Assembly: GCF_014217565.1 (NCBI RefSeq)
Contig: NZ_CP043661.1
Span: 6,572,001 to 6,636,000 of the forward strand
DNA: 64,000 nt
Direction: 5' to 3'
DNA from: Kribbella qitaiheensis
GTDB lineage: Bacteria > Actinomycetota > Actinomycetes > Propionibacteriales > Kribbellaceae
Shown: in pieces, positions 1-64,000 of the stretch
Position numbering within the stretch: the stretch's first letter is position 1
Layout: each line of letters opens with the position of its first letter
Program-made: the position numbers and the translations under genes
The notes under the pieces: model-generated
Told to the model about the DNA's origin: nothing
Seen by the model: the letters and a program-made list of their open reading frames with translations, nothing else
Databases searched by the model: none

Positions 1-1917
1 GGCCCCACAATCACCTGCCCTGAGCCACAGGCCGCCGCCATCCAGTACGCCGCGCAGGCGCGTCTGCAGGCAGGCGATCGGGTCGCCGTCTACGACCTCG
101 GGGGCGGCACCTTCGACGTGTGCGTGCTGGAGAAGACCGGCAACGGATTCACCATCCTGGGCAATCCCGAGGGCATCGAGCAGTTGGGTGGCGTGGACTT
201 CGACGAGGCCGTCTTCCAGCACGTCGTCGGCGCGCTCGGCCCGGCGATGGAAGACCTCGATCTCGACAGTCAGGATGGACGGAGCGCGCTGATGCGGCTT
301 CGTCGCGACTGTGTCGAGGCGAAGGAAGCGCTGTCGGTCGACGTCGACACGATGATCCCGGTGACCTTGCCAGGCCGCAGTACGTCGGTGCGCCTGACCC
401 GCGCCGAGCTGGAGACCCTGATCGCACCAGCGCTCGAGCAGACCGTCGAGGCGACCGGGCGGGCGTTGCGAGCCGCCGGTACGACGAGCGAGCAGTTGAA
501 GGCGATCGTGCTGGTCGGGGGCAGCTCGCGGATCCCGCTGGTCAGCCACCTGCTGCAGTCACGCTTCTCAACCCCGACCGCACTGGACACCCACCCCAAA
601 CACGACATCGCTCTGGGCGCAGTGCAGTTCTCGGATGCCCCGGCGGAGGCGACAACCGCGTCGCTGGCCGCTGTCGGCGCGCCCGTCATCGGTACTCCGC
701 CCGGCCGGCTCCCGAAGCCTGCCAGGACGCCGCTGTCGGGCGAGACCCGCCGCCGGATCGCTTTGGCAGCCGGGGCACTGGCAGTGCTCGCGGTCGGAGT
801 GGTCGTGGCGATCCAGCTGACTTCCGGTGATTCGAACAAGGCGTCGGATCAGCCGGCCGGCCCGGCGACCAGCAGCGTGAGCAGTTCCGCGCCGACGTCC
901 GTCACGCCGACCGTGTCCGTGCCGACCCTGAAAGCGCTGCCGGTCGCGGCGGCTCCGCTGAGCGCCTCCGAGCTCATCATTCCGCTGGAGAACGGGTCGG
1001 GCGCGAACAAGGGACAGAGCCTGTACCGGGTCGACGTGAACGCCCCTGGTCAGTCGACGAAGCTCAGCAAGTTCGATGGCAACGCGAACGGCGTCGACAA
1101 CGGTCCCGCGCTGTCCCCGGACCGCAGATCGATGATCTTCACCCGCTTGAAGCCGGCTAAGAATGTCGGCCTCTGGGTGTCCGGAGTGGACGGCGGTAGC
1201 GCGCGCCCACTGTTCACCAAGACACCGGCGCAGTGTGTGGACAACATCAGCCGGCCGGCCTGGAACAAGGCGGACCCGAGCCAGATCGTGGCCGCGTGCG
1301 TCGCGGGCAAGACCACGGGTCTCTACCTGATAGACACCGGCGGCAAGGTGATTCGCACCCTGTTCACGCTGCAGGTCAAGCCCGGGCTGGTGATCAGTGA
1401 TCCCGCTGTCTCGCCGGACGGCACCCGCGTCGCGTTCCAGGCTCAGGGAATGCCGGGCTCCGGGATCTACACGGTGCCGCTCACCGGTGGCACGCCTCGC
1501 CAGCTGACGACGGGGGCCGACGCGGACCCGGCCTGGTCGCCGACGGCGCCGGGCCTGATCGCCTACCGGCATCTCCTGGCAGAGGGCTCGTGGGCGATCC
1601 TCCTGACCAACGCCGATCCCGTTGGCTCGGTCACCGACAATGCCTGGAACAGCAAGCTGCGCGAAGGCGACGTTGTCTGTAGCAAGACCGGGGCCGACAA
1701 CCCGCTCGGCGGTGGCAAGCTCTGCCAGCTCACCGACGGGAGCACCCTCGACCAGGATCCGAGCTGGTCACCGGACGGGAACCAGATCGCCTTCAGGCGA
1801 GGGCCGGTCACGAACGCCCGCATCTACGTGACCTCGCTCAACGCGAAGGTCGCGCCGCGAGCGGTCTGGACGGACGGCCGAGCCAATCAGAGCGCCTCGT
1901 CCTGGACCTCCCGCTGA
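1..1917 (+). CDS. Hsp70-like ATPase fused through a TM helix to an extracytoplasmic beta-propeller (5' end missing)
   Basis: The frame is open from base 1, so the N-terminus lies outside the window; 638 residues are visible. Hsp70/actin-fold ATPase motifs are clear: YDLGGGTFDV (about 31-40, phosphate-2 loop) and IVLVGGSSRIP (about 170, adenosine motif). The Hsp70 substrate-binding domain is absent. Instead a proline-rich linker leads to one TM helix (about 252-274), then a Ser/Thr-rich stalk and a TolB/WD40-like region (about 320-638) with recurring SPDG-type turns (VSPDGTRVAF, WSPDGNQIAF). Inferred topology: cytoplasmic ATPase, extracytoplasmic propeller. Role unknown; perhaps a transmembrane sensor or chaperone-like protein. 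It ends 7 nt from the stop of the convergent downstream gene. Confidence 0.85.
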   Translation, partial: GPTITCPEPQAAAIQYAAQARLQAGDRVAVYDLGGGTFDVCVLEKTGNGFTILGNPEGIEQLGGVDFDEAVFQHVVGALGPAMEDLDLDSQDGRSALMRLRRDCVEAKEALSVDVDTMIPVTLPGRSTSVRLTRAELETLIAPALEQTVEATGRALRAAGTTSEQLKAIVLVGGSSRIPLVSHLLQSRFSTPTALDTHPKHDIALGAVQFSDAPAEATTASLAAVGAPVIGTPPGRLPKPARTPLSGETRRRIALAAGALAVLAVGVVVAIQLTSGDSNKASDQPAGPATSSVSSSAPTSVTPTVSVPTLKALPVAAAPLSASELIIPLENGSGANKGQSLYRVDVNAPGQSTKLSKFDGNANGVDNGPALSPDRRSMIFTRLKPAKNVGLWVSGVDGGSARPLFTKTPAQCVDNISRPAWNKADPSQIVAACVAGKTTGLYLIDTGGKVIRTLFTLQVKPGLVISDPAVSPDGTRVAFQAQGMPGSGIYTVPLTGGTPRQLTTGADADPAWSPTAPGLIAYRHLLAEGSWAILLTNADPVGSVTDNAWNSKLREGDVVCSKTGADNPLGGGKLCQLTDGSTLDQDPSWSPDGNQIAFRRGPVTNARIYVTSLNAKVAPRAVWTDGRANQSASSWTSR

Positions 1918-1924
1918 CTCGCGG

Positions 1925-2599
1925 TCAGTTGTGGGCGGTGGCCGGCTCGAAGGTGGGGCAGGCGAGGAAGCCGCCGTGCGCCCGCTGGGTCTTCGATGAG
2001 GTGCACAGCGTGTTGGCTGCCGCGGCGGAGCTGACCGGACCGAGGTAGACGATCCAGGTGTCGCGGATGGGCTCGAAGCTGCTGTTCGCGAGTCCTGGGT
2101 ACTGCCCGGCGGCGAGCAGGGCCTTGGCCGGGACGCCTGCCGCGATCATCTTGCCTGCCATCGACCTGGCCAATTGGTCGGCCTGCACTCCGGAGTCCGT
2201 CGTGAAGGAGTCCACCAGGGCGATCCACTGACCGCGGCGGAAGGCCGGCGACTGGGAGCCGGTGTTCGGCGTCGCGGCCGGTTTCCCCGCGGTGGTCTTG
2301 CCGGTGGTCGTCTTCCTGGCCGGAGGGTTGCGATCGGCCTTACCGGAAGCTGTCGACGGCGCCGTATTCGCCTTCGGCTGCGAGGCCGGCGTACTGGGCT
2401 GTGCCAGCGACCCGGACCGGAGGTTGCCGTCGGTCGTCGACGAGCCGGAGTTGCCGTTGGTGAGGATGAACGCGAAGGTCGCCACCATCGCGGCACCCGC
2501 GACGACTGCGGCACCGACAGCACTGTGCGACCGCTTTGCTTTCTTCCGGACGGTCCTCGTAGCCCGGGCAGGCGGCTTTCGGTGATCCAGGTGTGTCAC
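1925..2599 (-). CDS. Membrane-anchored SPOR-like domain protein
   Basis: 224 aa from the GTG at 2599, preceded by a strong GGGGAGGGG Shine-Dalgarno sequence; a longer in-frame start at 2674 has no such support. A basic N-terminus (RKKAKRSH) precedes one TM helix (about 27-48, cytoplasmic N-terminus expected), a long Ser/Thr/Pro/Lys-rich linker and a C-terminal domain (about 120-222) with GQWIALVDSF, a YPGLANSS segment and WIVYLGP. That arrangement resembles actinobacterial SPOR-like domains, which in other bacteria bind denuded peptidoglycan at septa. Two cysteines near the C-terminus could pair. A cell-envelope role is inferred; no partner is adjacent. Confidence 0.7.
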   Translation of the reverse strand: MTHLDHRKPPARATRTVRKKAKRSHSAVGAAVVAGAAMVATFAFILTNGNSGSSTTDGNLRSGSLAQPSTPASQPKANTAPSTASGKADRNPPARKTTTGKTTAGKPAATPNTGSQSPAFRRGQWIALVDSFTTDSGVQADQLARSMAGKMIAAGVPAKALLAAGQYPGLANSSFEPIRDTWIVYLGPVSSAAAANTLCTSSKTQRAHGGFLACPTFEPATAHN

Positions 2600-3014
2600 G
2601 ACAAAGCCCCTCCCCGGTTCCGTCGGGCATTTCGATGTCGCCACCTTAATGCCGATCCGCGGAGAAATGAGCACTCCTCAGGTGTTCAGAATCTCCTTAC
2701 CCACCAAGCGTCGCACCCCGGAACCAACCCACCACAATAGGTGCCCGAACAGTCGTTTGAATGTCACCCCCGGCGTCTGCCCTGCCACTGTCCGGCTGCG
2801 CAACCGAAGGTGCTGATTTCCCACCACTGAAAGCACCACGGTTATTAATTGACCAATTGTCCAAGAGATTCCATCGCGACCCCGACCAGCTAGTGACAAT
2901 CGGTGTCCCGAGCGACAGGTAATAGCCTTCGAATCCGCCCCCGGCGCCGCTCGCCTGAGCGTGACACTCAGGCCACCGGCCCACCATTACCTGTCGCTCG
3001 GGACACACCGCCTC
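2600..3014. other. AT-richer intergenic stretch without a recognisable gene
   Basis: No coding frame with family resemblance is visible. The stretch is less GC-rich than its surroundings (for example TTATTAATTGACCAATTGTCC around 2842-2862, which includes an ATTGACCAAT near-palindrome). Its right half is filled by the long inverted repeat listed separately. It probably holds the promoter of the SPOR-like gene and the 3' end of the gene at 3015. Confidence 0.6.
2903..3006. repeat. Long-arm inverted repeat (21 bp perfect arms, 62 nt loop) just past a stop codon
   Basis: Bases 2903-2923 and 2986-3006 are perfect reverse complements (21/21). The loop holds a second perfect 7-bp hairpin, GCCTGAG/CTCAGGC, at 2953-2959/2967-2973. 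The outer arm begins 8 nt after the TAG of the leftward gene ending at 3015. A terminator or processing structure for that gene is the simplest reading, although the long loop and lack of a U-tract are atypical. Confidence 0.75.
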
Positions 3015-3551
3015 CTAGGTGCCGGAGGGGATACCTTCGGGGTGGGGGGTGGGGCGGGTGTCGAGGGCGTCTTCCAGCCAGGACTCGACGTCGACCTCGG
3101 CGTTGAGGATGTGGTTGACGTACGAGGCGCGCTCGTGGCTGAGGACCTCCAGCTCCCAGACACAGGGGGCGGCGCCGATCGGGGCGGGGCGGAAGTCGTC
3201 GACGTCGAGGCCGCTGAAGATGCTCAGCCGGGACTGGAAGTCCTTGGCCCAGGTCTGGACCACCAGGTAGACGCCGTCGTCGCCGAGGTGCAGGACGACC
3301 ACGCCGAGGCCGATGCCACCCATCGCGTCGTCGAAGTCGAGCTGCCGGGAGGCCGCCGTACGGGCGATCCCCACCATCTGGTCGTCCCAGGAGCGCCCGC
3401 GGGCGGTGACGATGTACGGCTTCACCAGCCGGTTCGGATAGCGCCAGGGAAGCAACGGCGTGATCGGCCGAGGCCGGTAGGCCTCGGCCAATCCAGTCAG
3501 AGCAACAGCAGCAGCACCAGCAAGGGCAGGATCAGGGGAAGCCACCCGCAT
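3015..3551 (-). CDS. Conserved-type hypothetical protein, function unknown
   Basis: 178 aa, ATG start at 3551. I do not recognise a named family. The sequence looks like a soluble alpha/beta protein: a Pro/Arg-rich start, RLVKPYIVTARGRSWDDQMVG in the first third, the hydrophobic core GGIGLGVVVLHLGDDGVYLVVQTWAKDF, then an acidic C-terminal part containing WELEVLSHERASYVNHIL. No signal peptide or TM helix. The ordinary third-position GC bias and clean codons support a real gene. It is transcribed with pepN (51 nt gap) and may be in its operon. Its end is followed by the inverted repeat at 2903-3006. Confidence 0.7.
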   Translation of the reverse strand: MRVASPDPALAGAAAVALTGLAEAYRPRPITPLLPWRYPNRLVKPYIVTARGRSWDDQMVGIARTAASRQLDFDDAMGGIGLGVVVLHLGDDGVYLVVQTWAKDFQSRLSIFSGLDVDDFRPAPIGAAPCVWELEVLSHERASYVNHILNAEVDVESWLEDALDTRPTPHPEGIPSGT

Positions 3552-3602
3552 AGTGTCCCGGATGGGAGCTCAGCACACTATCTCCGGAGCCCAGCCGGGC
3601 CA

Positions 3603-6176
3603 CTACCCAACAGCGTCGCGCTGTTGTGCGTCCAGTGCGCGGAGCAGGTCGGCGCGGGCTTCGCCGACGTAGCGCAGGGTCGGGGCGTCGACCGACTCCG
3701 CTTCGGTGTCTAGCCAGTCGGTGAGTGCCTGCAGGGTGGAGTCCTCGGGCAGGTTGCGCGGCGACAGGTAGACCAGCACGTTCTCGCCCATGGACGAACC
3801 CAGCCGGGTGTAGACGTCCTTGGCGGCGGTCAGGTACTTGTCGATGTACGGCCGCAGCAGCTCCTCCTGGCCCGGCTGCTGGAAGCCCAGGATGGTCCGG
3901 AACTGCGTCTCGTTCGGGGTGTCGCCGGACTCCACCGCGATCCGCCAGGCCTCCGCCTTGGCCTCCGCGCTCGGCCGGGCGGCGCGTGCCTGTGCGGCCC
4001 GCTCCTGCCCGGTGATGGTGGTGTCGCGAGTCAGCTCGTCGTCGATACCGTCCGCGTCGATCCGGCCCAGCCTGGCCAGCGCGACGATCAGCGTCCAGCG
4101 CAGATCGGTGTCGACCACCAGTCCGGCCGGCAGCTCCCGGCCGTCCAGCCAGGCGGCCAGCCGGTCAGCGCCGCTGGCGGAGAAGACACCGGCGATGAAG
4201 GCCCGCGCGAACGCGAGCTGGTGGTCGCTTCCCGACTCGGCACCGGCAACCAGTTCCGCCAGCGCCTGCTCGTACTGCGCTCGCAGGTCGGCCCGGTTCG
4301 CGGGTGCCGAGTAGCTGTTGATCGCGGACGACGCCTGGCCCAGCAGCGAACGGACCCCGGTCAGATCGGTCTCGGCGCGAATCCCGCGCAGCACCATCCC
4401 GACGTACTGGCTGGCCGGCATCTCCGCGTCGCGGGTCATGTCCCAGGCCGCACCCCAGGCGAGCGCCCGGGCCAGTGAGTCGGACAGCTGGTCGATCGAG
4501 TCGACCAGCGTCGCGCGCGACCGCTCGTCGAGCCGGATCTTGGCGTAGGTGAGGTCGTCGTCGTTCAGCAGCACCAGATCGGGCTGGCTCGCGCCGACCA
4601 GCTCGGCGAGCTCGGTCCGCGGGCCGTCGATGTCCACCTCGAACCGCTCGGTCCGGACCAGGCCGGCGTCGGTCTTGCGGTACAGGCCGACGGCGAGCCG
4701 GTGCGGCCGCAGTACGGGGAACGCCGCCGCGGCGGTCTGCTCGATCGCGAACGTCTTGAAGGCGCCTGCCTCGTCGACGGTGAAGTCGGCGCGCAGCGTG
4801 TTCACCCCGGCGGTCCGCAGCCAGCGCTCGGTCCAGTCGTCCAGGTCCCGCCCGGACGCCTTCTCCAGCGGCTTCAGCAGGTCGGCCAGCTCGGTGTTGC
4901 CGAACGCGTGGTCGGCGAAGTACTCCTTCAGCGCGGCGATGAACGTGTCCTCACCGACGAACGCGACCAGCTGCCGCAGCGCGGAAGCGCCCTTGGCGTA
5001 GGTGATCCCGTCGAAGTTCACCTCGACCGCGTGGAAGTCGACCATGTCCGCGGCGATCGGGTGCGTCGAGGGCAGCTGGTCCTGCCGGTAGGCCCAGTTC
5101 TTGCGGGCGTTGCAGAAGGTCGTCCAGGCGTTGGTGTACTTCGTCGTCGCGGTCGCCTGGGCCCAGTGGCTGGCCCATTCGGCGAACGACTCGTTCAGCC
5201 ACAGGTCGTCCCACCAGGTCATCGTGACCAGGTCGCCGAACCACATGTGCGCGAGCTCGTGCAGCACCGTGTTCGCGCGGCTTTCCAGCTCGGCGTGGGT
5301 GGTGCGGCTGCGGTAGATGTACTCGTCGCGGATCGTCACGCAGCCGGCGTTCTCCATCGCGCCCATGTTGTACTCCGGCACGAACGCCTGGTCGTACTTG
5401 TGGAACGGGTACGGCGTACCGAAGGCGCGCTCGAACAACTCGAAGCCCTGCTTGGTGACCTCGAACAGGTCCTCGACGTCCAGCGAGTCGGCCAGCGACG
5501 GGCGGCACAGCAGCGACATCGGGTAGGTGCCGTTCGGGCCTTCGTAGGCGTCGGTGACGACGTGGTACGGGCCGGCCACGACGGCGGTGATGTAGGTCGA
5601 GATCGGCTCGGTCGGGGCGAAGCTCCAGGTCGCCAGCTCCTCGCCGTTCTCACCCTTGTACGGCGTGGGCTCGGGGGTCGGCGAGTTCGAGATGACGACC
5701 CAGCGGGCCGGGGCGGAGATGGTGAAGGTGAACGGCGCCTTCAGGTCCGGCTGCTCGAAGGTGGCGAACACCCGACGCGCGTCGGGGACCTCGAACTGGG
5801 TGTAGAGGTAGGTCTCCTTGTCGGCCGGGTCGACCGAGCGGTGCAGCCCTTCACCGGTGCGCGAGTAGGTGCAGTCGGCGACCACCCGCAGCTCGTTGCT
5901 CTCGGCCAGGCCGTCCAGCTGGATCCGGGCGCCGTCGTACACGCTGTCCGGGTCGAGGGTCCGGCCGTTCAGGATCACCTCGCGCACCGACGTCGCGATC
6001 AGATCCGCGAAGGTGCTCGCGCCGGCTTCGGCGGCGAAGGTGAGTACTGTCGTCGACGCGAACGTCGGGGTTCCGGCGGCGGCCGTGGTGAGGTCAAGCT
6101 CGATGGTGTAGCTGACATCACTGATCAGGCCGGCGCGGGTACGCGCTTCATCGCGCGTCAGGTTGGTTCCAGGCAT
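3603..6176 (-). CDS. pepN: Aminopeptidase N (M1 family zinc metallopeptidase)
   Basis: 857 aa, the usual length for actinobacterial PepN. M1 hallmarks are intact: exopeptidase motif GAMEN at about 271-275, zinc site HELAH at about 305 with the third ligand Glu in NESFAEW 18 residues later, and an ERAP1-like helical C-terminal half ending in an Ala/Arg-rich tail. It removes N-terminal residues from peptides in the cytoplasm; no signal peptide is present. A TAGGAT -10 box (6183-6188 on the opposite strand) lies 6 nt from the ATG, so the mRNA is probably leaderless. Transcribed divergently from the gene at 6361. Confidence 0.97.
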   Translation of the reverse strand: MPGTNLTRDEARTRAGLISDVSYTIELDLTTAAAGTPTFASTTVLTFAAEAGASTFADLIATSVREVILNGRTLDPDSVYDGARIQLDGLAESNELRVVADCTYSRTGEGLHRSVDPADKETYLYTQFEVPDARRVFATFEQPDLKAPFTFTISAPARWVVISNSPTPEPTPYKGENGEELATWSFAPTEPISTYITAVVAGPYHVVTDAYEGPNGTYPMSLLCRPSLADSLDVEDLFEVTKQGFELFERAFGTPYPFHKYDQAFVPEYNMGAMENAGCVTIRDEYIYRSRTTHAELESRANTVLHELAHMWFGDLVTMTWWDDLWLNESFAEWASHWAQATATTKYTNAWTTFCNARKNWAYRQDQLPSTHPIAADMVDFHAVEVNFDGITYAKGASALRQLVAFVGEDTFIAALKEYFADHAFGNTELADLLKPLEKASGRDLDDWTERWLRTAGVNTLRADFTVDEAGAFKTFAIEQTAAAAFPVLRPHRLAVGLYRKTDAGLVRTERFEVDIDGPRTELAELVGASQPDLVLLNDDDLTYAKIRLDERSRATLVDSIDQLSDSLARALAWGAAWDMTRDAEMPASQYVGMVLRGIRAETDLTGVRSLLGQASSAINSYSAPANRADLRAQYEQALAELVAGAESGSDHQLAFARAFIAGVFSASGADRLAAWLDGRELPAGLVVDTDLRWTLIVALARLGRIDADGIDDELTRDTTITGQERAAQARAARPSAEAKAEAWRIAVESGDTPNETQFRTILGFQQPGQEELLRPYIDKYLTAAKDVYTRLGSSMGENVLVYLSPRNLPEDSTLQALTDWLDTEAESVDAPTLRYVGEARADLLRALDAQQRDAVG

Positions 6177-6182
6177 GTCGGC

Positions 6183-6188
6183 ATCCTA
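6183..6188 (-). promoter_or_regulatory. -10 box of a probably leaderless pepN transcript
   Basis: Read leftward the hexamer is TAGGAT, a good actinobacterial -10, six nt before the pepN ATG at 6176, which puts transcription start at or next to the start codon. No convincing -35 is seen. Confidence 0.55.
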
Positions 6189-6325
6189 TGCACCTGGAGT
6201 GCAGCTTCGCCGAGGGTTTCCCCGCGACTTGCAATAACGATGTGTGAGCCCGAAAAAAGGTTGCTTCCATCGTTTGCCCTGGCGTCACCCCGAGCTGTCC
6301 GTCGGTGACGGCGCCACGCCGCCCG

Positions 6326-6354
6326 GTGACCGTGTTGGTTGCATTTTGTACGAT
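6326..6354 (+). promoter_or_regulatory. Promoter of the nitroreductase-like gene (leaderless)
   Basis: GTGACC (6326-6331), a 17-nt spacer and TACGAT (6349-6354) are followed after 6 nt by the ATG at 6361, so the transcript should start at the start codon. No Shine-Dalgarno sequence is present, which fits leaderless translation. Confidence 0.6.
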
Positions 6355-6360
6355 CGAATC

Positions 6361-6957
6361 ATGACCGCCACCGCAGATTTCTGGTTCGACCCGGCCTGCC
6401 CCTGGGCCTGGATGACGTCCCGCTGGATGCTCGAGGTCGAGCAGGTCCGGGACGTGAAGACGACCTGGCACGTGATGAGCCTGGCCATCCTGAACGAGGA
6501 CCGCGACGAGCACGACGAGAACTGGCAGCGCAAGCTGGGGATCGTCCGGGTGCTGATCGCGGCCGAGCAGGCGCACGGCAACGAGGTGCTGCTGCCGCTC
6601 TACACCGCGCTGGGCAATCGGATCCACGTCGAGCGCCGCGGCACGAAGTACGCCGACCTGCTGCCGGAGGCGCTGGCCGAGGCCGGCCTGCCCGCCGCGC
6701 TGATCGAGGCCAAGGACACCGACCGCTACGACGACGCGCTGCGCAAGTCGCACCTGGCCGGGATGGAACTGGTCGGCATGGAGGTCGGTACCCCGGTCAT
6801 CGCGGTCGAGGGCTCCGCGTTCTTCGGCCCGGTCGTGACGCCGGCCCCGAAGGGCGAGGCGGCCGGCAAGCTCTGGGACGGCGTCCGGCTGGTGGCCGGC
6901 ACCGAGGGCTTCTTCGAACTCAAGCGCACCCGCGATCGCGATCCTGTCTTCGACTGA
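6361..6957 (+). CDS. Mycothiol-dependent nitroreductase (Rv2466c)/DsbA-like thioredoxin-fold protein
   Basis: 198 aa. The N-terminus FWFDPACPWAW matches the DsbA-like Rv2466c family of mycothiol-dependent oxidoreductases. The nucleophilic Cys13 of the CPWx active site is kept but the second position is Ala (Cys-Pro-Trp-Ala instead of Cys-Pro-Trp-Cys), so a monothiol mechanism using mycothiol is implied. A cis-Pro segment EVGTPVIAVEG at about 142-152 is typical of the fold. Cytoplasmic, single gene, leaderless promoter. Family assignment is good; substrate is unknown. Confidence 0.85.
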   Translation: MTATADFWFDPACPWAWMTSRWMLEVEQVRDVKTTWHVMSLAILNEDRDEHDENWQRKLGIVRVLIAAEQAHGNEVLLPLYTALGNRIHVERRGTKYADLLPEALAEAGLPAALIEAKDTDRYDDALRKSHLAGMELVGMEVGTPVIAVEGSAFFGPVVTPAPKGEAAGKLWDGVRLVAGTEGFFELKRTRDRDPVFD

Positions 6958-7026
6958 TCGCGCTCGGTCACCACAGTTCGGCCACCCGTACAGGGCTTGA
7001 ACGATCAACTGGATGGCGCGAAGGTT

Positions 7027-7056
7027 GCTCACCAACAAATTTCCCCTCTGGTGAGC
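7027..7056 (+). promoter_or_regulatory. 8-bp inverted repeat upstream of the serine hydrolase start
   Basis: GCTCACCA (7027-7034) and TGGTGAGC (7049-7056) are perfect reverse complements separated by 14 nt, ending 10 nt before the GTG start at 7067. It could be an operator dyad or an RNA hairpin taking up the initiation region. Confidence 0.5.
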
Positions 7057-7066
7057 AGGTTTCACA

Positions 7067-8104
7067 GTGAAGCTTCTTCGCGCCGTCAGTGATGTCGTGG
7101 TGGTCCCAGCAGGAGTCACTGCGGGTATCGCCGTGTTCGACCGGGAGACCGGGCAGTTCACGGAGCAGCTGAATCCCGATCTGCGGTTCCGGTCCGCGTC
7201 CGTGGTGAAGCTGCTGATCGTGCTGGACTACCTGTGGGACCGCGGCCCGGAGTACGTGGTCACTGCCGCCGACAAGGCGCAGCTCGACGTGATGCTGCGC
7301 AGCAGTGACGACGATGCCGCGAGCCACTACTGGGACCAGCTGGGTGGCGGGCAGATCGTCGACCGGATGGTGCAGCGGCTCGGTCTCACCCACACTGCAC
7401 CTCCACCGGCGACCCACCCGGGCTTCTGGGGGTACGTCGCGCTGACAGCAGCCGACACCGTGCGGATCTACCGCTACCTGCTGGACCAGGCGCCCGCGCC
7501 GGTCCGCGACTACGTACTGGGCAACCTGCACCACGCCACTCGCTACGGCACCGACGGCTTCGACCAGTACTTCGGGATCGCGTCGGTGTTCGACCCGCAT
7601 TTCGCCATCAAGCAGGGCTGGTCGGGGTTCGTGGGATCGAGCGGCTTCGGATCCGATCGCGCCAAGCCCAAGGTGAACGTGGTGGACCTCATCAGCGAGG
7701 CGCTGCACACCACCGGCACGGTTGGGACGGGGGACCGGACGATCATCGCGGTCTACACGCTGCACCCCGACGGAACGGCGTACGGCAAGGCCTACAGCGA
7801 CATCACGCGGTTGACCCGCACGTTGAACGTGCCAGGCGGCGTACCTGCCGCTGGTAGCTGGCTGATGACCAGCGGTTCCGGCGTACGGGTTCGGGCCGAG
7901 CCGACCACGTCCGGCGACATCCTGGGTAGCCTGCCGTCAGGTGTGGAAGTGTTGGTGACCTGTCAGAAGAAGGGGCAGCTCATCGACGCTCCGCCGCGAT
8001 CCAGCGAGTGGTGGGCCTACCTACCGAAGTACGACGGCTATGTCACCAACGTGTACGTCGGTTCGGGCGCCCCGAAGCTCCCCGGAGTCCCGGACTGTCA
8101 GTGA
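7067..8104 (+). CDS. Serine hydrolase (class A beta-lactamase-like) with C-terminal SH3-type domain
   Basis: 345 aa from a GTG start. The SxxK motif is SVVK in FRSASVVKLLIVLDYL near residue 46, as in penicillin-binding/beta-lactamase folds. SDDDAASHYWDQL further on occupies the place of the SxN motif, but no typical KTG is obvious (the KQGWSGF segment sits where it would be). From about residue 265 GVRVRAEPTTSGDILGSL is an SH3_3/SH3b-like wall-binding repeat ending at the C-terminus. No classical signal peptide precedes the catalytic domain, so either the true start is upstream or export is non-classical. Ends in TGATAG and runs straight into the 27-bp inverted repeat. Confidence 0.8.
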   Translation: MKLLRAVSDVVVVPAGVTAGIAVFDRETGQFTEQLNPDLRFRSASVVKLLIVLDYLWDRGPEYVVTAADKAQLDVMLRSSDDDAASHYWDQLGGGQIVDRMVQRLGLTHTAPPPATHPGFWGYVALTAADTVRIYRYLLDQAPAPVRDYVLGNLHHATRYGTDGFDQYFGIASVFDPHFAIKQGWSGFVGSSGFGSDRAKPKVNVVDLISEALHTTGTVGTGDRTIIAVYTLHPDGTAYGKAYSDITRLTRTLNVPGGVPAAGSWLMTSGSGVRVRAEPTTSGDILGSLPSGVEVLVTCQKKGQLIDAPPRSSEWWAYLPKYDGYVTNVYVGSGAPKLPGVPDCQ

Positions 8105-8200
8105 TAGCGGTCTGGGGTGGGACTCAGCCGGCGCTTGCGGCGCCCAGGCACGCACCTGAACACCGCAATCACTCGGCTGAGTCCCACCCCAGACCGCTAT
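8104..8200. repeat. Long-arm inverted repeat (27 bp perfect arms, 43 nt loop) starting at a stop codon
   Basis: Bases 8104-8130 and 8174-8200 are perfect reverse complements (27/27), separated by 43 nt that contain a GGCGC/GCGCC mini-hairpin. The left arm starts on the last base of the serine-hydrolase TGA; the right arm ends 15 nt before rpiB. A terminator or insulating hairpin is likely. Arm sequence is unrelated to those at 2903 and 57461. Confidence 0.8.
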
Positions 8201-8215
8201 GTCAGACTTCACGCC

Positions 8216-8689
8216 ATGCGAGTGCACATCGGCTCTGATCATGCCGGCTTCGAACTGAAGAACCACCTTGTCGAGCACCTGACCGGTGCCGGCCACGACG
8301 TCGTCGACCACGGCCCGGCCGTGTTCGACGCGGTCGACGACTACCCGCCGTACTGCCTGCGTACGGCGGAGGCCGTCGTCGCGGACGCGGGCAGTCTCGG
8401 CATCGTGATCGGCGGCTCCGGCAACGGCGAGCAGATCGCCGCGAACAAGGTGAAGGGGGTCCGGGCCGCGCTGGCCTGGAGCACCGAGACCGCGAAACTC
8501 GGCCGCGAGCACAACAACGCCAACGTGATCAGCGTCGGCGCCCGGATGCACAGCGAGGCGGACGCGACCTCGTTCGTCGACCTGTTCCTGACCACCGGCT
8601 ACTCCGGCGAAGAGCGGCACACCCGCCGGATCGAGATGCTCGACGGCTACGAGGAGACCGGCGAACTGCCGCCCTTGCCGTCGTCCTGA
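8216..8689 (+). CDS. rpiB: Ribose-5-phosphate isomerase B
   Basis: 157 aa. The ATG at 8216 gives the canonical N-terminus MRVHIGSDHAGFELK; longer in-frame extensions run through the inverted repeat and are rejected. The phosphate/substrate loop IVIGGSGNGEQIAANKV (about 62-78) is of the Mycobacterium type, in which Glu in GNGEQ takes the place of the catalytic Cys of E. coli RpiB. It interconverts ribulose- and ribose-5-phosphate in the non-oxidative pentose phosphate pathway in the cytoplasm. The C-terminal tail RRIEMLDGYE is as in actinobacterial orthologues. Confidence 0.96.
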   Translation: MRVHIGSDHAGFELKNHLVEHLTGAGHDVVDHGPAVFDAVDDYPPYCLRTAEAVVADAGSLGIVIGGSGNGEQIAANKVKGVRAALAWSTETAKLGREHNNANVISVGARMHSEADATSFVDLFLTTGYSGEERHTRRIEMLDGYEETGELPPLPSS

Positions 8690-8836
8690 GGTGGCTGAGC
8701 CGGTCGCTCCGCCGACGGCTCTGAAGGGCGCGGCCGGGAGACATCCCGGGCGCGCATCGAGCGGCCGGTACCGACCACCGCCGGAGTGGGCGCACCGCCC
8801 CGGCCTTTGCCTGCTGTCACACCCATAAGAGGAATC

Positions 8837-9667
8837 ATGCCCGAAGGTCACACCCTGCACCGGCTGGCGAATGACGTCTGGGACGCCTTCGGCGGCCGGA
8901 TCGTCCAGGCCTCGAGCCCGCAGGGCCGGTTCGTCGACGGCGCCGCGCTGCTGAACGGGCATGTCCTGCGGCAGACCGAGGCACACGGCAAGCACTTCCT
9001 GGCCGAGTTCGAAGGGGCCGGCTGGCTGCACATCCACCTCGGCCTGATCGGCAAGGTCGGCTTCGGTCCGGCGCCGGTACCGGACCCGGTCGGCCAGGTG
9101 CGGCTCCGGCTGCAGAACGCGACGTCGTACGCCGATCTGCGCGGCGCGACCGTCTGCGAAGTCTTGACCGATGGTGAACGCGACAAACTGATCTCCCGGC
9201 TCGGCCCGGACCCGTTGCGCGACGATGCCGACCCGGAGTTGGCCTGGAAGCGGATCCATCGCAGCAAGCTGCCGATCGGCCGGTTGCTGATGGACCAGGA
9301 GGTGCTCAGCGGGGTCGGCAACGTGTACCGCGCCGAGGTGCTGTTCCGGGCCAAGCTGAACCCGATGACGACTGGCAACGTCGTCAAGAAACGTGAGTGG
9401 CAGGGCATGTGGGACGACCTGCTGGAGCTGATGAAGTACGGCGTCGAGACCGGCCGGATCGACACCGTCGCCGCCGACCATACGCCCGAGGCGATGGGCC
9501 GCGACCCGCGCCGGGACGACCACGGTGGTGAGGTCTACGTCTACCGGCGCCAGGGGCAACGGTGTCACGTCTGCGACTCGGTGATCCGGACCGAGATCCT
9601 GGAGGGCCGCAACCTGTTCTGGTGCCCGAAGTGTCAGCGCACCGGGCTGACCCGAAAGAAACTGTGA
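8837..9667 (+). CDS. Fpg/Nei-family DNA glycosylase (endonuclease VIII type)
   Basis: 276 aa, ATG at 8837 with RBS AAGAGGAA. Mature N-terminus PEGHTLHR has the catalytic Pro2 and Glu3 of the family. The helix-two-turn-helix region contains LMDQEVLSGVGNVYRAE, and a C-terminal zinc finger has CHVC and CPKC (about 249-270). It excises oxidised pyrimidines and cleaves the AP site by beta/delta elimination. PEGHT rather than PELPE places it with Nei2-type actinobacterial enzymes. It stands alone 148 nt after rpiB. Confidence 0.93.
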   Translation: MPEGHTLHRLANDVWDAFGGRIVQASSPQGRFVDGAALLNGHVLRQTEAHGKHFLAEFEGAGWLHIHLGLIGKVGFGPAPVPDPVGQVRLRLQNATSYADLRGATVCEVLTDGERDKLISRLGPDPLRDDADPELAWKRIHRSKLPIGRLLMDQEVLSGVGNVYRAEVLFRAKLNPMTTGNVVKKREWQGMWDDLLELMKYGVETGRIDTVAADHTPEAMGRDPRRDDHGGEVYVYRRQGQRCHVCDSVIRTEILEGRNLFWCPKCQRTGLTRKKL

Positions 9668-9712
9668 CAACTTGATGCGCGGACCGTGCGGTGCCGTTAC
9701 ATTCATCTCACC

Positions 9713-10915
9713 ATGAGTAGCGGCGGGGATTTCGCTGGCTTGCGACGGGCCCGCCGGCTGGCGCGCTCGATGGTCAGGCGCGCACGGAAATCGCACCTGC
9801 TGACCTTCGTGGGTCTGCTGGCACTGACGGTCACCCTCGGCTCTGCCGCGCTGGCGATGTCCACCTTCATACCCACTTCCGTCCTGATCATTCCGCTGTT
9901 GCTCGGCGGGTTGCTGCTCAGATTCCGGCCGCTGGTGGCGCTGACCCTGGTGACGCTGGCGATCGGTTCGTACGTCGTGTCCGACCGCGCGCAGGGCATG
10001 CCGAAGATCGGGTTCGTCCTGACGCTCGGCCTGGCGGCCTGGATCGTGCTGACCGGCGCCAGGGTGCGCAGCCGGCTCGGCGTCCAGGGGACTCGTGGTG
10101 AGTCGATGCTGATGGAGTTGCGGGACACGCTGACGGCGCAGGGCGAGCTGCCTCGGTTGCCGCCGGGATGGCGCGCCGAGGTGGCGATCAGGTCGGCCGG
10201 GGGAGCGTCGTTCTCCGGCGACTTCGTGGTCTCGACGATCCGCGACGGCGAGTTGCTCGAGGTGGCGCTGGTCGACGTGTCAGGCAAGGGAATCGACGCC
10301 GGGACGCGGGCGCTGCTGTTGTCCGGGGCATTTGGCGGGCTGCTCGGGGTGGTGCCGGTCGAGGAGTTCCTGCCGTCGGCGAACCAGTACCTGCGTCGGC
10401 AGGACTGGGACGACGACTTCGCGACAGTGGTGCAGGTCGCGGTGAATCTCAGGACCGGCGACTTCGAGGTACGGACCGCCGGGCATCCGCCGGCGATCTT
10501 GTTCGACTCGTGGTCCGGGCGGTGGCAGAGCAGGGATTCCGAGGGGCCGCTGCTGGGGCTGGTCGAGATCCCTGAGTTCAAGGTGAACAAGGGGCAGCTC
10601 AAGCAAGGGGATGCACTCTTTCTGTACAGCGACGGAATGGTGGAGACCCCGCATCGCGAGATCGGTCAGGGCACGGATCGCCTGGCAGGGCATGCCGAAC
10701 GCCTGATCGCGCAAGGCTTCAAAGGCGCCGCGAAGGAGCTGGTCGTAGAGATCGGCGGCCGCGGCGACGACTCGGCCATCGTCGTCATCCACCGCCAGAT
10801 GAACCCCGCCGACCTGGTCGTCCCCACCTGCCCCACCACCACCCGCACCACCTCCCGCCCGACCACCCTCCGCCGCCGAGGCAACACCCTCCTGAAAACC
10901 TTCCGCCCAGCCTGA
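9713..10915 (+). CDS. Membrane-bound PP2C/SpoIIE-family protein phosphatase
   Basis: 400 aa from the ATG at 9713; a longer in-frame start has no RBS. The N-terminal third has about four TM helices (for example LLTFVGLLALTVTLGSAALA and VLTLGLAAWIVLTGARV). The SpoIIE domain follows from about residue 155: FSGDFVVSTIRDGE, the metal-binding segment VALVDVSGKGIDAG, RTAGHPPAILF, LFLYSDGMVE and GDDSAIVVI. Such enzymes dephosphorylate anti-anti-sigma factors in partner-switching cascades; here the membrane part may sense a stimulus. The extreme C-terminus is basic and Thr/Arg-rich. Confidence 0.9.
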   Translation: MSSGGDFAGLRRARRLARSMVRRARKSHLLTFVGLLALTVTLGSAALAMSTFIPTSVLIIPLLLGGLLLRFRPLVALTLVTLAIGSYVVSDRAQGMPKIGFVLTLGLAAWIVLTGARVRSRLGVQGTRGESMLMELRDTLTAQGELPRLPPGWRAEVAIRSAGGASFSGDFVVSTIRDGELLEVALVDVSGKGIDAGTRALLLSGAFGGLLGVVPVEEFLPSANQYLRRQDWDDDFATVVQVAVNLRTGDFEVRTAGHPPAILFDSWSGRWQSRDSEGPLLGLVEIPEFKVNKGQLKQGDALFLYSDGMVETPHREIGQGTDRLAGHAERLIAQGFKGAAKELVVEIGGRGDDSAIVVIHRQMNPADLVVPTCPTTTRTTSRPTTLRRRGNTLLKTFRPA

Positions 10916-10956
10916 CCGCAGTCCACAGCCCCGCCTTGCCTGTAGCGTGCTCGGTC

Positions 10957-11412
10957 GTGGCGATTGATGGGGTGGACGAGTCGGATCTGAGTGCGCCGGA
11001 CGTGTCGTTCGACGAGTTGCTGGCGATGACGCCGGAGTCGATGCGCGAGGTGTTCCCGCCGACCCACTGGCAGCTGGGCAAGCTCTTGGCCCTGGATGTA
11101 CGAGTGGAGCCGGTCGAGGTTGCCGACCTGGTCTGGATGCTCGACCTGCCGCTCTGGCAGCTCAACGGCGAGCGTTTCAAGGTGACGCCGAACCAGGTCG
11201 CCGCCACCCCGATGAACTTCCGCGCCCACTACGAGCGGGTGATGAACGCCGACCTCGACTTCCCGATCAACCTGGTCGCCTACCGCGGCCGCCTGGTCGT
11301 CCTCGACGGCATCCACCGCTTGCTCAAGGCCCACTTCCTCCGCCGCCGCTGGATCGAGGGCAAGATCGCCACCGCGGCCCAACTGGCTGAATGCGGCCCC
11401 GACCAGCTCTAG
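10957..11412 (+). CDS. ParB/sulfiredoxin N-terminal-like domain protein
   Basis: 151 aa from the GTG at 10957 (an in-frame start 21 nt upstream is possible). The C-terminal half [19 protein letters not shown], followed by LLKAHFL, has the pattern of ParB/Srx-like nuclease-fold domains, where a GxHR motif binds nucleotide. No HTH or second domain is present, so it is a stand-alone module of unknown function. It follows the phosphatase gene by 41 nt and may be cotranscribed. Confidence 0.6.
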
Positions 11413-11488
11413 CCCGACCCCGCGGCCGCGATCACCCGGGTCAGGTTCTGGTGCAGAGGCCGCGCGACACGCGGGGGCTTCCCTGTGA

Positions 11489-11519
11489 TGACATGTCAAC
11501 CTATGGTGGTGATATGTCA
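11489..11519 (+). promoter_or_regulatory. Double operator and -10 box of the first Ddn-like gene
   Basis: Two copies of the 10-bp palindrome TGACATGTCA: perfect at 11489-11498, one change (TGATATGTCA) at 11510-11519. They are 21 bp apart and flank the -10 box TATGGT (11502-11507). The second copy covers the ATG at 11514. Same design as at 11979-12011, so a common repressor is inferred. Confidence 0.75.
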
Positions 11520-11951
11520 TCAGAAACGGAATATGCCCCTAGTCCGACGCCTTTCGTCCGGGACATGGTGGCGCAGATCGAGCAAGCGGGAACGACCGCG
11601 GTGATCTCGCACGGCAAGGGTGTCGTGCTGCTGACCACGCGAGGCGCCAAGACCGGCAAGATCCGCAAGGTGCCGTTGATGCGCGTCGAGCACGACGGCG
11701 TGTACGCCGTGGTGGCGTCGCTCGGCGGCGCGCCGAAGCACCCGGTCTGGTACTTCAACCTGAAGGCCGACCCCAAGGTTCAGTTGCTGGACGGTGAGGT
11801 CACCCGCGAGTTCGTCGCCCGGGAGCTCGAGGGCGCGGAGCGCGACGTCTGGTGGGAGCGATCCGTCGACGCGTGGCCCGACTACGCCAACTACCAGACC
11901 AAGACCGACCGGCTGATCCCGGTCTTCGTCCTGGAGCCCGCCGGCGACTGA
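11514..11951 (+). CDS. Deazaflavin (F420)-dependent nitroreductase family protein, copy 1
   Basis: 145 aa, ATG at 11514, leaderless. The sequence from about residue 40 ([20 protein letters not shown]) to the end is typical of the split-barrel Ddn/F420H2-dependent reductases: TGKxRKVPL cofactor loop, [13 protein letters not shown] and a C-terminal VFVLEP strand. Such enzymes reduce or detoxify quinones and nitro compounds using F420H2. A near-duplicate gene follows after 54 nt, and both carry the same operator pair. The substrate is unknown. Confidence 0.88.
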
Positions 11952-11978
11952 CCGGTGAGGGAGACGCTCCAGTGCCGT

Positions 11979-12011
11979 TGACATGTCACCGGTACTATCG
12001 GTGACATGTCA
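11979..12011 (+). promoter_or_regulatory. Double operator and -10 box of the second Ddn-like gene
   Basis: Two perfect copies of TGACATGTCA (11979-11988 and 12002-12011), 23 bp apart, around the -10 box TACTAT (11993-11998). The whole forms a 14-bp perfect inverted repeat (TTGACATGTCACCG and its complement) with a 7-nt spacer. The right copy covers the ATG at 12006. Confidence 0.8.
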
Positions 12012-12443
12012 ACCGAAAACGAGTACGCCCCCAGCCCGACCACCTGGGTTCGCAGTGCGGTCGAGAAGATCGAGGAGACCGGCAGCACCGAGTCGGCCGG
12101 CTTCGACGGCATGAGCGTCATCCTGATGACCATGCGCGGCGTCAAGTCCGGCAAGATCCGCAAGGTGCCGGTGATGCGCGTCGAGCACGACGGCGTGTAC
12201 GCCGCGGTCGCGTCGCTCGGCGGCGCCCCGAAGAACCCCGTCTGGTACAACAACCTCAAGGCCGACCCGAAGGTCGAGGTGCTGGACGGCACCACCACCA
12301 AGCAGTTCGTCGCCCGCGAGATCGAGGGGGAGGAATACGACCTTTGGTGGAAGCGATCCGTCGCCGCCTTCCCGACCTACGCGGAGTACCAGAAGAAGAC
12401 CACCCGCGTGATCCCGCAGTTCGTCCTAGAGCCCGTCCAGTAA
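12006..12443 (+). CDS. Deazaflavin (F420)-dependent nitroreductase family protein, copy 2
   Basis: 145 aa, same length as copy 1 and closely similar throughout (YAPSPT N-terminus, [35 protein letters not shown]). It differs mainly in the N-terminal helix and substrate-facing residues (WWKRSVAAFPTYAEYQKK). A tandem duplication is the evident origin. Its own leaderless promoter and operator pair mean the copies are co-regulated but separately transcribed. Confidence 0.88.
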   Translation: MSTENEYAPSPTTWVRSAVEKIEETGSTESAGFDGMSVILMTMRGVKSGKIRKVPVMRVEHDGVYAAVASLGGAPKNPVWYNNLKADPKVEVLDGTTTKQFVAREIEGEEYDLWWKRSVAAFPTYAEYQKKTTRVIPQFVLEPVQ

Positions 12444-12572
12444 GACACTGGCAGGCGGTGGCGGGAGGAGCACCCCGCTTGTGAGACGCTGGCGGCGGCC
12501 GGTTTTTGTCGACCTGGCACGACGCGTTGCGTCGACCGAGTTCTGGGAGCCCTCCTGACCACACACGACGCG

Positions 12573-13304
12573 GTGCGGGAACCGTTCGTCGGGTCGACGC
12601 GCTTGCGTCTGGCCGGACTTGCACTGCATGCCTACACAGCGAGCGGAACGGTGCTCGCGCTGCTCATCGTGATCGCGGCGATCGACGGCGACGCCGTCCG
12701 CGCGCTCTGGCTCGGCCTGGCCGCGCTCTGGATCGACGGCACCGACGGCATGATCGCGCGCCGGCTCAGGGTGAAGGAGACCATCCCCTGGTTCGACGGC
12801 GCGATGCTCGACAACATCGTCGACTACCTGACGTACGCGTTCGCGCCGATCGTTTTGCTGTGGACCGGCAACTACCTGCCGCACGGCTGGTACGGCGCGG
12901 TGCTCGCCGCGCTGCCGTTGCTTGCCTCGAGTTACCAGTTCTGCCGGGTCGACGCGAAGACCGACGACCACTTCTTCCTCGGCTTCCCCAGCTACTGGAA
13001 CGTGGTCGCCTTCTACGTGGTGATCCTCGGCCTCGGCCACACGGCGACCGCGCTGATCCTGCTGATCTGCTCGATCCTGGTCTTCGTCCCGGTGAAGTAC
13101 GTCTACCCGTCGCGGACCAAGGCGTTCCGGTCGATGAATCTGCTGACCACGCTGGTCTGGCTCGCCGCGTACGCCGTACTGCTGACCCAGATGCCGAACC
13201 CGAACTCGATCGTGATCGGCATCTCGCTCGCCTATCTCGTGTACTACGCGGGGCTCAGTCTGTATCGGACCTTCTGGGTGCCGCGCCGGACGAAGGCCGT
13301 CTGA
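12573..13304 (+). CDS. CDP-alcohol phosphatidyltransferase family membrane protein
   Basis: 243 aa, GTG start. The family motif is complete: DGTDGMIARRL followed by FDGAMLDNIVDY, giving D-x2-D-G-x2-A-R ... G-x3-D-x3-D. Around six to eight TM helices follow. The length and the YQFCRVDAKTDDHFFLGFP segment resemble bacterial phosphatidylcholine synthases (CDP-diacylglycerol plus choline), but the substrate cannot be fixed from sequence. Its stop codon abuts the GTG of the next gene (TGAGTG), so the two are probably translationally coupled. Confidence 0.85.
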   Translation: MREPFVGSTRLRLAGLALHAYTASGTVLALLIVIAAIDGDAVRALWLGLAALWIDGTDGMIARRLRVKETIPWFDGAMLDNIVDYLTYAFAPIVLLWTGNYLPHGWYGAVLAALPLLASSYQFCRVDAKTDDHFFLGFPSYWNVVAFYVVILGLGHTATALILLICSILVFVPVKYVYPSRTKAFRSMNLLTTLVWLAAYAVLLTQMPNPNSIVIGISLAYLVYYAGLSLYRTFWVPRRTKAV

Positions 13305-14174
13305 GTGGTACCCGGACTAGGCGCGGCGCTCGGAGCCGCGGTGCTCTTCGGCATCGCGGCCATTCTGCAAGCGGTCGGCTCCCGCAAGGTGCCGACCGAT
13401 TCGGAGCTAGACCCGCGACGGCTGGCGGGTTTCGTCGGTTCGCTGCTCAGGCAGCCCACGTTCCTCGGGGCGCTGGCGCTCAACCTGGCCGGCTTCGGCC
13501 TGCACTTCGTCGCGCTGCGACTGCTTCCGCTCTACCTGGCCCAGGCGGGGATCGCGGCGAGCCTGGTCGTCACCGCGCTGTTGGCCACCCGGTTGATGAG
13601 TGATCAGTTGAGCGCGATCGAGTGGTCGGCGGTGATCGGTGTCTGCGTCGGACTCGGCCTGCTCGCGGTGTCGGCCGGTGACGCGGGGGACAGCGCCCAG
13701 CACCACGGTCTGACGGTCGGGTTGATCATCGGGCTGGTCTGCATCGCAGTACTGGGTGGATTGCTGAGTCGTTCCAAGCACGGCATCGCGACCGCGGGGC
13801 TCGGCCTGCTGGCTGGTCTCGGGTACGCCGGTGTCGCGATCTCGGCGCGACTGTTGCAGGACGGCTCGATGAGCGACCTGCTCAGCGGCCCGACGACGTA
13901 CACGCTCCCGGTCAGTGGTGCGCTCGCCTTCGTCCTGTACTCGCTCGCTCTTCAGCGCGGCTCGGTCACCCTGGCGACCACTCCGATGATCGCGTTGCAG
14001 ACGATCACCCCGGCGGCTGTCGGTGTCTTCCTGCTCGACGACAAGGTCCGCTCGGGCTGGACGCTCGGCGCTGTCGGCGGCTTCGTCGTGACTGCCATCG
14101 GCGCGCTCATCCTGGTCCGCTTCGAAAGCGTCAAAGACCCCGAAGAGCAGGTCCCCGCGGAGAACGTGCACTAG
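13305..14174 (+). CDS. DMT-superfamily (EamA/NIPA-like) membrane transporter
   Basis: 289 aa with about nine to ten hydrophobic helices and two related halves, as in drug/metabolite transporters. It starts on the GTG directly after the previous TGA. Hydrophobic pattern and segments such as LPLYLAQAGIAASLVVTALL and TPMIALQTITPAAVGVFLL match DMT proteins; the substrate is unknown. Coupling to a phospholipid-type synthase hints at a lipid or head-group precursor, which is speculation. Its TAG overlaps the convergent stop of the next gene in a CTAG palindrome. Confidence 0.8.
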   Translation: MVPGLGAALGAAVLFGIAAILQAVGSRKVPTDSELDPRRLAGFVGSLLRQPTFLGALALNLAGFGLHFVALRLLPLYLAQAGIAASLVVTALLATRLMSDQLSAIEWSAVIGVCVGLGLLAVSAGDAGDSAQHHGLTVGLIIGLVCIAVLGGLLSRSKHGIATAGLGLLAGLGYAGVAISARLLQDGSMSDLLSGPTTYTLPVSGALAFVLYSLALQRGSVTLATTPMIALQTITPAAVGVFLLDDKVRSGWTLGAVGGFVVTAIGALILVRFESVKDPEEQVPAENVH

Positions 14175-15376
14175 CGACTCGGCCATTTCCAGGGTGGTTC
14201 GTCCAAGGGGCCCTGGCCTTCGATCGTGGTCTCGCCGAAGGACTTCACCAGCTCGGTGGTCCTCAGATCGAGACCGGTCTCGTCGGCGCCGGCCTGGAGC
14301 GCCGCGAGGAACGGTCTTGAGTGGGTGACGACGATCGCCTGGGCGTCCTTGGCCGCGGTGACGACGAGATTGGCCAACGCGGGCAGGAGATCCGGGTGCA
14401 GGCTGGTCTCGGGTTCGTTGAGGACCAGCAGGGCCGGCGGTCTCGGAGTGAGCAGCGCGGCGACCCAGAGCAGGTACCTGAGGGTGCCGTCGGGGAGCTC
14501 GGCACCGGACAACGGGCGGAGCAGACCGTGCTGGTGGAAGGCGATCTCGAACCGGCCGGCGTTGTTGCGGATCTCGACCTTGCTGCCGGGGAACGCCTGC
14601 TCGATCGCGTAGTCCAATCCACCCCGCGGGCCGATCTCGCGGATCGTCTGGAGCGCGGCGGCGACGTCGGCGCCCTCGGGACCGAGGATCGTCGTACGGG
14701 TCCCTATCTGTACCTGGCGCGCGGGCGCGTCGGCGTCGGTCCGGAGATGGTCGTAGAACCGCCACGACCGCATCCGCTCCCGCAGCGTCAGCAACTCCGG
14801 CGCCCGCTCCGGATCGGCGAACTCGCTCAACATGCTGTCGAACGACTGCAGCACATGCCCCCCGTCACGCCACTTGCCGTCGCCGTCGCGGATCCGCACG
14901 CCACCGCCACCACGCTCGACCAGCAGCGACGCCGGTCGCAGGAACGGGCCCGCCCAGAGTGCCTCCCGCTTGATCTCAGGATCGAGCCCGAACGCCGAGG
15001 GCCGGTTGAACTCACCGAGCGACGGTTGCGGCAGCCCGAAATCCATCGCGTACCCGTAGTCCTCGGACGCGTATCCCATCCGCAGACTGACCGGCCCCGA
15101 CCGCACCGTCCCTTGCAGAGGCTGCTCACTCCGCCGAACGGCCTTCGAAATAGTCTCCGGCCCCGCCCACAAGGTCGACGGCAACCCACCTTCCCTGGCC
15201 AACGCCGCGATCGCTCCGTTGCGCGAGGCATCAGCCAGCAACCTGAGCGCCCTGTACAGACTCGACTTCCCAGTCCCGTTCGCCCCAGTCACCACGTTCA
15301 ACCGCCCCAACGGCACCACCAGCCGCCGCAATGAGCGGTAGTTCTCGATGGCCAGCGTGGTGAGCATGTCTGCCAA
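14171..15376 (-). CDS. RecF/AAA-type ATP-binding protein
   Basis: 401 aa. N-terminal IENYRSLRRL followed by the Walker A VTGANGTGKSSLYRAL (about 33-48) and C-terminal Walker B LLVLNEPETSLHPDLL with the H-loop IVVTHSRPF are those of the SMC/RecF-like AAA_21/AAA_23 ATPases. No toxin, nuclease or TOPRIM partner is adjacent, so it is a solitary member. Solitary OLD/RecF-like ATPases occur in both repair and defence contexts; neither is demonstrated here. Convergent, stop-overlapping with the DMT gene. Confidence 0.8.
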   Translation of the reverse strand: MADMLTTLAIENYRSLRRLVVPLGRLNVVTGANGTGKSSLYRALRLLADASRNGAIAALAREGGLPSTLWAGPETISKAVRRSEQPLQGTVRSGPVSLRMGYASEDYGYAMDFGLPQPSLGEFNRPSAFGLDPEIKREALWAGPFLRPASLLVERGGGGVRIRDGDGKWRDGGHVLQSFDSMLSEFADPERAPELLTLRERMRSWRFYDHLRTDADAPARQVQIGTRTTILGPEGADVAAALQTIREIGPRGGLDYAIEQAFPGSKVEIRNNAGRFEIAFHQHGLLRPLSGAELPDGTLRYLLWVAALLTPRPPALLVLNEPETSLHPDLLPALANLVVTAAKDAQAIVVTHSRPFLAALQAGADETGLDLRTTELVKSFGETTIEGQGPLDEPPWKWPSR

Positions 15377-15400
15377 AGTACCGACCGGCGCCGACAGAAC

Positions 15401-16321
15401 TCAGCCGGCTGCTGCGGCCAGGTGGTCGAGAACCGTCCGCAGCAGAGGCGAGCCCTGTGCGCCCGCCGGGATCGCGGCGAACAAATGACGACGAGGTTCC
15501 TGCCGGGCGACCGGACGCAGTACGAGGTCCGCCGGGAGGTCGCGCTGGGCCAGCCGGGGGAGCAGGGTGACTCCGTGGCCGTGCGCAACGAGTTGAGCCA
15601 CCGCGAGCCAGTCGTCGACCTGATGCCGTACGTCGGGGGTGAAGCCCGCAGCCGCGCAGGCGGTCGCGGTGATGGTGGCGCAGCAGCCGCCGGGGCTGCC
15701 CGTGATCCAGGCGTCGGTGGCCAGGTCGCGCAGCTCGATCGCCGGGTTGTTCGCATGGGGATGGGAGGCCGGTACGGCGACGTCCAGGATGTCGGGTCCG
15801 AGCTCGACGCGGTGATAGCGGGGATCGCCGATCGTGGGCGAACCCTCGAAGCTGACCGCGATCGCGAGGTCGACCCGGCCCGCGTCCAGTTGGTCGAACA
15901 GTGTGGGCGGCTCCGCCTGCCGGAGTGAGACAACGAGCTCCGGTGCTTCGATGGTCAAAGTGTCGAGGACCGTCGGCAGCAGCCCGGTCAACGCGGTGGA
16001 GAAGGCGCCGATGGTCACCGTGCCCCGGAGCGTTCGGTCCCACGTCTGCAGGTCGTGCCGGGCGTGTTCGAGCTGGGCGAAGACCACATCGGCATGGTTG
16101 AGCAGGGCCTCGCCACGAGGTGTCAGGGCGATCCGCCGGCCGGTCCGGTGCGTCACGGGGAAGCCGAGGTCGTGGGAGAGGCCGGCCAGTTGCTGCGACA
16201 CCGCGGACGGGGTCAGGTGCAGTGCCTCGGCTGTCGCCGTGACCGTGCCACGCTCGCGGAATTCACGCAGCACACGGAGCCGCCGCAGGTCATCCATGAA
16301 GTCGTGGCTTAACTTATCCAT
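15401..16321 (-). CDS. LysR-family transcriptional regulator
   Basis: 306 aa. N-terminal winged HTH: VLREFRERGTVTATAEALHL, then TPSAVSQQLAGL and RRIALTPRGEALL. The effector-binding domain from about residue 100 has LAIAVSFEG and the VTLLPRLAQRDLP region. A TACATT -10 lies 6 nt upstream of the ATG, so the transcript is probably leaderless. It is divergent from the oxidoreductase at 16372 with only 50 nt between, the classic arrangement for a LysR protein controlling the neighbouring gene. Confidence 0.92.
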   Translation of the reverse strand: MDKLSHDFMDDLRRLRVLREFRERGTVTATAEALHLTPSAVSQQLAGLSHDLGFPVTHRTGRRIALTPRGEALLNHADVVFAQLEHARHDLQTWDRTLRGTVTIGAFSTALTGLLPTVLDTLTIEAPELVVSLRQAEPPTLFDQLDAGRVDLAIAVSFEGSPTIGDPRYHRVELGPDILDVAVPASHPHANNPAIELRDLATDAWITGSPGGCCATITATACAAAGFTPDVRHQVDDWLAVAQLVAHGHGVTLLPRLAQRDLPADLVLRPVARQEPRRHLFAAIPAGAQGSPLLRTVLDHLAAAAG

Positions 16322-16371
16322 GCACTAAATGTAAATGGACTGAATGATCGCATCAGCGGCAGGATGAGGAC
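16322..16371. promoter_or_regulatory. Divergent promoter region between lysR-type gene and oxidoreductase gene
   Basis: The 50-nt AT-richer gap contains ACTAAATGTAAATGGACT, in which CTAAATG and CATTTAC-like halves suggest a regulator site, a leftward TACATT -10, and a rightward Shine-Dalgarno AGGATGAGGA just before the ATG at 16372. Confidence 0.5.
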
Positions 16372-17319
16372 ATGAGCACTGATCCGATCCGCCTCGGCAT
16401 CGTCGGCCTGGGGGCGATGGGCCGCCGCGTCCTCGAAGTCGGCCTCGGGCATCCTGAATACGCCGTTACTCACGCCGCGGATCTGGACCCTTCGGTGGTC
16501 TCGCGGTTGCGGGCCGAACACCCGGGGGTGAGGTTCAGTACGACGCCTGCTGACGTGATCCACGCGGATGTCGACGCGGTGTACGTCGCGACGCCCCCCG
16601 CGACGCACGCGGGCCTCGTAGTAGCGGCTCTCGAAGGAGGGAAGGCGGTGTTCTGCGAGAAGCCGCTCGCGATCTCGGCGGCGGATGCGGAGGCGATGAC
16701 GGTGGCGTCCGCCGGGCGGCCGACCGCGGTCAACTTCGCGCTGTCCGACCGGCTCGCCACCCGGTACGTCGAGCAGGCGCTGGCGGACGGCCGGGTCGGG
16801 GACGTCCTCGGCGTCGAGATCCGGTTGCACTTCCCGGTCTGGCCGCGACCGTTCCAGGCGGACGCGACGTGGGTGGCAGGCCGGGCGCAGGGCGGCTTCG
16901 TCCGCGAGGTGCTCTCACACTTCGCCTACTTGACCGACCGGCTGCTCGGGCCGCTCGAACCGGTCCACGTGCAACTGGGCTTCGGCGGCGCGGGCGAGAG
17001 TACGGCGTACGGGCTGCTGCGAGCGGGCGATGTCCCGGTCCAGCTGATCGGCTCGGCGGGGTCGCCGGGACCGACGACCTACGAATGGATCCTGCGCGGC
17101 ACGAACCAGTCCTATCTACTCCGCGACTGGCGCGACCTCTTCGTGGCCGACAGCAACGAATGGGTTCCCGTCGAGCTGTCCGGAACGGAGGGCTCGGAGG
17201 ACAACCGCCTGTCCCTCTTCGCCCACCTGATCCACGGAGCCCCGTCCCCCCACCTCGCCGACTTCGCCAGTGGGCGACGAGTCCAGCGCGTCGTCGAAGC
17301 CTTCCACGCCACAGAATGA
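16372..17319 (+). CDS. Gfo/Idh/MocA-family oxidoreductase
   Basis: 315 aa, ATG with RBS AGGATGAGGA. N-terminal Rossmann motif GIVGLGAMGRRV, then VDAVYVATPPATHAGLVVAAL and the EKPLA motif (about 101) that binds the nicotinamide side. The C-terminal alpha/beta domain begins near residue 125. These enzymes oxidise or reduce sugars and cyclitols with NAD(P); the substrate is unknown. Probably controlled by the divergent LysR protein. Confidence 0.9.
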   Translation: MSTDPIRLGIVGLGAMGRRVLEVGLGHPEYAVTHAADLDPSVVSRLRAEHPGVRFSTTPADVIHADVDAVYVATPPATHAGLVVAALEGGKAVFCEKPLAISAADAEAMTVASAGRPTAVNFALSDRLATRYVEQALADGRVGDVLGVEIRLHFPVWPRPFQADATWVAGRAQGGFVREVLSHFAYLTDRLLGPLEPVHVQLGFGGAGESTAYGLLRAGDVPVQLIGSAGSPGPTTYEWILRGTNQSYLLRDWRDLFVADSNEWVPVELSGTEGSEDNRLSLFAHLIHGAPSPHLADFASGRRVQRVVEAFHATE

Positions 17320-17320
17320 G

Positions 17321-17357
17321 CGAGGCCCCTCTCCCCGGTTGGGGAAGAGGAGCCTCG
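17321..17357. terminator. Bidirectional hairpin between convergent genes
   Basis: CGAGGCCCCTCTCCCC pairs with GGGGAAGAGGAGCCTCG with minor interruptions around a GGTT-type loop, 2 nt after the oxidoreductase stop and 14 nt after the stop of the leftward ABC gene. Confidence 0.7.
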
Positions 17358-17370
17358 TCTGTTGCCAGGG

Positions 17371-19228
17371 TCAGGCCAGGGAGTCTTCCCAGGCTTGGTG
17401 GAGGCCGGCGTAGTTGCCGCCGGTGGTGACGAGGTCGGTGGGGGAGCCGTCCTCGAGGATGTGGCCGTGTTCCAGGACGATCACCCGGTCGGCCGTTTCC
17501 ACGGTGGAGAGCCGGTGGGCGATGACGATGGCGGTGCGGTCGGCCAGGATCGTCCGGAGCGCGCGCTGGATCAGCCGCTCGCTCGGGATGTCCAGGCTGG
17601 AGGTCGCCTCGTCCAGGATCAGCACGGGCCGGGTCCGCCAGGAACGCCCGGGCGAACGCGACCAGCTGACGCTGACCCGCGGACAGCCGGTTGCCGCGCT
17701 TCTCGACCGCGGTCTCGTAGCCGTTCGGCAGCTTGCTGATGAACTCGTGCGCGCCGATCACCTTGGCCGCGTCGACGATCTCGTCCATCGTCGCCGTCGG
17801 CTTGCCGAACCGGATGTTGTCCGCGACCGAGCCGGTGAACAGGAAGTTCTCCTGCGTCACCATCACCACCCGGGTGCGCAGATCGTCCTCGGTCAGCTGC
17901 CGCAGGTCGATCCCGTCCAGCAGCACGTGCCCGCCGGTCGGGTCGTAGAACCTGGACACCAGCTTGGCGATCGTGGTCTTGCCCGCGCCCGTCGTACCGA
18001 CCAGAGCAAGGGTCTGCCCGGCCGGTACGTCGAGGTCGAGTCCGGGCAGGATCGGCACACCGTCGACGTACGAGAACTGCACGTTGCGCAGTTCGAGGTG
18101 ACCCCGCGCGCCCTTCGGCCGGGCCGGCTCGACCGGCTCGGCGACGTCGGGCTTCTCGTTGAGTACGCCGGACAGCTTCTCCAGCGCGGCACTCGCGGAC
18201 AGGAACGTGTTGTAGAACTGCGAGATGTCCTGCAGCGGCTCGAAGAACTGCCGCAGGTAGAGCAGGAACGCCGTCAGCACGCCGACGGTGACGTGGCCGT
18301 GGTAGGCCTGCCACCCGCCGTACGCCAGGATCGCGACGATCGTGATGTTGCCGACGCCCTTGATGGACGGCATGAAGATCGCGTTGATCCGGAACGACTC
18401 GAGGTTCGCCTCGCGGTACTTGTCGTTGACCCCGTGGAAGATGTCCTCGTTGCGCGGCTCCCGCCGGAACGCCTGTACTGCGCGGATGCCCTGCATCGAC
18501 TCGACGAAGTGCACGATCACCAGTACTACGGCCTCGCGCGTATGCCGGTAGACCACCGACGACCGGCGGCGGAACCACGCGGTCAGCAGGAAGAGCACCG
18601 GGAACGACAGCAGCGCGAGTAGCCCGAGTCGCACGTCCAGTGTCAGCAGCAGAATCGCAGTACCGACCAGTGTCAGCAGTGCCGTCACCAGGCCGTCGAA
18701 GCCGGTCTCCAGCATCTCGTCGATGACATCCACGTCCGAGGTCATCCGGGAGATCACCCGCCCCGACGTGTACTTGTCGTGGAACGACGGGCTGAGCCGC
18801 TGGAAGTGGTCGAACACCCGCCGCCGCAGGCCGAGCAGGATCGTCTGGCCGAGCCGGCCCGACCGCATCAGGAAGACCTGCCGGGCGCCCGCCTGGATCA
18901 GCGCGGACGCCAGCACCACGAAGACGATCGTGACGAGCGTCTTGTTGCCCTCTCCCGCCAGGATCGGCGGGATGCCCTTGTCGATGCCGAGGTGGACCAG
19001 GTACGGCACCGACAGCCGGGCCGCGTTCTCCACCACGACGATCACGACCAGAAGCCAGATCAGCTTCTTGTACGGCCGCAGCAGTTCGCCGAGCAACTTG
19101 CGCGACTGTTCCTTCAGCCGCACGGTCGTTGCCCTCGACAACTCGTCGTTGCCTTCTTCGGCGTACCCGCGCCAGGAGTCGTTCTGCCGTTCGGCCGTGG
19201 GCTGAGGTGGTTGCTGGGTCGTCGTCAT
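17371..19228 (-). CDS. ABC exporter half-transporter, catalytic subunit (frame broken at GGGCC)
   Basis: 618 aa if one extra C is removed. N-terminal six-helix exporter domain, then Walker [12 protein letters not shown], signature LSAGQRQ and, after the break, Walker [13 protein letters not shown] with consensus Glu and the H-loop Ile-Ala-His. The frame breaks inside the coding sequence for FLADPA-VLILDE at a GGGCC (17626-17630), where GGCC restores a perfect ABC sequence. Without correction the frame would run on to 16730 through non-homologous sequence. Overlaps the upstream partner by 4 nt (ATGA). Together they form a heterodimeric exporter. Confidence 0.88.
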
Positions 19229-21039
19229 GCGTGCACCTCCTCCTCTTCGGCCGCCAGCAGTGTCCGGTACGCCGGCACGGTGGCGAGCAGTTCGCTGTGG
19301 GTACCGACGTGGGTGATCGTGCCGTCCTGCAGCAGGGCGACCTGATCCGCCAGCATCACTGTCGACGCGCGGTGTGCCACCACGATGCCGGTGGTCTCGG
19401 CGAGCACGTTGCGCAGCGCCTCTTCGACCAGAGCCTCGGTGTGGACATCGAGCGCGGACAGCGTGTCGTCCAGCACCAGTACTGCGGGTCGCGCGAGCAC
19501 TGCACGAGCCAGCGCCAGCCGCTGCCGCTGACCGCCGGACAGCGACATGCCCTGCTCACCGACGCGGGTGTCCAGACCCCAGGGCAGGTCGTTCGCGAAG
19601 GTCGCCTGGGCGATCTCCAACGCCTGCTGCACATCCGCCTCGCTGGCGTCCGGGCGGCCGAGCGAGATGTTCTCCCGGGCGCTCATCGAGAACAGCGTCG
19701 GGTCGTCGAAGGCCGACGCCACCGCGCTGCGCAGAGACCGGAGAGTGAGGTCCCGTACGTCGTGCCCGTCGATCGTGATCCGTCCGCCGGTCACGTCGTA
19801 CAGGCGGGGGATCAGCGCGGTCAGGGTGGTCTTGCCGGATCCGGTGGCGCCGACCAGGGCCAGCGTCGTACCGGGTGGCAGGTCCAGGTTGATGTTGTGC
19901 AGTACGTCCGCCGAGTCCGGGCTGAACCGGAAGCTGACGTTCTCGAACCGCAGGTGCCCCCGTGGGCGCACCAGCTCGTCCGGGCCGTCGATGATGGTGG
20001 ACTCGGTGTCCAGGATCTCGCTGATCCGGTCCGCGGACGTCATCGCTTCCTGGGCCATCGCCAGGATCGTGCCGAGCGACTCGACCGGCCAGATCAGCGA
20101 CAGCATCAGCGTGATGAAGGCGACCAGCGTGCCCAGCGTGATCGAGTGCCGGCCGACGGCGAGCGCGCCGAGCAGCAGCACGATCACCAGCGTCAGGTTC
20201 GGGATCACTTCCAGGAAGGTCCAGAAGCGTGACGCCAGCCGGACCTTGTCCACCGACGTCTCGTAGAGCTTCACCGCGCCGTCGTCGAACTGCTGCTTGA
20301 CGTGCTCGCGGCGGCCGAACGCCTTGATCACCCGGAAGCCGACCGCCGACTCCTCGATCCGGGTGGCCAGGTCGCCCTGCTGGTCCTGCACCCGGCGGGA
20401 GATCGCCAGGTACTTCTTCTCGAACTTCAGCGACACGACGATGATCGGTGCCGCGGCCACCAGGACGACGACGCCGAGCGGCCAGTAGAGCCGCAGCAGC
20501 AGGATGGTGACGACCACCAGCTGCAGGATGTTGATCACCAGGAACAGCAGGCCGAAGCCCATGAACCGGCGAATGATCGACAGGTCGGAGGTGACCCGGG
20601 AGAGCAGCTGGCCGCTCTGCCAACGGCTGTGGAACTCCATCGGGAGCGCCTGCAGCCGGACGTACAGGTCGTGCCGGAGGGTCGCCTCGAGGTCGCTGAC
20701 CGCGCGGGACTGCGCCCAGCGGCGCATCCAGACCAGCAGTACTTCGCTGATGCTGAGGCCGAGAGCGAGCAGGGCCAGCGGGAGGAGCAGATCGATCTCA
20801 CGACGGGTGACCGGTCCGTCGATGATGGCTCGCGTGACGAGCGGGACGGTCAGGCTGACGCCCACGCCGAGGACGGCGGTCGTGAACATGATCAGCAGGC
20901 GCCAGCGGTGCGGGCGCAGGTAGGGACGGAGTCGCCAGAGGTTCTGACTCCGCCGGTGGTTACGGCTGGAAGGGGCAGCAATCGACGGCGCTTTGACAGG
21001 TGGCTCAGAGGGCATCTGGAGGGGCGCACTTCCCAACAT
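19225..21039 (-). CDS. ABC exporter half-transporter, subunit with degenerate ATP site
   Basis: 604 aa from the ATG at 21039 (a TTG at 21063 would add 8 residues; neither has a clear RBS). Exporter membrane domain about 45-320, Walker A GATGSGKTT, signature LSGGQRQRLALAR, and Walker B LVLDDTLSALD in which the catalytic Glu is Asp. One consensus and one degenerate site is the hallmark of heterodimeric type IV exporters such as TM287/288 or BmrCD; the partner at 17371 has the intact Glu. Likely a drug or lipid exporter; substrate unknown. Confidence 0.9.
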   Translation of the reverse strand: MLGSAPLQMPSEPPVKAPSIAAPSSRNHRRSQNLWRLRPYLRPHRWRLLIMFTTAVLGVGVSLTVPLVTRAIIDGPVTRREIDLLLPLALLALGLSISEVLLVWMRRWAQSRAVSDLEATLRHDLYVRLQALPMEFHSRWQSGQLLSRVTSDLSIIRRFMGFGLLFLVINILQLVVVTILLLRLYWPLGVVVLVAAAPIIVVSLKFEKKYLAISRRVQDQQGDLATRIEESAVGFRVIKAFGRREHVKQQFDDGAVKLYETSVDKVRLASRFWTFLEVIPNLTLVIVLLLGALAVGRHSITLGTLVAFITLMLSLIWPVESLGTILAMAQEAMTSADRISEILDTESTIIDGPDELVRPRGHLRFENVSFRFSPDSADVLHNINLDLPPGTTLALVGATGSGKTTLTALIPRLYDVTGGRITIDGHDVRDLTLRSLRSAVASAFDDPTLFSMSARENISLGRPDASEADVQQALEIAQATFANDLPWGLDTRVGEQGMSLSGGQRQRLALARAVLARPAVLVLDDTLSALDVHTEALVEEALRNVLAETTGIVVAHRASTVMLADQVALLQDGTITHVGTHSELLATVPAYRTLLAAEEEEVHA

Positions 21040-21084
21040 GCTCGGCACGGAAGGGGCTTGCAACCGGAAAACGGCGCAATTTCA

Positions 21085-21113
21085 AGTATCCCCCAATCGG
21101 TAACCGATGTCCC
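21085..21113 (-). promoter_or_regulatory. Promoter and palindromic operator of the ABC operon
   Basis: Leftward -10 GATACT (21090-21085) is preceded by the near-perfect palindrome ATCGGTTACCGAT (forward 21096-21108), which fills the spacer. A repressor bound there would block RNA polymerase. No regulator gene lies next to it. Confidence 0.5.
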
Positions 21114-21185
21114 CCGAATTCCATTCCCCGGTGAAGCATTTGCCGCTAGTTGCAATGGGTGGATCGTCTCCTCTCGCGGCGGCAG

Positions 21186-21233
21186 GGGTCACACTCATCA
21201 CAATCCGCAATGAGTGCTGCCGGGGTGTGACCC
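21186..21233. promoter_or_regulatory. Nested inverted repeats between the ABC and MoxR genes
   Basis: GGGTCACAC (21186-21194) pairs with GTGTGACCC (21225-21233), and within it CACTCAT (21192-21198) pairs with ATGAGTG (21210-21216). The two dyads overlap by 3 bp on the left, so they are alternative structures rather than one stem. Position upstream of the MoxR gene suggests control of it. Confidence 0.5.
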
Positions 21234-21318
21234 ATGCGTGACACGGGTTATTCGGGTGACAGCGGGGATCGGGGTGCGGGACGCTGGGATGTCTCGTCCT
21301 TCGGCTGGAAAGGAACTG

Positions 21319-22380
21319 ATGCAGGCTGCGATCACGGTGACGCCCGAGCAGTTGCCCGAGGTGTTGCTGCATGTTGCCGTCGTCCGCCCGGTCTTCCTGT
21401 GGGGAGCGCCCGGGATCGGCAAGAGCAGTCTGGTGCGTTCGTTCGCCGACTCGCTGGGGCTGGAGTGCGTGACGCTGCTCGGTACCCAGCTCGCGCCCGA
21501 AGACCTGATCGGCGTACCGCAGATCGTCGACGGCCGGAGCCGGTTCGCGCCGCCGGTGAGCATCGCCCGGGACGAGCCGTACTGCCTGTTCCTCGATGAG
21601 CTGAACGCGTCGTCGGCAGAGGTTCAGAAGGCGTTCTATTCGCTGATCCTGGACCGCCGGATCGGCGAGTACGAGCTGCCGGCCGGATCGGTGGTGATCG
21701 GGGCCGGGAACCGCGCGACCGACAACGCGCTGGCGCGGCCGATGGCGAGCGCACTGGTGAACCGTCTCGTCCACGTCCACCTGCGCGCCTCGGCGACGGA
21801 CTGGCTGCGCTGGGCCGCCGGCGCTGGGATCCACTCCTGGGTGCTCGACTACCTGCGCAACCGGCCGGACCACCTGTGGATCGCGCCGCCGAAGACCGAG
21901 GAGCCGTTCTCGTCGCCGCGGAGCTGGCACATGCTCTCGGACGCGCTGCACTCGTACGGCGACGGCATCGAGGACGAGACGCTCCGGGTGCTTGCGTTCG
22001 GCACCTTGACGGCCGGGCACGCGTCCAGCTTCCGGGCGTTCGTCAAGACGGTCCGGAACGCCTTCGGGCTGGACGCGATCCTCAAGGGCGAGGCGGGCTG
22101 GCCGGCCGCTGCCGAGGATCGGGACCTGCTGTATTTCCTGGCCGAGACCTTCCGGGCGCGGCTGGTGAAGGAGTTGGCCGCGGACAAGGCGTCCGCGAGT
22201 CCCGCGGCCCGGCTGCTGGCGCATCGGGGCAAGGCGCTGCTGGTCCAGCTCGCGGAGATCTCGCTGGAGATCGCGCAGATCGTGATCGCGACCGACGACG
22301 ACGGCAACGCAGTACTGCCGTCGTGGTTCCTGGTCGAGGTGACTCGCGACCTGCCGCGGCTCGTCGCCGCCCGGGCCTAG
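21319..22380 (+). CDS. MoxR-type AAA+ ATPase
   Basis: 353 aa, ATG at 21319 behind a strong RBS (GGAAAGGAA). Walker A GAPGIGKSSLV at about 34-44, Walker B CLFLDELNAS, sensor 1 GAGNRATDN and SALVNRLVHVHL with the arginine finger region. MoxR ATPases act as chaperones, usually with a VWA-domain partner encoded next door, which is the case here (4-nt gap). What the pair remodels is unknown. Confidence 0.9.
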   Translation: MQAAITVTPEQLPEVLLHVAVVRPVFLWGAPGIGKSSLVRSFADSLGLECVTLLGTQLAPEDLIGVPQIVDGRSRFAPPVSIARDEPYCLFLDELNASSAEVQKAFYSLILDRRIGEYELPAGSVVIGAGNRATDNALARPMASALVNRLVHVHLRASATDWLRWAAGAGIHSWVLDYLRNRPDHLWIAPPKTEEPFSSPRSWHMLSDALHSYGDGIEDETLRVLAFGTLTAGHASSFRAFVKTVRNAFGLDAILKGEAGWPAAAEDRDLLYFLAETFRARLVKELAADKASASPAARLLAHRGKALLVQLAEISLEIAQIVIATDDDGNAVLPSWFLVEVTRDLPRLVAARA

Positions 22381-22384
22381 GCGC

Positions 22385-24157
22385 ATGGCCAAGCGTTCGG
22401 CGTCGAAGAAGGACCCGGCGCTGGAGGCGATCCAGACCGGGTGGCGGATCGTTGCCATGCATCCGCTGTTCGCTGCCATGGGGCGCGGTGGGCCGAGCCG
22501 GAGTTCGTCGGTTCCCTCGGACGGCTGGGCGACGATCGACTCCGTCGGCGACATCCGGGTGCATCAGACCCGGCGCGGTACGCCGGAGGAGTGGGCGTGG
22601 GTGTTCGCTCATCTGTTGATCCATCTGGGCCTGGGGCACGGGTCCTGGCCGGCACCGGATCATGCGGCGGCCGCTGCCTGCGATGTGGCGGTGAACCGGT
22701 TCCTGCAGTCGCTGAAGATCGGCCGACCGGTGGTGGATGTGCCACTGGCGCTGCCCGGGACCTCGGAGGAGGTGCTGGCTCGCCGGTGGCGGCGGGACGG
22801 CGTACCGGCTGAGTTCGCGGCCTGCGGGGTGGCTGGGGGTCAGGCTGATGTGCTGATCCGGCAGTGGGCCGGGTGGGGCGATCCGCCTAAGTGGGAAGAG
22901 CGGTTCGCCGCCGGGCTGTCTGCTGCCGCTACAGCCGCTGTCGACGTCGCTGGTGGAGCGCGCTCGTCGCTGTCGGACTCTGGGCGTTCACTTGCCTTGT
23001 GGGACACGGCGCTGGGGTGGTTCGTCTCGTCATACCCGTTGCTGGGGGCAATGGCCGCGACGATGAAGGTGGTCGCGTCGACGCCACTGGCGCAGCAGTG
23101 GGACATCCGGGTCGCGGCGGTGAACGCCGAGGCGGGGGAGATCTACGTGAACCCGCTGGCCTCGCTGACGTCGAGTGAGTGGCGGTTCGTGATGGCACAC
23201 GAGATGCTGCACGCTGCCCTGCGCCACGGTGCGCGCGTAGGCGGGCGGGACCACTACCTGTGGAACGTGGCTGCTGACCTGGTCATCAACGGCTGGCTGC
23301 TGGAGATGGGCGTCGGCGCGATGCCTGACGGGGCTCTGCACGATCCTGAGCTCAAAGGGCTGTCTGTCGAGGCGGTGTACGACCGGATCGTCACCGACCT
23401 GCGCCGCTACCGCAAGCTGGCGACACTGCGCGGTGTCGGGCTCGGTGATGTCCTGGGCGAGCCACTGCCACACCCTGGTGAAGCAGCGCGTGCTGCTGGG
23501 CTTGACGACATCTACCGGCGGGCTTTGACCACAGGGCTCGCGTACCACGACTCCTCGCGCGGGCTGCTGCCCGCTGGGCTTGTAGCCGAGATCCGGGCGC
23601 TGGACCATCCGCCGCTGGCCTGGGATGCGCAACTGGCTCGCTGGTTCGAGGAGTTCGTCCCTTCGGTGACTCCGCGGCGGACGTACGCGCGCGCCTCCCG
23701 TCGTCAGGGGTCCACTCCCGACATCCCGCGGCCCGGGTGGATCCGCCCGGTCGAGCGCGAGCAGCTTCCGACGTACGGGGTGGTGCTGGACACCTCAGGT
23801 TCGATGGATCCGGTGCTGCTCGGCAAGGCGCTCGGTGCGATCGCGTCGTACTCGATGGCGCGGGACGTCCCGGCTGCACGGGTGGTGTACTGCGATGCGG
23901 TGGCGTACGACGCGGGGTACCTGCCGGTCGACTCGCTGGCCGGGACGGTGCAGGTGCGTGGACACGGCGGGACCGTTCTGCAGCCGGGCGTGGATCTGCT
24001 CGAGCGTGCTGACGACTTCCCCGCGGACGGTCCGATCCTGATCATCACGGACGGCCATTGCGATGTCGTCCGGGTACGCCGGGACCACGCCTGGCTGATG
24101 CCGGCCGGGGCTTCTTTACCGTTCACACCTCGCGGTCCGGTCTTCCGGGTGTCCTGA
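22385..24157 (+). CDS. VWA-like domain putative metallopeptidase (DUF2201 family)
   Basis: 590 aa. The N-terminal two thirds is the putative metallopeptidase domain: HEMLHAALRH (about 277-286) gives HExxH with a third His, followed by NVAADLVINGWL. The C-terminal VWA-like domain starts at YGVVLDTSGSMD (MIDAS DxSGS, about 463) and includes GGTVLQPGVDLL and LIITDGHCD. Pairs with the MoxR ATPase 4 nt upstream. MoxR-VWA pairs assemble or activate other proteins; a protease function for this family is predicted, not shown. Confidence 0.88.
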   Translation: MAKRSASKKDPALEAIQTGWRIVAMHPLFAAMGRGGPSRSSSVPSDGWATIDSVGDIRVHQTRRGTPEEWAWVFAHLLIHLGLGHGSWPAPDHAAAAACDVAVNRFLQSLKIGRPVVDVPLALPGTSEEVLARRWRRDGVPAEFAACGVAGGQADVLIRQWAGWGDPPKWEERFAAGLSAAATAAVDVAGGARSSLSDSGRSLALWDTALGWFVSSYPLLGAMAATMKVVASTPLAQQWDIRVAAVNAEAGEIYVNPLASLTSSEWRFVMAHEMLHAALRHGARVGGRDHYLWNVAADLVINGWLLEMGVGAMPDGALHDPELKGLSVEAVYDRIVTDLRRYRKLATLRGVGLGDVLGEPLPHPGEAARAAGLDDIYRRALTTGLAYHDSSRGLLPAGLVAEIRALDHPPLAWDAQLARWFEEFVPSVTPRRTYARASRRQGSTPDIPRPGWIRPVEREQLPTYGVVLDTSGSMDPVLLGKALGAIASYSMARDVPAARVVYCDAVAYDAGYLPVDSLAGTVQVRGHGGTVLQPGVDLLERADDFPADGPILIITDGHCDVVRVRRDHAWLMPAGASLPFTPRGPVFRVS

Positions 24158-24202
24158 CCAGCCGGTGGCTTTCGCCTTGCGGGGTTGAGGTTTTGCGCCG
24201 AC

Positions 24203-24229
24203 GGTGAACAAGCTTCGCTGCCGGTGAAC
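24203..24229 (+). promoter_or_regulatory. Direct repeats upstream of the MFS gene
   Basis: CGGTGAAC is repeated at 20-bp spacing (GGTGAAC at 24203-24209 and 24223-24229), with similar flanks ending in GCTG. Two helical turns between copies suggest a bound regulator, but a local duplication is equally possible. Confidence 0.35.
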
Positions 24230-24240
24230 GAGGCTGGCTG

Positions 24241-25479
24241 ATGAACCTTGCCGGCTGGAACGTTCTGGGGATGCGAGTGATGTGGAGAAATCGCGACTTC
24301 CTGAAGCTGTGGGTCGGCCAGGCGGTCTCTGCATCGGGTAGTGCGATCACAACAGTCGCGATGCCGCTCGTCGCGGTTGTGTCGCTGGGTGCGTCACCGG
24401 TCGAGATGGGGTTGCTGTCGGCACTGACTGTCGTGCCGCACCTGGTGTTCGGTCTGCCGGCGGGCGTTTGGGTGAACCGGCTCTCTCGTCGGCGAGTGAT
24501 GATCGTTGCCGACCTCGGCCGCGCTCTGCTGCTCGGGGCGATCCCGGTGCTGTCCGCTGTCGGGTTGCTGCGGATGGAGCACCTGTACGTCGTGGCTGTG
24601 CTTGCCGGCGTACTGACGTTGCTTTCCGACACAGCCTCGATGACGCTGCTGCCGGCTCTGGTTCCCCGTGACGACCTGATGCAGGCGAACAGCGCGTCGA
24701 TGCTGACCCAGACTGTCGCCTCCACTACTGGTCCATCTGTCGCAGGTGTGCTGGCACAGGTGGCGAGTGCGCCGTTTGCGATCGCAGTAGATGCCATGTC
24801 GTTCGTGGTCTCTGCTGTGGCGTCGTTCCTCATCAAGGAGCCTGCTCGGCCGGTTGTAGTTGGTCGGCGGTACCACCTGTTGGAAGGACTGCGCGAACTG
24901 TTCGGTAATCCTGTGCTGTCGGCGCTCACGTTGTCCGCCGCCATCGCTGCCATCGCGGGAGCTGCGCAGGCGCCGCTGGTCGTCCTCTACCTCGTCCGCG
25001 ACCTCCACTGGCCGCCACTGCTGGTGGGCGTCACTATCACAGTCGGTGGAGTCTCGTCAGTCGTTGCAACGATGGTGGCGCCGTCCTACAGCAGGAAGCT
25101 CGGCGTAGGTCGCGCCTACCTCAGCGGCCAGTTCCTGGCCTCGCTGGCCGGAGCCGCTCTTGCTGCCGGCTGGATGCCTTTGGTCTTGCTCTCCCAGCTA
25201 CTTACGGGCGCCGGGATGCCCTTGTACGGCGTACCGCAGCGCACTCTCCGGCAAGCGCTCGTGCCCGCCCACCTCCTCGCGCAAGTCACCGCGTCCTGGC
25301 GGACCCTCGTCATCGGCGGCCAAACGGTTGGAGCGGTAATGGGTGGTCTAGCCGCTGCGCACTTCGGCGTACGGCCGACTCTTGTCCTCAGCTCTCTGGG
25401 CATGCTTGCTGGCGTGGCTGTGGCTGCGTGGTCTCCGCTGCGCGGTCTTGTTGGCCTTCCTGCCAAGCTGACGTCATGA
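24241..25479 (+). CDS. MFS transporter (EntS/MefA-like exporter)
   Basis: 412 aa with about twelve TM helices. The N-terminus FLKLWVGQAVSASGSAITTV, then LPAGVWVNRLSRRRVMI (loop 2-3 motif) match the MFS_3/enterobactin-exporter-like subgroup, common among macrolide and siderophore efflux pumps. ATG at 24241 with a GAGG RBS 7-10 nt upstream. The substrate is unknown. Stands alone, 83 nt after the VWA gene. Confidence 0.9.
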   Translation: MNLAGWNVLGMRVMWRNRDFLKLWVGQAVSASGSAITTVAMPLVAVVSLGASPVEMGLLSALTVVPHLVFGLPAGVWVNRLSRRRVMIVADLGRALLLGAIPVLSAVGLLRMEHLYVVAVLAGVLTLLSDTASMTLLPALVPRDDLMQANSASMLTQTVASTTGPSVAGVLAQVASAPFAIAVDAMSFVVSAVASFLIKEPARPVVVGRRYHLLEGLRELFGNPVLSALTLSAAIAAIAGAAQAPLVVLYLVRDLHWPPLLVGVTITVGGVSSVVATMVAPSYSRKLGVGRAYLSGQFLASLAGAALAAGWMPLVLLSQLLTGAGMPLYGVPQRTLRQALVPAHLLAQVTASWRTLVIGGQTVGAVMGGLAAAHFGVRPTLVLSSLGMLAGVAVAAWSPLRGLVGLPAKLTS

Positions 25480-25506
25480 CCGACGGGTGCTTATAAGGTC
25501 GTCGGT

Positions 25507-26232
25507 ATGGCGAATGCGAGTGATGACGTGGTCAAGGATCTGGCCCCGGCCGGCGTACTGCGAGCCTCGATCAACCTCGGGAACCCGGTCATGGCGCAAG
25601 GCACCCCCGAGGCGCCGACCGGCGTGACGGTCGACATCGCGCGCGAGATCGTGGCGCGGTTGGGCGTCGGGTTGGAGCTGATCTGCTTCGACGCCGCGCG
25701 TAAGTCCTTCGAGGCGATGACGTCGGGCCAGGCGGACATCTGCTTCCTCGCGATCGACCCCGCCCGCGAGGCCGAAGTGGCTTTCACCGCGCCGTACGTG
25801 GTGATCGAAGCCGTGTACGCCGTACCGCGTGACTCCGCCCTCACCAGCGTCGCCGACGTCGACACCGACGGCATCCGAATCGGCGTCAAGCGCGGATCGG
25901 CGTACGACCTCTACCTCTCTCGCACCCTCCAACACGCGACCGTAGTACAGGGCGACGAAGGCACCACCGCCTTCCGCACCGAAAACCTCGAGGTGGCAGC
26001 AGGCATCCGCCAGCCCATCACCGACTACGTAGCCGCGAACCCCGACCTCCGCGTGATCCCCGACCGCTTCATGCAGATCCAGCAGGCCGTCGGCACCACC
26101 AAATCCCGCTCCCCAGAAACCGTGACGTTCCTCCGCACCCTGATCGAAGACCTGAAATCGACCGGCTTCATAGCCACCTCCCTCCAAACCTCCCACCGCC
26201 CCGACGCCACAGTCGCCCCACCCGCCCAGTGA
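25507..26232 (+). CDS. Family 3 solute-binding-protein-like domain without a signal peptide
   Basis: 241 aa covering a complete SBP_bac_3 bilobal fold: GVLRASINLGNPVMAQG, VTVDIAREIVARLG, FEAMTSGQADICFLAIDP, IGVKRGSAYDLYLSRTL. A typical exported binding protein would have a signal peptide or lipobox; here MANASDDVVKDLAPAG precedes the domain directly, so it should be cytoplasmic. No permease or ATPase is adjacent. It overlaps the next gene by 4 nt (GTGA). It may act as a cytoplasmic ligand-binding protein; this is inference. Confidence 0.8.
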   Translation: MANASDDVVKDLAPAGVLRASINLGNPVMAQGTPEAPTGVTVDIAREIVARLGVGLELICFDAARKSFEAMTSGQADICFLAIDPAREAEVAFTAPYVVIEAVYAVPRDSALTSVADVDTDGIRIGVKRGSAYDLYLSRTLQHATVVQGDEGTTAFRTENLEVAAGIRQPITDYVAANPDLRVIPDRFMQIQQAVGTTKSRSPETVTFLRTLIEDLKSTGFIATSLQTSHRPDATVAPPAQ

Positions 26233-26729
26233 TTCTCGAGACGGAGCGGCTTCGGTTGGTGCCGTTGGGGCCGGAGCACGCAGTCGACCTGTGGAGCGTG
26301 TACTCCGATCCTGAGGTCGCGCGGTATGTCGGCGGTGAGTCATTGACCCCCGAGTCCACCCGAGAGCAGACCGAGCGCTGGGCGCGGGCCTGGGACGAAC
26401 GCGGTCACAGTCAGAGCGCGGTCATCTGGCGAGAGACCGGCGAACTGCTCGGCCGGATCGGCTTGTCCTTCTGGCCCGAGTGGAACGAAACCGAACTCGG
26501 CTACGCCCTCAGCCGCGCAGCCCAAGGCCGCGGGATAGCCCAGGAAGGCGCCCGGGCCTGGATCGACTGGGCCACCACCAACCTCGCCGATGACCACCTC
26601 ATCGCGGTCATCAACCCCCACAACACCCCCAGTACCCGCCTCGCCGAACGCCTGGGCTTCACCCCCGACCGCCCCGAAACAGTAAGAGACGTAGAAGTCG
26701 TAATACACCGCCTCACCTTCCCCCGCTGA
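26229..26729 (+). CDS. GNAT acetyltransferase (RimJ/RimL type)
   Basis: 166 aa from a GTG overlapping the upstream stop. ILETERLRLVPLGPEHA is the usual N-terminus of RimJ/RimL-like acetyltransferases; the acetyl-CoA loop is AAQGRGIAQEG and the C-terminal half has NPHNTPSTRLAERLGF. Substrate (a protein N-terminus or small molecule) is unknown. Translational coupling to the solute-binding-like protein suggests a common task. Confidence 0.9.
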   Translation: MILETERLRLVPLGPEHAVDLWSVYSDPEVARYVGGESLTPESTREQTERWARAWDERGHSQSAVIWRETGELLGRIGLSFWPEWNETELGYALSRAAQGRGIAQEGARAWIDWATTNLADDHLIAVINPHNTPSTRLAERLGFTPDRPETVRDVEVVIHRLTFPR

Positions 26730-26741
26730 GGCGGTCGGCAC

Positions 26742-26766
26742 AAAAAAAGCCGCCGTGAGGCGGCTC
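26742..26766 (-). terminator. Rho-independent terminator, originally of the tRNA-Gly transcript
   Basis: Read leftward: GCCGCC-TCAC-GGCGGC followed by seven Ts (forward As at 26742-26748). It sits about 20 nt past the displaced original 3' end of tRNA-Gly, in the place expected for the terminator of the uninterrupted tRNA gene. It can also serve the GNAT gene in the other direction less well. Confidence 0.85.
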
Positions 26767-26788
26767 TTCTTCTCGTAGTACAAGTTGG

Positions 26789-26825
26789 AGCGGGTGACGA
26801 GAATCGAACTCGCGTAGTCAGTTTG
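26789..26825. repeat. Attachment-site copy: displaced 3' end of tRNA-Gly
   Basis: 37 bp identical to 27301-27337, the 3' part of tRNA-Gly. Only this copy is followed (leftward) by CCA, so it is the original chromosomal 3' end; the copy at 27301 came from the integrated element. Confidence 0.85.
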
Positions 26826-26966
26826 TGCCATGGTCTGAAGCGCGGATCGCGGCATGAGAGTGCGATTCCATCGAGTGGGACGGGCAATCAGTGCTCGTGT
26901 TGGTCCATAGCGATCTCGACAGCGACGAAGCCCTCATCGGCAGATTCGTTCGTTGGTCGACTCCCC

Positions 26967-27146
26967 CAAGTGGTCGCGGACGCGGGCCTGCCAAAGGGAT
27001 TCACCTTCCATGACCTGCGTCATACCGGCAACCACCTCGCGTCTCGGAGCGGGGCGTCGACCAAGAAGCTGATGGGTCGGATGGGGCACTCAACGATGCG
27101 AGCTGCCCTGATCTACCAGCACGCGACCGATGAACGAGCGTGCTGA
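26967..27146 (+). pseudogene. Tyrosine recombinase (integrase), C-terminal fragment
   Basis: About 59 residues resembling the end of the phage-integrase catalytic domain: FHDLRHTGNHLASRSG (His and second Arg of the catalytic set), GRMGHSTMRAALIYQHA (third His and the nucleophilic Tyr). The N-terminal arm- and core-binding domains and the first catalytic Arg are missing. It lies between the att copies and points towards the intact tRNA, as integrases of tRNA-integrated elements often do. Confidence 0.75.
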
Positions 27147-27250
27147 GCGGAGCCCGGCCAGCGAGGACGACGACGGGACCGATGGAGTCCCCGCACCGAC
27201 TCGTTAGGGCACATGGAGGGCACAACGCCCGATCGACACCGGAACGAAAT

Positions 27251-27291
27251 GAAGGCCCCTACCCGCAGATTCCCTGTGGCTGGGGGCCTTC
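27251..27291. terminator. Hairpin beside the att site
   Basis: GAAGGCCCC (27251-27259) and GGGGCCTTC (27283-27291) form a perfect 9-bp stem with a 23-nt loop. It ends 9 nt before the tRNA-Gly 3' end and may now terminate tRNA-Gly or the integrase fragment. Confidence 0.6.
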
Positions 27292-27300
27292 GTGGTGTTG

Positions 27301-27371
27301 AGCGGGTGACGAGAATCGAACTCGCGTAGTCAGTTTGGAAGACTGGGGCTCTACCATTGAGCTACACCCGC
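27301..27371 (-). tRNA. tRNA-Gly (anticodon TCC)
   Basis: Folds as a cloverleaf read leftward: acceptor GCGGGTG/CACCCGC, D-arm GCTC/GAGC, anticodon loop CTTCCAA, T-arm GCGAG-TTCGATT-CTCGT, discriminator T as usual for Gly. There is one C-A mismatch at the base of the anticodon stem (27/43). No encoded CCA follows; the CCA remains with the displaced copy at 26786, showing that the 3' half was supplied by an integrated element. Confidence 0.93.
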
Positions 27372-27450
27372 GTACGCCCGTTCGGTGAGCGCACGGACAT
27401 GATTCCACATTGCCGGGGCAGGTCTCAAACCGGTTCCCGATGGGGGCTGA

Positions 27451-27481
27451 TTGTGGGCTGAGGGGTTGCGTCCACTAGACT
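27451..27481 (+). promoter_or_regulatory. Promoter of tRNA-Pro
   Basis: TTGTGG (27451-27456), 19 nt, TAGACT (27476-27481); transcription would begin about 7 nt later, just ahead of the tRNA at 27495. Confidence 0.5.
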
Positions 27482-27494
27482 CGTGCGGTCACTG

Positions 27495-27567
27495 CGGGGC
27501 GTAGCGTAGTGGCTAGCGCGCCTGCTTTGGGAGCAGGAGACCGCAGGTTCGAGTCCTGTCGCCCCGA
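27495..27567 (+). tRNA. tRNA-Pro (anticodon TGG)
   Basis: Cloverleaf: acceptor CGGGGCG/CGCCCCG with the C1 start typical of bacterial tRNA-Pro, anticodon arm CCTGC-TTTGGGA-GCAGG, T-arm GCAGG-TTCGAGT-CCTGT, discriminator A. No encoded CCA. It lies 77 nt before tig, its usual neighbour in many actinobacteria. Confidence 0.95.
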
Positions 27568-27644
27568 CAAACCTCTGCAGCACCGTGCAGAGTGGCCTGC
27601 CCGGCCACGGCTGTGAACGTCACCAACCAAGGAGAACCGCCACC

Positions 27645-29036
27645 GTGAAGAGCACCGTCGAGTCCTTGAGCCCGACCAAGGTCAAGCTCATCGTCGAGGT
27701 GCCGTTCGAGGAGCTCAAGCCGAGCCTCGACGCGGCGTACAAGAGCATCGGTAGCCAGATCGTCGTCCCGGGCTTCCGCAAGGGCAAGATCCCGCCGCAG
27801 GTCATCGACCAGCGCGTGGGCCGCGGTCCGGTGCTCGAAGAGGCGATCAACGACGCGCTGCCGAAGCTGTACTCGCAGGCTGTCCAGGACAACCAGGTCA
27901 AGGCGATCGGCCGGCCTGAGGTCGACGTGACCGAGTTCAACGACAAGGAGAGCCTGCAGTTCTCCGCCGAGGTCGAGGTCCGCCCGGAGATCACCCTCCC
28001 GGACCTGGACGGCATCGAGGCCGGCGTCGAGGACATCGCGATCGGTGACGACGAGGTGACCGAGCAGGTCGAGGCGCTGCGGCAGCGGTTCGGTTCGCTG
28101 AACCCGGTCGAGCGCGCGGTCGCCGACAACGACTTCATCACGATCGACCTGTCCGCCACCAAGGACGGTGAGAAGATCGAGGAGGCGCAGGCCACCGGCC
28201 TGTCGTACCAGGTCGGCAGCGGCCAGCTCCTCGACGGTCTCGACGAGGCCGTGATCGGCCTGTCCGCCGACGAGTCCGCGACCTTCACCACCCAGCTGGT
28301 CGGTGGCGAGCTCAAGGGCGAGGACGTCCAGGTCGAGGTCAAGGTGACCGCGGTCAAGGAGCAGGAGCTGCCGGCGTTCGACGACGACTTCGCGCAGACG
28401 GCGTCGGAGTTCGACACCGCCGAGGAGCTGACCGCCGACGTCCGCACCCGGCTGGAGCGTGGCAAGCGCCTCGAGCAGGCCGGCGACGCCCGCGACGCGG
28501 TGCTCGAGAAGATCCTCACCCTGGTCGAGGTGCCGGTCCCCGAGGGCCTGCTGACCGACGAGCTGGCGGCCCGCCGGGAGAACCTCGAGCAGCAGCTCGG
28601 CTACTCCGGGATGACCTTCGCGCAGTTCCTCGAGGGCGAGGAGCAGACCGAGGAAGAGTTCGACGAGGACCTGAAGAAGCGTTCGGAGGACGCGATCAAG
28701 GCCCAGTTCGTGCTCGACCTGGTCGCCGAGCAGCAGGAGCTGAGCGTCAACGACCAGGAGCTGACCGAGCACATCGTCCGGCACGCGCAGCGTTCCGGCG
28801 TCAGCCCGGACCAGTTCGCCCAGCACGCCGTCGAGAACAACCTGGTCCCGAGCCTGGTGTCCGAGGTCGTCCGCGGCAAGGCGCTCGCCCACCTGGTCGA
28901 GAACGCCAAGGTCACCGACGCCTCCGGCAACGAGGTCGAGCTGAAGACCCTGCAGCCGGACGGTACGTACGCCGACGACGCTGCCGACGAGTCCGCTGCC
29001 GACGAGACCCCGGTGGAAGAGCCCGCGAAGGCCTGA
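27645..29036 (+). CDS. tig: Trigger factor (ribosome-associated chaperone, peptidyl-prolyl isomerase)
   Basis: 463 aa, GTG at 27645 with a good RBS (AAGGAGAA) 8 nt upstream. Ribosome-binding signature GFRKGKIPP at about residue 44-52, an FKBP-type PPIase domain (about 150-240) and a helical C-terminal chaperone region ending in an acidic Ala/Asp/Glu-rich tail typical of actinobacteria. It binds nascent chains at the exit tunnel. The position ahead of clpP1-clpP2-clpX is the conserved order. Confidence 0.97.
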   Translation: MKSTVESLSPTKVKLIVEVPFEELKPSLDAAYKSIGSQIVVPGFRKGKIPPQVIDQRVGRGPVLEEAINDALPKLYSQAVQDNQVKAIGRPEVDVTEFNDKESLQFSAEVEVRPEITLPDLDGIEAGVEDIAIGDDEVTEQVEALRQRFGSLNPVERAVADNDFITIDLSATKDGEKIEEAQATGLSYQVGSGQLLDGLDEAVIGLSADESATFTTQLVGGELKGEDVQVEVKVTAVKEQELPAFDDDFAQTASEFDTAEELTADVRTRLERGKRLEQAGDARDAVLEKILTLVEVPVPEGLLTDELAARRENLEQQLGYSGMTFAQFLEGEEQTEEEFDEDLKKRSEDAIKAQFVLDLVAEQQELSVNDQELTEHIVRHAQRSGVSPDQFAQHAVENNLVPSLVSEVVRGKALAHLVENAKVTDASGNEVELKTLQPDGTYADDAADESAADETPVEEPAKA

Positions 29037-29055
29037 CGCTCCAGTAACAACCGAC

Positions 29056-29084
29056 CGGCCCGGAGCCCCAGCGGATCCGGGCCG
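29056..29084 (+). terminator. Hairpin after tig
   Basis: CGGCCCGGA and TCCGGGCCG form a perfect 9-bp stem with an 11-nt loop, 20 nt after the tig stop; followed by TTCG rather than a U-tract. Confidence 0.65.
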
Positions 29085-29181
29085 TTCGCATGCCAGAACC
29101 ACCCCGTACTCCGGTGCGCTGCCCTGCCGCACGTCGCAGCGGGCGGCCCGTGGCGCCGCCCCCGCGCAGTACCGGCAGGGA

Positions 29182-29216
29182 TTCGCTCAGAGCAGACACA
29201 GTGCGCCGTGAGCGAA
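29182..29216 (+). promoter_or_regulatory. Candidate ClgR-type site(s) upstream of clpP1
   Basis: TTCGCTC (29182-29188) and GAGCGAA (29210-29216) are perfect reverse complements. The left half continues as CGCTCAGAGCA, one mismatch from the CGCYNANRGCG core described for ClgR, which activates clp genes in corynebacteria, mycobacteria and Streptomyces. The match is by eye only. Confidence 0.4.
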
Positions 29217-29255
29217 CACTTGCCGACCGGCCTCCGGTCTGTCGACGCCGACCAG

Positions 29256-29261
29256 TAATGT
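29256..29261 (+). promoter_or_regulatory. -10 box of clpP1 (leaderless)
   Basis: TAATGT, 7 nt before the GTG start at 29269, with no Shine-Dalgarno sequence; the -35 region is weak, as expected of an activated promoter. Confidence 0.5.
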
Positions 29262-29268
29262 CGGCTTC

Positions 29269-29892
29269 GTGAACGAGACATTTGCAGCCAGCCCCACCGC
29301 CGCGGGCGGCAACGGATCCGGCGGACTCGACGACCACATCTACCAGCGCCTGCTGAGCAACCGGATCATCTTCTTGGGGTCCGAGGTTCGCGACGACAAC
29401 GCGAACGCTATCTGCGCTCAGATGCTGCTCCTCAACGCCGAGGACCCCAACAAGGACATCTGGCTGTACATCAACTCGCCGGGTGGCTCGGTGGACTCCG
29501 GCATGGCGATCTACGACACCATGCAGTGGATCTCCAACGATGTCGCCACGGTCGGGATGGGCCTCGCCGCGTCGATGGGGCAGTTCCTGCTCTGCGCCGG
29601 CGCGAAGGACAAGCGGTTCGCCCTCCCGCACGCGCGGATCATGATGCACCAGCCGTCCGGCGGGATGGGTGGAACGGCCTCCGACATCAAGATCCAGGCC
29701 CAGCAGTCGCTGCACATCAAGGCGCAGCTGTTCAAGCTGATCGCCGAGCACACCGGTCAGGCACTCGAGCAGGTCGAGACCGACGCCGACCGCGACCGCT
29801 GGTTCACCGCTGACCAGGCGAAGGACTACGGCTTCATCGACCACGTCGTGGCGAGTGCTGCTCAGCTGAGCACCGGCAGCCCGAACTCCTGA
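29269..29892 (+). CDS. clpP1: ATP-dependent Clp protease proteolytic subunit 1
   Basis: 207 aa. Catalytic Ser102 in GLAASMGQF, His127 in RIMMHQPSG and Asp in the TDADRDRWF region; oligomer contacts YINSPGGSV. The GTG at 29269 gives a 19-residue Gly/Ala-rich leader before DDHIYQRLL, probably a processed propeptide. It assembles with ClpP2 into a mixed tetradecamer fed by ClpX or ClpC; essential in mycobacteria. clpP2 follows after 28 nt. Confidence 0.96.
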
Positions 29893-29920
29893 TCTCCCAC
29901 TCTGTAGTAAGGACACGAGC

Positions 29921-30533
29921 ATGAACTACTTCATCCCGCAGTGGGAGGAGCGCACGTCGTACGGCATGCGCCGCGTCGACCCCTACACGAAGCTGTTCGA
30001 GGAGCGCACCATCTTCCTCGGTACGCCGATCTCGGACGAGATCGCGAACGCCGTGATGGCGCAGCTGCTCTGCCTGGAGTCGATGGACCCCGACCGCGAC
30101 ATCAGCATCTACATCAACTCGCCCGGTGGTTCCTTCACGGCGCTGACGGCGATCTACGACACGATCCGTTACATCAAGGCCGACGTCCAGACGGTCTGCC
30201 TCGGTCAGGCGGCCTCCGCCGCCGCGGTGCTGCTCGCGGGCCGGTACGCCGGGTAAGCGGATGGCGCTGCCGAACAGCCGGATCATCATCCACCAGCCGG
30301 CCACCGAGGGCACCTACGGCCAGTCGAGCGACATCGAGATCCAGGCGAACGAGATCCTGCGGTTGCGGGCGCTGCTGGAGAAGATGCTCGCCGACGCCAG
30401 CGGAAAGTCGCTGGAAGAGGTCTCCCGTGACATCGAGCGGGACAAGTTCCTCACCGCTGAGCAGGCCGTCGAGTACGGCCTGATCGACTCCGTCCTGGAG
30501 TCGCGCAAGACGCCGGTCGCGATCGGCGCCTGA
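29921..30533 (+). CDS. clpP2: ATP-dependent Clp protease proteolytic subunit 2 (frame broken at GGGCC)
   Basis: 203 aa if one extra G is removed. Ser99 in [10 protein letters not shown], His in RIIIHQP and the usual [18 protein letters not shown] near the end. The frame breaks at GGGCC (30238-30242): reading GGCC turns the apparent stop into the consensus [19 protein letters not shown]. As clpP2 is expected to be essential, a sequence error is more likely than a pseudogene. RBS AAGGA upstream of the ATG. Confidence 0.92.
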
Positions 30534-30709
30534 AATTCCGGTATTCCGGTAGTACCGCCGCCTGGAGGCCCTGGACGTTCGCCACAGGCGTAGTCACGAC
30601 GCGTGGGAGAGGGCGGCGTTCGGACTCCAGGCGCGGTACGGTCGGAATCTAGGTTCGAGACGAACTCGGCTCGGCCGGCCTCAGCTAGTGAGAGAAGGGA
30701 TCTGTCCCG

Positions 30710-32005
<1,296 letters not shown>

Positions 32006-32016
32006 CCCACTCTCAC

Positions 32017-32060
32017 AAGGAGGCCGGAGTCCGCTGAAAAGCGAACCCCGGCCTCCTTCT
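32017..32060 (+). terminator. Strong hairpin after clpX
   Basis: AAGGAGGCCGG (32017-32027) pairs perfectly with CCGGCCTCCTT (32048-32058) over 11 bp; loop 20 nt, then CTCGTTG. Confidence 0.8.
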
Positions 32061-32098
32061 CGTTGTGCGGACCGTCGGGACGCGACGTCCAGGTATGT

Positions 32099-32131
32099 AG
32101 CTTGACGGGTACGTAACCAGCTTGGTACAAA
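32099..32131 (+). promoter_or_regulatory. Promoter and candidate operator of the ArsR/SRPBCC operon
   Basis: -35 TTGACG (32102-32107), 18-nt spacer, -10 TACAAA (32126-32131), and 6 nt to the ATG at 32138: leaderless. The spacer contains the near-palindrome GGTACGTAACC, and AGCTTG is repeated at 32099 and 32119 (20 bp apart), plausible sites for autoregulation by the ArsR protein. Confidence 0.6.
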
Positions 32132-32137
32132 TGCAAG

Positions 32138-32464
32138 ATGGAAGCCGCTCTCAGAGCCCTCGCGGACGACAGCCGACGGACGATCCTGGAGACCTTGGTT
32201 GCCGGTCCGGCGACCGCAGGTGAGCTGGCAGCTCTCCTGCCGATTGCCCGGCCGGGCGTCTCGCGGCACCTGCGCGTGCTGCGGGAAGCAGGTCTGGTCG
32301 ACGTGCGCCAAGAATCGCAACGGCGGGTCTACACCCTCCGCCCGCAACCGCTCGGCGAGATCAACGAGTGGCTGAATCGTCACCTGATGCTGTGGGAACA
32401 GCGTCTGGATGCCCTGCACACCGAGATCGCACGCGGCAAGCGTGAGCGAAGGAGCACCAAATGA
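32138..32464 (+). CDS. ArsR-family transcriptional regulator
   Basis: 108 aa. MEAALRALADDSRRTILETL, a recognition helix in RPGVSRHLRVLREAGLV and the wing RVYTLRPQPL are those of the metal-independent ArsR group that controls SRPBCC genes. No metal-binding CxC motif is seen. It overlaps the SRPBCC gene by 4 nt (ATGA), the usual pairing. Confidence 0.93.
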   Translation: MEAALRALADDSRRTILETLVAGPATAGELAALLPIARPGVSRHLRVLREAGLVDVRQESQRRVYTLRPQPLGEINEWLNRHLMLWEQRLDALHTEIARGKRERRSTK

Positions 32465-32979
32465 CCACCAACACGCCTGGCGGCGTGCGGACCTTGGGCA
32501 CGCTGCGAGCAGCGGACGGGAAGGGCATCGTCCGTCTTGAGGACCGGTTCGACACTGACCTGGACGACCTGTGGTCAGCTCTCACCGATCCCGACCGGCT
32601 CGCTCGCTGGCTCGGCGAGGTTGACGGCGATCTGCGGCTGGGCGGTGAGTTCCGCGCCCACTACTTCGCCAGCGGGTGGGAAGGCATCGGCCGGGTGGAA
32701 GTGTGCGAGCCCCCGCACCGGCTACTGATTCTGACCAAATCTCCCGACGAACCGGACGGCGTCATCGAAGCGACGCTGACCGGCGACGGTGACCAGACCA
32801 TCCTGGTCATCGAGGACCGCGGCTTGCCCCTACAGCAGATCGCCGCCTACGGGGCCGGAGATCAAGTCCACATCGAAGATCTCGCCGCCTACCTCGCGGG
32901 GCGGGATCGCTGCGACGCGCGAGCGCGATGGCAAGAACTCCACCCAGCCTATCGGCAATTGGCCGCCGACGTCCTCTAA
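32461..32979 (+). CDS. SRPBCC (AHSA1/START-like) domain protein
   Basis: 172 aa. VRLEDRFDTDLDDLWSALTD followed by PDRLARWLGEVDGDL and the RVEVCEPPHRLLIL strand are typical of the Aha1-like ligand-binding fold. It probably binds a hydrophobic ligand; function unknown. Translationally coupled to the ArsR regulator. Confidence 0.9.
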   Translation: MTTNTPGGVRTLGTLRAADGKGIVRLEDRFDTDLDDLWSALTDPDRLARWLGEVDGDLRLGGEFRAHYFASGWEGIGRVEVCEPPHRLLILTKSPDEPDGVIEATLTGDGDQTILVIEDRGLPLQQIAAYGAGDQVHIEDLAAYLAGRDRCDARARWQELHPAYRQLAADVL

Positions 32980-33288
32980 GCCCTGGGCTTGATCTCCTGT
33001 ATCCGCCGGCCGTTGCCTCGAACTCGGGAAGGTTCAGCGAAAGTTGCTGAGGGCAACATTCCGGCAGGTTGGGGTCGCTTGGGTAGGCGTAGGCATATGC
33101 GCCTTCTCGGCCCGGTTCGGCGGCGGGGTTGTAGCGGCGTGAGGCGACCGCCCGTACGCCGACATGTTCCCGGTTGCGCGAATGGTGACGTTGAACGGCT
33201 GGGGACACACGACGATCGGGGGAGTAGTTCTGCGGCCCCTCGATGGTCACGGCCTACCTGGCCGGGCTGAGGTCAGCTGCTGCTGGGC
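32980..33288. other. Intergenic stretch with a probable decayed hydrolase fragment
   Basis: No intact gene. Around 33150-33225 on the + strand the frame reads YADMFPVARMVTLNGWGHTT, close to the catalytic-His region of TAP-like alpha/beta hydrolases, but nothing upstream extends the homology. The rest shows no recognisable feature. Confidence 0.4.
33150..33225 (+). pseudogene. Possible alpha/beta-hydrolase C-terminal remnant
   Basis: About 25 residues with the pattern ARMVTLNGWGHTT, where the His of GWGH would be the catalytic base in tripeptidyl-aminopeptidase-like hydrolases. Only this motif is visible, so chance similarity is possible. Confidence 0.3.
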
Positions 33289-35677
33289 CTACTTCATTGC
33301 GTCGAAGGCGTCGTCGGAGACTGCGGCGACATCGTCGACTGCTACTCCGTCGTTCGCGGGCCTGGGCGATGATCGTCAGGGTGTTAGAGCCTCGGTAGCA
33401 CTGGGTCGGCAGGTTGTCGATCGATTCCACACAGGTGGACTTGCCCGCGACCTTCACCTTGTCGGGTGTCGCGCCCGAATCCTTGATCGTCTTGTCGATG
33501 TTGACCTTGCCGCGCAGCGCGATCAGGATGAACATCCGCTTGCCGTCGAGGTTCCCGTATGCCTCGACCGTCACCTGCTTGCCATCGTTGATCCGGCTCA
33601 ACGCCTCGCGAGTCTGATCCAACTGCAGTTGACCGCGAACGTCCTGATCGGTGATCCGATCAAGCCCAGCCAACTTCGCCGGCGGGTTGATTCCGCGGGC
33701 GGTATTCAACCGGCTGAGCGGCCCAAGCCCACCGAAGTACCCGAACCCGGCCAACAGCAACAACACCACAACCACGCCACCCACAGTCACCCACGGATTT
33801 CTCCGCAACTGCACCTTCTTCTTCTCTTTCTTCTTCCCCTTCCCCCCACTGCCCTCGGCAGGCGCCTTCCCACCCGGCACCCCACCGGCACCCACACCAG
33901 CTGCTCCGCCACTCGCCCGTGCACCAACTGCTCCACCGGCAGCCCCTGCACCAGGTACTCCACCAGCCGCCGCCACACCAGCCGCTCCTGCAGCCGCACC
34001 CGCGCCGCTCGCACCCGACCGCGGCGTGGAACCACCAGCTGCCGCGATGCCGCCGGGCGCCGAGCTGGTTGAGCTGGCCGTCTTGCTGGCGGCACCTGCC
34101 CCCGAGCCAGGCGTGCTGCTGCTCGGCGTCCGTGCGCTCGCACCCGGCGCGATGCCGCCGACCGCCGCGGCAATTGAACCTACTGTGCTGCCGCCCGAGG
34201 TTGGTGTGGTGCTGCTCGGTGTGCGTGCACCAGTACCTGTCGCGGTGCTGCCGGGCGCCGCGGTAGTTGAAGCGCTGCCGCTGCCGCTGCCGCTGCCGCT
34301 GCCGCTGGCGCCTGCGCCCGAGCCGGGTGTGGTGCTGCTCGATGTGCGTGCGCTAGTACCTGGCGCGATGCCGCCGGGTGTGACGGTGGTTGAGCCGACT
34401 GTCGTGCTGGTCGCGTCTGCGCTTGAGCTGGGTGTGGTCCCGGCGCTCCCCGCCGGTGCGGTGCCGCTGGGAGTGCGCGTGGTTGAGCTTGCCGCGGTGG
34501 TCGCGGGGCCGGCGCTCGTGCTTGGCGCGGAGGTGCTGGGCGTACGCGGGGTTGTGCCTGGCGTGGTGCCGCTGGCAGGGCCAGCAGACGAGCTGGGGGT
34601 GGTCTCAATCGGTGGCGGCGAGGTTGGGCGGGGAGAGGTGGTGGACGGACCGTCCGGAGTCGTGCCTGGCGTGCTGCTGGGGGTTCGCGGGGTGGAGCGC
34701 GCGGTGCTGGCTGCGGCTGCGCTGGAGCCCAGACTCGGACCGCCGGAAGCCTCCGTCGCCGGTGCGGGCGTGGTGGCGCTCGGGGTCGCGGGAGACGAGC
34801 CCGCCCGGCTGTCGCTGGAAGCCGGCGGCGGCGTCGTGCTGCCAGAGCCTCGGCTTGTCGAGCCCGTCGCACCTGTCGAGCTTGGCGTGGTTGCGCTCGG
34901 GGCTGCCGGGGAGGGGCTCGCAGAAGTGTTGGGCGTACCTGGGGTCGAGGCAGTGGTGCTGCCGCTCGCCGCCGGTCGCGGCGTGGTGCTGCCGGTGCCA
35001 CTACCCGGAGTGCCCGGCGCAGTTGCGCCGGAGGCTGCCGGGGATGAGTTCGCGGCAGTGCTGGGTGAACTCGAGGTCGAGGCAGGTGTGGTGCTGCTGG
35101 GAGTGGCCGAGGTTGGGCGGGCGGCGCTGCTCGGGGCACCTGCGGTTGTTGAGCCTGGTGTGTTGGCGCTGGGGGTTGCTGGCGGCGGGACCGCGGCGGT
35201 GCTGCTGGTGCCGCTGTCCGTGGAGGGCGACGTGGGTGCGGTGGGGGTGTTTGGGCGGAGTGGGGTTTGGGTGGGGAGTGGGGTTTGGGGCGGTAGAGGG
35301 GTTTGTTTGGGGAGGGGGGTTTGGGGTGGCAGGGGGGTTTGTTGGGGGCGGGTCGGCGGCTGGTCGCTCGCACCGCTGGGGGTGGGGGACTTGGAGGTGG
35401 TGGGGGGAGGTGGGGTTGCCTTCGCGTCGCGGGTGGGGGTGGCGAAGGGGAGTTCTTCGGAAGGCGGTGGGGTGGGGGGTGCGGCCTTCTTGGTGGTGCG
35501 TTTGCGGGGTTCTGTGGAGCTGGCCGCCGACTTGGTGGCGGCGGGTTTTCGGGGCGCGCGTTTGCGGGGGGTGGCGGCTTTTTTGGCCGCGGCTTTCTTG
35601 GCCGGAGCGACCTCGGGCGGGGTGTCGGACGCCGGGGTGGGGCGGTCCGATTCGGCCGGGGTGTTCGGGTCGCTCAT
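33289..35677 (-). CDS. Large low-complexity membrane protein with histone-like start (frame broken at GGGCC)
   Basis: 795 aa after removing one base. Start ATG 35677 (RBS GAGGAG 8 nt upstream). Residues 25-70 are Lys/Ala-rich (AKKAAAKKAATPRKR), like histone H1/HupB tails. About 540 residues of Thr/Ser/Pro/Ala, then Gly/Ala/Ser low complexity follow, with GSGSGSGS and TPLPPQTPLP repeats. A basic stretch (GKKKEKKKVQLRRNP) precedes one TM helix (VTVGGVVVVLLLLAGFGYF) and a 145-residue outer domain with two Cys (about 30 apart in sequence order CVES and CYRG). The frame breaks at GGGCC (33358-33362); correction gives the end VAVDDVAAVSDDAFDAMK. Function unknown. Confidence 0.75.
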
Positions 35678-35720
35678 CAGGCATGCTCCTCGGGACAAGT
35701 CACGGTCTAGCCGGTGTCAG

Positions 35721-35740
35721 CCCGATGGTTTCACATCGGG
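35721..35740. promoter_or_regulatory. Small dyad upstream of the low-complexity gene
   Basis: CCCGATG (35721-35727) and CATCGGG (35734-35740) are perfect complements around a 6-nt loop, 44 nt upstream of the ATG at 35677; operator or 5'-UTR hairpin. Confidence 0.35.
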
Positions 35741-35779
35741 ACAAACTGGTCCCGCAGCGTAGCTGTTCGGTTCATAGCA

Positions 35780-35811
35780 GTAGCGCCCGCCTCCGGAGAA
35801 GCGGGCGCTAC
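35780..35811 (-). terminator. Hairpin downstream of valS
   Basis: GTAGCGCCCGC (35780-35790) and GCGGGCGCTAC (35801-35811) form an 11-bp perfect stem with a 10-nt loop, about 110 nt past the valS stop; no U-tract, as usual in this genome. Confidence 0.65.
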
Positions 35812-35884
35812 AAGTGTCTACAGCCGATGGAACAGGCCGCCCAGAGGGCGCACCCAGGAGCAGCAGTCAGCAAGCCGCAGTCGA

Positions 35885-35940
35885 GTGCTGCGGTCAGAGT
35901 GCTGCGGTCAGAGGGCCGCGGTCAGAGGGCCGCGATCACC
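35885..35940. repeat. 14-bp tandem repeat, four copies, overlapping the valS 3' end
   Basis: Units: GTGCTGCGGTCAGA at 35885 and 35899 (identical), GGGCCGCGGTCAGA at 35913, GGGCCGCGATCACC at 35927. The valS stop codon (35922-35924) lies in the third unit, so the last codons of valS are part of the repeat. Confidence 0.85.
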
Positions 35941-38477
35941 GAGACTGCGTCGGACTCGTCGGGGCTCCAGACGATCTCGCCGATGATTCGGCCGGCGGCG
36001 CGTAGGTCGACCTCGGCTTGTTCGGCGAGGGCGAGACGGTCGGCGGGGCCGCTGACCTCGACCTTGGAGACCTCGGTCTTCATCGAGACCTGCGCGGTCG
36101 ACTTGGCGCCACGGATCCCGGCGAGGACCTCGGCTACCGCATCCAGAACGGCCGGGTCGTGCGCCGTGGAAGCGACGTCGACTTCCGCGACCGGCCAGCT
36201 GGTCAGGTGGATCGAGCCTTCCTGCCACCACGACCAGACCTCTTCGGTCGCGAACGGCAGGTACGGCGCGAGCAGCCGCAGCTGGACCGACAGCGCGACC
36301 GCCAGCGCGGCCTTTGCCGACGAGGCACCAGCCTCGCCGTGACCGCCGTACGCGCGCTCCTTGACCAGCTCGACGTAGTCGTCGCAGAAGGTCCAGAAGA
36401 ACCGCTCCGCGATCTCCAGCGCGCCGGTGTAGTCGTACCGGTCGAAGGCCGCGGTGGCGTCGTCGACGGCAGTCCGGAGCTGAGCGAGCATCGCGAGGTC
36501 GACCGGCTCGGTGACGGCGGACGCGTCCGCCGACGTGGCTCCGAAGCTGAGGACGAACTTCGACGCGTTCAGGACCTTGATGGCCAGCCGGCGGCCGACC
36601 TTCATCTGCGACTCGTCGAACGGCGAGTCCATCCCCGGCCGGGCCATCGCGGCCCGCCAGCGAACGGCGTCCGAGCCGTACTTGTCGAGGATCTCCGACG
36701 GGACGACCGCGTTGCCCTTGGACTTGGACATCTTCTTGCGATCCGGGTCGACGACGAAGCCCGAGATCATCGACCGCGCCCACGGCAGCGTGCCGTTCTC
36801 GAAGTGGGCCCGGACGACGCGGGAGAACAGCCAGGTGCGGATGATCTCGTGCGCGTGGGTGTTCAGGTCCATCGGGAAGGTACGCCCGAACAGGTCGGCG
36901 TCGCGCTCCCAGCCGCAGACGATGTGCGGGGTGAGCGACGAGGTCGCCCAGGTGTCCATCACATCGGGGTCGGCCTGGAAGCCGTCCGGCTTGCCGCGCT
37001 GGGATTCGTCGTACCCGGACGGGACCTGCGAGGTGGGGTCGATCGGCAGATCTTCCTCGCGGGGGACCAGCGGGTGCGCGTAGTCGGGCTCGCCGTCGCG
37101 GTCGATCGGATACCAGATCGGGAAGGGGACGCCGAAGAAGCGCTGCCGGGAGACCAGCCAGTCGCCGTTCAGCCCGCCGACCCAGTTCAGGTAGCGGTGC
37201 TTCATGTGCTCCGGGACCCAGGCCAGCTCGTTGCCCAGCTCGACGAACTCGGCCTTCAGGTCCTCGCTGCGGCCGCCGTTGGTGATGTACCACTGGCGGG
37301 TCGAGACGATCTCGAGCGGCTTGTCGCCCTTCTCGAAGAAGTTCGCCATCCGCTTGGTCGGCTTCGGCTCGCCGTCCAGGTCGCCGCTCTCGCGCAGCTT
37401 GCCGACGATCAGCTCGCGGGCGCTGAAGACCGTCTTGCCGGCCAGCTCGCCATACAGATTCGATGCAGTCAGCTCCGAGCCCTCGAGCCACTCCGGGGTC
37501 TCCCGCAGCAGCCGGCCGTCGCGACCGATGACCGTGCGGATCGGCAACTGCAGCTCACGCCACCAGATCACGTCGGTGAGGTCGCCGAAGGTGCAGACCA
37601 TCGCGATGCCCGCGCCCTTGTCCGGCTCGGCCAGCGGGTGCGCGAGAATCGGGACCTCGACGTCGAACAGCGGCGAGCGGACCGTCGTACCGAACTTGTC
37701 CTTGTAGCGGTCGTCGTCCGGGTGGGCGATCAGCGCGACGCAGGCGGGGATCAGCTCCGGCCGGGTGGTCTCGATGTAGATCGGGCCGTCGGCGCCGTGG
37801 AAAGCGATCCGGTGGAAGGCGCCGGCGTACTCCCGGGCCTCCAGCTCGGCCTGGGCGACGGCGGTCTGGAAGGTGACGTCCCACATCGTCGGGGCCTCGG
37901 CCAGGTAGGCCTCACCGCGGGCGAAGTTGCGCAGGAAGGCGCGCTGGGACGTCCGGCGGGAGTCCTCGGAGATGGTCGTGTAGAGGTAATCCCAGTCGAC
38001 GCTGAGGCCGACCTGGCGCCACATCGCCTCGAACGCCTGCTCGTCGATGTGGGTCAGCTCGCCGCACAGATCGACGAAGTTCTGCCGGCTGATCGGGACC
38101 TGCTTCTTCGGGTCCGGCTTCTCCGGCGGCACGAACGCCGCGTCGTACGGCAGCGTCGGGTCGCAGCGGACGCCGTAGTAGTTCTGGACCCGTCGCTCGG
38201 TCGGCAGGCCGTTGTCGTCCCAGCCGATCGGGTAAAATACCTTCTTGCCGCGCATCCGCTGGTAGCGCGCGACCAGGTCGGTGTGGGTGTAGCTGAAGAT
38301 GTGCCCGACGTGCAGCGAACCCGAGACGGTCGGCGGCGGCGTGTCGATCGAGTAGACCTCTTCACGAGAAGCGGTCCGGTCGAACGCGTACGTCTGCTGC
38401 TCCTTCCATACGGCAGCCCACTTCTCCTCGAGGCCTTCGAGGGTGGGCTTGTCAGGAACGCGGGACGTCTCGGTCAT
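35922..38477 (-). CDS. valS: Valyl-tRNA synthetase
   Basis: 851 aa from the ATG at 38477. Class I motifs: [20 protein letters not shown] (HIGH as HVGH) near residue 45-60 and [10 protein letters not shown] for KMSKS; the CP1 editing domain lies between, and the C-terminal part has the anticodon-binding region. [19 protein letters not shown] is the actinobacterial N-terminus. Longer upstream frames run over folC antisense sequence and are rejected. Divergent from folC with 72 nt between. Confidence 0.96.
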
Positions 38478-38549
38478 GCCGACAATCCTAGTGGTTGTCA
38501 AGGGGTGCTCACGACCGGTTATCCACAGCCCTCCTAGACTATGAGCCTG

Positions 38550-39926
38550 ATGAGTGACCTCTCGTACGCCGAAGTGTCGGCGAAGCTCCAGGCGCGCTGG
38601 CCGGAGACCAAGATCGACCCGACCCTGGACCGGGTCCGGCGACTGGTCGAGCTGCTCGGCGACCCACAGAAGACCTACCCGGTCGTGCACCTGACCGGAA
38701 CCAACGGCAAGACCTCCACCGCCCGGATGGTGGACTCCTTGCTGCGCGAGGCCGGACTGCGCACCGGCCGGTTCACCAGCCCGCACCTGGAGTCTGTCCG
38801 GGAGCGGATCACCCTGAACGGCGAGCCGATCGACGAGCAGCGCTTCGTCGAGGTGTATGCCGAGATCGAGCCGTACGTCGATGTGGTCGACTCCGAGAAC
38901 GAGCACCCGCTGTCGTTCTTCGAGGTGATGACCGCGATGGCGTTCGCGGCGTTCGCGGACGCGCCGGTGGACGTGGCGGTCGTCGAGGTTGGCCTGGGCG
39001 GCACCTGGGACTCCACGAACGTTGCCGACGGCATCGTTTCGGTGATCACCCCGGTCGCGGTCGACCACGCGCACATCCTGGGTGCGGATCCGGTCACGAT
39101 CGCCCGGGACAAGTCCGGCATCATCAAGCCCGGCGCGACGACGGTGATCTCGCAGCAGAGCCTCGACGTACTGGAGGTCCTGCAGCGTCGCGCTACCGAG
39201 GTCGGGGCGCAGGTCGCCCGCGAAGGCCTCGAGTTCGGCGTCACCAGCAGGACGGTCGCGGTCGGCGGGCAGCTGATCTCGATCCAGGGACTCGGCGGCA
39301 CGTACGAGGAGATCTTCCTGCCCTTGTACGGCGAGTACCAGGCGCACAACGCCGCCACGGCACTCGCGGCGGTCGAGGCGCTGCTCGGTTCGACCGCCCA
39401 GACCGAAGGCCGGATCGACAACGAGCTGGTCCAGGCGGGCTTCGCCGAGGTGACGAGCCCCGGCCGGCTGGAGGTCGTCCGGACCAGCCCGACCGTCATC
39501 GTCGACGCCGCGCACAACCCTCATGGCGCAGAGGCGACGGCAGCCGCGGTGACCGAGGCGTTCGCGTTCAACCCGCTGATCGGCGTACTGGGTTGTATGA
39601 AGGACAAGGACGTCTACGCGATCCTCGAGGCGTACGAGCCGATCATGGAGACCGTCATCTGCACCCGGAACTCGTTCGACCGGTCGATGCCGGCCGAGGA
39701 GCTCGGGGAGATCGCCGCCGAGGTGTTCGGCGAGGATCGGGTACTGGTCCGGCCGAAGCTGCTCGACGCGATCGACGACGCGATCCGGCTGGCCGAGGAG
39801 AATGCGATCGCGATGGGCACCGGCGGCGTATTGATCACCGGCAGCGTGATCACCGCCGGGGAGGCCCGCACGTTGCTGGTCCGCAAGCCGAAGGGCTCGC
39901 AGAACCCGTACGAGGACCAGAGATGA
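38550..39926 (+). CDS. folC: Folylpolyglutamate synthase / dihydrofolate synthase
   Basis: 458 aa from ATG 38550; an in-frame ATG at 38541 adds three residues but lies directly behind a TAGACT -10 box (38535-38540), so leaderless initiation at 38550 fits better. Mur-ligase-type ATP site [12 protein letters not shown] (about 50), the folate loop [24 protein letters not shown], and [12 protein letters not shown] of the C-terminal domain. Adds glutamates to folates. Overlaps the DUF4233 gene by 4 nt. Confidence 0.96.
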
Positions 39927-40258
39927 GGTCTCTCGCGTCGATCGTGCTCGCCTTCGAGGCGCTGTTGCTCGCCCTCGTCACGCCGGTGATGATCTCGGTC
40001 GCCGACGTGAAAGCCAGTACTGCGATCCCGCTCTGCCTCGGACTCGCCGTACTGGCGATCGTCGCCGCGGGCCTGCTCCGCAACCAGGTCGGCTACATCC
40101 TCGGCTGGGTGATCCAGGTCGCCGCCGTCGGACTCGGCTTCGTCGTACCGGTGATGTTCGTCCTGGGCCTGGCCTTCGCCGCGTTCTGGGTGATGGCCTT
40201 CGTCCTGGGCAAACGCATCGACGAAGCGAAGAAGGCACAGCAGGCGCAGGCCGGTTAG
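39923..40258 (+). CDS. DUF4233 small membrane protein
   Basis: 111 aa, ATG within the folC stop overlap (ATGA). About four TM helices ([57 protein letters not shown]) and a charged tail. DUF4233 proteins are found between folC and ndk in many actinobacteria; function unknown. Confidence 0.92.
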
Positions 40259-40322
40259 GCTCGGCCGCCCGCAAGACCCGAAGTCAGCAAAGAACTGCCG
40301 CCCAAGAAGAAAGAGTGGAGAT

Positions 40323-40733
40323 ATGTCGCAGCGCACCCTGGTCCTGCTGAAGCCCGACACGGTACGCCGTGGCCTGGTCGGCGAGATCCTCGGCCGGTTC
40401 GAGGCGAAGGGCCTGAGCATCGTCGCGATGGACCTGCGCACGATCGACGGTGAGACGGCCGACCAGCACTACGCCGAACACGTCGAGCGGGACTTCTACC
40501 CGCCGCTGCGCGCGTTCGTCACCAGCGGCCCGCTGGTGGCCCTCGTACTCGAGGGTGACGAGGCGATCGAGGTCATCCGCGGTCTGAACGGCGCGACCGA
40601 CGGCCGCAAGGCAGCACCCGGCACGATCCGCGGCGACCTGTCGCTGTCCAACCGGGAGAACCTCGTGCACGGCTCCGACTCGCCCGAGTCGGCCTCCCGC
40701 GAGATCAAGATCTGGTTCCCCGACCTCCCGTAA
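40323..40733 (+). CDS. ndk: Nucleoside-diphosphate kinase
   Basis: 136 aa. TLVLLKPDTVRRGLVGEI at the N-terminus and the phospho-His loop NLVHGSDSPESA (His about 117) are diagnostic. It balances NTP pools by phosphate transfer. folC, the DUF4233 gene and ndk are in conserved order; the gap before ndk is 64 nt. Confidence 0.97.
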   Translation: MSQRTLVLLKPDTVRRGLVGEILGRFEAKGLSIVAMDLRTIDGETADQHYAEHVERDFYPPLRAFVTSGPLVALVLEGDEAIEVIRGLNGATDGRKAAPGTIRGDLSLSNRENLVHGSDSPESASREIKIWFPDLP

Positions 40734-40761
40734 CCACTCGGTCGGTACTGCGCTCGGTCGG

Positions 40762-43525
40762 TCAGGAATCGATCGAGCGCAGTTTGCTAGCCACGGTCTC
40801 GGCACTGGGATGGTTGAGCTCGGTCAGGAGGTCCAGGGCAAGCTCCCACCAGCCGCCGGCGGCTTCGAGGTCGCCCAGCTCGTGGTCGACGTCGCCAAGG
40901 TTCTGCAGCATTAGGGCTTGGTAGTAGCGATCGTTGAGTTCCTGGTAGAGCTCCAGCGCCTTCCGATAGCAGCGTGCAGCTTCAGCCTGGTTCCCTAGTC
41001 CGCGCTGGGCATAGCCGAGGTGGTCCCAGGTCGCGGCTTCGCCGAGCTTGTGGTCGACCTCCTGGTACAGCCGCTGGGCCTGGGTGCAGTACTCCACGGA
41101 CTGGTCGTACTCCGCGAACGTAGAAGCGTGCAGCCATCCCAGTGAGTTCAGCGCGAGTGCCTGTCCGGTCCGGTGCCCACTGGCCTTGAACAGCTCGGAC
41201 GCGATCAGGTCGTGGTCGTACGACTCCTTCAACCGCTCCTGCTGAGCCAGCACGAACGCAACCACCCGCTGGCACCAGGCCTGGGCTACTTGATCACCAG
41301 ACCGTACTGCGAGGTCCAGGGCGGTCTCTGATTCCGACAGAGCCTCGTCCAGGCGACCCTGCCGAGCCAGGGCGTGGGCTCGGTACCGGTGAGCCATCAC
41401 CTGGCCTTGCAAGTCACCGGACCGCTGGGACGCTTGCGCTGCCGTCCACATCACGTCGACCCACGTGTTCCACAGTCCGCGCCGTTCGAGGAAGCCGGTG
41501 ATCGTGCGGGCGAGATGGGTAGCGTGGCTGTCGAACCCTTCTCGTGCAGCGTGCTCGATCAGCACCACTAGGTTGGGATGCTCGGCCTCGAACCAGTCGA
41601 ACGCCTCCTGGTAGCCACCGAAGCTCAGCACATACGGCGATCCGGCGGGGTCAGGCAGTACTGCGGGGTCGCGATGCGGCCGCAGCCACTGGTCGCCGGC
41701 GTCCGCAGTGCGGAGGTAGTGGTCGAAGAGTCGCCACAACGCCTGGCGGCACTCCTTCTCCTTGTCGATCGAGCCGGCCAGCTCTCCGGCGTACACGCGT
41801 AGTAGATCGTGGGAGGCGTACCGCTCGGGGGCGAGCTGGCTGATCAGGTGTGCGCGCTCCAGCTCGGCCAGGGCAGGTCTGACGCGCTCCGGCGTAGTAC
41901 CTGCGAGTGCAGCTGCAGCAGCGACGGGTAGGTCGGGTCCGGGGTGCAGACCGGACAGCCGGAAGACCCGGGCTGAGCTACCGGTCACCAGTTGGTAGGA
42001 CCACGAGAACACCGCACGCAGGTCGGTCATCTGATCCTCACCAGTGAACGCATCCAGGCCCTGCCTTGTACGGCGTAAGTCCAGCGCCACGGTCTCGAGG
42101 GGCCAGGTCGGGTGAGCCGCTGCGTGGGCCGCCACAAGTGACAGCGCGAGCGGCAACCGAGCAGAGAGCGCTATGAGCGACTCAGCAGCCAGGGGCTCAG
42201 CAGCAATGCGTTCGGCTCCGAGCGCACCGACCAGGAGCGAGTGAGCCTGCTCCCAATCCATCAGGTCGAGCGACACCGTCCGGGCACCCTCGCTGGCCAG
42301 CAATCCCGGCAGGCGGTTCCTACTGGTCACCACCACGCGACAACCACGCCCACCGGGAAGCAGCGGTCGCACCTGCTCCGCAGTACGGGCGTTGTCGAGC
42401 ACTATCAACAGCCGTCGGTCCGCCACCAACGTCCGGTAGAGCGCGGGCCTGTGCCGGCGACCCGAACGGAATGCGGCCAGGTGCGGTCTGCAGCGCATCA
42501 AGGAAGCCCCGTACTGCGTCCTCCGGCGACACCACGTCACCTGAAGGGTCGAAGCCGCGCAAGTTCACATACAGCTGCCCATCCGGGAACTCCGCCGCTA
42601 CCCGCTCGCCCCAGGCCACCGCCAGCGCGGTCTTACCCACCCCGGCGGTTCCGGAGATCACAGCGACCGAGGAGGTCGGGCCGATCGATCCCAGCAGAGC
42701 CTGGTCCAGTTCAGCCAGCTCCCGGCCTCGCCCGACGAAGCCGCGCCCGACAGACGGCAGCTGATGCGGGACCACCTCGCGAGAAGTCCGTACTGCGGCC
42801 GCTCGCGAGTCTGTCGCGAGCACGGCTTGATGGAGGCGGCGCAGAGCCGGCCCGGGATCCAGCCCGAGCTCGTCTGCCAGCCGCCGCGAGGCCTCGCTGT
42901 AAGTGGCCAGTGCACCGGCAGGACGCCCGGCCCGGATCTGTGCCTCCATCAGCAGAGCCCAGAGCGGCTCTCGCAGGGGATGACGCTTGGTAAGGCCGCT
43001 CAGCTCGGAGGTCACCTGCGCGTGTTCGCCCAGCTCGAGGCGTGCCCCCAGAAGGAGCTCAATCGCGTGCAGGCGCTCTTCGGCCAATACCGGCACAACC
43101 TCCCGGATCAGTGAGCCTGCCGTCAGTCCGGCGAGCGGCTCACCACGCCAGAGGCTCAGGGCGTCGGTCAGCAGGCGCTTGCGGTCCAACAGGTCGGCCG
43201 TCTCCACAGAGGTCGAGACCAGCGCGCGGAAGCGGGCCAGGTCAATCTGCTCCGCCTGCACGCTGATCATGTAGCCGGCCGGCTCGGTACTGATGATCGG
43301 CGTACCGAGCATCGTCCGCAGGCGCGAGATGTAGGTCTGCAGGGCGGACCGCGGCCGGGCCGGCAGTTCGTCCTCCCAGAGGGTGTCGACCAGTGCCTGG
43401 GCGCCGACCACCCGGTTGGGCTGCAGCAGGAGGGCGGCAAGCAGCACCCGCAGCCTGTTCGCGGCCAGCTCGATCCGGCCGGAGTCGTCGACGACCTCCA
43501 CCGGACCCAGCAGCCGAAACTCCAT
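40762..43525 (-). CDS. AfsR/SARP-family regulator with NB-ARC and TPR domains (frame broken at GGGCC)
   Basis: 920 aa if one base is removed. N-terminal OmpR-type winged helix (MEFRLLGPVEV to YISRLRTMLG), bacterial transcriptional activator domain to about residue 245, NB-ARC ATPase with Walker A SGTAGVGKTALAV and Walker B RRLLIVLDNA, then about 400 residues with TPR-like helices (LGYAQRGLGNQAEAARCYR). The frame breaks at GGGCC (42445-42449) between SPAQA and ALYRTL; GGCC restores continuity. AfsR-like proteins activate secondary metabolism or global programmes; the target is not visible here. ATG at 43534 is an alternative start. Confidence 0.9.
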
Positions 43526-43686
43526 GCGGGCCATTCTCACCGGGAAAGGCCCACCGCGCCCCGGATCCGGGTGAAAGCGCGGCGAAAGCCGGATGAAGGA
43601 ACGCCGGGTCAAGCTTGCGCACGCGGGGAGAGTGACCAGGTCCGACCGTACCCGGACCACACCTCATCCACACCGTGGGGAGGAGC

Positions 43687-43761
43687 AGCGCTCGCCCGTC
43701 AGGGGAGGGGCGAGCGCTGGGGGCGAGTGGTACCGCTGCACGCGAGTAGCGGTACCACTCG
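43687..43761. terminator. Tandem perfect stem-loops upstream of mreB
   Basis: Stem 1: AGCGCTCGCC/GGCGAGCGCT (43687-43696/43709-43718, loop 12). Stem 2: CGAGTGGTACCGCT and its complement (43724-43737/43748-43761, 14 bp, loop 10), followed by ATTCTTCT. The pair could insulate the mreB promoter from upstream transcription; an RNA regulatory role is also possible. Confidence 0.55.
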
Positions 43762-43780
43762 ATTCTTCTCACCCGGAAGT

Positions 43781-43808
43781 TTGCCAGTAGTGAGGCAGCC
43801 GATACGAT
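43781..43808 (+). promoter_or_regulatory. mreB operon promoter
   Basis: TTGCCA (43781-43786), 16-nt spacer, TACGAT (43803-43808), 20 nt past the second hairpin; start of transcription about 43815. Confidence 0.6.
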
Positions 43809-43900
43809 CTGTGCCGGGCGGACGGGGAACGTGTCGGTCCCTCGGTGGCGCCGGCTGCGCGCTTAGCCTGAGATCCACGAAGCAGCAGGAGGCGCCTGCG

Positions 43901-44926
43901 ATGGCGAACAGCATGCTTGGCCGCGACATGGCGGTCGACCTCGGCACAGCCAACACCCTCGTCTACGTCCGCGGGCGGGGCGTCGTCCTGAACGAGCCCT
44001 CGGTGGTCGCGACCCGGACCGACGAACCGCGCGAAGCGGTCGCGTTCGGGCACGAGGCGAAGAAGATGATCGGCCGTACGCCGGGCAACATCACCGCGAT
44101 CCGGCCGCTCAAGGACGGCGTGATCGCCGACTTCGACGCCGCCGAGCAGATGCTGCGCTACTTCATCCAGCGGGTGCACCGGCGCCGGTACTTCGCCAAG
44201 CCGCGGATCGTGGTCTGCGTGCCGTCCGGGATCACCGCCGTCGAGCAGCGCGCGGTCCGCGACGCGGGCTACATGGCCGGGGCGCGCAAGGTCTACATCA
44301 TCGAGGAGCCGATGGCCGCGGCGCTCGGGTCCAACCTTGAGGTCCGCGACGCCACCGGCAACATGGTGGTCGACATCGGTGGTGGCACCACCGAGGTGGC
44401 GGTGATCTCGTTCGGCGGCATCGTCACCAGCCAGTCGATCCGGGTGGCCGGCGACGCGATCGACAAGGCCGTCGTGAACTACTGCAAGAAGGAGTACTCG
44501 CTGATGCTCGGCGAGGCCACCTCCGAGCAGATCAAGATGACCATCGGCTCGGCCTTCCCGACCTCCGACGGACCCGACTCCGAGATCCGCGGCCGGGACA
44601 TGGTCACCGGCCTGCCGCGGACCGTGAAGGTGTCGTCGGCCAGCATCCGGCAGGCGATCGAGGAGCCGATCACCGCGATCGTCGACGCGGTCAAGGCGAC
44701 GCTGGACAAGACCCCGCCCGAGCTGGCCGGGGACATCGTCGACCGCGGCATCGTGCTGACCGGCGGCGGCGCCCTGCTGAAGGGGATGGACGAGCGGCTC
44801 CGGCACGAGACCGGCATCCCGATCCATGTCGCCGACAACCCGCTGGACGCCGTCGTCCTCGGGGCCGGCAAGTGCGTCGACAACATCGAGACGCTGAACC
44901 GCATCCTCGTCACCGACCGCCGCTGA
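43901..44926 (+). CDS. mreB: Rod-shape-determining protein MreB (bacterial actin)
   Basis: 341 aa, ATG at 43901 with RBS GCAGGAGGCG; longer frames into the upstream hairpins are rejected. Actin-fold motifs: AVDLGTANTLVYVRG (phosphate 1), MVVDIGGGTTEVAVIS (phosphate 2), VLTGGGALLKGMDERL (adenosine). Forms filaments that guide lateral or spore-wall peptidoglycan synthesis. First gene of mreBCD-mrdA-rodA. Confidence 0.97.
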   Translation: MANSMLGRDMAVDLGTANTLVYVRGRGVVLNEPSVVATRTDEPREAVAFGHEAKKMIGRTPGNITAIRPLKDGVIADFDAAEQMLRYFIQRVHRRRYFAKPRIVVCVPSGITAVEQRAVRDAGYMAGARKVYIIEEPMAAALGSNLEVRDATGNMVVDIGGGTTEVAVISFGGIVTSQSIRVAGDAIDKAVVNYCKKEYSLMLGEATSEQIKMTIGSAFPTSDGPDSEIRGRDMVTGLPRTVKVSSASIRQAIEEPITAIVDAVKATLDKTPPELAGDIVDRGIVLTGGGALLKGMDERLRHETGIPIHVADNPLDAVVLGAGKCVDNIETLNRILVTDRR

Positions 44927-44939
44927 ACCGGTACTGCGC

Positions 44940-45860
44940 ATGCTCAAAGACCTCGGTACTCCCGCCAAGGGCCTGGTCAGGGCGGCCGGTCTGCCGCGGG
45001 AGATCCGCCGCCGCCGGGCCATCCTGGCGCTGGTGATCCTGGCCTCGTTCACGCTGATCGTGCTCGACGCGCGCCGCTCGGCCGGCTCGCCGGTGGAGCC
45101 GCTCCGGCACGCCGCCGCGTCGGTCTTCGGCCCGCTGGAGTCGGCCGGGTCCTCCGCCCGGCAGCCTGTGGACAACCTCCGGGACCGGTTCGCCGAAGTG
45201 GATAGGTTGAAGGCTGAGAACGAAAAACTCCAAGCCGACAACGAGAAACTGACCACCGAGCTGCGCAGTACCGACTACGCGCGCAACCGCGCCGCGGAGC
45301 TGGACCGGCTGCTCGAGGTCGCCCCGAACTACACGATCACGCCGGCCCGGGTGATCGGGATCGGGGGCGCGCAGAGCTTCAACCACACAGTGACCATCGA
45401 CGCCGGAACAGCGGACGGAGTGAGACCGGACATGACAGTACTGAACGGGGACGGCCTCGTCGGCCGCGTCGTGCGGGCGACCGAGGGCACCTCGACCGTG
45501 CTACTGATCGGCGACCGGAACTCCACCGTCGGCGGCCGGCTGAACTCGACGATGGCGCTGGGATTCGTCTCCGGCCGCGGCGACGTGACCGGCTCGCTGG
45601 ACTACAAACTGGTGGACCTGAAGGCCCGTCCGAAGGTCGGCGACCGGATCGTCAGCTGGGGCTCGAGCGGCAACGCGCCGTACGTGCCGGGCGTTCCGAT
45701 CGGTGAGATCACCGCCGTCACGCCGAACGAGGGCACCCTGGGCTCGACCGCGCTGCTGAAGCCGTTCGTCGACCCGACCCGGATCGACACTGTCGGTGTG
45801 GTGACAGGACCGCCGGCGCGACCGCCGCGAGCCACGGTGTCGCCGGAGAAGGGCGGCTGA
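44940..45860 (+). CDS. mreC: Rod-shape-determining protein MreC
   Basis: 306 aa. One N-terminal TM helix (ILALVILASFTLIVL, about 29-43), a coiled coil (DRLKAENEKLQADNEKLTTE, about 88-107) and the two-barrel periplasmic-type domain with DGLVGRV and GSSGNAPYVPGVPIGEI. Connects MreB/MreD to PBP2. ATG 13 nt after mreB. Confidence 0.95.
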   Translation: MLKDLGTPAKGLVRAAGLPREIRRRRAILALVILASFTLIVLDARRSAGSPVEPLRHAAASVFGPLESAGSSARQPVDNLRDRFAEVDRLKAENEKLQADNEKLTTELRSTDYARNRAAELDRLLEVAPNYTITPARVIGIGGAQSFNHTVTIDAGTADGVRPDMTVLNGDGLVGRVVRATEGTSTVLLIGDRNSTVGGRLNSTMALGFVSGRGDVTGSLDYKLVDLKARPKVGDRIVSWGSSGNAPYVPGVPIGEITAVTPNEGTLGSTALLKPFVDPTRIDTVGVVTGPPARPPRATVSPEKGG

Positions 45861-45861
45861 G

Positions 45862-46392
45862 ATGACGCCGCTCCGGATCGGGATCGCGGCCGTCTTCCTG
45901 CTGATCGCCGTCACCGTGCAGACCTCGATGCTGCCGCAACTGGCGGTCGCGGGGGTCACCTGCGACCTGGTGATGATCGTCGTAGTCGCGCTCGCGTTGG
46001 CGCGCGGCCCGGAGTGGGGCGCGATCGCCGGCTTCATCGGCGGCCTGCTGCTCGACGTGGCTCCGCCTGCCGACCACACGGCCGGGCGCTGGGCCCTCGC
46101 GCTGGCGCTGGCCGGCTACATCGCGGGGATGATCCGGCGGGAGGCGTCGGCCGGCCCGGTAGGACCACTCGGCGTCGCGCTGACCGTCGTGCTCGGGGCC
46201 GCGGTGTCACTTCTCGTGTACTGCGCGACAGGCTCGCTGCTGCATGACCCGGCCGTCGACTGGGGTGAGTTCGGCGTCCGGCTCGGCATCGCCGCCGGTT
46301 ACGACGTGGTCGGTGCGATCGTGGTGATCCCACTGGTGCTGTGGGTGATGCGGCGGTTCGTGCCGGTTCGGGAGCGGCGGGTGCTGCCGTGA
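45862..46392 (+). CDS. mreD: Rod-shape-determining protein MreD
   Basis: 176 aa, ATG one base after the mreC stop. About five TM helices (IGIAAVFLLIAVTVQTSML, LVMIVVVALALARGPEWG, GFIGGLLLDVAPPADHTAG). The third segment is the usual MreD signature. Its stop overlaps the GTG of mrdA (GTGA). Confidence 0.92.
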   Translation: MTPLRIGIAAVFLLIAVTVQTSMLPQLAVAGVTCDLVMIVVVALALARGPEWGAIAGFIGGLLLDVAPPADHTAGRWALALALAGYIAGMIRREASAGPVGPLGVALTVVLGAAVSLLVYCATGSLLHDPAVDWGEFGVRLGIAAGYDVVGAIVVIPLVLWVMRRFVPVRERRVLP

Positions 46393-48445
46393 GTTTCGAC
46401 AGTTTCAACCCGGCCCCGCTGAAGCCGCGGCTGCGTCTGTTCGTGATCGGCGTGCTGGTCTTCTCGCTGCTCTGCACCCTGTTCGCCCGGCTCGTCTACA
46501 TGCAGGTGCTGTCGTCGGCGGACTACTCCCAGGCCGCCACCTCGAACCACACCCGCGAGGTCCTCGTCCCGGCACCGCGCGGGACGATCGTCGACGCGGC
46601 CGGCCGGACACTGGTCGGCAACAGGGTGTCGCTGGTGATCACGGTCGACCGCTCGGTGCTGGCCAAGCTGCCAGACGCACAGCAGCAGGCGATGCTGGCC
46701 CGGCTGGCCAAGGTGCTCGGCCAGAAGCCGGCCGACCTGAAGGCTCGCATCATGCTCTGTGGCGAGCCCGGCGCCTCGAAGCCGCCGGCCTGCTGGAACG
46801 GCACGCCGTACCAGCCGATCCCGGTCGCGAAGGACGTCAGCGAGCAGGTCGCGATCGAGGTGATGGAGCGCCGCGAGGACTTCCCCGGCGTGGCCGCCGA
46901 GTCGACCGCACTCCGTGCCTACCCGGCGCCGTACGGCGTGAACGCGGCGCACATGCTCGGCTATCTCTCGCCGATCACCACGAACGAGCTGGACGCGCTG
47001 GACAAGGCCGGGCAGGACTCGGTCGGGCACCGGTCGGACCTGGTCGGCCGGGCCGGCCCTCGAGCGCACGTACGACGCGATGCTGCGGGGGACTCCGGGC
47101 GTCAAGAGCGTCATCGTCGACGCCGTCGGGTACACCACCGGTCTGCAGAGTCAGACCGCGCCGGTGCCGGGATCGACGCTGATGACAAGCATCGACGCCC
47201 GGGTCCAGGCCTCGGTCGAGAGGGAGCTCCGCGGCGCGATCATGACCGCGCGCAAGCAGACCGACCCGGTCACCAAACGCAAGTACGTCGCGGACTCCGG
47301 CGCGGCCGTGGTGATGGACACCAAGACCGGCCAGATCGTCGGGATGGCCAGCTACCCCAGCTACGACCCGGGCGTCTGGGTCGGCGGGATCTCGCAGCGC
47401 GAGCTCGACCAGTTGTACGCGTCCGGCTCAGGGACGCCGCTGCTGTCGCGGGCCTTGCAGGGTCAGCTGGCACCTGGGTCGACGTTCAAGCCGATCACCA
47501 CCGCTGCCGCGCTGGCGAACGGGTACACGGCGAAGACCAAGCTGGACTGTTCACCGTCGTTCACGGTAGGCAATCGCAAGTTCAAGAACTTCGAGACCAC
47601 GCCGTTCGGCATGATCGGATTCCAGCAGGCGCTGGCGATCTCCTGCGACACCTTCTTCTACCAGATCGCGTACGCCCTCTGGCTCAAGGAGGGTGGCAAC
47701 TCCGGCGACATCAACGTGCGCGATCCGCTGGTCGAGATGGCCAAGAGCTTCGGCCTCGGCAAGCCGACCGGAATCGACCTGCCCGGCGAGGCATCCGGCC
47801 GGATCGCGGACCGGAAGTGGAAGAAGCAGTACTACGACGCGCAGAAGGACTACTACTGCAAGCTGGCCGACAACCCACCGGCCGGGACGTCGAGCTTCCT
47901 GAAGCAGTTCTCCCGGGAGTTCTGCGTCGACGGCTACCGGTACCGGGCCGGCGACGCGGTGAACTTCTCGATCGGGCAGGGCGACACCACCCTGACTCCG
48001 TTGCAATTGGCAACGATGTACTCGGCGCTGTCGAACGGCGGCACGCTGTGGGAGCCGCGGGTGGCCAAGAAGGTGATCGGGCCGAACGGGAAAGCCACGG
48101 CGATCCCGTCCAAGGTCGCGGCCGGACTGCCGGTGGCGGCCTCGACGCTGAAGCTGATCGACAAAGGTCTGCTGGAGACCACCCGGACCGGTACGGCGGC
48201 GTGGAAGTTCATCGGGTTCCCGCTGGACCAGGTCCCGGTGCGGTCCAAGACCGGTACGGCCGAGGTCTACGGCAAGCAGACGACGTCCTGGTTCGCGACC
48301 TACACCGATCGCTATGCCGTGGTGATGATGATCAGCCAGGGCCGGTAGCGGGTCGGGTGCCTCGGGAACGGCCGTCCGGCACATCTACGAGACCCTCTAC
48401 AACATCAAGCCCGCGGCGCCGCCGGCGAAGAAGGCCAAGCAATGA
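46389..48445 (+). CDS. mrdA: Penicillin-binding protein 2, peptidoglycan D,D-transpeptidase (two GGCC frame breaks)
   Basis: 684 aa after removing two single bases. GTG at 46389 overlaps mreD. N-terminal TM helix (LRLFVIGVLVFSLLCTLF), pedestal with APRGTIVDAAGRTL, transpeptidase domain with the active-site SxxK in APGSTFKPI, SxN as SCD in ISCDTFF, and KTG in RSKTGTAEV. Break 1 is GGCCC at 47055-47059 (restores VGRAGLERTYDAML); break 2 is GGGCC at 48339-48343 (restores SQAGSGSGASGTAV and the end KKAKQ). Cross-links new wall during elongation with RodA. Confidence 0.92.
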
Positions 48446-48470
48446 GCCCGACCTCGAAGCGGGTGCGGCT

Positions 48471-49637
48471 ATGAGTCTGCTGACGCCGCTGCGGTCGTCC
48501 CGGCCGCTGATGGATCGCCGGTCGGCGTTGTGGCAGGCCGACTGGGTGCTGGTGATCGGGGTGCTCGCGTTGTCGGCGATCGGCAGCCTGCTGATCTGGT
48601 CGGCCACCTACCAGCGCGGCTCACTCACCGGTGGCAACCAGCGCGAGTTCCTGGTCCGGCACGCCCTCAACTTCGCCATCGGCCTGGTCCTTGCCATCGG
48701 CGCGGCAGTGATGGATCACCGCCGCCTGCGCATCCTCGCGCCGGTCCTGTACGCCGGGTCGGTGGTGGGGCTGATCCTCGTCCTGGTGCCCGGTGTCGGC
48801 GCGGTGATCAACGGGTCCCGGTCGTGGATCCAGCTGCCCTGGATGTCGGTCCAGCCGAGCGAGTTCGCCAAGCTCGCGGTGATCGTCGGGATGGCGCTGC
48901 TGATCGCCGAGAAGGGCGAGACGAACCACCGCGAGGCCCGGACGATCGACATCACCCAGGCGATCGGCGTTGCCGCGATCCCGGTGATGCTGGTGATGCT
49001 GCAGCCCGACCTCGGCACCGTGATGGTGCTCGGGTCGATCGTGTTCGGCATCATCGCCGTCTCCGGGGTGCCGAAGCGCTGGCTGCTCGGCATCGTCACC
49101 GCGGCGACGGTGATCGGGACGCTGGCGATCCAGTTCAACGTGCTGAAGAAGTACCAGCTGGCCCGCTTCACCGCGTTCGCCGACCCGTCCCAGGACCCGC
49201 AGGGCACCGGCTACAACGTGCACCAGGCCCGGATCGCGATCGGCAACGGCGGCATCTTCGGCCAGGGCCTGTTCCACGGCTCGCAGACCCAGAACGCCTT
49301 CGTGCCCGAGCAACACACCGACTTCGTCTTCACCGTCGCGGGGGAGGAGCTCGGCCTGATCGGCGCCGGGGCGATCATCGTGTTGTTCGCGGTGATCCTC
49401 TGGCGCGGACTGCGGATCGCCGTCAACGCCCGGGACGCCTTCGGCCGGCTGATCGCCACCGGCATCGTCTGCTGGTTCGCCTTCCAGGCCTTCGAGAACA
49501 TCGGCATGACGCTCGGGATCATGCCGGTCACCGGCCTCCCACTCCCGTTCGTCTCCTACGGCGGCTCATCGATGTTCGCCGGCCTCCTGGCCGTAGGCCT
49601 GCTCCAGAACATCCACCTCCGCTCCCACCAGGTCTGA
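48471..49637 (+). CDS. rodA: Peptidoglycan glycosyltransferase RodA (SEDS family)
   Basis: 388 aa, ATG 48471. About ten TM helices. SEDS hallmarks: GSRSWIQLPWMSVQPSEFAK, LQPDLGTVMVLG, GQGLFHGSQTQNAFVPEQHTD with the catalytic Asp region, and GLPLPFVSYGGSS. Polymerises lipid II together with PBP2. An uncorrected frame runs from mrdA into rodA only because of the frame break in mrdA. Last gene of the operon, followed by a hairpin. Confidence 0.96.
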   Translation: MSLLTPLRSSRPLMDRRSALWQADWVLVIGVLALSAIGSLLIWSATYQRGSLTGGNQREFLVRHALNFAIGLVLAIGAAVMDHRRLRILAPVLYAGSVVGLILVLVPGVGAVINGSRSWIQLPWMSVQPSEFAKLAVIVGMALLIAEKGETNHREARTIDITQAIGVAAIPVMLVMLQPDLGTVMVLGSIVFGIIAVSGVPKRWLLGIVTAATVIGTLAIQFNVLKKYQLARFTAFADPSQDPQGTGYNVHQARIAIGNGGIFGQGLFHGSQTQNAFVPEQHTDFVFTVAGEELGLIGAGAIIVLFAVILWRGLRIAVNARDAFGRLIATGIVCWFAFQAFENIGMTLGIMPVTGLPLPFVSYGGSSMFAGLLAVGLLQNIHLRSHQV

Positions 49638-49645
49638 CCAAGAAA

Positions 49646-49685
49646 CTGACAGCGGGCGAGCCCGTGGCCCGCCCGCTTCTGTCAG
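49646..49685. terminator. Bidirectional hairpin after rodA
   Basis: CTGACAG-CGGGCG and CGCCCG-CTTCTGTCAG pair around GAGCCCGTGGCC, between the convergent rodA and CU044-type genes. Confidence 0.75.
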
Positions 49686-49689
49686 CTGG

Positions 49690-50538
49690 TCAGCGCTTCG
49701 GACTGGCCCAGACCAGGACTTCGTCCGGGCTCCACGGGAGCGCGTCCGGCACATACCAGTTGTCCGGCACGGTTTGGGCGGCGTCGGTGCTCGACCGCCC
49801 CCCGGGGGGCTTCACATCCACCCGGAACTCGAAAATCTTCGCGTTGCGCTGGGCCAGCATCGTCCGTACCTCGCCCACTGTCTTGCCTCGCCACTGCAGG
49901 CCGTGCAGAAGTTCACCAGGTGCATCGACCTGGCCGGTGCGGTCGAATGTCTCCCCGGCATCGGCCGGCCGGCCGATGCCGAGTTCGGCGTGCCCTTTGA
50001 AGTCCTTCGGGATCCGGAAGACCGGCACACACGGCTTGGCACCGGTCTTCCAGCAGTTGGCCGGTTCGGTACTCTCGCCGATGACCTCGCCCCCTTCGAT
50101 GCGCGTGCCGGTGTCGGTCCCCACCAGCGAGGGGGAGACGGCCGGGAGGGTGATCTGGATGTTCAGCCCGTGGTCGGCCAGTTCCTTGTTGATCCGGGCC
50201 GGATCGGCTGCCGGGTCGACGACCTTGATCACCAGATACTTGCCCTGCGGGACGAACTGCAGGACGCTGGCGACCGGGATCGGCGACTGCCCGGTGGGTA
50301 GGGTTTCGTGCCGGGCGACGATCACGGCAGCCAGTACGCCGGCCGCGACCAGCGCCGGCAGCGCGGTACGGACTGCCAGCCGGATGGCCTTGCGCCGTCG
50401 CCGCCCGGAATCGGAAGCGGCGGTGGCGAGGAGGTCGTGGAACCTGGCCTCGCGTTCTCCAGGGGGCAGGGAGGCCGTCACCCGGTCGTCCGTGATCGGG
50501 TTGAGGCTGCGGAGGTGGTCGAGCGTGGTCTTGTTCAT
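49690..50538 (-). CDS. CU044_5270-type membrane protein, ECF sigma partner
   Basis: 282 aa. The ATG at 50538 overlaps the sigma-factor stop (ATGA). MNKTTLDHLRSLNPITDD, a short cytoplasmic part, one TM helix (AVRTALPALVAAGVLAAVIV, about 56-75) and a large outer domain with GKYLVIKVVDP, CWKTGAKPC (possible disulfide) and WSPDEVLVW near the end. Proteins of this type are encoded beside ECF sigma factors and probably act as anti-sigma or accessory membrane proteins. Confidence 0.8.
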   Translation of the reverse strand: MNKTTLDHLRSLNPITDDRVTASLPPGEREARFHDLLATAASDSGRRRRKAIRLAVRTALPALVAAGVLAAVIVARHETLPTGQSPIPVASVLQFVPQGKYLVIKVVDPAADPARINKELADHGLNIQITLPAVSPSLVGTDTGTRIEGGEVIGESTEPANCWKTGAKPCVPVFRIPKDFKGHAELGIGRPADAGETFDRTGQVDAPGELLHGLQWRGKTVGEVRTMLAQRNAKIFEFRVDVKPPGGRSSTDAAQTVPDNWYVPDALPWSPDEVLVWASPKR

Positions 50539-51129
50539 GAGCGTTCTTCTTTCAGGGCTGCGAAGCGGGGAGCAGCGGCCGGAGTGAGGCCGACGGCGCG
50601 GCCCGGGACGTCTTCGGCGGTCGAGAGCAGGCGCTCGAACCGCGCGCGGGCTCGATGCAAGCGGATGCGGACCGCATTGCGTGAACAGCCGAGGACTATT
50701 GCGATCTGGGCGGTATCGAGGCCTTCCCAGGCGGTCAGCGACAGCAGTTCGCGATCCTGGTGGGACAACTCGCGCCAGGCCCTGCGTGGCGATGGCCTTC
50801 TCGCCGGCATCGAACGAGAGCGCGCCGGGATCGACCAGCAACTCGGTCGATTCGTCACGGAGGCGGGCGGTCAGGGCTAGTCGCCGGTTCTCGCCTCGGC
50901 GGTGGTTGGCCAGCAGCCGGCGGGCGACGGCGTACAGCCAGGGCAGGGCCTCGGGACCGGCTGGTACGTCGGCAAGGCGTCGCCAGGCGACCAGGAAGGT
51001 CTCGGCGACCAGATCACCGGCGTCGTCGCGGCTGCCGACCCGTCTGAGCAGGTAGCCGAGGATCTTGTCGTGCTGATCCAGGAACAGTTGCTGGAACCGG
51101 ACCTGGGCGGCAGCTGATGGATCGGTCAT
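50535..51129 (-). CDS. ECF-type RNA polymerase sigma factor (frame broken at GGCC)
   Basis: 197 aa if one base is removed. Region 2: RFQQLFLDQHDKILGYLLRR, DLVAETFLVAWRRL and ALPWLYAVARRLLANHRR. Region 4 after the break: AWRELSHQDRELLSLTAWEG, CSRNAVRIRLHRARARFERL. The frame breaks at forward GGCCC (50778-50782), sense CAGGGCCTGG; GGCCTGG restores it. Cotranscribed with its membrane partner through a 4-nt overlap. Confidence 0.9.
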
Positions 51130-51348
51130 GCCGTCTCCAATCCCGCGGGCCGGTGCGGTTTTCGTTCGGTGGGGTGTGCGGGGTGCCTCATACCTGGTCT
51201 ATGTGCGGGTTACGAGCATCATTTCGCGCGGTGGGGTGACGTTCGCCGATCGAAGCGTGGACTCCCGGTGCGGCTCGCGGAAGGCTGTCGGCGCAGGGTT
51301 GTAGGCTGCAGCGATTCTGGTTGCGGGATGCCGGCCCTGGAAGGGACC

Positions 51349-52113
51349 ATGTCGAAAATCGCTTCGTTCTCGCTCGCCGCGCTGGTCGCCCTGTCGCTCG
51401 CCGCCTGCGGTGACGACAAGAAGACCGGTACGCCGGCTCCGTCAACGACCCCGTCGGCATCGAGCTCCGGCACGCCGTCGGCGCCGAGCACGCCCACGGC
51501 GGACCCGTCCACCGGGAGTGAGTCGGTGCAGCGGACCAAGGCCGAGCTGACCAAGGCCCTGCTGGCGTTGCCGGACCTGCCGAGCGGCTTCTCGCTCGAG
51601 ACCGACGATCCGGGCGACGAGGCGGAGAATCCGCTCTCCTCCAAGGACCCCAAGTGCAAGTCCCTGGTGAAGTTCCTCAACGCCGACCAGGCGCCGGGGT
51701 CGAAGGTCTCCGTGACCCGATCGTTCTCCGGCGGACAGGAGGGCCCGTACATCGACTTCGGCGTGGACGCGATGGGCGACTCGCAGAAGGTGCTCGCGCT
51801 GCAGTCGTCGTACCGGGCCGCGGTGCGGTCGTGCAAGAAGATCACGATGAAGTTCGATGGCCAGGGCAGTTCGGCGATGGATGTCCGCGAGGTGTCGGCA
51901 CCGCAGTTCGGCGACGACCCGTTCGCGTTCCGGTTGACCAGCATCAGTGGTCCGCAGGAGGGCCTGGAGGTCGTCTTCGCCACGGCCGGCGTGAACGATG
52001 TGGTCGTCTCGGTCTCGATCGTCGCCGGCCAGCCCGGTGAGCTCGACAGTGCGACCGAGGCCGCGGTCGGCAAGGCCAAAAAGGTCCTCGGCGGCAAGAA
52101 GAGCGGCACCTGA
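51349..52113 (+). CDS. Putative lipoprotein
   Basis: 254 aa from the ATG at 51349 (RBS GGAAGGGA); longer frames have no RBS. Signal peptide with lipobox LSLAAC, lipidated Cys at about 23. A Thr/Ser/Pro-rich stalk (about 28-60) leads to a 185-residue domain with two conserved-looking Cys (DPKCKSL and VRSCKKI) that may pair, and DVREVSAPQFGDDPFAF. Resembles PknH-like/sensor-type extracellular domains only loosely. Surface-exposed; function unknown. Confidence 0.8.
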   Translation: MSKIASFSLAALVALSLAACGDDKKTGTPAPSTTPSASSSGTPSAPSTPTADPSTGSESVQRTKAELTKALLALPDLPSGFSLETDDPGDEAENPLSSKDPKCKSLVKFLNADQAPGSKVSVTRSFSGGQEGPYIDFGVDAMGDSQKVLALQSSYRAAVRSCKKITMKFDGQGSSAMDVREVSAPQFGDDPFAFRLTSISGPQEGLEVVFATAGVNDVVVSVSIVAGQPGELDSATEAAVGKAKKVLGGKKSGT

Positions 52114-52296
52114 CCGACTACATGTGATCGGCGTCACGTCGTGACCTGTCGCGCCAGGCCTCGCGCGTTCCGTCGTACGGGGCCCGGCGATCTATCTGCA
52201 CCTCGACCGCACCCGGAACCTGCTGACCCCTGCAGATCGAGGCCGGTCAGGTGATCGGCGTACGGGTGGTCGCGAACCCGGAGAAGCTGTCAGCGT

Positions 52297-53262
52297 TCAG
52301 ATCTTGAGAAGGATCCGGCCGACTGCTTTGCCGCCGCCTAGTACGGAGATCGTGCGGAGTTCCGAAGCGGCAGAGACATCGACGCCGCACTTCTCCAGCA
52401 GGGCGAGCCCCAGAGCGGTGGTGGCGCGAGGGTTGCCGTCGATCACCTTCACCGCGACCGCGTGACCGTCCGGAGCGGCCATGCCGATCACGCCCTCGGC
52501 GCCGCCCTTCGCGATGACGCCGGGGAGCAGGCGCATCACCTCGCTGTTCAGATGGTCGTGTCCGCCGACGAGGTCCGGGTGTAGGCGCATCGCGGCCGCC
52601 ACCCGGCCGTCCGGCGTACCAGCTGTTGCTGTGGCCAGGCGGCCGAAGGCGCGGGCCACGCCGTCCAGTGGCATGCCGAGCAGGGGAGCGCCGCAGCCGT
52701 CGACGGTCACGATGCCGGTGTGGGCACCGGTAAGCCGCTCGATCTCGGCGGCGATGGTGCGCTGCACGGGGGAGTCGGCGTCCAAGTAGCCGGCCGGATC
52801 GTTGCTGCCAGCGACCGTTGCCATCAGCATCGCCGCGTGTTTGCCGGAGCAGTTCATCCGGACCCTCTCCGGACCGATGCCTTCGGTGATCAACCGGAAC
52901 CGGGTCGGCTCATCCTCCGGCCGGTCCGGTGGGCACCCCAACGCGTCCCGTCCGACACCGGCCGAGGCCAGCATCTTGTCCACCAGCGCGACGTGCCGAT
53001 CTTCACCGGTATGGCTGCCGGCCGCGATCGCCGCCTCCTCGACCGCCAGTTCGGCTCCGGCCACGATGCTGCCGACCGCTTGCAGCGGCTTGGCGGTGGA
53101 CCTGGGCAACACGACCGCGCCCACCTGCCCCGCGGCGTACACCCGCGCCCCGTCCGGATCCAGCGCGATCGCCAGCCCGAAGTGCCGGCTTTCCACGAAG
53201 CCGTTCCGCGCCACCTCGGCCAACTCCACGACCTGACCCAGCCCGGGCACACCGTTGATCAT
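52297..53262 (-). CDS. L-asparaginase, ReAV/class 3 type
   Basis: 321 aa. Features of the PF06089 family: PRSTAKPLQ with the Ser-x-x-Lys pair, AGSHTGED, MNCSGKHAAML with the Cys-x-x-Lys pair and DGCGAPLLGMPL with the third Cys, as in the Rhizobium etli inducible enzyme. It hydrolyses asparagine to aspartate and ammonia. ATG at 53262; TAGCCT -10 (53275-53270) 7 nt upstream. Divergent from the hydrolase at 53299 with only 36 nt between start codons. Confidence 0.92.
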   Translation of the reverse strand: MINGVPGLGQVVELAEVARNGFVESRHFGLAIALDPDGARVYAAGQVGAVVLPRSTAKPLQAVGSIVAGAELAVEEAAIAAGSHTGEDRHVALVDKMLASAGVGRDALGCPPDRPEDEPTRFRLITEGIGPERVRMNCSGKHAAMLMATVAGSNDPAGYLDADSPVQRTIAAEIERLTGAHTGIVTVDGCGAPLLGMPLDGVARAFGRLATATAGTPDGRVAAAMRLHPDLVGGHDHLNSEVMRLLPGVIAKGGAEGVIGMAAPDGHAVAVKVIDGNPRATTALGLALLEKCGVDVSAASELRTISVLGGGKAVGRILLKI

Positions 53263-53269
53263 GTCGCGC

Positions 53270-53291
53270 AGGCTAACAACGTCCGTAGGGT
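53270..53291. promoter_or_regulatory. Back-to-back leaderless promoters of asparaginase and hydrolase genes
   Basis: Leftward TAGCCT (53275-53270) and rightward TAGGGT (53286-53291) each lie 7 nt from their start codon (53262 and 53299). Only 10 bp separate the two -10 boxes, so the polymerases would compete. Confidence 0.55.
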
Positions 53292-53298
53292 GGGGAGC

Positions 53299-54057
53299 AT
53301 GCGACTCGACTATCAGGTGACCGGCCCGGAGAAGGCGCCCGTTGTGCTGCTCGGCTCGTCGCTGGGCGTGACACGGGCGATGTGGGCGCCACAGGTGGAG
53401 GTGCTGGCCGAGCGGTTCCGGGTGATCGCCTTCGATCATCGGGGCCACGGCGGTTCCGACGTACCGGCCGGGCCCTATGCGATCGAGGATCTCGGCAGCG
53501 ACGTCATCGAGCTGCTCAACGAGCTGATGATCGAGCAGGCGGCGTACGTCGGGATCTCGCTCGGTGGGGCCGTCGGCCTCTGGCTGGCCGAGAACGCGCC
53601 CGACCGCTTCAGCCGGTTCGCCCTGCTCTGCCCACCGGCGTACCCCGCCGCGGGCGCCCAGATGTGGACCGACCGAGCCGCCCAGGTCCGCGCCGACGGC
53701 ACCCAGTCGATCACCGAGGCCACCCTCGCCAAATGGTTCCTCCCGGCGTACGCCGACGCGCACCCCGCCGAGGTCGACCTGGTCCGCCAGCAACTCCTCA
53801 ACACCCCCGCCGAGGGCTACGCCGCCTGCTGCGAAGCCCTAGGCGCGATGGATCTGCGCGCCAACCTCGCTGACATCACCGCGCCTGTCCTCCTCATCAC
53901 TGCGGAGGACGACACCTCGATCCCACCCGAAACAGTCATCCCACTCGCCACGGCCATCCCCGGCGCCCACCTCGAGATCCTCGACCAAGCGGCCCACCTG
54001 GTCACCTACTCCGACCCCACCCGCGTCAATCCCCTGCTCCTCGCCCACCTGAGCTGA
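53299..54057 (+). CDS. Alpha/beta hydrolase, 3-oxoadipate enol-lactonase-like
   Basis: 252 aa, ATG at 53299. Fold motifs: VIAFDHRGHGGSDVP, nucleophile elbow YVGISLGGAVG (Ser), acid in TAEDDTSIPP, catalytic His in DQAAHLVTYSDP. Sequence style matches PcaD, but no other protocatechuate pathway genes are present, so the substrate is uncertain. Confidence 0.85.
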   Translation: MRLDYQVTGPEKAPVVLLGSSLGVTRAMWAPQVEVLAERFRVIAFDHRGHGGSDVPAGPYAIEDLGSDVIELLNELMIEQAAYVGISLGGAVGLWLAENAPDRFSRFALLCPPAYPAAGAQMWTDRAAQVRADGTQSITEATLAKWFLPAYADAHPAEVDLVRQQLLNTPAEGYAACCEALGAMDLRANLADITAPVLLITAEDDTSIPPETVIPLATAIPGAHLEILDQAAHLVTYSDPTRVNPLLLAHLS

Positions 54058-54150
54058 CCCCCATCTCCTTCCCGAAGTGACGGATGCGGGGGTCCGGGGA
54101 GGGCGGCGTTAGGCTGGTAGGCGGTTTGTCCTCTGATCTGGAAGTGTCTG

Positions 54151-56083
54151 ATGACTGTTGAGTCCCTGTTCTCGCGCCTGGAGCCGCTGCTGCCGACGGT
54201 GCAGAAGCCGATCCAGTACGTGGGGGGTGAGCTCAACTCGGTCAGTAAGGACTGGGACTCGGTCAGTGTGCGGTGGGCGCTGATGTATCCGGATGCCTAT
54301 GAGGTCGCGCTGCCGAACCAGGGCGTCCAGATCCTGTACGAGGTGCTCAACGAGCGCGAGCACACGCTCGCGGAGCGGACGTACTCCGTCTGGCCGGACA
54401 TGGAAAAGGTGATGCGGGACAACCAGATCCCGCAGTTCACGCTCGACAGCCACCGGCCGGTCCGGGCGTTCGACGTGTTCGGGCTGTCGTTCTCGACCGA
54501 GCTCGGCTACACCAACATGCTCACCGCGCTGGATCTGGCCGGCATCCCGCTGTACGCCGTGGACCGGACCGACGCGGACCCGATCGTGCTCGCCGGCGGT
54601 CACGCCGCGTTCAACCCCGAGCCGATCGCGGACTTCATCGACGCGGGCCGTGCTCGGTGACGGCGAGGAGATCGTGCTGGCGATCTCCGAGGTGATCCGG
54701 GAGTGGAAGAACGAGGGCAGCCCGGGCGGTCGCGACGAGGTGCTGCTGCGCCTGGCGAAGTCGGGCGGGGTCTACATCCCGAAGTTCTTCACCGTGGACT
54801 ACCTCGAAGACGGCCGGATCAAGCGCGTAGCACCGAACAAGCCGGGAGTGCCGTGGCGGACCGCCAAGCACACCGTGATGGACCTGGACGCCTGGCCGTA
54901 CCCGAAGAAGCCGCTCGTCCCGCTCGCCGAGACCGTCCACGAGCGGTACTCCGTGGAGATCTTCCGCGGTTGCACGCGTGGCTGCCGCTTCTGCCAAGCC
55001 GGGATGATCACCCGCCCGGTGCGCGAGCGCAGCATCACCACCATCGGCGACATGGTCGAGAACGGCCTGAAGCAGTCCGGGTTCGAGGAGGTCGGCCTGC
55101 TCAGCCTGAGCTCGGCCGACCACAGTGAGATCGCCGAGGTCGCGAAGGGACTTGGCGACCGGTACGAGGGCAGCAACGTGTCGCTGTCGTTGCCCTCGAC
55201 AAGGGTCGACGCCTTCAACATCACGCTGGCCAACGAGTTCTCCCGCAACGGCCGACGCAGCGGTCTGACGTTCGCCCCCGAGGGCGGCTCGGACCGGATG
55301 CGCAAGGTGATCAACAAGATGGTCAGCGAGGAAGACCTGATCCGCACCGTCGCGGCGGCGTACAGCCATGGCTGGCGGCAGGTGAAGCTCTACTTCATGT
55401 GCGGGCTGCCGACCGAGACCGACGAGGACGTGCTCGCGATCGCCGACCTGGCCAAGCGGGTCATCGCCACCGGCCGCGAGGTGTCCGGCCGCAACGACGT
55501 CCGCTGCACCGTGTCGATCGGCGGGTTCGTGCCGAAGCCGCACACGCCGTTCCAGTGGGCCTCGCAGCTCGGCGTCGAGGAGACCGACGCGCGGCTGGCG
55601 AAGCTGAACGCCGCGATCCGGTCGGACAAGAAGTACGCGAAGGCGATCGGCTACCGCTACCACGACGGCAAGCCGGGCATCATCGAAGGCCTGCTGTCCC
55701 GCGGTGACCGCCGGGTCGGCCGGATCATCGAGCAGGTCTGGCGCGACGGCGGCCGGTTCGACGGCTGGAGCGAGCACTTCTCGTACGAGCGCTGGATCGA
55801 ATCGGCCGACAAGGCGCTGGCCGACGAGCCGGTGGACCTCGCCTGGTACACGACGCGCGAGCGCGAGTACGCCGAGGTGCTGCCCTGGGACCACCTGGAC
55901 TCGGGTCTGGACCGCGATTGGCTCTGGGAGGACTGGCAGGACGCCCTCGAGGTGGACGGCGGGATCGAGGTCGAGGACTGCCGCTGGACTCCGTGCTTCG
56001 ACTGCGGCGTCTGCCCGCAGATGGGCACCGAGATCCAGATCGGCCCCACCGGCAAGAAGCTCCTGCCGCTCTCCGTGCTCTGA
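54151..56083 (+). CDS. TIGR03960-family radical SAM protein (frame broken at GGGCC)
   Basis: 643 aa if one base is removed. N-terminal B12-binding-like region (PDAYEVALPNQGVQILYEVL, FDVFGLSFSTELGYTNML), then the radical SAM cluster CTRGCRFC (Cx3Cx2C) in EIFRGCTRGCRFCQAGM. C-terminal part has CFDCGVCPQMG. The frame breaks at GGGCC (54645-54649), between FIDA and VLGDGEE. Usually followed by a TIGR03936/DUF2344 gene and rne; neither is present here. Confidence 0.92.
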
Positions 56084-56093
56084 ACCCTGACCG

Positions 56094-57437
56094 TCAGCCC
56101 GGTGTGAGGCTACGAGCGGACACCTGGAACAGGACCTGGCTCAGGGTCAGTTCCGCGGCGCTGCCGAGGACAAGATCGGCGTGCCGCACGGCCTCGGCGG
56201 CAACGAACGGGTTGGGGATGGCGACTGTCCACATCCCGGCGGCGGCAGCGGCGGCAGCGCCGTGGGCGGTGTCTTCGACAGCGACCGCCTGCTCGCCCTT
56301 CAGCCCCAGTCGCTTGAGTGCCAGCAGGTAGATCTCCGGATCCGGCTTGTGCCGCGACACCTCGTCGCCGGTCACCACCAGGTCGAACAGGTCAAGAGCG
56401 CCCACCCGCTCCAAATGCCCGACCACCCAGTCCCGCGCCGAGCTGCTGGCGATCGCGACCCGCAGCCCCGCGGATCGGGCCTCCGCGATCCAGTCCCGGA
56501 TCCCCGGCAGGAAGTCCAGCTCGCGGTGCAGATCCTCGCGATGCGCCGTCCGCCGATCCAGACTCGCCTCGGGATCGAACTCCGGCCCGACGGCGTCGGC
56601 GAGCTGAGCCAGGTGCGACTCGAAGGTGTCACCACCGTGCCCCGGCCAGAACCCGTCGTCGAGGTCCAGCTCCAGCCCGTGATGGCGCCATTCGGCCTGC
56701 CAGCTCGCGACCAGCGTCGTCTCGGTGTCCATCAGCAACCCGTCGAAGTCGAACACCACCCCCTCGACCAGCACGTGCACCAGCCGGGCCGCCAGCCTAT
56801 GGCTCTCACCCGCAGACAGTCCGCACCAGGCGAGGTACGCACGAACCCCGCCGTACTCCGAATCCACGTACGCCAGCGAGGTCAGGATCGTCTCCGGCGC
56901 CGTCCGCTTGAACAGCTCAGCCTCTTCCAGCCCGAGCCGTACCTCGCTCACCGCGTAGTCCGCCGCGATCACGTCCCGCGGCACCCCGGCCAGGTCCAGC
57001 AGCAACGCGATCAGCAGCCCGGTCCGATCCTTGCCCGCTCGGCAGTGCACCACCACCGGCAGCTCGGCGGGCGCCTCGGCCACAGCGCGGAGGATCCGGA
57101 CGATCTGAGCCCGATTCCGGCCGAGACTGCCGCAGTACACCTCGGCCAGGTCGGGCGAGTGCACGAACTCCGGCTCGCGGACCGGATCGATCCAGGAGAT
57201 CCGCCGGTACGCCGGATCGTCGGCGAGCGGATGCGGTTCGTCGAGCTCCCAGTCGGCGCGAAGGTCGAGCACCAGCCCGGCGCCGACCTCCGCAAGGCTG
57301 GCCCGGCCGGCCGGATCCAGCAGATGCAGCGAATCGGTCCGGATCAGCGCCCCGGCCCGCGTCCTCCCGCCGTACCGGGTCGGAAGTCCCCCAAGATCGC
57401 GCGTATTCCGGCAGCCACTCCAGTCCAGGTGCGTCAC
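56094..57437 (-). CDS. Tyrosine-phosphatase-like / HAD hydrolase fusion
   Basis: 447 aa, GTG start. Residues 1-240: tyrosine phosphatase (Y_phosphatase3) with NTRDLGGLPT and the P-loop VVHCRAGKDRTGLL (Cys about 132). Residues about 230-447: HAD-IA phosphatase with FDFDGLLMDTE, ASSSARDW and HKPDPEIY, similar to beta-phosphoglucomutase-like enzymes. Both active sites look intact. A GGGCC occurs at 56786-56790, just before the junction, so a one-base artefact joining two genes cannot be excluded. Confidence 0.8.
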   Translation of the reverse strand: MTHLDWSGCRNTRDLGGLPTRYGGRTRAGALIRTDSLHLLDPAGRASLAEVGAGLVLDLRADWELDEPHPLADDPAYRRISWIDPVREPEFVHSPDLAEVYCGSLGRNRAQIVRILRAVAEAPAELPVVVHCRAGKDRTGLLIALLLDLAGVPRDVIAADYAVSEVRLGLEEAELFKRTAPETILTSLAYVDSEYGGVRAYLAWCGLSAGESHRLAARLVHVLVEGVVFDFDGLLMDTETTLVASWQAEWRHHGLELDLDDGFWPGHGGDTFESHLAQLADAVGPEFDPEASLDRRTAHREDLHRELDFLPGIRDWIAEARSAGLRVAIASSSARDWVVGHLERVGALDLFDLVVTGDEVSRHKPDPEIYLLALKRLGLKGEQAVAVEDTAHGAAAAAAAGMWTVAIPNPFVAAEAVRHADLVLGSAAELTLSQVLFQVSARSLTPG

Positions 57438-57460
57438 CCCCGCTAGCTTATTACGCCTCT

Positions 57461-57547
57461 TGGGTCGTGTCCGGTAGCCCCTGCGTGCTGCACGGCACTC
57501 GGCACGGCACCTGCTCGCGACTGCAGGGGACTACCAGACACGACCCA
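57461..57547. repeat. Long-arm inverted repeat (24/25 nt arms) containing the M28 stop codon
   Basis: Bases 57461-57484 pair with 57523-57547 with one mismatch and one bulge; the 38-nt loop contains CACGGCAC twice. The TAG of the leftward M28 gene (57533-57531) is inside the right arm, so the arm overlaps the last codons. Same structural class as those at 2903 and 8104. Confidence 0.75.
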
Positions 57548-58841
57548 GGGACTCGTAGTCGGACCAGGTGTTGCCGTTCCAGGACTTGTGGTGGAGGGCG
57601 GAGTCGGGGCCGGTCACGAAGACGTCGAGCCGGTCCGGGCCCCAGGCAACCACCGGTCCGGCCACAACGGGCCGCCGGGCGACAGCGGGAACCAGCCAAC
57701 CTGCCAGCGCTGCCGCGTTCATCCGAAGGATCTCCGACGCCAACGACCAGTCGAGGAAGTTGAGCGTGTCGTTGGCCGAGTGGATGTGCCCGTTCGCGCT
57801 GTCCGCGCCCTCGATAGTCAGCACAGCGGGCATCGCCGCATTGATGAACGGCACATGATCGCTGGCAAAAGGATTGAGTGAGGTTTCCACCTTCAATCCC
57901 GTGTACGTCGCGGCCGCGGTCGTCAGGGCGGCGATCTGCCCCGACGAGACTGCTGCCCCTTCCAGCAATACGGTCGGAACCGCCGAGTTCTTGGACGCGA
58001 TCATGTCCATGTTCAGTACGGCGCGGATCCTGGCCCGCTCGGCAGCCGGTAGCGCCGCGACGTACTGCTTGCTTCCGAACAAGCCCTCCTCCTCACCACC
58101 GAAGAGGATCAGCCGTATGTCGTGCTGCCAGCCCTGGCCGGCGAGGATCCGGCCGAGTTCCAGTACTCCGGCCGAGCCGCTCCCGTTGTCGTCGGCACCG
58201 GGCGCGTTCCCGGTCGGCCCACCCGCGAGATTGATCGAGTCCAGATGCGCGGTGATCACCACCAGCCCTCGTGGCCCCGGCCCGGTCCCAAGACGGTCGC
58301 CGATCAGGTTCTCCGAATGCCCTGCTCCCACAGTGATCGGCATCCGGGTGATGTTGTAGCCAAGGGCAATCATCCGGGCGGCCGCGAAATCCACCGCGGT
58401 GGTGAACGACGCGCTCAGCGAGTGCCGGGTCGGCAGACTCGCCAGCCAGGTGAGGTCCGCCTGGTACGACGTGGGTGAAAGCCGGCCGAGCAGGTTCGTC
58501 ACCGTCGGGTCGACCCGGGCTGCCGCGGCCGAAGCGATGCCGACGAAGGTCCCCGGCCGGAGTGGATCGGTCCGCCAGCAGTGGTTCGATCTCTTCCGGG
58601 GCTTGTCGGCGGCCGAGATGACCAGGTGCCGGCCGTGATCCAGCAACGGCGTCACGTCGGGGTACTCGTCCTGGAAGGTCCGGCCGACCTGGGTGACGAC
58701 CAGCAGACCGGGGACGGTCCGGGAGGCCCGGCCGAGTCGCTCCTCGGCCGGGACCCACAGGATCGTCTTGTCCCCGAAGGTGGCCGCGTCGGCGCCGGAC
58801 GCGGCATCGGCGGTGGGTACGACGAGATAGCGGACGGTCAT
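57531..58841 (-). CDS. M28 family zinc aminopeptidase with a single lectin-like propeller blade
   Basis: 436 aa, ATG at 58841 overlapping the upstream stop (ATGA). Zinc peptidase core: VVITAHLDSIN (His), GADDNGSGSAGVLELGR (Asp), LFGGEEEGLFGS (Glu-Glu), NMDMIASK (Asp), FASDHVPFINA (His). From about residue 392 [15 protein letters not shown], then DSALHHKSWNGNTWSDYESLG, is one blade of the PLL-like propeller found seven times in the M43 protein upstream; it ends abruptly at the stop in the inverted repeat. No signal peptide. Residues 1-90 are not recognised. Confidence 0.88.
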   Translation of the reverse strand: MTVRYLVVPTADAASGADAATFGDKTILWVPAEERLGRASRTVPGLLVVTQVGRTFQDEYPDVTPLLDHGRHLVISAADKPRKRSNHCWRTDPLRPGTFVGIASAAAARVDPTVTNLLGRLSPTSYQADLTWLASLPTRHSLSASFTTAVDFAAARMIALGYNITRMPITVGAGHSENLIGDRLGTGPGPRGLVVITAHLDSINLAGGPTGNAPGADDNGSGSAGVLELGRILAGQGWQHDIRLILFGGEEEGLFGSKQYVAALPAAERARIRAVLNMDMIASKNSAVPTVLLEGAAVSSGQIAALTTAAATYTGLKVETSLNPFASDHVPFINAAMPAVLTIEGADSANGHIHSANDTLNFLDWSLASEILRMNAAALAGWLVPAVARRPVVAGPVVAWGPDRLDVFVTGPDSALHHKSWNGNTWSDYESLGRVW

Positions 58842-59134
58842 GTCATTCCTGCCAGTTCAAGAAGGTCGGGCGTGACGGTGACGACGCGCACCGAGCCGGG
58901 CATCGCGTTGGCGCGGGTGATCGCCCCGGACGGCTGCCAACGGCCGGCCCGGGGTTCCGGAGCATCGCCCCGGCCGATCGCCCATTCGACGAAGGCGCCG
59001 TCCGGGCCGAACTCCACCCCCCGCCGGCCACGGGCCGGCGGGAAGGCGAAGTCGTCGCGGCGGTAGACGGTCAGCCCGTCGTGGTCCTCCTCGAAGGAGT
59101 TCGTCCACCGCCCGATCAGGTCGGCGGTGTTCAG
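58838..59134 (-). CDS. Small lipocalin-like domain protein
   Basis: About 98 aa. [32 protein letters not shown] and [12 protein letters not shown] form a short beta-barrel-like sequence typical of lipocalin-like proteins. There is no ATG or GTG near the expected start; a CTG (59134) overlapping the M43 stop (CTGA) would couple translation. Its stop overlaps the ATG of the M28 gene. The start is therefore uncertain; the frame and family pattern are supported by coupling on both sides. Confidence 0.6.
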
Positions 59135-61356
59135 CTCATCACCACCTGCCGGCCGGTCTCCGCCGGTGCCCCGACGGGCAGCGCCAGCTTGAAGTCGGCG
59201 ATCACGCCGCCCAGTGGTTCGTAGCCGGTCAGCGACGGTCCCCAGTTCGAGCCGTCCCACCACTTGTGGTAGAGCCCGCCGTCGGTTCCCTCGACGAACA
59301 CGTCCAGCCGGTCGGAGCCCCAGGCGGTGACCCGCGGCTCACCGACGCAGACACCGCCCATGTACTCCCAGTCGGTGACCGACGGTCCCCAGCCACCGGC
59401 GTACCACTTGTGGTACAGGGCCGAATCGGTGCCGATGACGAAGACGTCGAGCCTGCCGTCACCCCACGAGACCACGGTCGGCGCGCTCGCGCAGACGCCA
59501 CCCATGTACTCCCAGCCGGCCGACCACGACGACCCGTCGAACCACTTGTGGTACAGCGCGGAGTCGGTGCCGATGACGAACAGATCCAGCCGGTTCGGTC
59601 CCCAGGCGACCGCGGTCGGGGGAGAGACACAGACCCCGCCGAGCGACTCGAAGCCGCTCCAGGCCGAGCCGTCCCACCACTTGTGCCAGATCGCGTTGTC
59701 CGTGCCGAGGACGAACACGTCCAGCCGATCGGGGCCCCAGGCAACCACTTCCGGTGGGCTCATGCAGACGCCGCCGAGGGACTCGAAGCCGCTCCAGCCC
59801 GATCCGTCGTACCACTGGTGCCACAGCGCGCGATCCGTGCCGAGGACGAAGGCGTCGAGCCGGTTCGGTCCCCAGCTCGCCAGCCGTGGCGGACTCATGC
59901 AGACGCCGCCGAGGGACTCGAAACCGCTCCAGCCCGATCCGTCGTACCACTTGTGCCACAGCGCGTGATCCGTGCCGAGGACGAAGGCGTCGAGCCGGTT
60001 CGGTCCCCAGGACGCCACTTCCGGTGCACTCATACAGACACCACCCAAGGATTCGTAACCGCCGATCGACGGTCCCCAGTTCGAGCCGTCCCACCACTTG
60101 TGCCACATCGCGCGATCGGTTCCGATGACGAACGTGTCGAGCCGGTCCGCGCCCCACGACAGCACCGACCCGGCCGGCTCCGGCGTACCGGCGGCGGCGT
60201 TCGAACCCTGGTTCAGGTTCGGGCGGGCGGTGTCCAGACAGGCCTCCATCCGCGCCACCTGGTCGTTGGTGAACATCACCATGCCGCGGTCGTCGGTGTA
60301 GTCCATGTAGTTGACGAACAGGTCGCCGTTCGGTCCGTTGCCGCAGGACAGCTTCGGGAACGTCGGTACGCCGAAGTTCGGGCCGCCCTGGTTCGGGGTG
60401 TCGGCGACCTCGTCGCTACCACTGCAGCCGGTGCCGTCGTCGCCCCAGATGTGGAACAGGTTCAGGTAGTGCCCGATCTCGTGGGTCGCGGTCCGGCCCA
60501 GGTCGAACGGCGCCGCCGCCGTACCGTTGCTGCCGAAACCGCTGTGCAGGACCACCACGCCGTCGGTGCTCGCCGGACCGCCCGGGAACTGCGCGTACCC
60601 GAGCAGGCCGCCGCCGAGCTGGCAGACCCAGAGATTCAGGAACTTGTCCGGGTTCCAGGCATCGATGCCACCCGTGGCCGTCTTCTTCACCTTGTCGTCC
60701 GTGCCGAACGAGGCCTGGCTGGTCTGGGTCCTGGTGACACCCGTGGTCGGGTTGCCGTTCGCATCCTCGGTGGCCAGGTAGAACTCGATCCGGGAGTCGG
60801 CGACCAACCCGGCGTACGGCGCGGGGACGAAGCCGATGTCGGTGTTGGTGGCGCGGAAGTCGCGGTTCAGAACGGCGATCTGGCTGTCGATCTGCGCCTG
60901 CGAGATGTTCTGCGCGGCGGTGTTCCAGACCACGTGCACGACGACGGGGATCTTCGCGATACCGGCAAAACGTTGCTGGCGGCCCACGTACTGCGTTGTC
61001 GCGTTCTCCAGTGCGGACCTGGCAGCGGCGTACTCCGCCGAACTGCTCAGCAACCTGCGGTGCACGTCCATCACGCCGCAGACGCGCCTGGTCGGCGGAG
61101 AGTTCTCGCGGCCCGGATCGCCACCGCCGCCGGTCATGCCGCCGCCGGACATCGCGTCGCCGCCACCGCCGCCGGTGGTCATGGCGTCACCGCTGCCACT
61201 GCCGCCGGACATCGCGCCGCCGCTGTGGCCATTGCTGTTCATGCCGTCGCTTGCCGTGCCGTTGGCGGCCGGCGCTGACATTCGCCCGTCCCCGCCTGGC
61301 ATCTGGTCGTCGGCCGGGTGGGTCATCTCTGCTCGCCCGTTGGCCTTCCTAGGCAT
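59131..61356 (-). CDS. M43 (pappalysin-like) metalloprotease with seven-bladed PLL-like lectin propeller
   Basis: 741 aa, ATG at 61356 with a strong RBS (AAGGGGGAC). Residues about 1-85 are Gly/Met/Ser-rich low complexity; there is no signal peptide. M43 catalytic domain about 90-360: [11 protein letters not shown], zinc site [11 protein letters not shown] (HExxHxxxxxH), [12 protein letters not shown] and Met-turn YMDYTDD. The C-terminus has seven repeats of 45-49 residues, each starting WGxxRLDxFVxGTD, then WHKWxDGS and ending ESLGGVC, i.e. a complete seven-bladed propeller like the Photorhabdus lectin PLL. First gene of a coupled three-gene operon. Confidence 0.9.
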
Positions 61357-61654
61357 TTTGTCCCCCTTGCTGATGCAGGGGCGAACAGCAGTGCGGAACC
61401 GGCCGCGCGATCTGAATCGCACGTACCCACGGTCCCGGACCGAAACGCTTTCCCGTTCCCCCAGACCCACGCATCAGCCGAAGCCGGCGGTTGCCGGCTT
61501 CCCCCACCGAACAGGCTGCCCCCAAGGCGCTGCTCGCTTCCACCTTCCTCCCGTCACCGCTGGTACACAACCCCGCGGGGCTCGGTAGTCAGTCCCACCA
61601 AAACCTTGGCCGGCGTAGGAGAATTGCTTGAATGCGCAAGGGGAGGATGACTGG
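61357..61654. promoter_or_regulatory. Divergent intergenic region upstream of the M43 operon
   Basis: About 300 nt without a gene. It contains the perfect hairpin AAGCCGGC-GGTT-GCCGGCTT (61481-61500) and the RBS regions of both neighbours (AAGGGGGAC leftward, AAGGGGAGGA rightward). No clear promoter hexamers. Confidence 0.5.
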
Positions 61655-62203
61655 ATGCGACGAGAACTCACGGTGCCGTTCGAGGTCCGGGGTGAACGCG
61701 GGCTGATCAACGTCCGGGTGCAGCCCAACGACGATCCCTGGGCATCGGGGCACAAGCTCCTCGTCCCCGATCTCGACCCGGAGGCTTTTCGTGGCTTCCC
61801 GATCTGCCTCGCGACGCTGCGGTACCACGGCCAGGGCATCAACGCGATGATGGGCTGGGTCCAGGTGATCACCCGTCAGTTCGACCACGACGTCTCGGTC
61901 GACGTACTCCCGTTCCTCGCCGAAGCCGGCCCGCTCTATGCCTACGGCCACCTGCCGACCTTCTTCGACGCCCCGGCCAATCCAGGCCACCCGGACGGCG
62001 AGTGGCGGGCCGACACCTTCCTGGTGATCGCGCCGGACGTCATGCACACCCGTGCCCTCGAACCGGTCGCCGCGTTCGGCTGGGGCTACCGGATCGTCGG
62101 CGGCTACCCGGACACTCTCGACCCTGTACGCCGGGACGCCACCGGCTGGGGCGGCCACCATGCCGCACTGGCCCTCGCCTACCCGACCTGGAGCTTTCTC
62201 TGA
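61655..62203 (+). CDS. Hypothetical protein
   Basis: 182 aa, ATG 61655 with RBS AAGGGGAGGA. No family recognised. Soluble, beta-rich appearance: LTVPFEVRGERGLINVRVQP, then FPICLATLRYHGQGINAMMG, SVDVLPFLAEAGPLYAYGHLP and PVAAFGWGYRIVGGYP; no TM helix or signal peptide. Divergent from the M43 operon and ends at a hairpin. Confidence 0.7.
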   Translation: MRRELTVPFEVRGERGLINVRVQPNDDPWASGHKLLVPDLDPEAFRGFPICLATLRYHGQGINAMMGWVQVITRQFDHDVSVDVLPFLAEAGPLYAYGHLPTFFDAPANPGHPDGEWRADTFLVIAPDVMHTRALEPVAAFGWGYRIVGGYPDTLDPVRRDATGWGGHHAALALAYPTWSFL

Positions 62204-62209
62204 CCGCTT

Positions 62210-62252
62210 GCGTCCGAAGAGGTGAGGGTCCTGCCCCTCGCTGTTTCGGACG
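62210..62252. terminator. Bidirectional hairpin between convergent genes
   Basis: GCGTCCGAA (62210-62218) and TTCGGACGC (62244-62252) form a perfect 9-bp stem, with an inner GAGGG/CCCTC stem; lies between stops at 62203 and 62253. Confidence 0.8.
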
Positions 62253-63070
62253 CTAGTGCCGTTCCCAGGCGCTGCGCCGATCGGCCGGCCGGAAGCCGAG
62301 CTGGTCGTTCACCCGGATCATCGGAGCGTTCTCGGGCGCGTTCCAGGTGTGCAGTACGGCGGTCCGGCTCAGATCGGCCTGCAGCGAACGCAGGTTGGGA
62401 ATCTTCACCGCCATCCCGAGCCCCTTCCCGCGATGCTCCGGAAAGACGAACGTGTCCCACTGATAGAGCCGCTCGGGATTCGCGGTCGCTCCACCCATCT
62501 GCGTGTACGCCGCCAGCCGGCCGTTCGCGTTCACGGCCACAGTCGCGTGGCAGAACCGTCCCTGCTTGATGCGCCGAGCCTCGACCTCGACGATCCGGTC
62601 GGGCGTCCACCGGCTCACCTCTTGGTCGCGTTCGCCGCGCGGAGTGTCCTGGGTCGCGCCGGTCAGGGCCACCGCGAACTGCTCGATCCACTCGTCCGGC
62701 GTGTGCTCCCGCCACCGCATGAACTCGTAGCCGTCGACCGGCCGCTCCAATGCGGCGATCCGATCGGCCGCCAATGGCAACTCGATGACCTGATGAAGCT
62801 CCTCGTGCTTGCGCGCGAACCCACGAGCCGCGGCGAACGCAGTACCGGCACTTTCTCCTGTCGCCGCGTCGCCGACCACTGACGTGGTGAGCAGTCGCCG
62901 GCCAGCCCGTCGACCCGTACGTCGCGGTGCTCGTCCGCGAACAATACCCGAGCCTCCGCCAGCCCCAGACCGGCCGGAAACTCCTGCTCCGCGACGCGAA
63001 CCCGGTCCCGCAGCTCGAAGAACCGCCCGAACACCTCGGCATCACGCCCGTCCACCACCACAAGATCCAT
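62253..63070 (-). CDS. GNAT-family acetyltransferase (frame broken at GGCC)
   Basis: 272 aa if one missing base is restored. N-terminal part LVVVDGRDAEVFGRFFELRD, then ARVLFADEHRDVRVDGLAG; C-terminal GNAT core with FVFPEHRGKGLGMAVK (acetyl-CoA loop) and NDQLGFRPADRR. The break lies at forward 62896-62903, where GGCCGGCGACTG in sense should read GGCCGGCCGACTG. Start ATG 63070. Substrate unknown. Confidence 0.8.
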
Positions 63071-63114
63071 CCCGCGACCCTATGCAGCTCACGTCGGCAT
63101 CGCGCGGCAATTTG

Positions 63115-63462
63115 TCAGTCCGACGAGCTTTCGATCAGCTCCCGCAGGGTCTCCGAGGTGGCATCGGAGATGTTCAGTTCGAGCCGGTTCACGTTCTTGA
63201 TGACGATCGTGGGGGGCGGCGTGGCCGGCTTCTCGAGCCGCTTCTTCAGGTCGAGCAGCGCATTGACCAGGGCTACCGCGCCGGCCGCGATGGTGAGGAT
63301 GGTGACCACTTCGCGGGTCTGGCCCCAGCGCTGCGGCCCGACCTCGGCCAGCGCCTCCTCGATCGCCCGGACGGTCGCTTCGTCCGTGCTGTCGATCTCG
63401 ATCTCCAGCATCACGTCGTCGGCCATCGTCGGTCCGCCTTCCCGGTCGGTTGTCGCTGCCAT
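63115..63462 (-). CDS. Small EACC1-like partner of the CHAT protease
   Basis: 115 aa; the ATG at 63462 overlaps the CHAT stop by one base (TGATG), while an internal ATG at 63426 has a better RBS (GGAAGG). N-terminal beta strand VMLEIEIDSTDEATVRAIEE, one hydrophobic helix (VVTILTIAAGAVALVNALLD) and a strand TIVIKNVNRLELNI. This layout fits effector-associated constant component 1 (EACC1), a small conserved partner of caspase/trypsin-like effectors in actinobacterial conflict systems; assignment is by pattern. Confidence 0.55.
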   Translation of the reverse strand: MAATTDREGGPTMADDVMLEIEIDSTDEATVRAIEEALAEVGPQRWGQTREVVTILTIAAGAVALVNALLDLKKRLEKPATPPPTIVIKNVNRLELNISDATSETLRELIESSSD

Positions 63463-64000
63463 CAGATCACGCCGTAGTAGCCGAAGGCAGCCCAGTCCTC
63501 GGCCCGATGTCCGTCCTCGCGAAGCTCCGCACAGGCCGTTCGAAGGCTGAGGTCAGGACTTTGCGTCGTCGTCCGCAGCTTGCGGTGGAATCGCGCCATC
63601 AGCGCGGCCGCGGCCCGGTCGTCGACCGGCCACCGGCTGCCGACGATCGCACGAGCACCGCACCGGAACAGACTGCCTGCCAATCCGTGGAAGGAGTTCG
63701 TCCGGCTGTCAGCGGTCACCACGGATGAACAGGCGGACAGGACGACCAACGGCCCGGTGCTGAAGTGCGTAGTCATCAACAGATCCCGCGCAGAGACCGA
63801 GCGCGCGGCGTTGTAGCGATCCGCGGTGAAGTGGAGGGCGGAATCCAGCGGACTCGCCTCGTCGAACGACCCGTGACAGACCGCGTGGATGATGTCGAAC
63901 GGCTCGGCCAGCGCCCGCAGTACGGACTCTTTCGTGCAGTCGGAGCCTTCGATGACGGTCAGCTGGTCGCCCCAGATCTCCCGCAGGCTCGCCAGCTCTT
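63462..64000 (-). CDS. CHAT-domain (caspase-like) protease, C-terminal part (5' end outside window)
   Basis: About 178 residues visible, open to the window edge. The catalytic His is in FDIIHAVCHGSF and the Cys in LVVLSACSSVV, the CHAT dyad; LFRCGARAIVGSRWPVDDR follows as in TPR-CHAT proteins. The C-terminus is EDWAAFGYYGVI. CHAT proteases act as effectors in bacterial conflict or programmed-death systems (for example Craspase). Upstream domains are not visible. Confidence 0.88.
   Translation of the reverse strand, partial: ELASLREIWGDQLTVIEGSDCTKESVLRALAEPFDIIHAVCHGSFDEASPLDSALHFTADRYNAARSVSARDLLMTTHFSTGPLVVLSACSSVVTADSRTNSFHGLAGSLFRCGARAIVGSRWPVDDRAAAALMARFHRKLRTTTQSPDLSLRTACAELREDGHRAEDWAAFGYYGVI

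Follow-up and report, generated by a model that had tools for sequence, protein, structure and literature searches.

Four 10-bp palindromes around the starts of two tandem ddn-like genes of Kribbella qitaiheensis appear to be operators for a MarR-family dimer of the RosR/SCO3205 type. The best candidate is a protein encoded elsewhere on the chromosome, referred to here as MarR-B, which would repress both the ddn genes and its own gene and be released by a redox or quinone signal; we put the probability of this reading at roughly 0.7. The window analyzed, a stretch of 64,000 nucleotides, corresponds to positions 6572001-6636000 of genome G000, a single contig of 8.16 Mb that its named relatives place in the genus Kribbella.

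The two genes (gene 1, 11514-11951; gene 2, 12006-12443) lie in tandem on the plus strand, each encoding a 145-residue protein of the F420H2-dependent quinone reductase family, and each promoter contains two 10-bp palindromes flanking a -10-like box. At gene 1, operator 1a (TGACATGTCA, 11489-11498) is located 5' of the plus-strand box TATGGT (11502-11507), itself 6 bp before the ATG, and operator 1b (TGATATGTCA, one change, 11510-11519) covers the start codon at 11514. At gene 2, operators 2a (11979-11988) and 2b (12002-12011), both reading TGACATGTCA, are likewise placed 5' of the plus-strand box TACTAT (11993-11998), 7 bp before the ATG, and over the start codon at 12006. The start-to-start spacing of the pairs is 21 bp at gene 1 and 23 bp at gene 2, so that the arrangement given in the preliminary description, one palindrome on either side of each -10 box with the second over the start codon, is confirmed in position and spacing. 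A clear -35 element was not identified at either of these two promoters, and the position of the -10 boxes together with the site over the ATG suggests leaderless ddn transcripts with a predicted start of transcription. Both proteins carry the PF04075 domain by which Ddn/Fqr enzymes are recognized (E 3.2e-45 and 3.3e-39, respectively; TIGR00026 in both cases), a membership that constitutes their likeness to the mycobacterial Ddn/Fqr enzymes, their enzyme activity being predicted; the closest solved structures to the gene 2 product are 3R5Z and 7KL8. Directly 3' of ddn gene 2 lies a gene resembling phosphatidylcholine synthases, below NCBIfam cut-offs (window 12573-13304).

A common 10-mer scattered at random, against which the preliminary description had cautioned, is not what the genome contains. 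Exact TGACATGTCA occurs six times in the 8.16 Mb of G000, with three of the copies in the window, and the reversed control occurs 0 times; allowing one mismatch yields 58 sites genome-wide versus 24 for the control. Within the window, five matches with at most one mismatch were found where shuffled sequences averaged 1.20, and none of 100 shuffles reached five; the fifth match, at 7956-7965, is isolated. The degenerate form TGAYRYRTCA is present 41 times in G000 versus 35 for its control, and most of its genomic matches are thus background, its only four matches in the window being the four ddn sites. The paired pattern TGAYRYRTCA-N10-22-TGACATG was found in 29 of the 38 Kribbella genomes (54 listed places, palindromic pairs being counted on both strands), with 0 control matches in the 38. 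At the level of the order, with W allowed at one base, it was found in 53 of 293 genomes (29/38 within the genus and 24/255 outside), with at least one control match. Chance, or a common 10-mer, is ruled out as an explanation by these genome-wide, one-mismatch and pair-pattern counts.

The sites are also conserved at orthologous genes. A ddn ortholog was found at E 1e-30 or better in all 38 genomes of the genus, and the starts of 50 ddn genes were read, with a search for the upstream site 20-25 bp 5' of the downstream site and a threshold of five of the six fixed bases. The upstream site retained all six bases at 36 of the 50 genes and the downstream site at least five at 38; both were recognizable (5/6 each) at 30. 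When the best ddn gene of each genome was considered, 24 genomes had both sites, 13 only one recognizable site and one none, such that at least one site is kept in 37 of the 38. The conservation anticipated by the preliminary description therefore holds within the genus but not beyond it, a site being found at 0 of 16 ddn homologs from 11 of the 21 outside genomes searched. All of the evidence comes from comparing sequences, and genomes drawn from a single genus are not independent of one another; with this qualification, conservation supports the view that the four palindromes behave as operators.

None of the 31 MarR matches of G000 lies inside the window, in agreement with the earlier observation that no regulator gene adjoins the ddn pair, and conservation supports the proposal that the regulator is encoded elsewhere and acts in trans, presumably as a repressor. 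The candidate, MarR-B (G000:C1:2850567-2851022, minus strand), lies 3.7 Mb from the ddn genes, was found in 38 of 38 Kribbella genomes, and is preceded by the same kind of site, as had been predicted for the regulator gene: TGA-N4-TCA is present in its own promoter in 37 of the 38, as a single site approximately 33-41 bp before the matched start. Among these 37 promoter sites, counted at 6/6 fixed bases where the ddn sites were counted at 5/6, 33 are of the TGAYRYRTCA form and 24 read exactly GGTGAYATGTCAAC. A MarR domain was recognized in the MarR-B of L090 (MarR_2 PF12802, E 1.4e-10; PF01047, E 1.8e-6), to which the G000 protein is 71% identical. The nearest solved relatives of MarR-B are SCO3205 (3ZPL, E 5.5e-25) and AbsC (3ZMD, E 1.6e-21), and phmmer aligned residues 2-144 of the MarR-B of L322 with residues 18-160 of 3ZPL, including the N-terminal RWL..E...W stretch, placing the protein in the SCO3205/AbsC subgroup. 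A cysteine (C91, REEC motif) is conserved in 30 of 31 MarR-B proteins of the genus, the anchor motif not being found in L143, and aligns with the sole cysteine that SCO3205 has within the aligned region. Genome G031, the sole genome without ddn sites, is also the sole one whose MarR-B promoter is without a six-base match, a five-of-six remnant (GGACGTGTCA) being retained there; this co-loss is a single, weak case and is suggestive only.

Relatives of MarR-B in other families (Saccharothrix, Pseudonocardia, Amycolatopsis, Planotetraspora and others) have neighbors that include flavin reductases and luciferase-like oxidoreductases. TGAYRYRTCA was present between -100 and +20 in 40 of 49 loci of MarR-B relatives, and in 24 of the 32 outside Kribbella-like records (some of the Kribbella loci come from genomes already in the genus set), against a background of 42 in 8810 random 120-bp windows. 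Since MarR-B relatives elsewhere mostly keep their own site and the ddn homologs found there are without it, control of ddn by MarR-B looks like an addition of the Kribbella lineage. Thirteen non-ddn loci with the pair pattern were opened, 12 of which have a MarR-family gene and a flavin enzyme as neighbors; the remaining one, in a single genome (G008, L084:1501-1535), has the pair TGACATGTCA and TGACATGTTA upstream of an Hsp20-like ORF named by eye.

Matrices were built from the own-promoter sites of MarR-B (37 sites) and of three groups of paralogs, A (18), D (56) and E (10), and used to score 37 upstream (6/6 fixed bases) and 38 downstream (at least 5/6) ddn sites from the 50 genes. The MarR-B matrix was the best of the four for 35 of the 37 upstream sites, 34 of the 38 downstream sites and all four window sites; one of the 37 upstream sites, that of a distant paralog (L078), falls outside the usual spacing and had its top score with one of the other matrices. 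Its own promoter site, its presence in 38 of 38 genomes and this matrix match together make MarR-B the probable regulator of ddn in trans. With a MarR-B matrix score of -1.6, a further G000 pair, at 7883208, appears to be a chance occurrence.

The wider regulon suspected in the preliminary description finds support in conservation, the predicted targets being MarR-B itself, a flavin reductase and, probably, ygfZ. Of 37 genomes scanned, 11 have a gene for an NADPH-dependent flavin reductase after MarR-B, and all but one of these loci (10/11) show in the reductase promoter a pair of sites like GGTTGACATGTCATCT / TGGTGATGCATCACCA, 29-30 bp apart; G003, outside the 37-genome scan, also has a paired flavin reductase locus (L081). 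The 16-mer TGGTGATGCGTCACCA is common to the flavin reductase promoter (L257, L166) and to ddn upstream sites (L055, L056, L062, L065), and the regulon is likely to include this flavin (quinone) reductase, which adjoins MarR-B in some species. A flavin reductase match was not found in the stretch after MarR-B in G000, G014 and G037 (L256, L254 and L255, respectively), which are the genomes with a tandem ddn pair and near-perfect sites, and one quinone reductase may possibly have replaced another there. Applied to 30 of the 41 TGAYRYRTCA sites of G000 (the 11 left out being four ddn and seven MarR sites), the MarR-B matrix returned one strong further match, TGGTGATATGTCAACG, with a score of 26.4, the next scoring 12.5. 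Its sequence and a family match to TIGR03317 place this site at the start of ygfZ (L261:1586-2587; G000:C1:5287585-5288586), which begins inside GGTGATATGTCAAC, the same site as in MarR-B's own promoter. The gene is present in 38 genomes; in all 30 loci that were read, its start context is GTGAYATGTCA, and ygfZ is probably a MarR-B target. In six of the 30 loci (L267, L275, L277, L284, L285, L293), a further copy of GTGACATGTCA stands at the beginning of a long reading frame that runs antisense to ygfZ.

Of the 31 MarR matches of G000, 30 have loci, and the seven closest to a regulator from a pair-pattern locus form a subgroup in which five carry TGAYRYRTCA upstream, versus 0 of the 23 others. 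Paralogous MarRs (L177-L228, L109-L114) have their own versions of TGA-N4-TCA in flanks and center, for instance GGTTGATGTGTCAACC in type D and CTTTGACATGTCAAAG in type A, and some are without such a site; from these sequences, the paralog operators look like a natural specificity set. The same five paralogs lend some weight to overlapping control, in which several paralogous MarRs would bind the ddn sites with different affinities, as do the four of 38 downstream ddn sites that scored best with the paralog-D matrix and the two of 37 upstream sites that scored best with E. However, the paralog operators differ in flanks and centers and the MarR-B matrix was best for 69 of the 75 sites, and we regard such overlap as unlikely, if the strongest of the alternatives. 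A better-matching paralog may exist, since the comparison rests on the upstream regions of 52 loci (L177-L228) among the non-B matches listed.

Slightly less probable again is that another MarR of the same subgroup controls ddn. The example closest to hand is MarR-A (G000:C1:4724157-4724582), which is divergent to a flavin reductase-acetyltransferase and whose intergenic region in G000 contains an exact TGACATGTCA and TGACATATCA, 30 bp apart; the resemblance of paralog operators to one another also speaks for it. Yet MarR-A's own sites are mostly CTTTGACATGTCAAAG-like, MarR-A is present in at least 11 of 38 genomes where ddn sites are present in 37 of 38, and its matrix gives operators 1a, 1b, 2a and 2b scores of 10.9, 3.4, 17.6 and 12.4 versus 20.9, 24.8, 26.6 and 21.1 with that of MarR-B. 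On these matrix scores, MarR-A was rejected as the main ddn regulator.

A PadR regulator (approximately G000:C1:4858370-4858915) has little claim to ddn: its promoter carries one of the only six exact genomic TGACATGTCA sites, paired at 29 bp with AGACATGTCA over a possible ATG start (L012:4338-4376; G000:C1:4858337-4858375), but with the MarR-B matrix this first site reaches 12.3, less than any of the four ddn sites. A pair formed by TGACATCTCA and AGACATGTCA, 31 bp apart, was also seen upstream of a glutathione peroxidase-like ORF named by eye (L013:4404-4444).

Least credible of all is that the pattern is a by-product of the composition of leaderless starts, with GGTGACATGTCA as a start context and no regulator site: the downstream site does sit on the start codon, the ygfZ start has the same form in all loci read, and ACA is a frequent second codon at Shine-Dalgarno starts (4/10 threonines), but in a 464-kb sample neither TGAYATG nor ATGTCA was found at any of the 31 other leaderless starts, which rules out a generic leaderless start context, TCA accounts for 3.9% of the serine codons in that sample and for none of the 14 second-position serines of its other leaderless and Shine-Dalgarno starts, the upstream sites are conserved away from starts, and the pair pattern had no control match in the 38 genomes. 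Codon 2 of ddn is TCA in 19 and ACA in 23 of the 50 genes, and the same frequency of ACA at Shine-Dalgarno starts means that ACA at this codon is no evidence for an operator.

Returning to control by MarR-B, the preliminary description had also read the spacing of the palindromes as two helical turns that would set two dimers on one face of the DNA. The ddn spacing indeed lies mostly at 21-24 bp: among 27 cases in the genus with an upstream site of 6/6 and a downstream site of at least 5/6 fixed bases, it is 23 bp in 17 and 21, 22 or 24 bp in the others, a variation that makes "exactly two turns, one face" only approximate. Site pairs elsewhere, however, are spaced by 29-30 bp (flavin reductase) and by 35-38 bp (most type-D MarR loci), leaving the helical argument weak. 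Because spacing differs among ddn, flavin reductase and type-D loci, promoter anatomy explains the placement of the sites better than helical phasing does.

The full consensus of RosR is TTGTTGAYRYRTCAACWA, and we know of no control of F420 enzymes by RosR. The statement in the preliminary description that no described regulator has this site did not hold. RosR (Cg1324), a hydrogen-peroxide-sensitive MarR of Corynebacterium glutamicum, is reported to have two sites at rosR, of which rosRb (TAGGTGATATGACAACAC, core GGTGATATGACAAC) overlaps the regulator's start codon, with a SNP there changing codon 2 (PMC7764795). The rosRb site as given there is close to the start-codon copy GGTGACATGACATC found in 11 of the 50 ddn genes, and ddn and ygfZ starts match GGTGATATGACAAC / TGAYRYRTCA over the start codon as rosRb does, the comparison being one of sites alone; MarR-B's own single site, in contrast, lies some 33-41 bp upstream of its start and not over the start codon. 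SCO3205 of Streptomyces coelicolor has two operators beside its own gene and a printed consensus TTnAAnnnTCAA; one operator, O3204 (ACTTGAACTCTCAATC), has a TTGA-N4-TCAA frame and with it the TGA-N4-TCA geometry of the ddn and MarR-B sites (PMC3737563). Electron density suggesting oxidation is described in the same report for Cys93, which is probably the cysteine aligned with that of MarR-B. The two systems differ in that O3205 has TTTAATGTTCAA without TGA, the core not being strict in the SCO3205/AbsC subgroup, in that site center and flanks differ, and in that the neighbor of SCO3205 is extradiol dioxygenase-like. MhqR of Staphylococcus aureus, a MarR-type quinone sensor and repressor controlling quinone resistance (PMC6798810, PMC12893000), resembles by description the role proposed for MarR-B in combining a MarR repressor with quinone resistance. 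A literature search with the raw site returned no bacterial-regulator paper by title among the matches listed. Judged by these comparisons, the site is of a known kind, and what is new is the regulon, within a known kind of regulator.

In unstressed cells, one MarR-B dimer would sit just 5' of each -10 box and another would cover the point where transcription and translation begin, and the two would exclude RNA polymerase from each leaderless ddn promoter; a single site of this type would also let MarR-B repress its own gene. Release may occur through the conserved C91 of the REEC motif or through a bound quinone, and would induce two-electron quinone reduction by F420H2, the ddn enzymes probably serving to detoxify quinones. 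We infer a quinone or oxidant signal as the natural guess from two precedents: resistance of E. coli to the quinone plumbagin requires ygfZ (PMC2989944), and the mycobacterial enzymes Ddn, Rv1261c and Rv1558 use F420H2 to reduce quinones (PMC3567243). A broader proposal, to which we give somewhat less than even odds, is that MarR-B senses quinones or thiol oxidation and runs a small quinone-defense regulon, in which YgfZ and one or two F420H2-dependent quinone reductases would join a flavin quinone reductase and MarR-B itself, and that the Kribbella MarR paralogs would be a natural set of near-orthogonal repressors, told apart by bases within and around a shared TGA-N4-TCA core.

Ddn-type enzymes activate nitroimidazole drugs. 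Among the literature matches listed, we saw no description of a regulator of Ddn-type enzymes, nor of MarR control of Ddn/Fqr enzymes. In mycobacteria, F420-dependent quinone reduction is tied to protection against oxidative stress, a protection ascribed to F420 (PMC3567243), and the regulon predicted here would tie quinone reductases to YgfZ, the factor needed for plumbagin resistance in E. coli (PMC2989944). If the proposed reading is true, Ddn-type enzymes would be under the direct transcriptional control of a redox sensor. Their induction is directly testable, now that a soil genus offers both a conserved operator and a candidate regulator.
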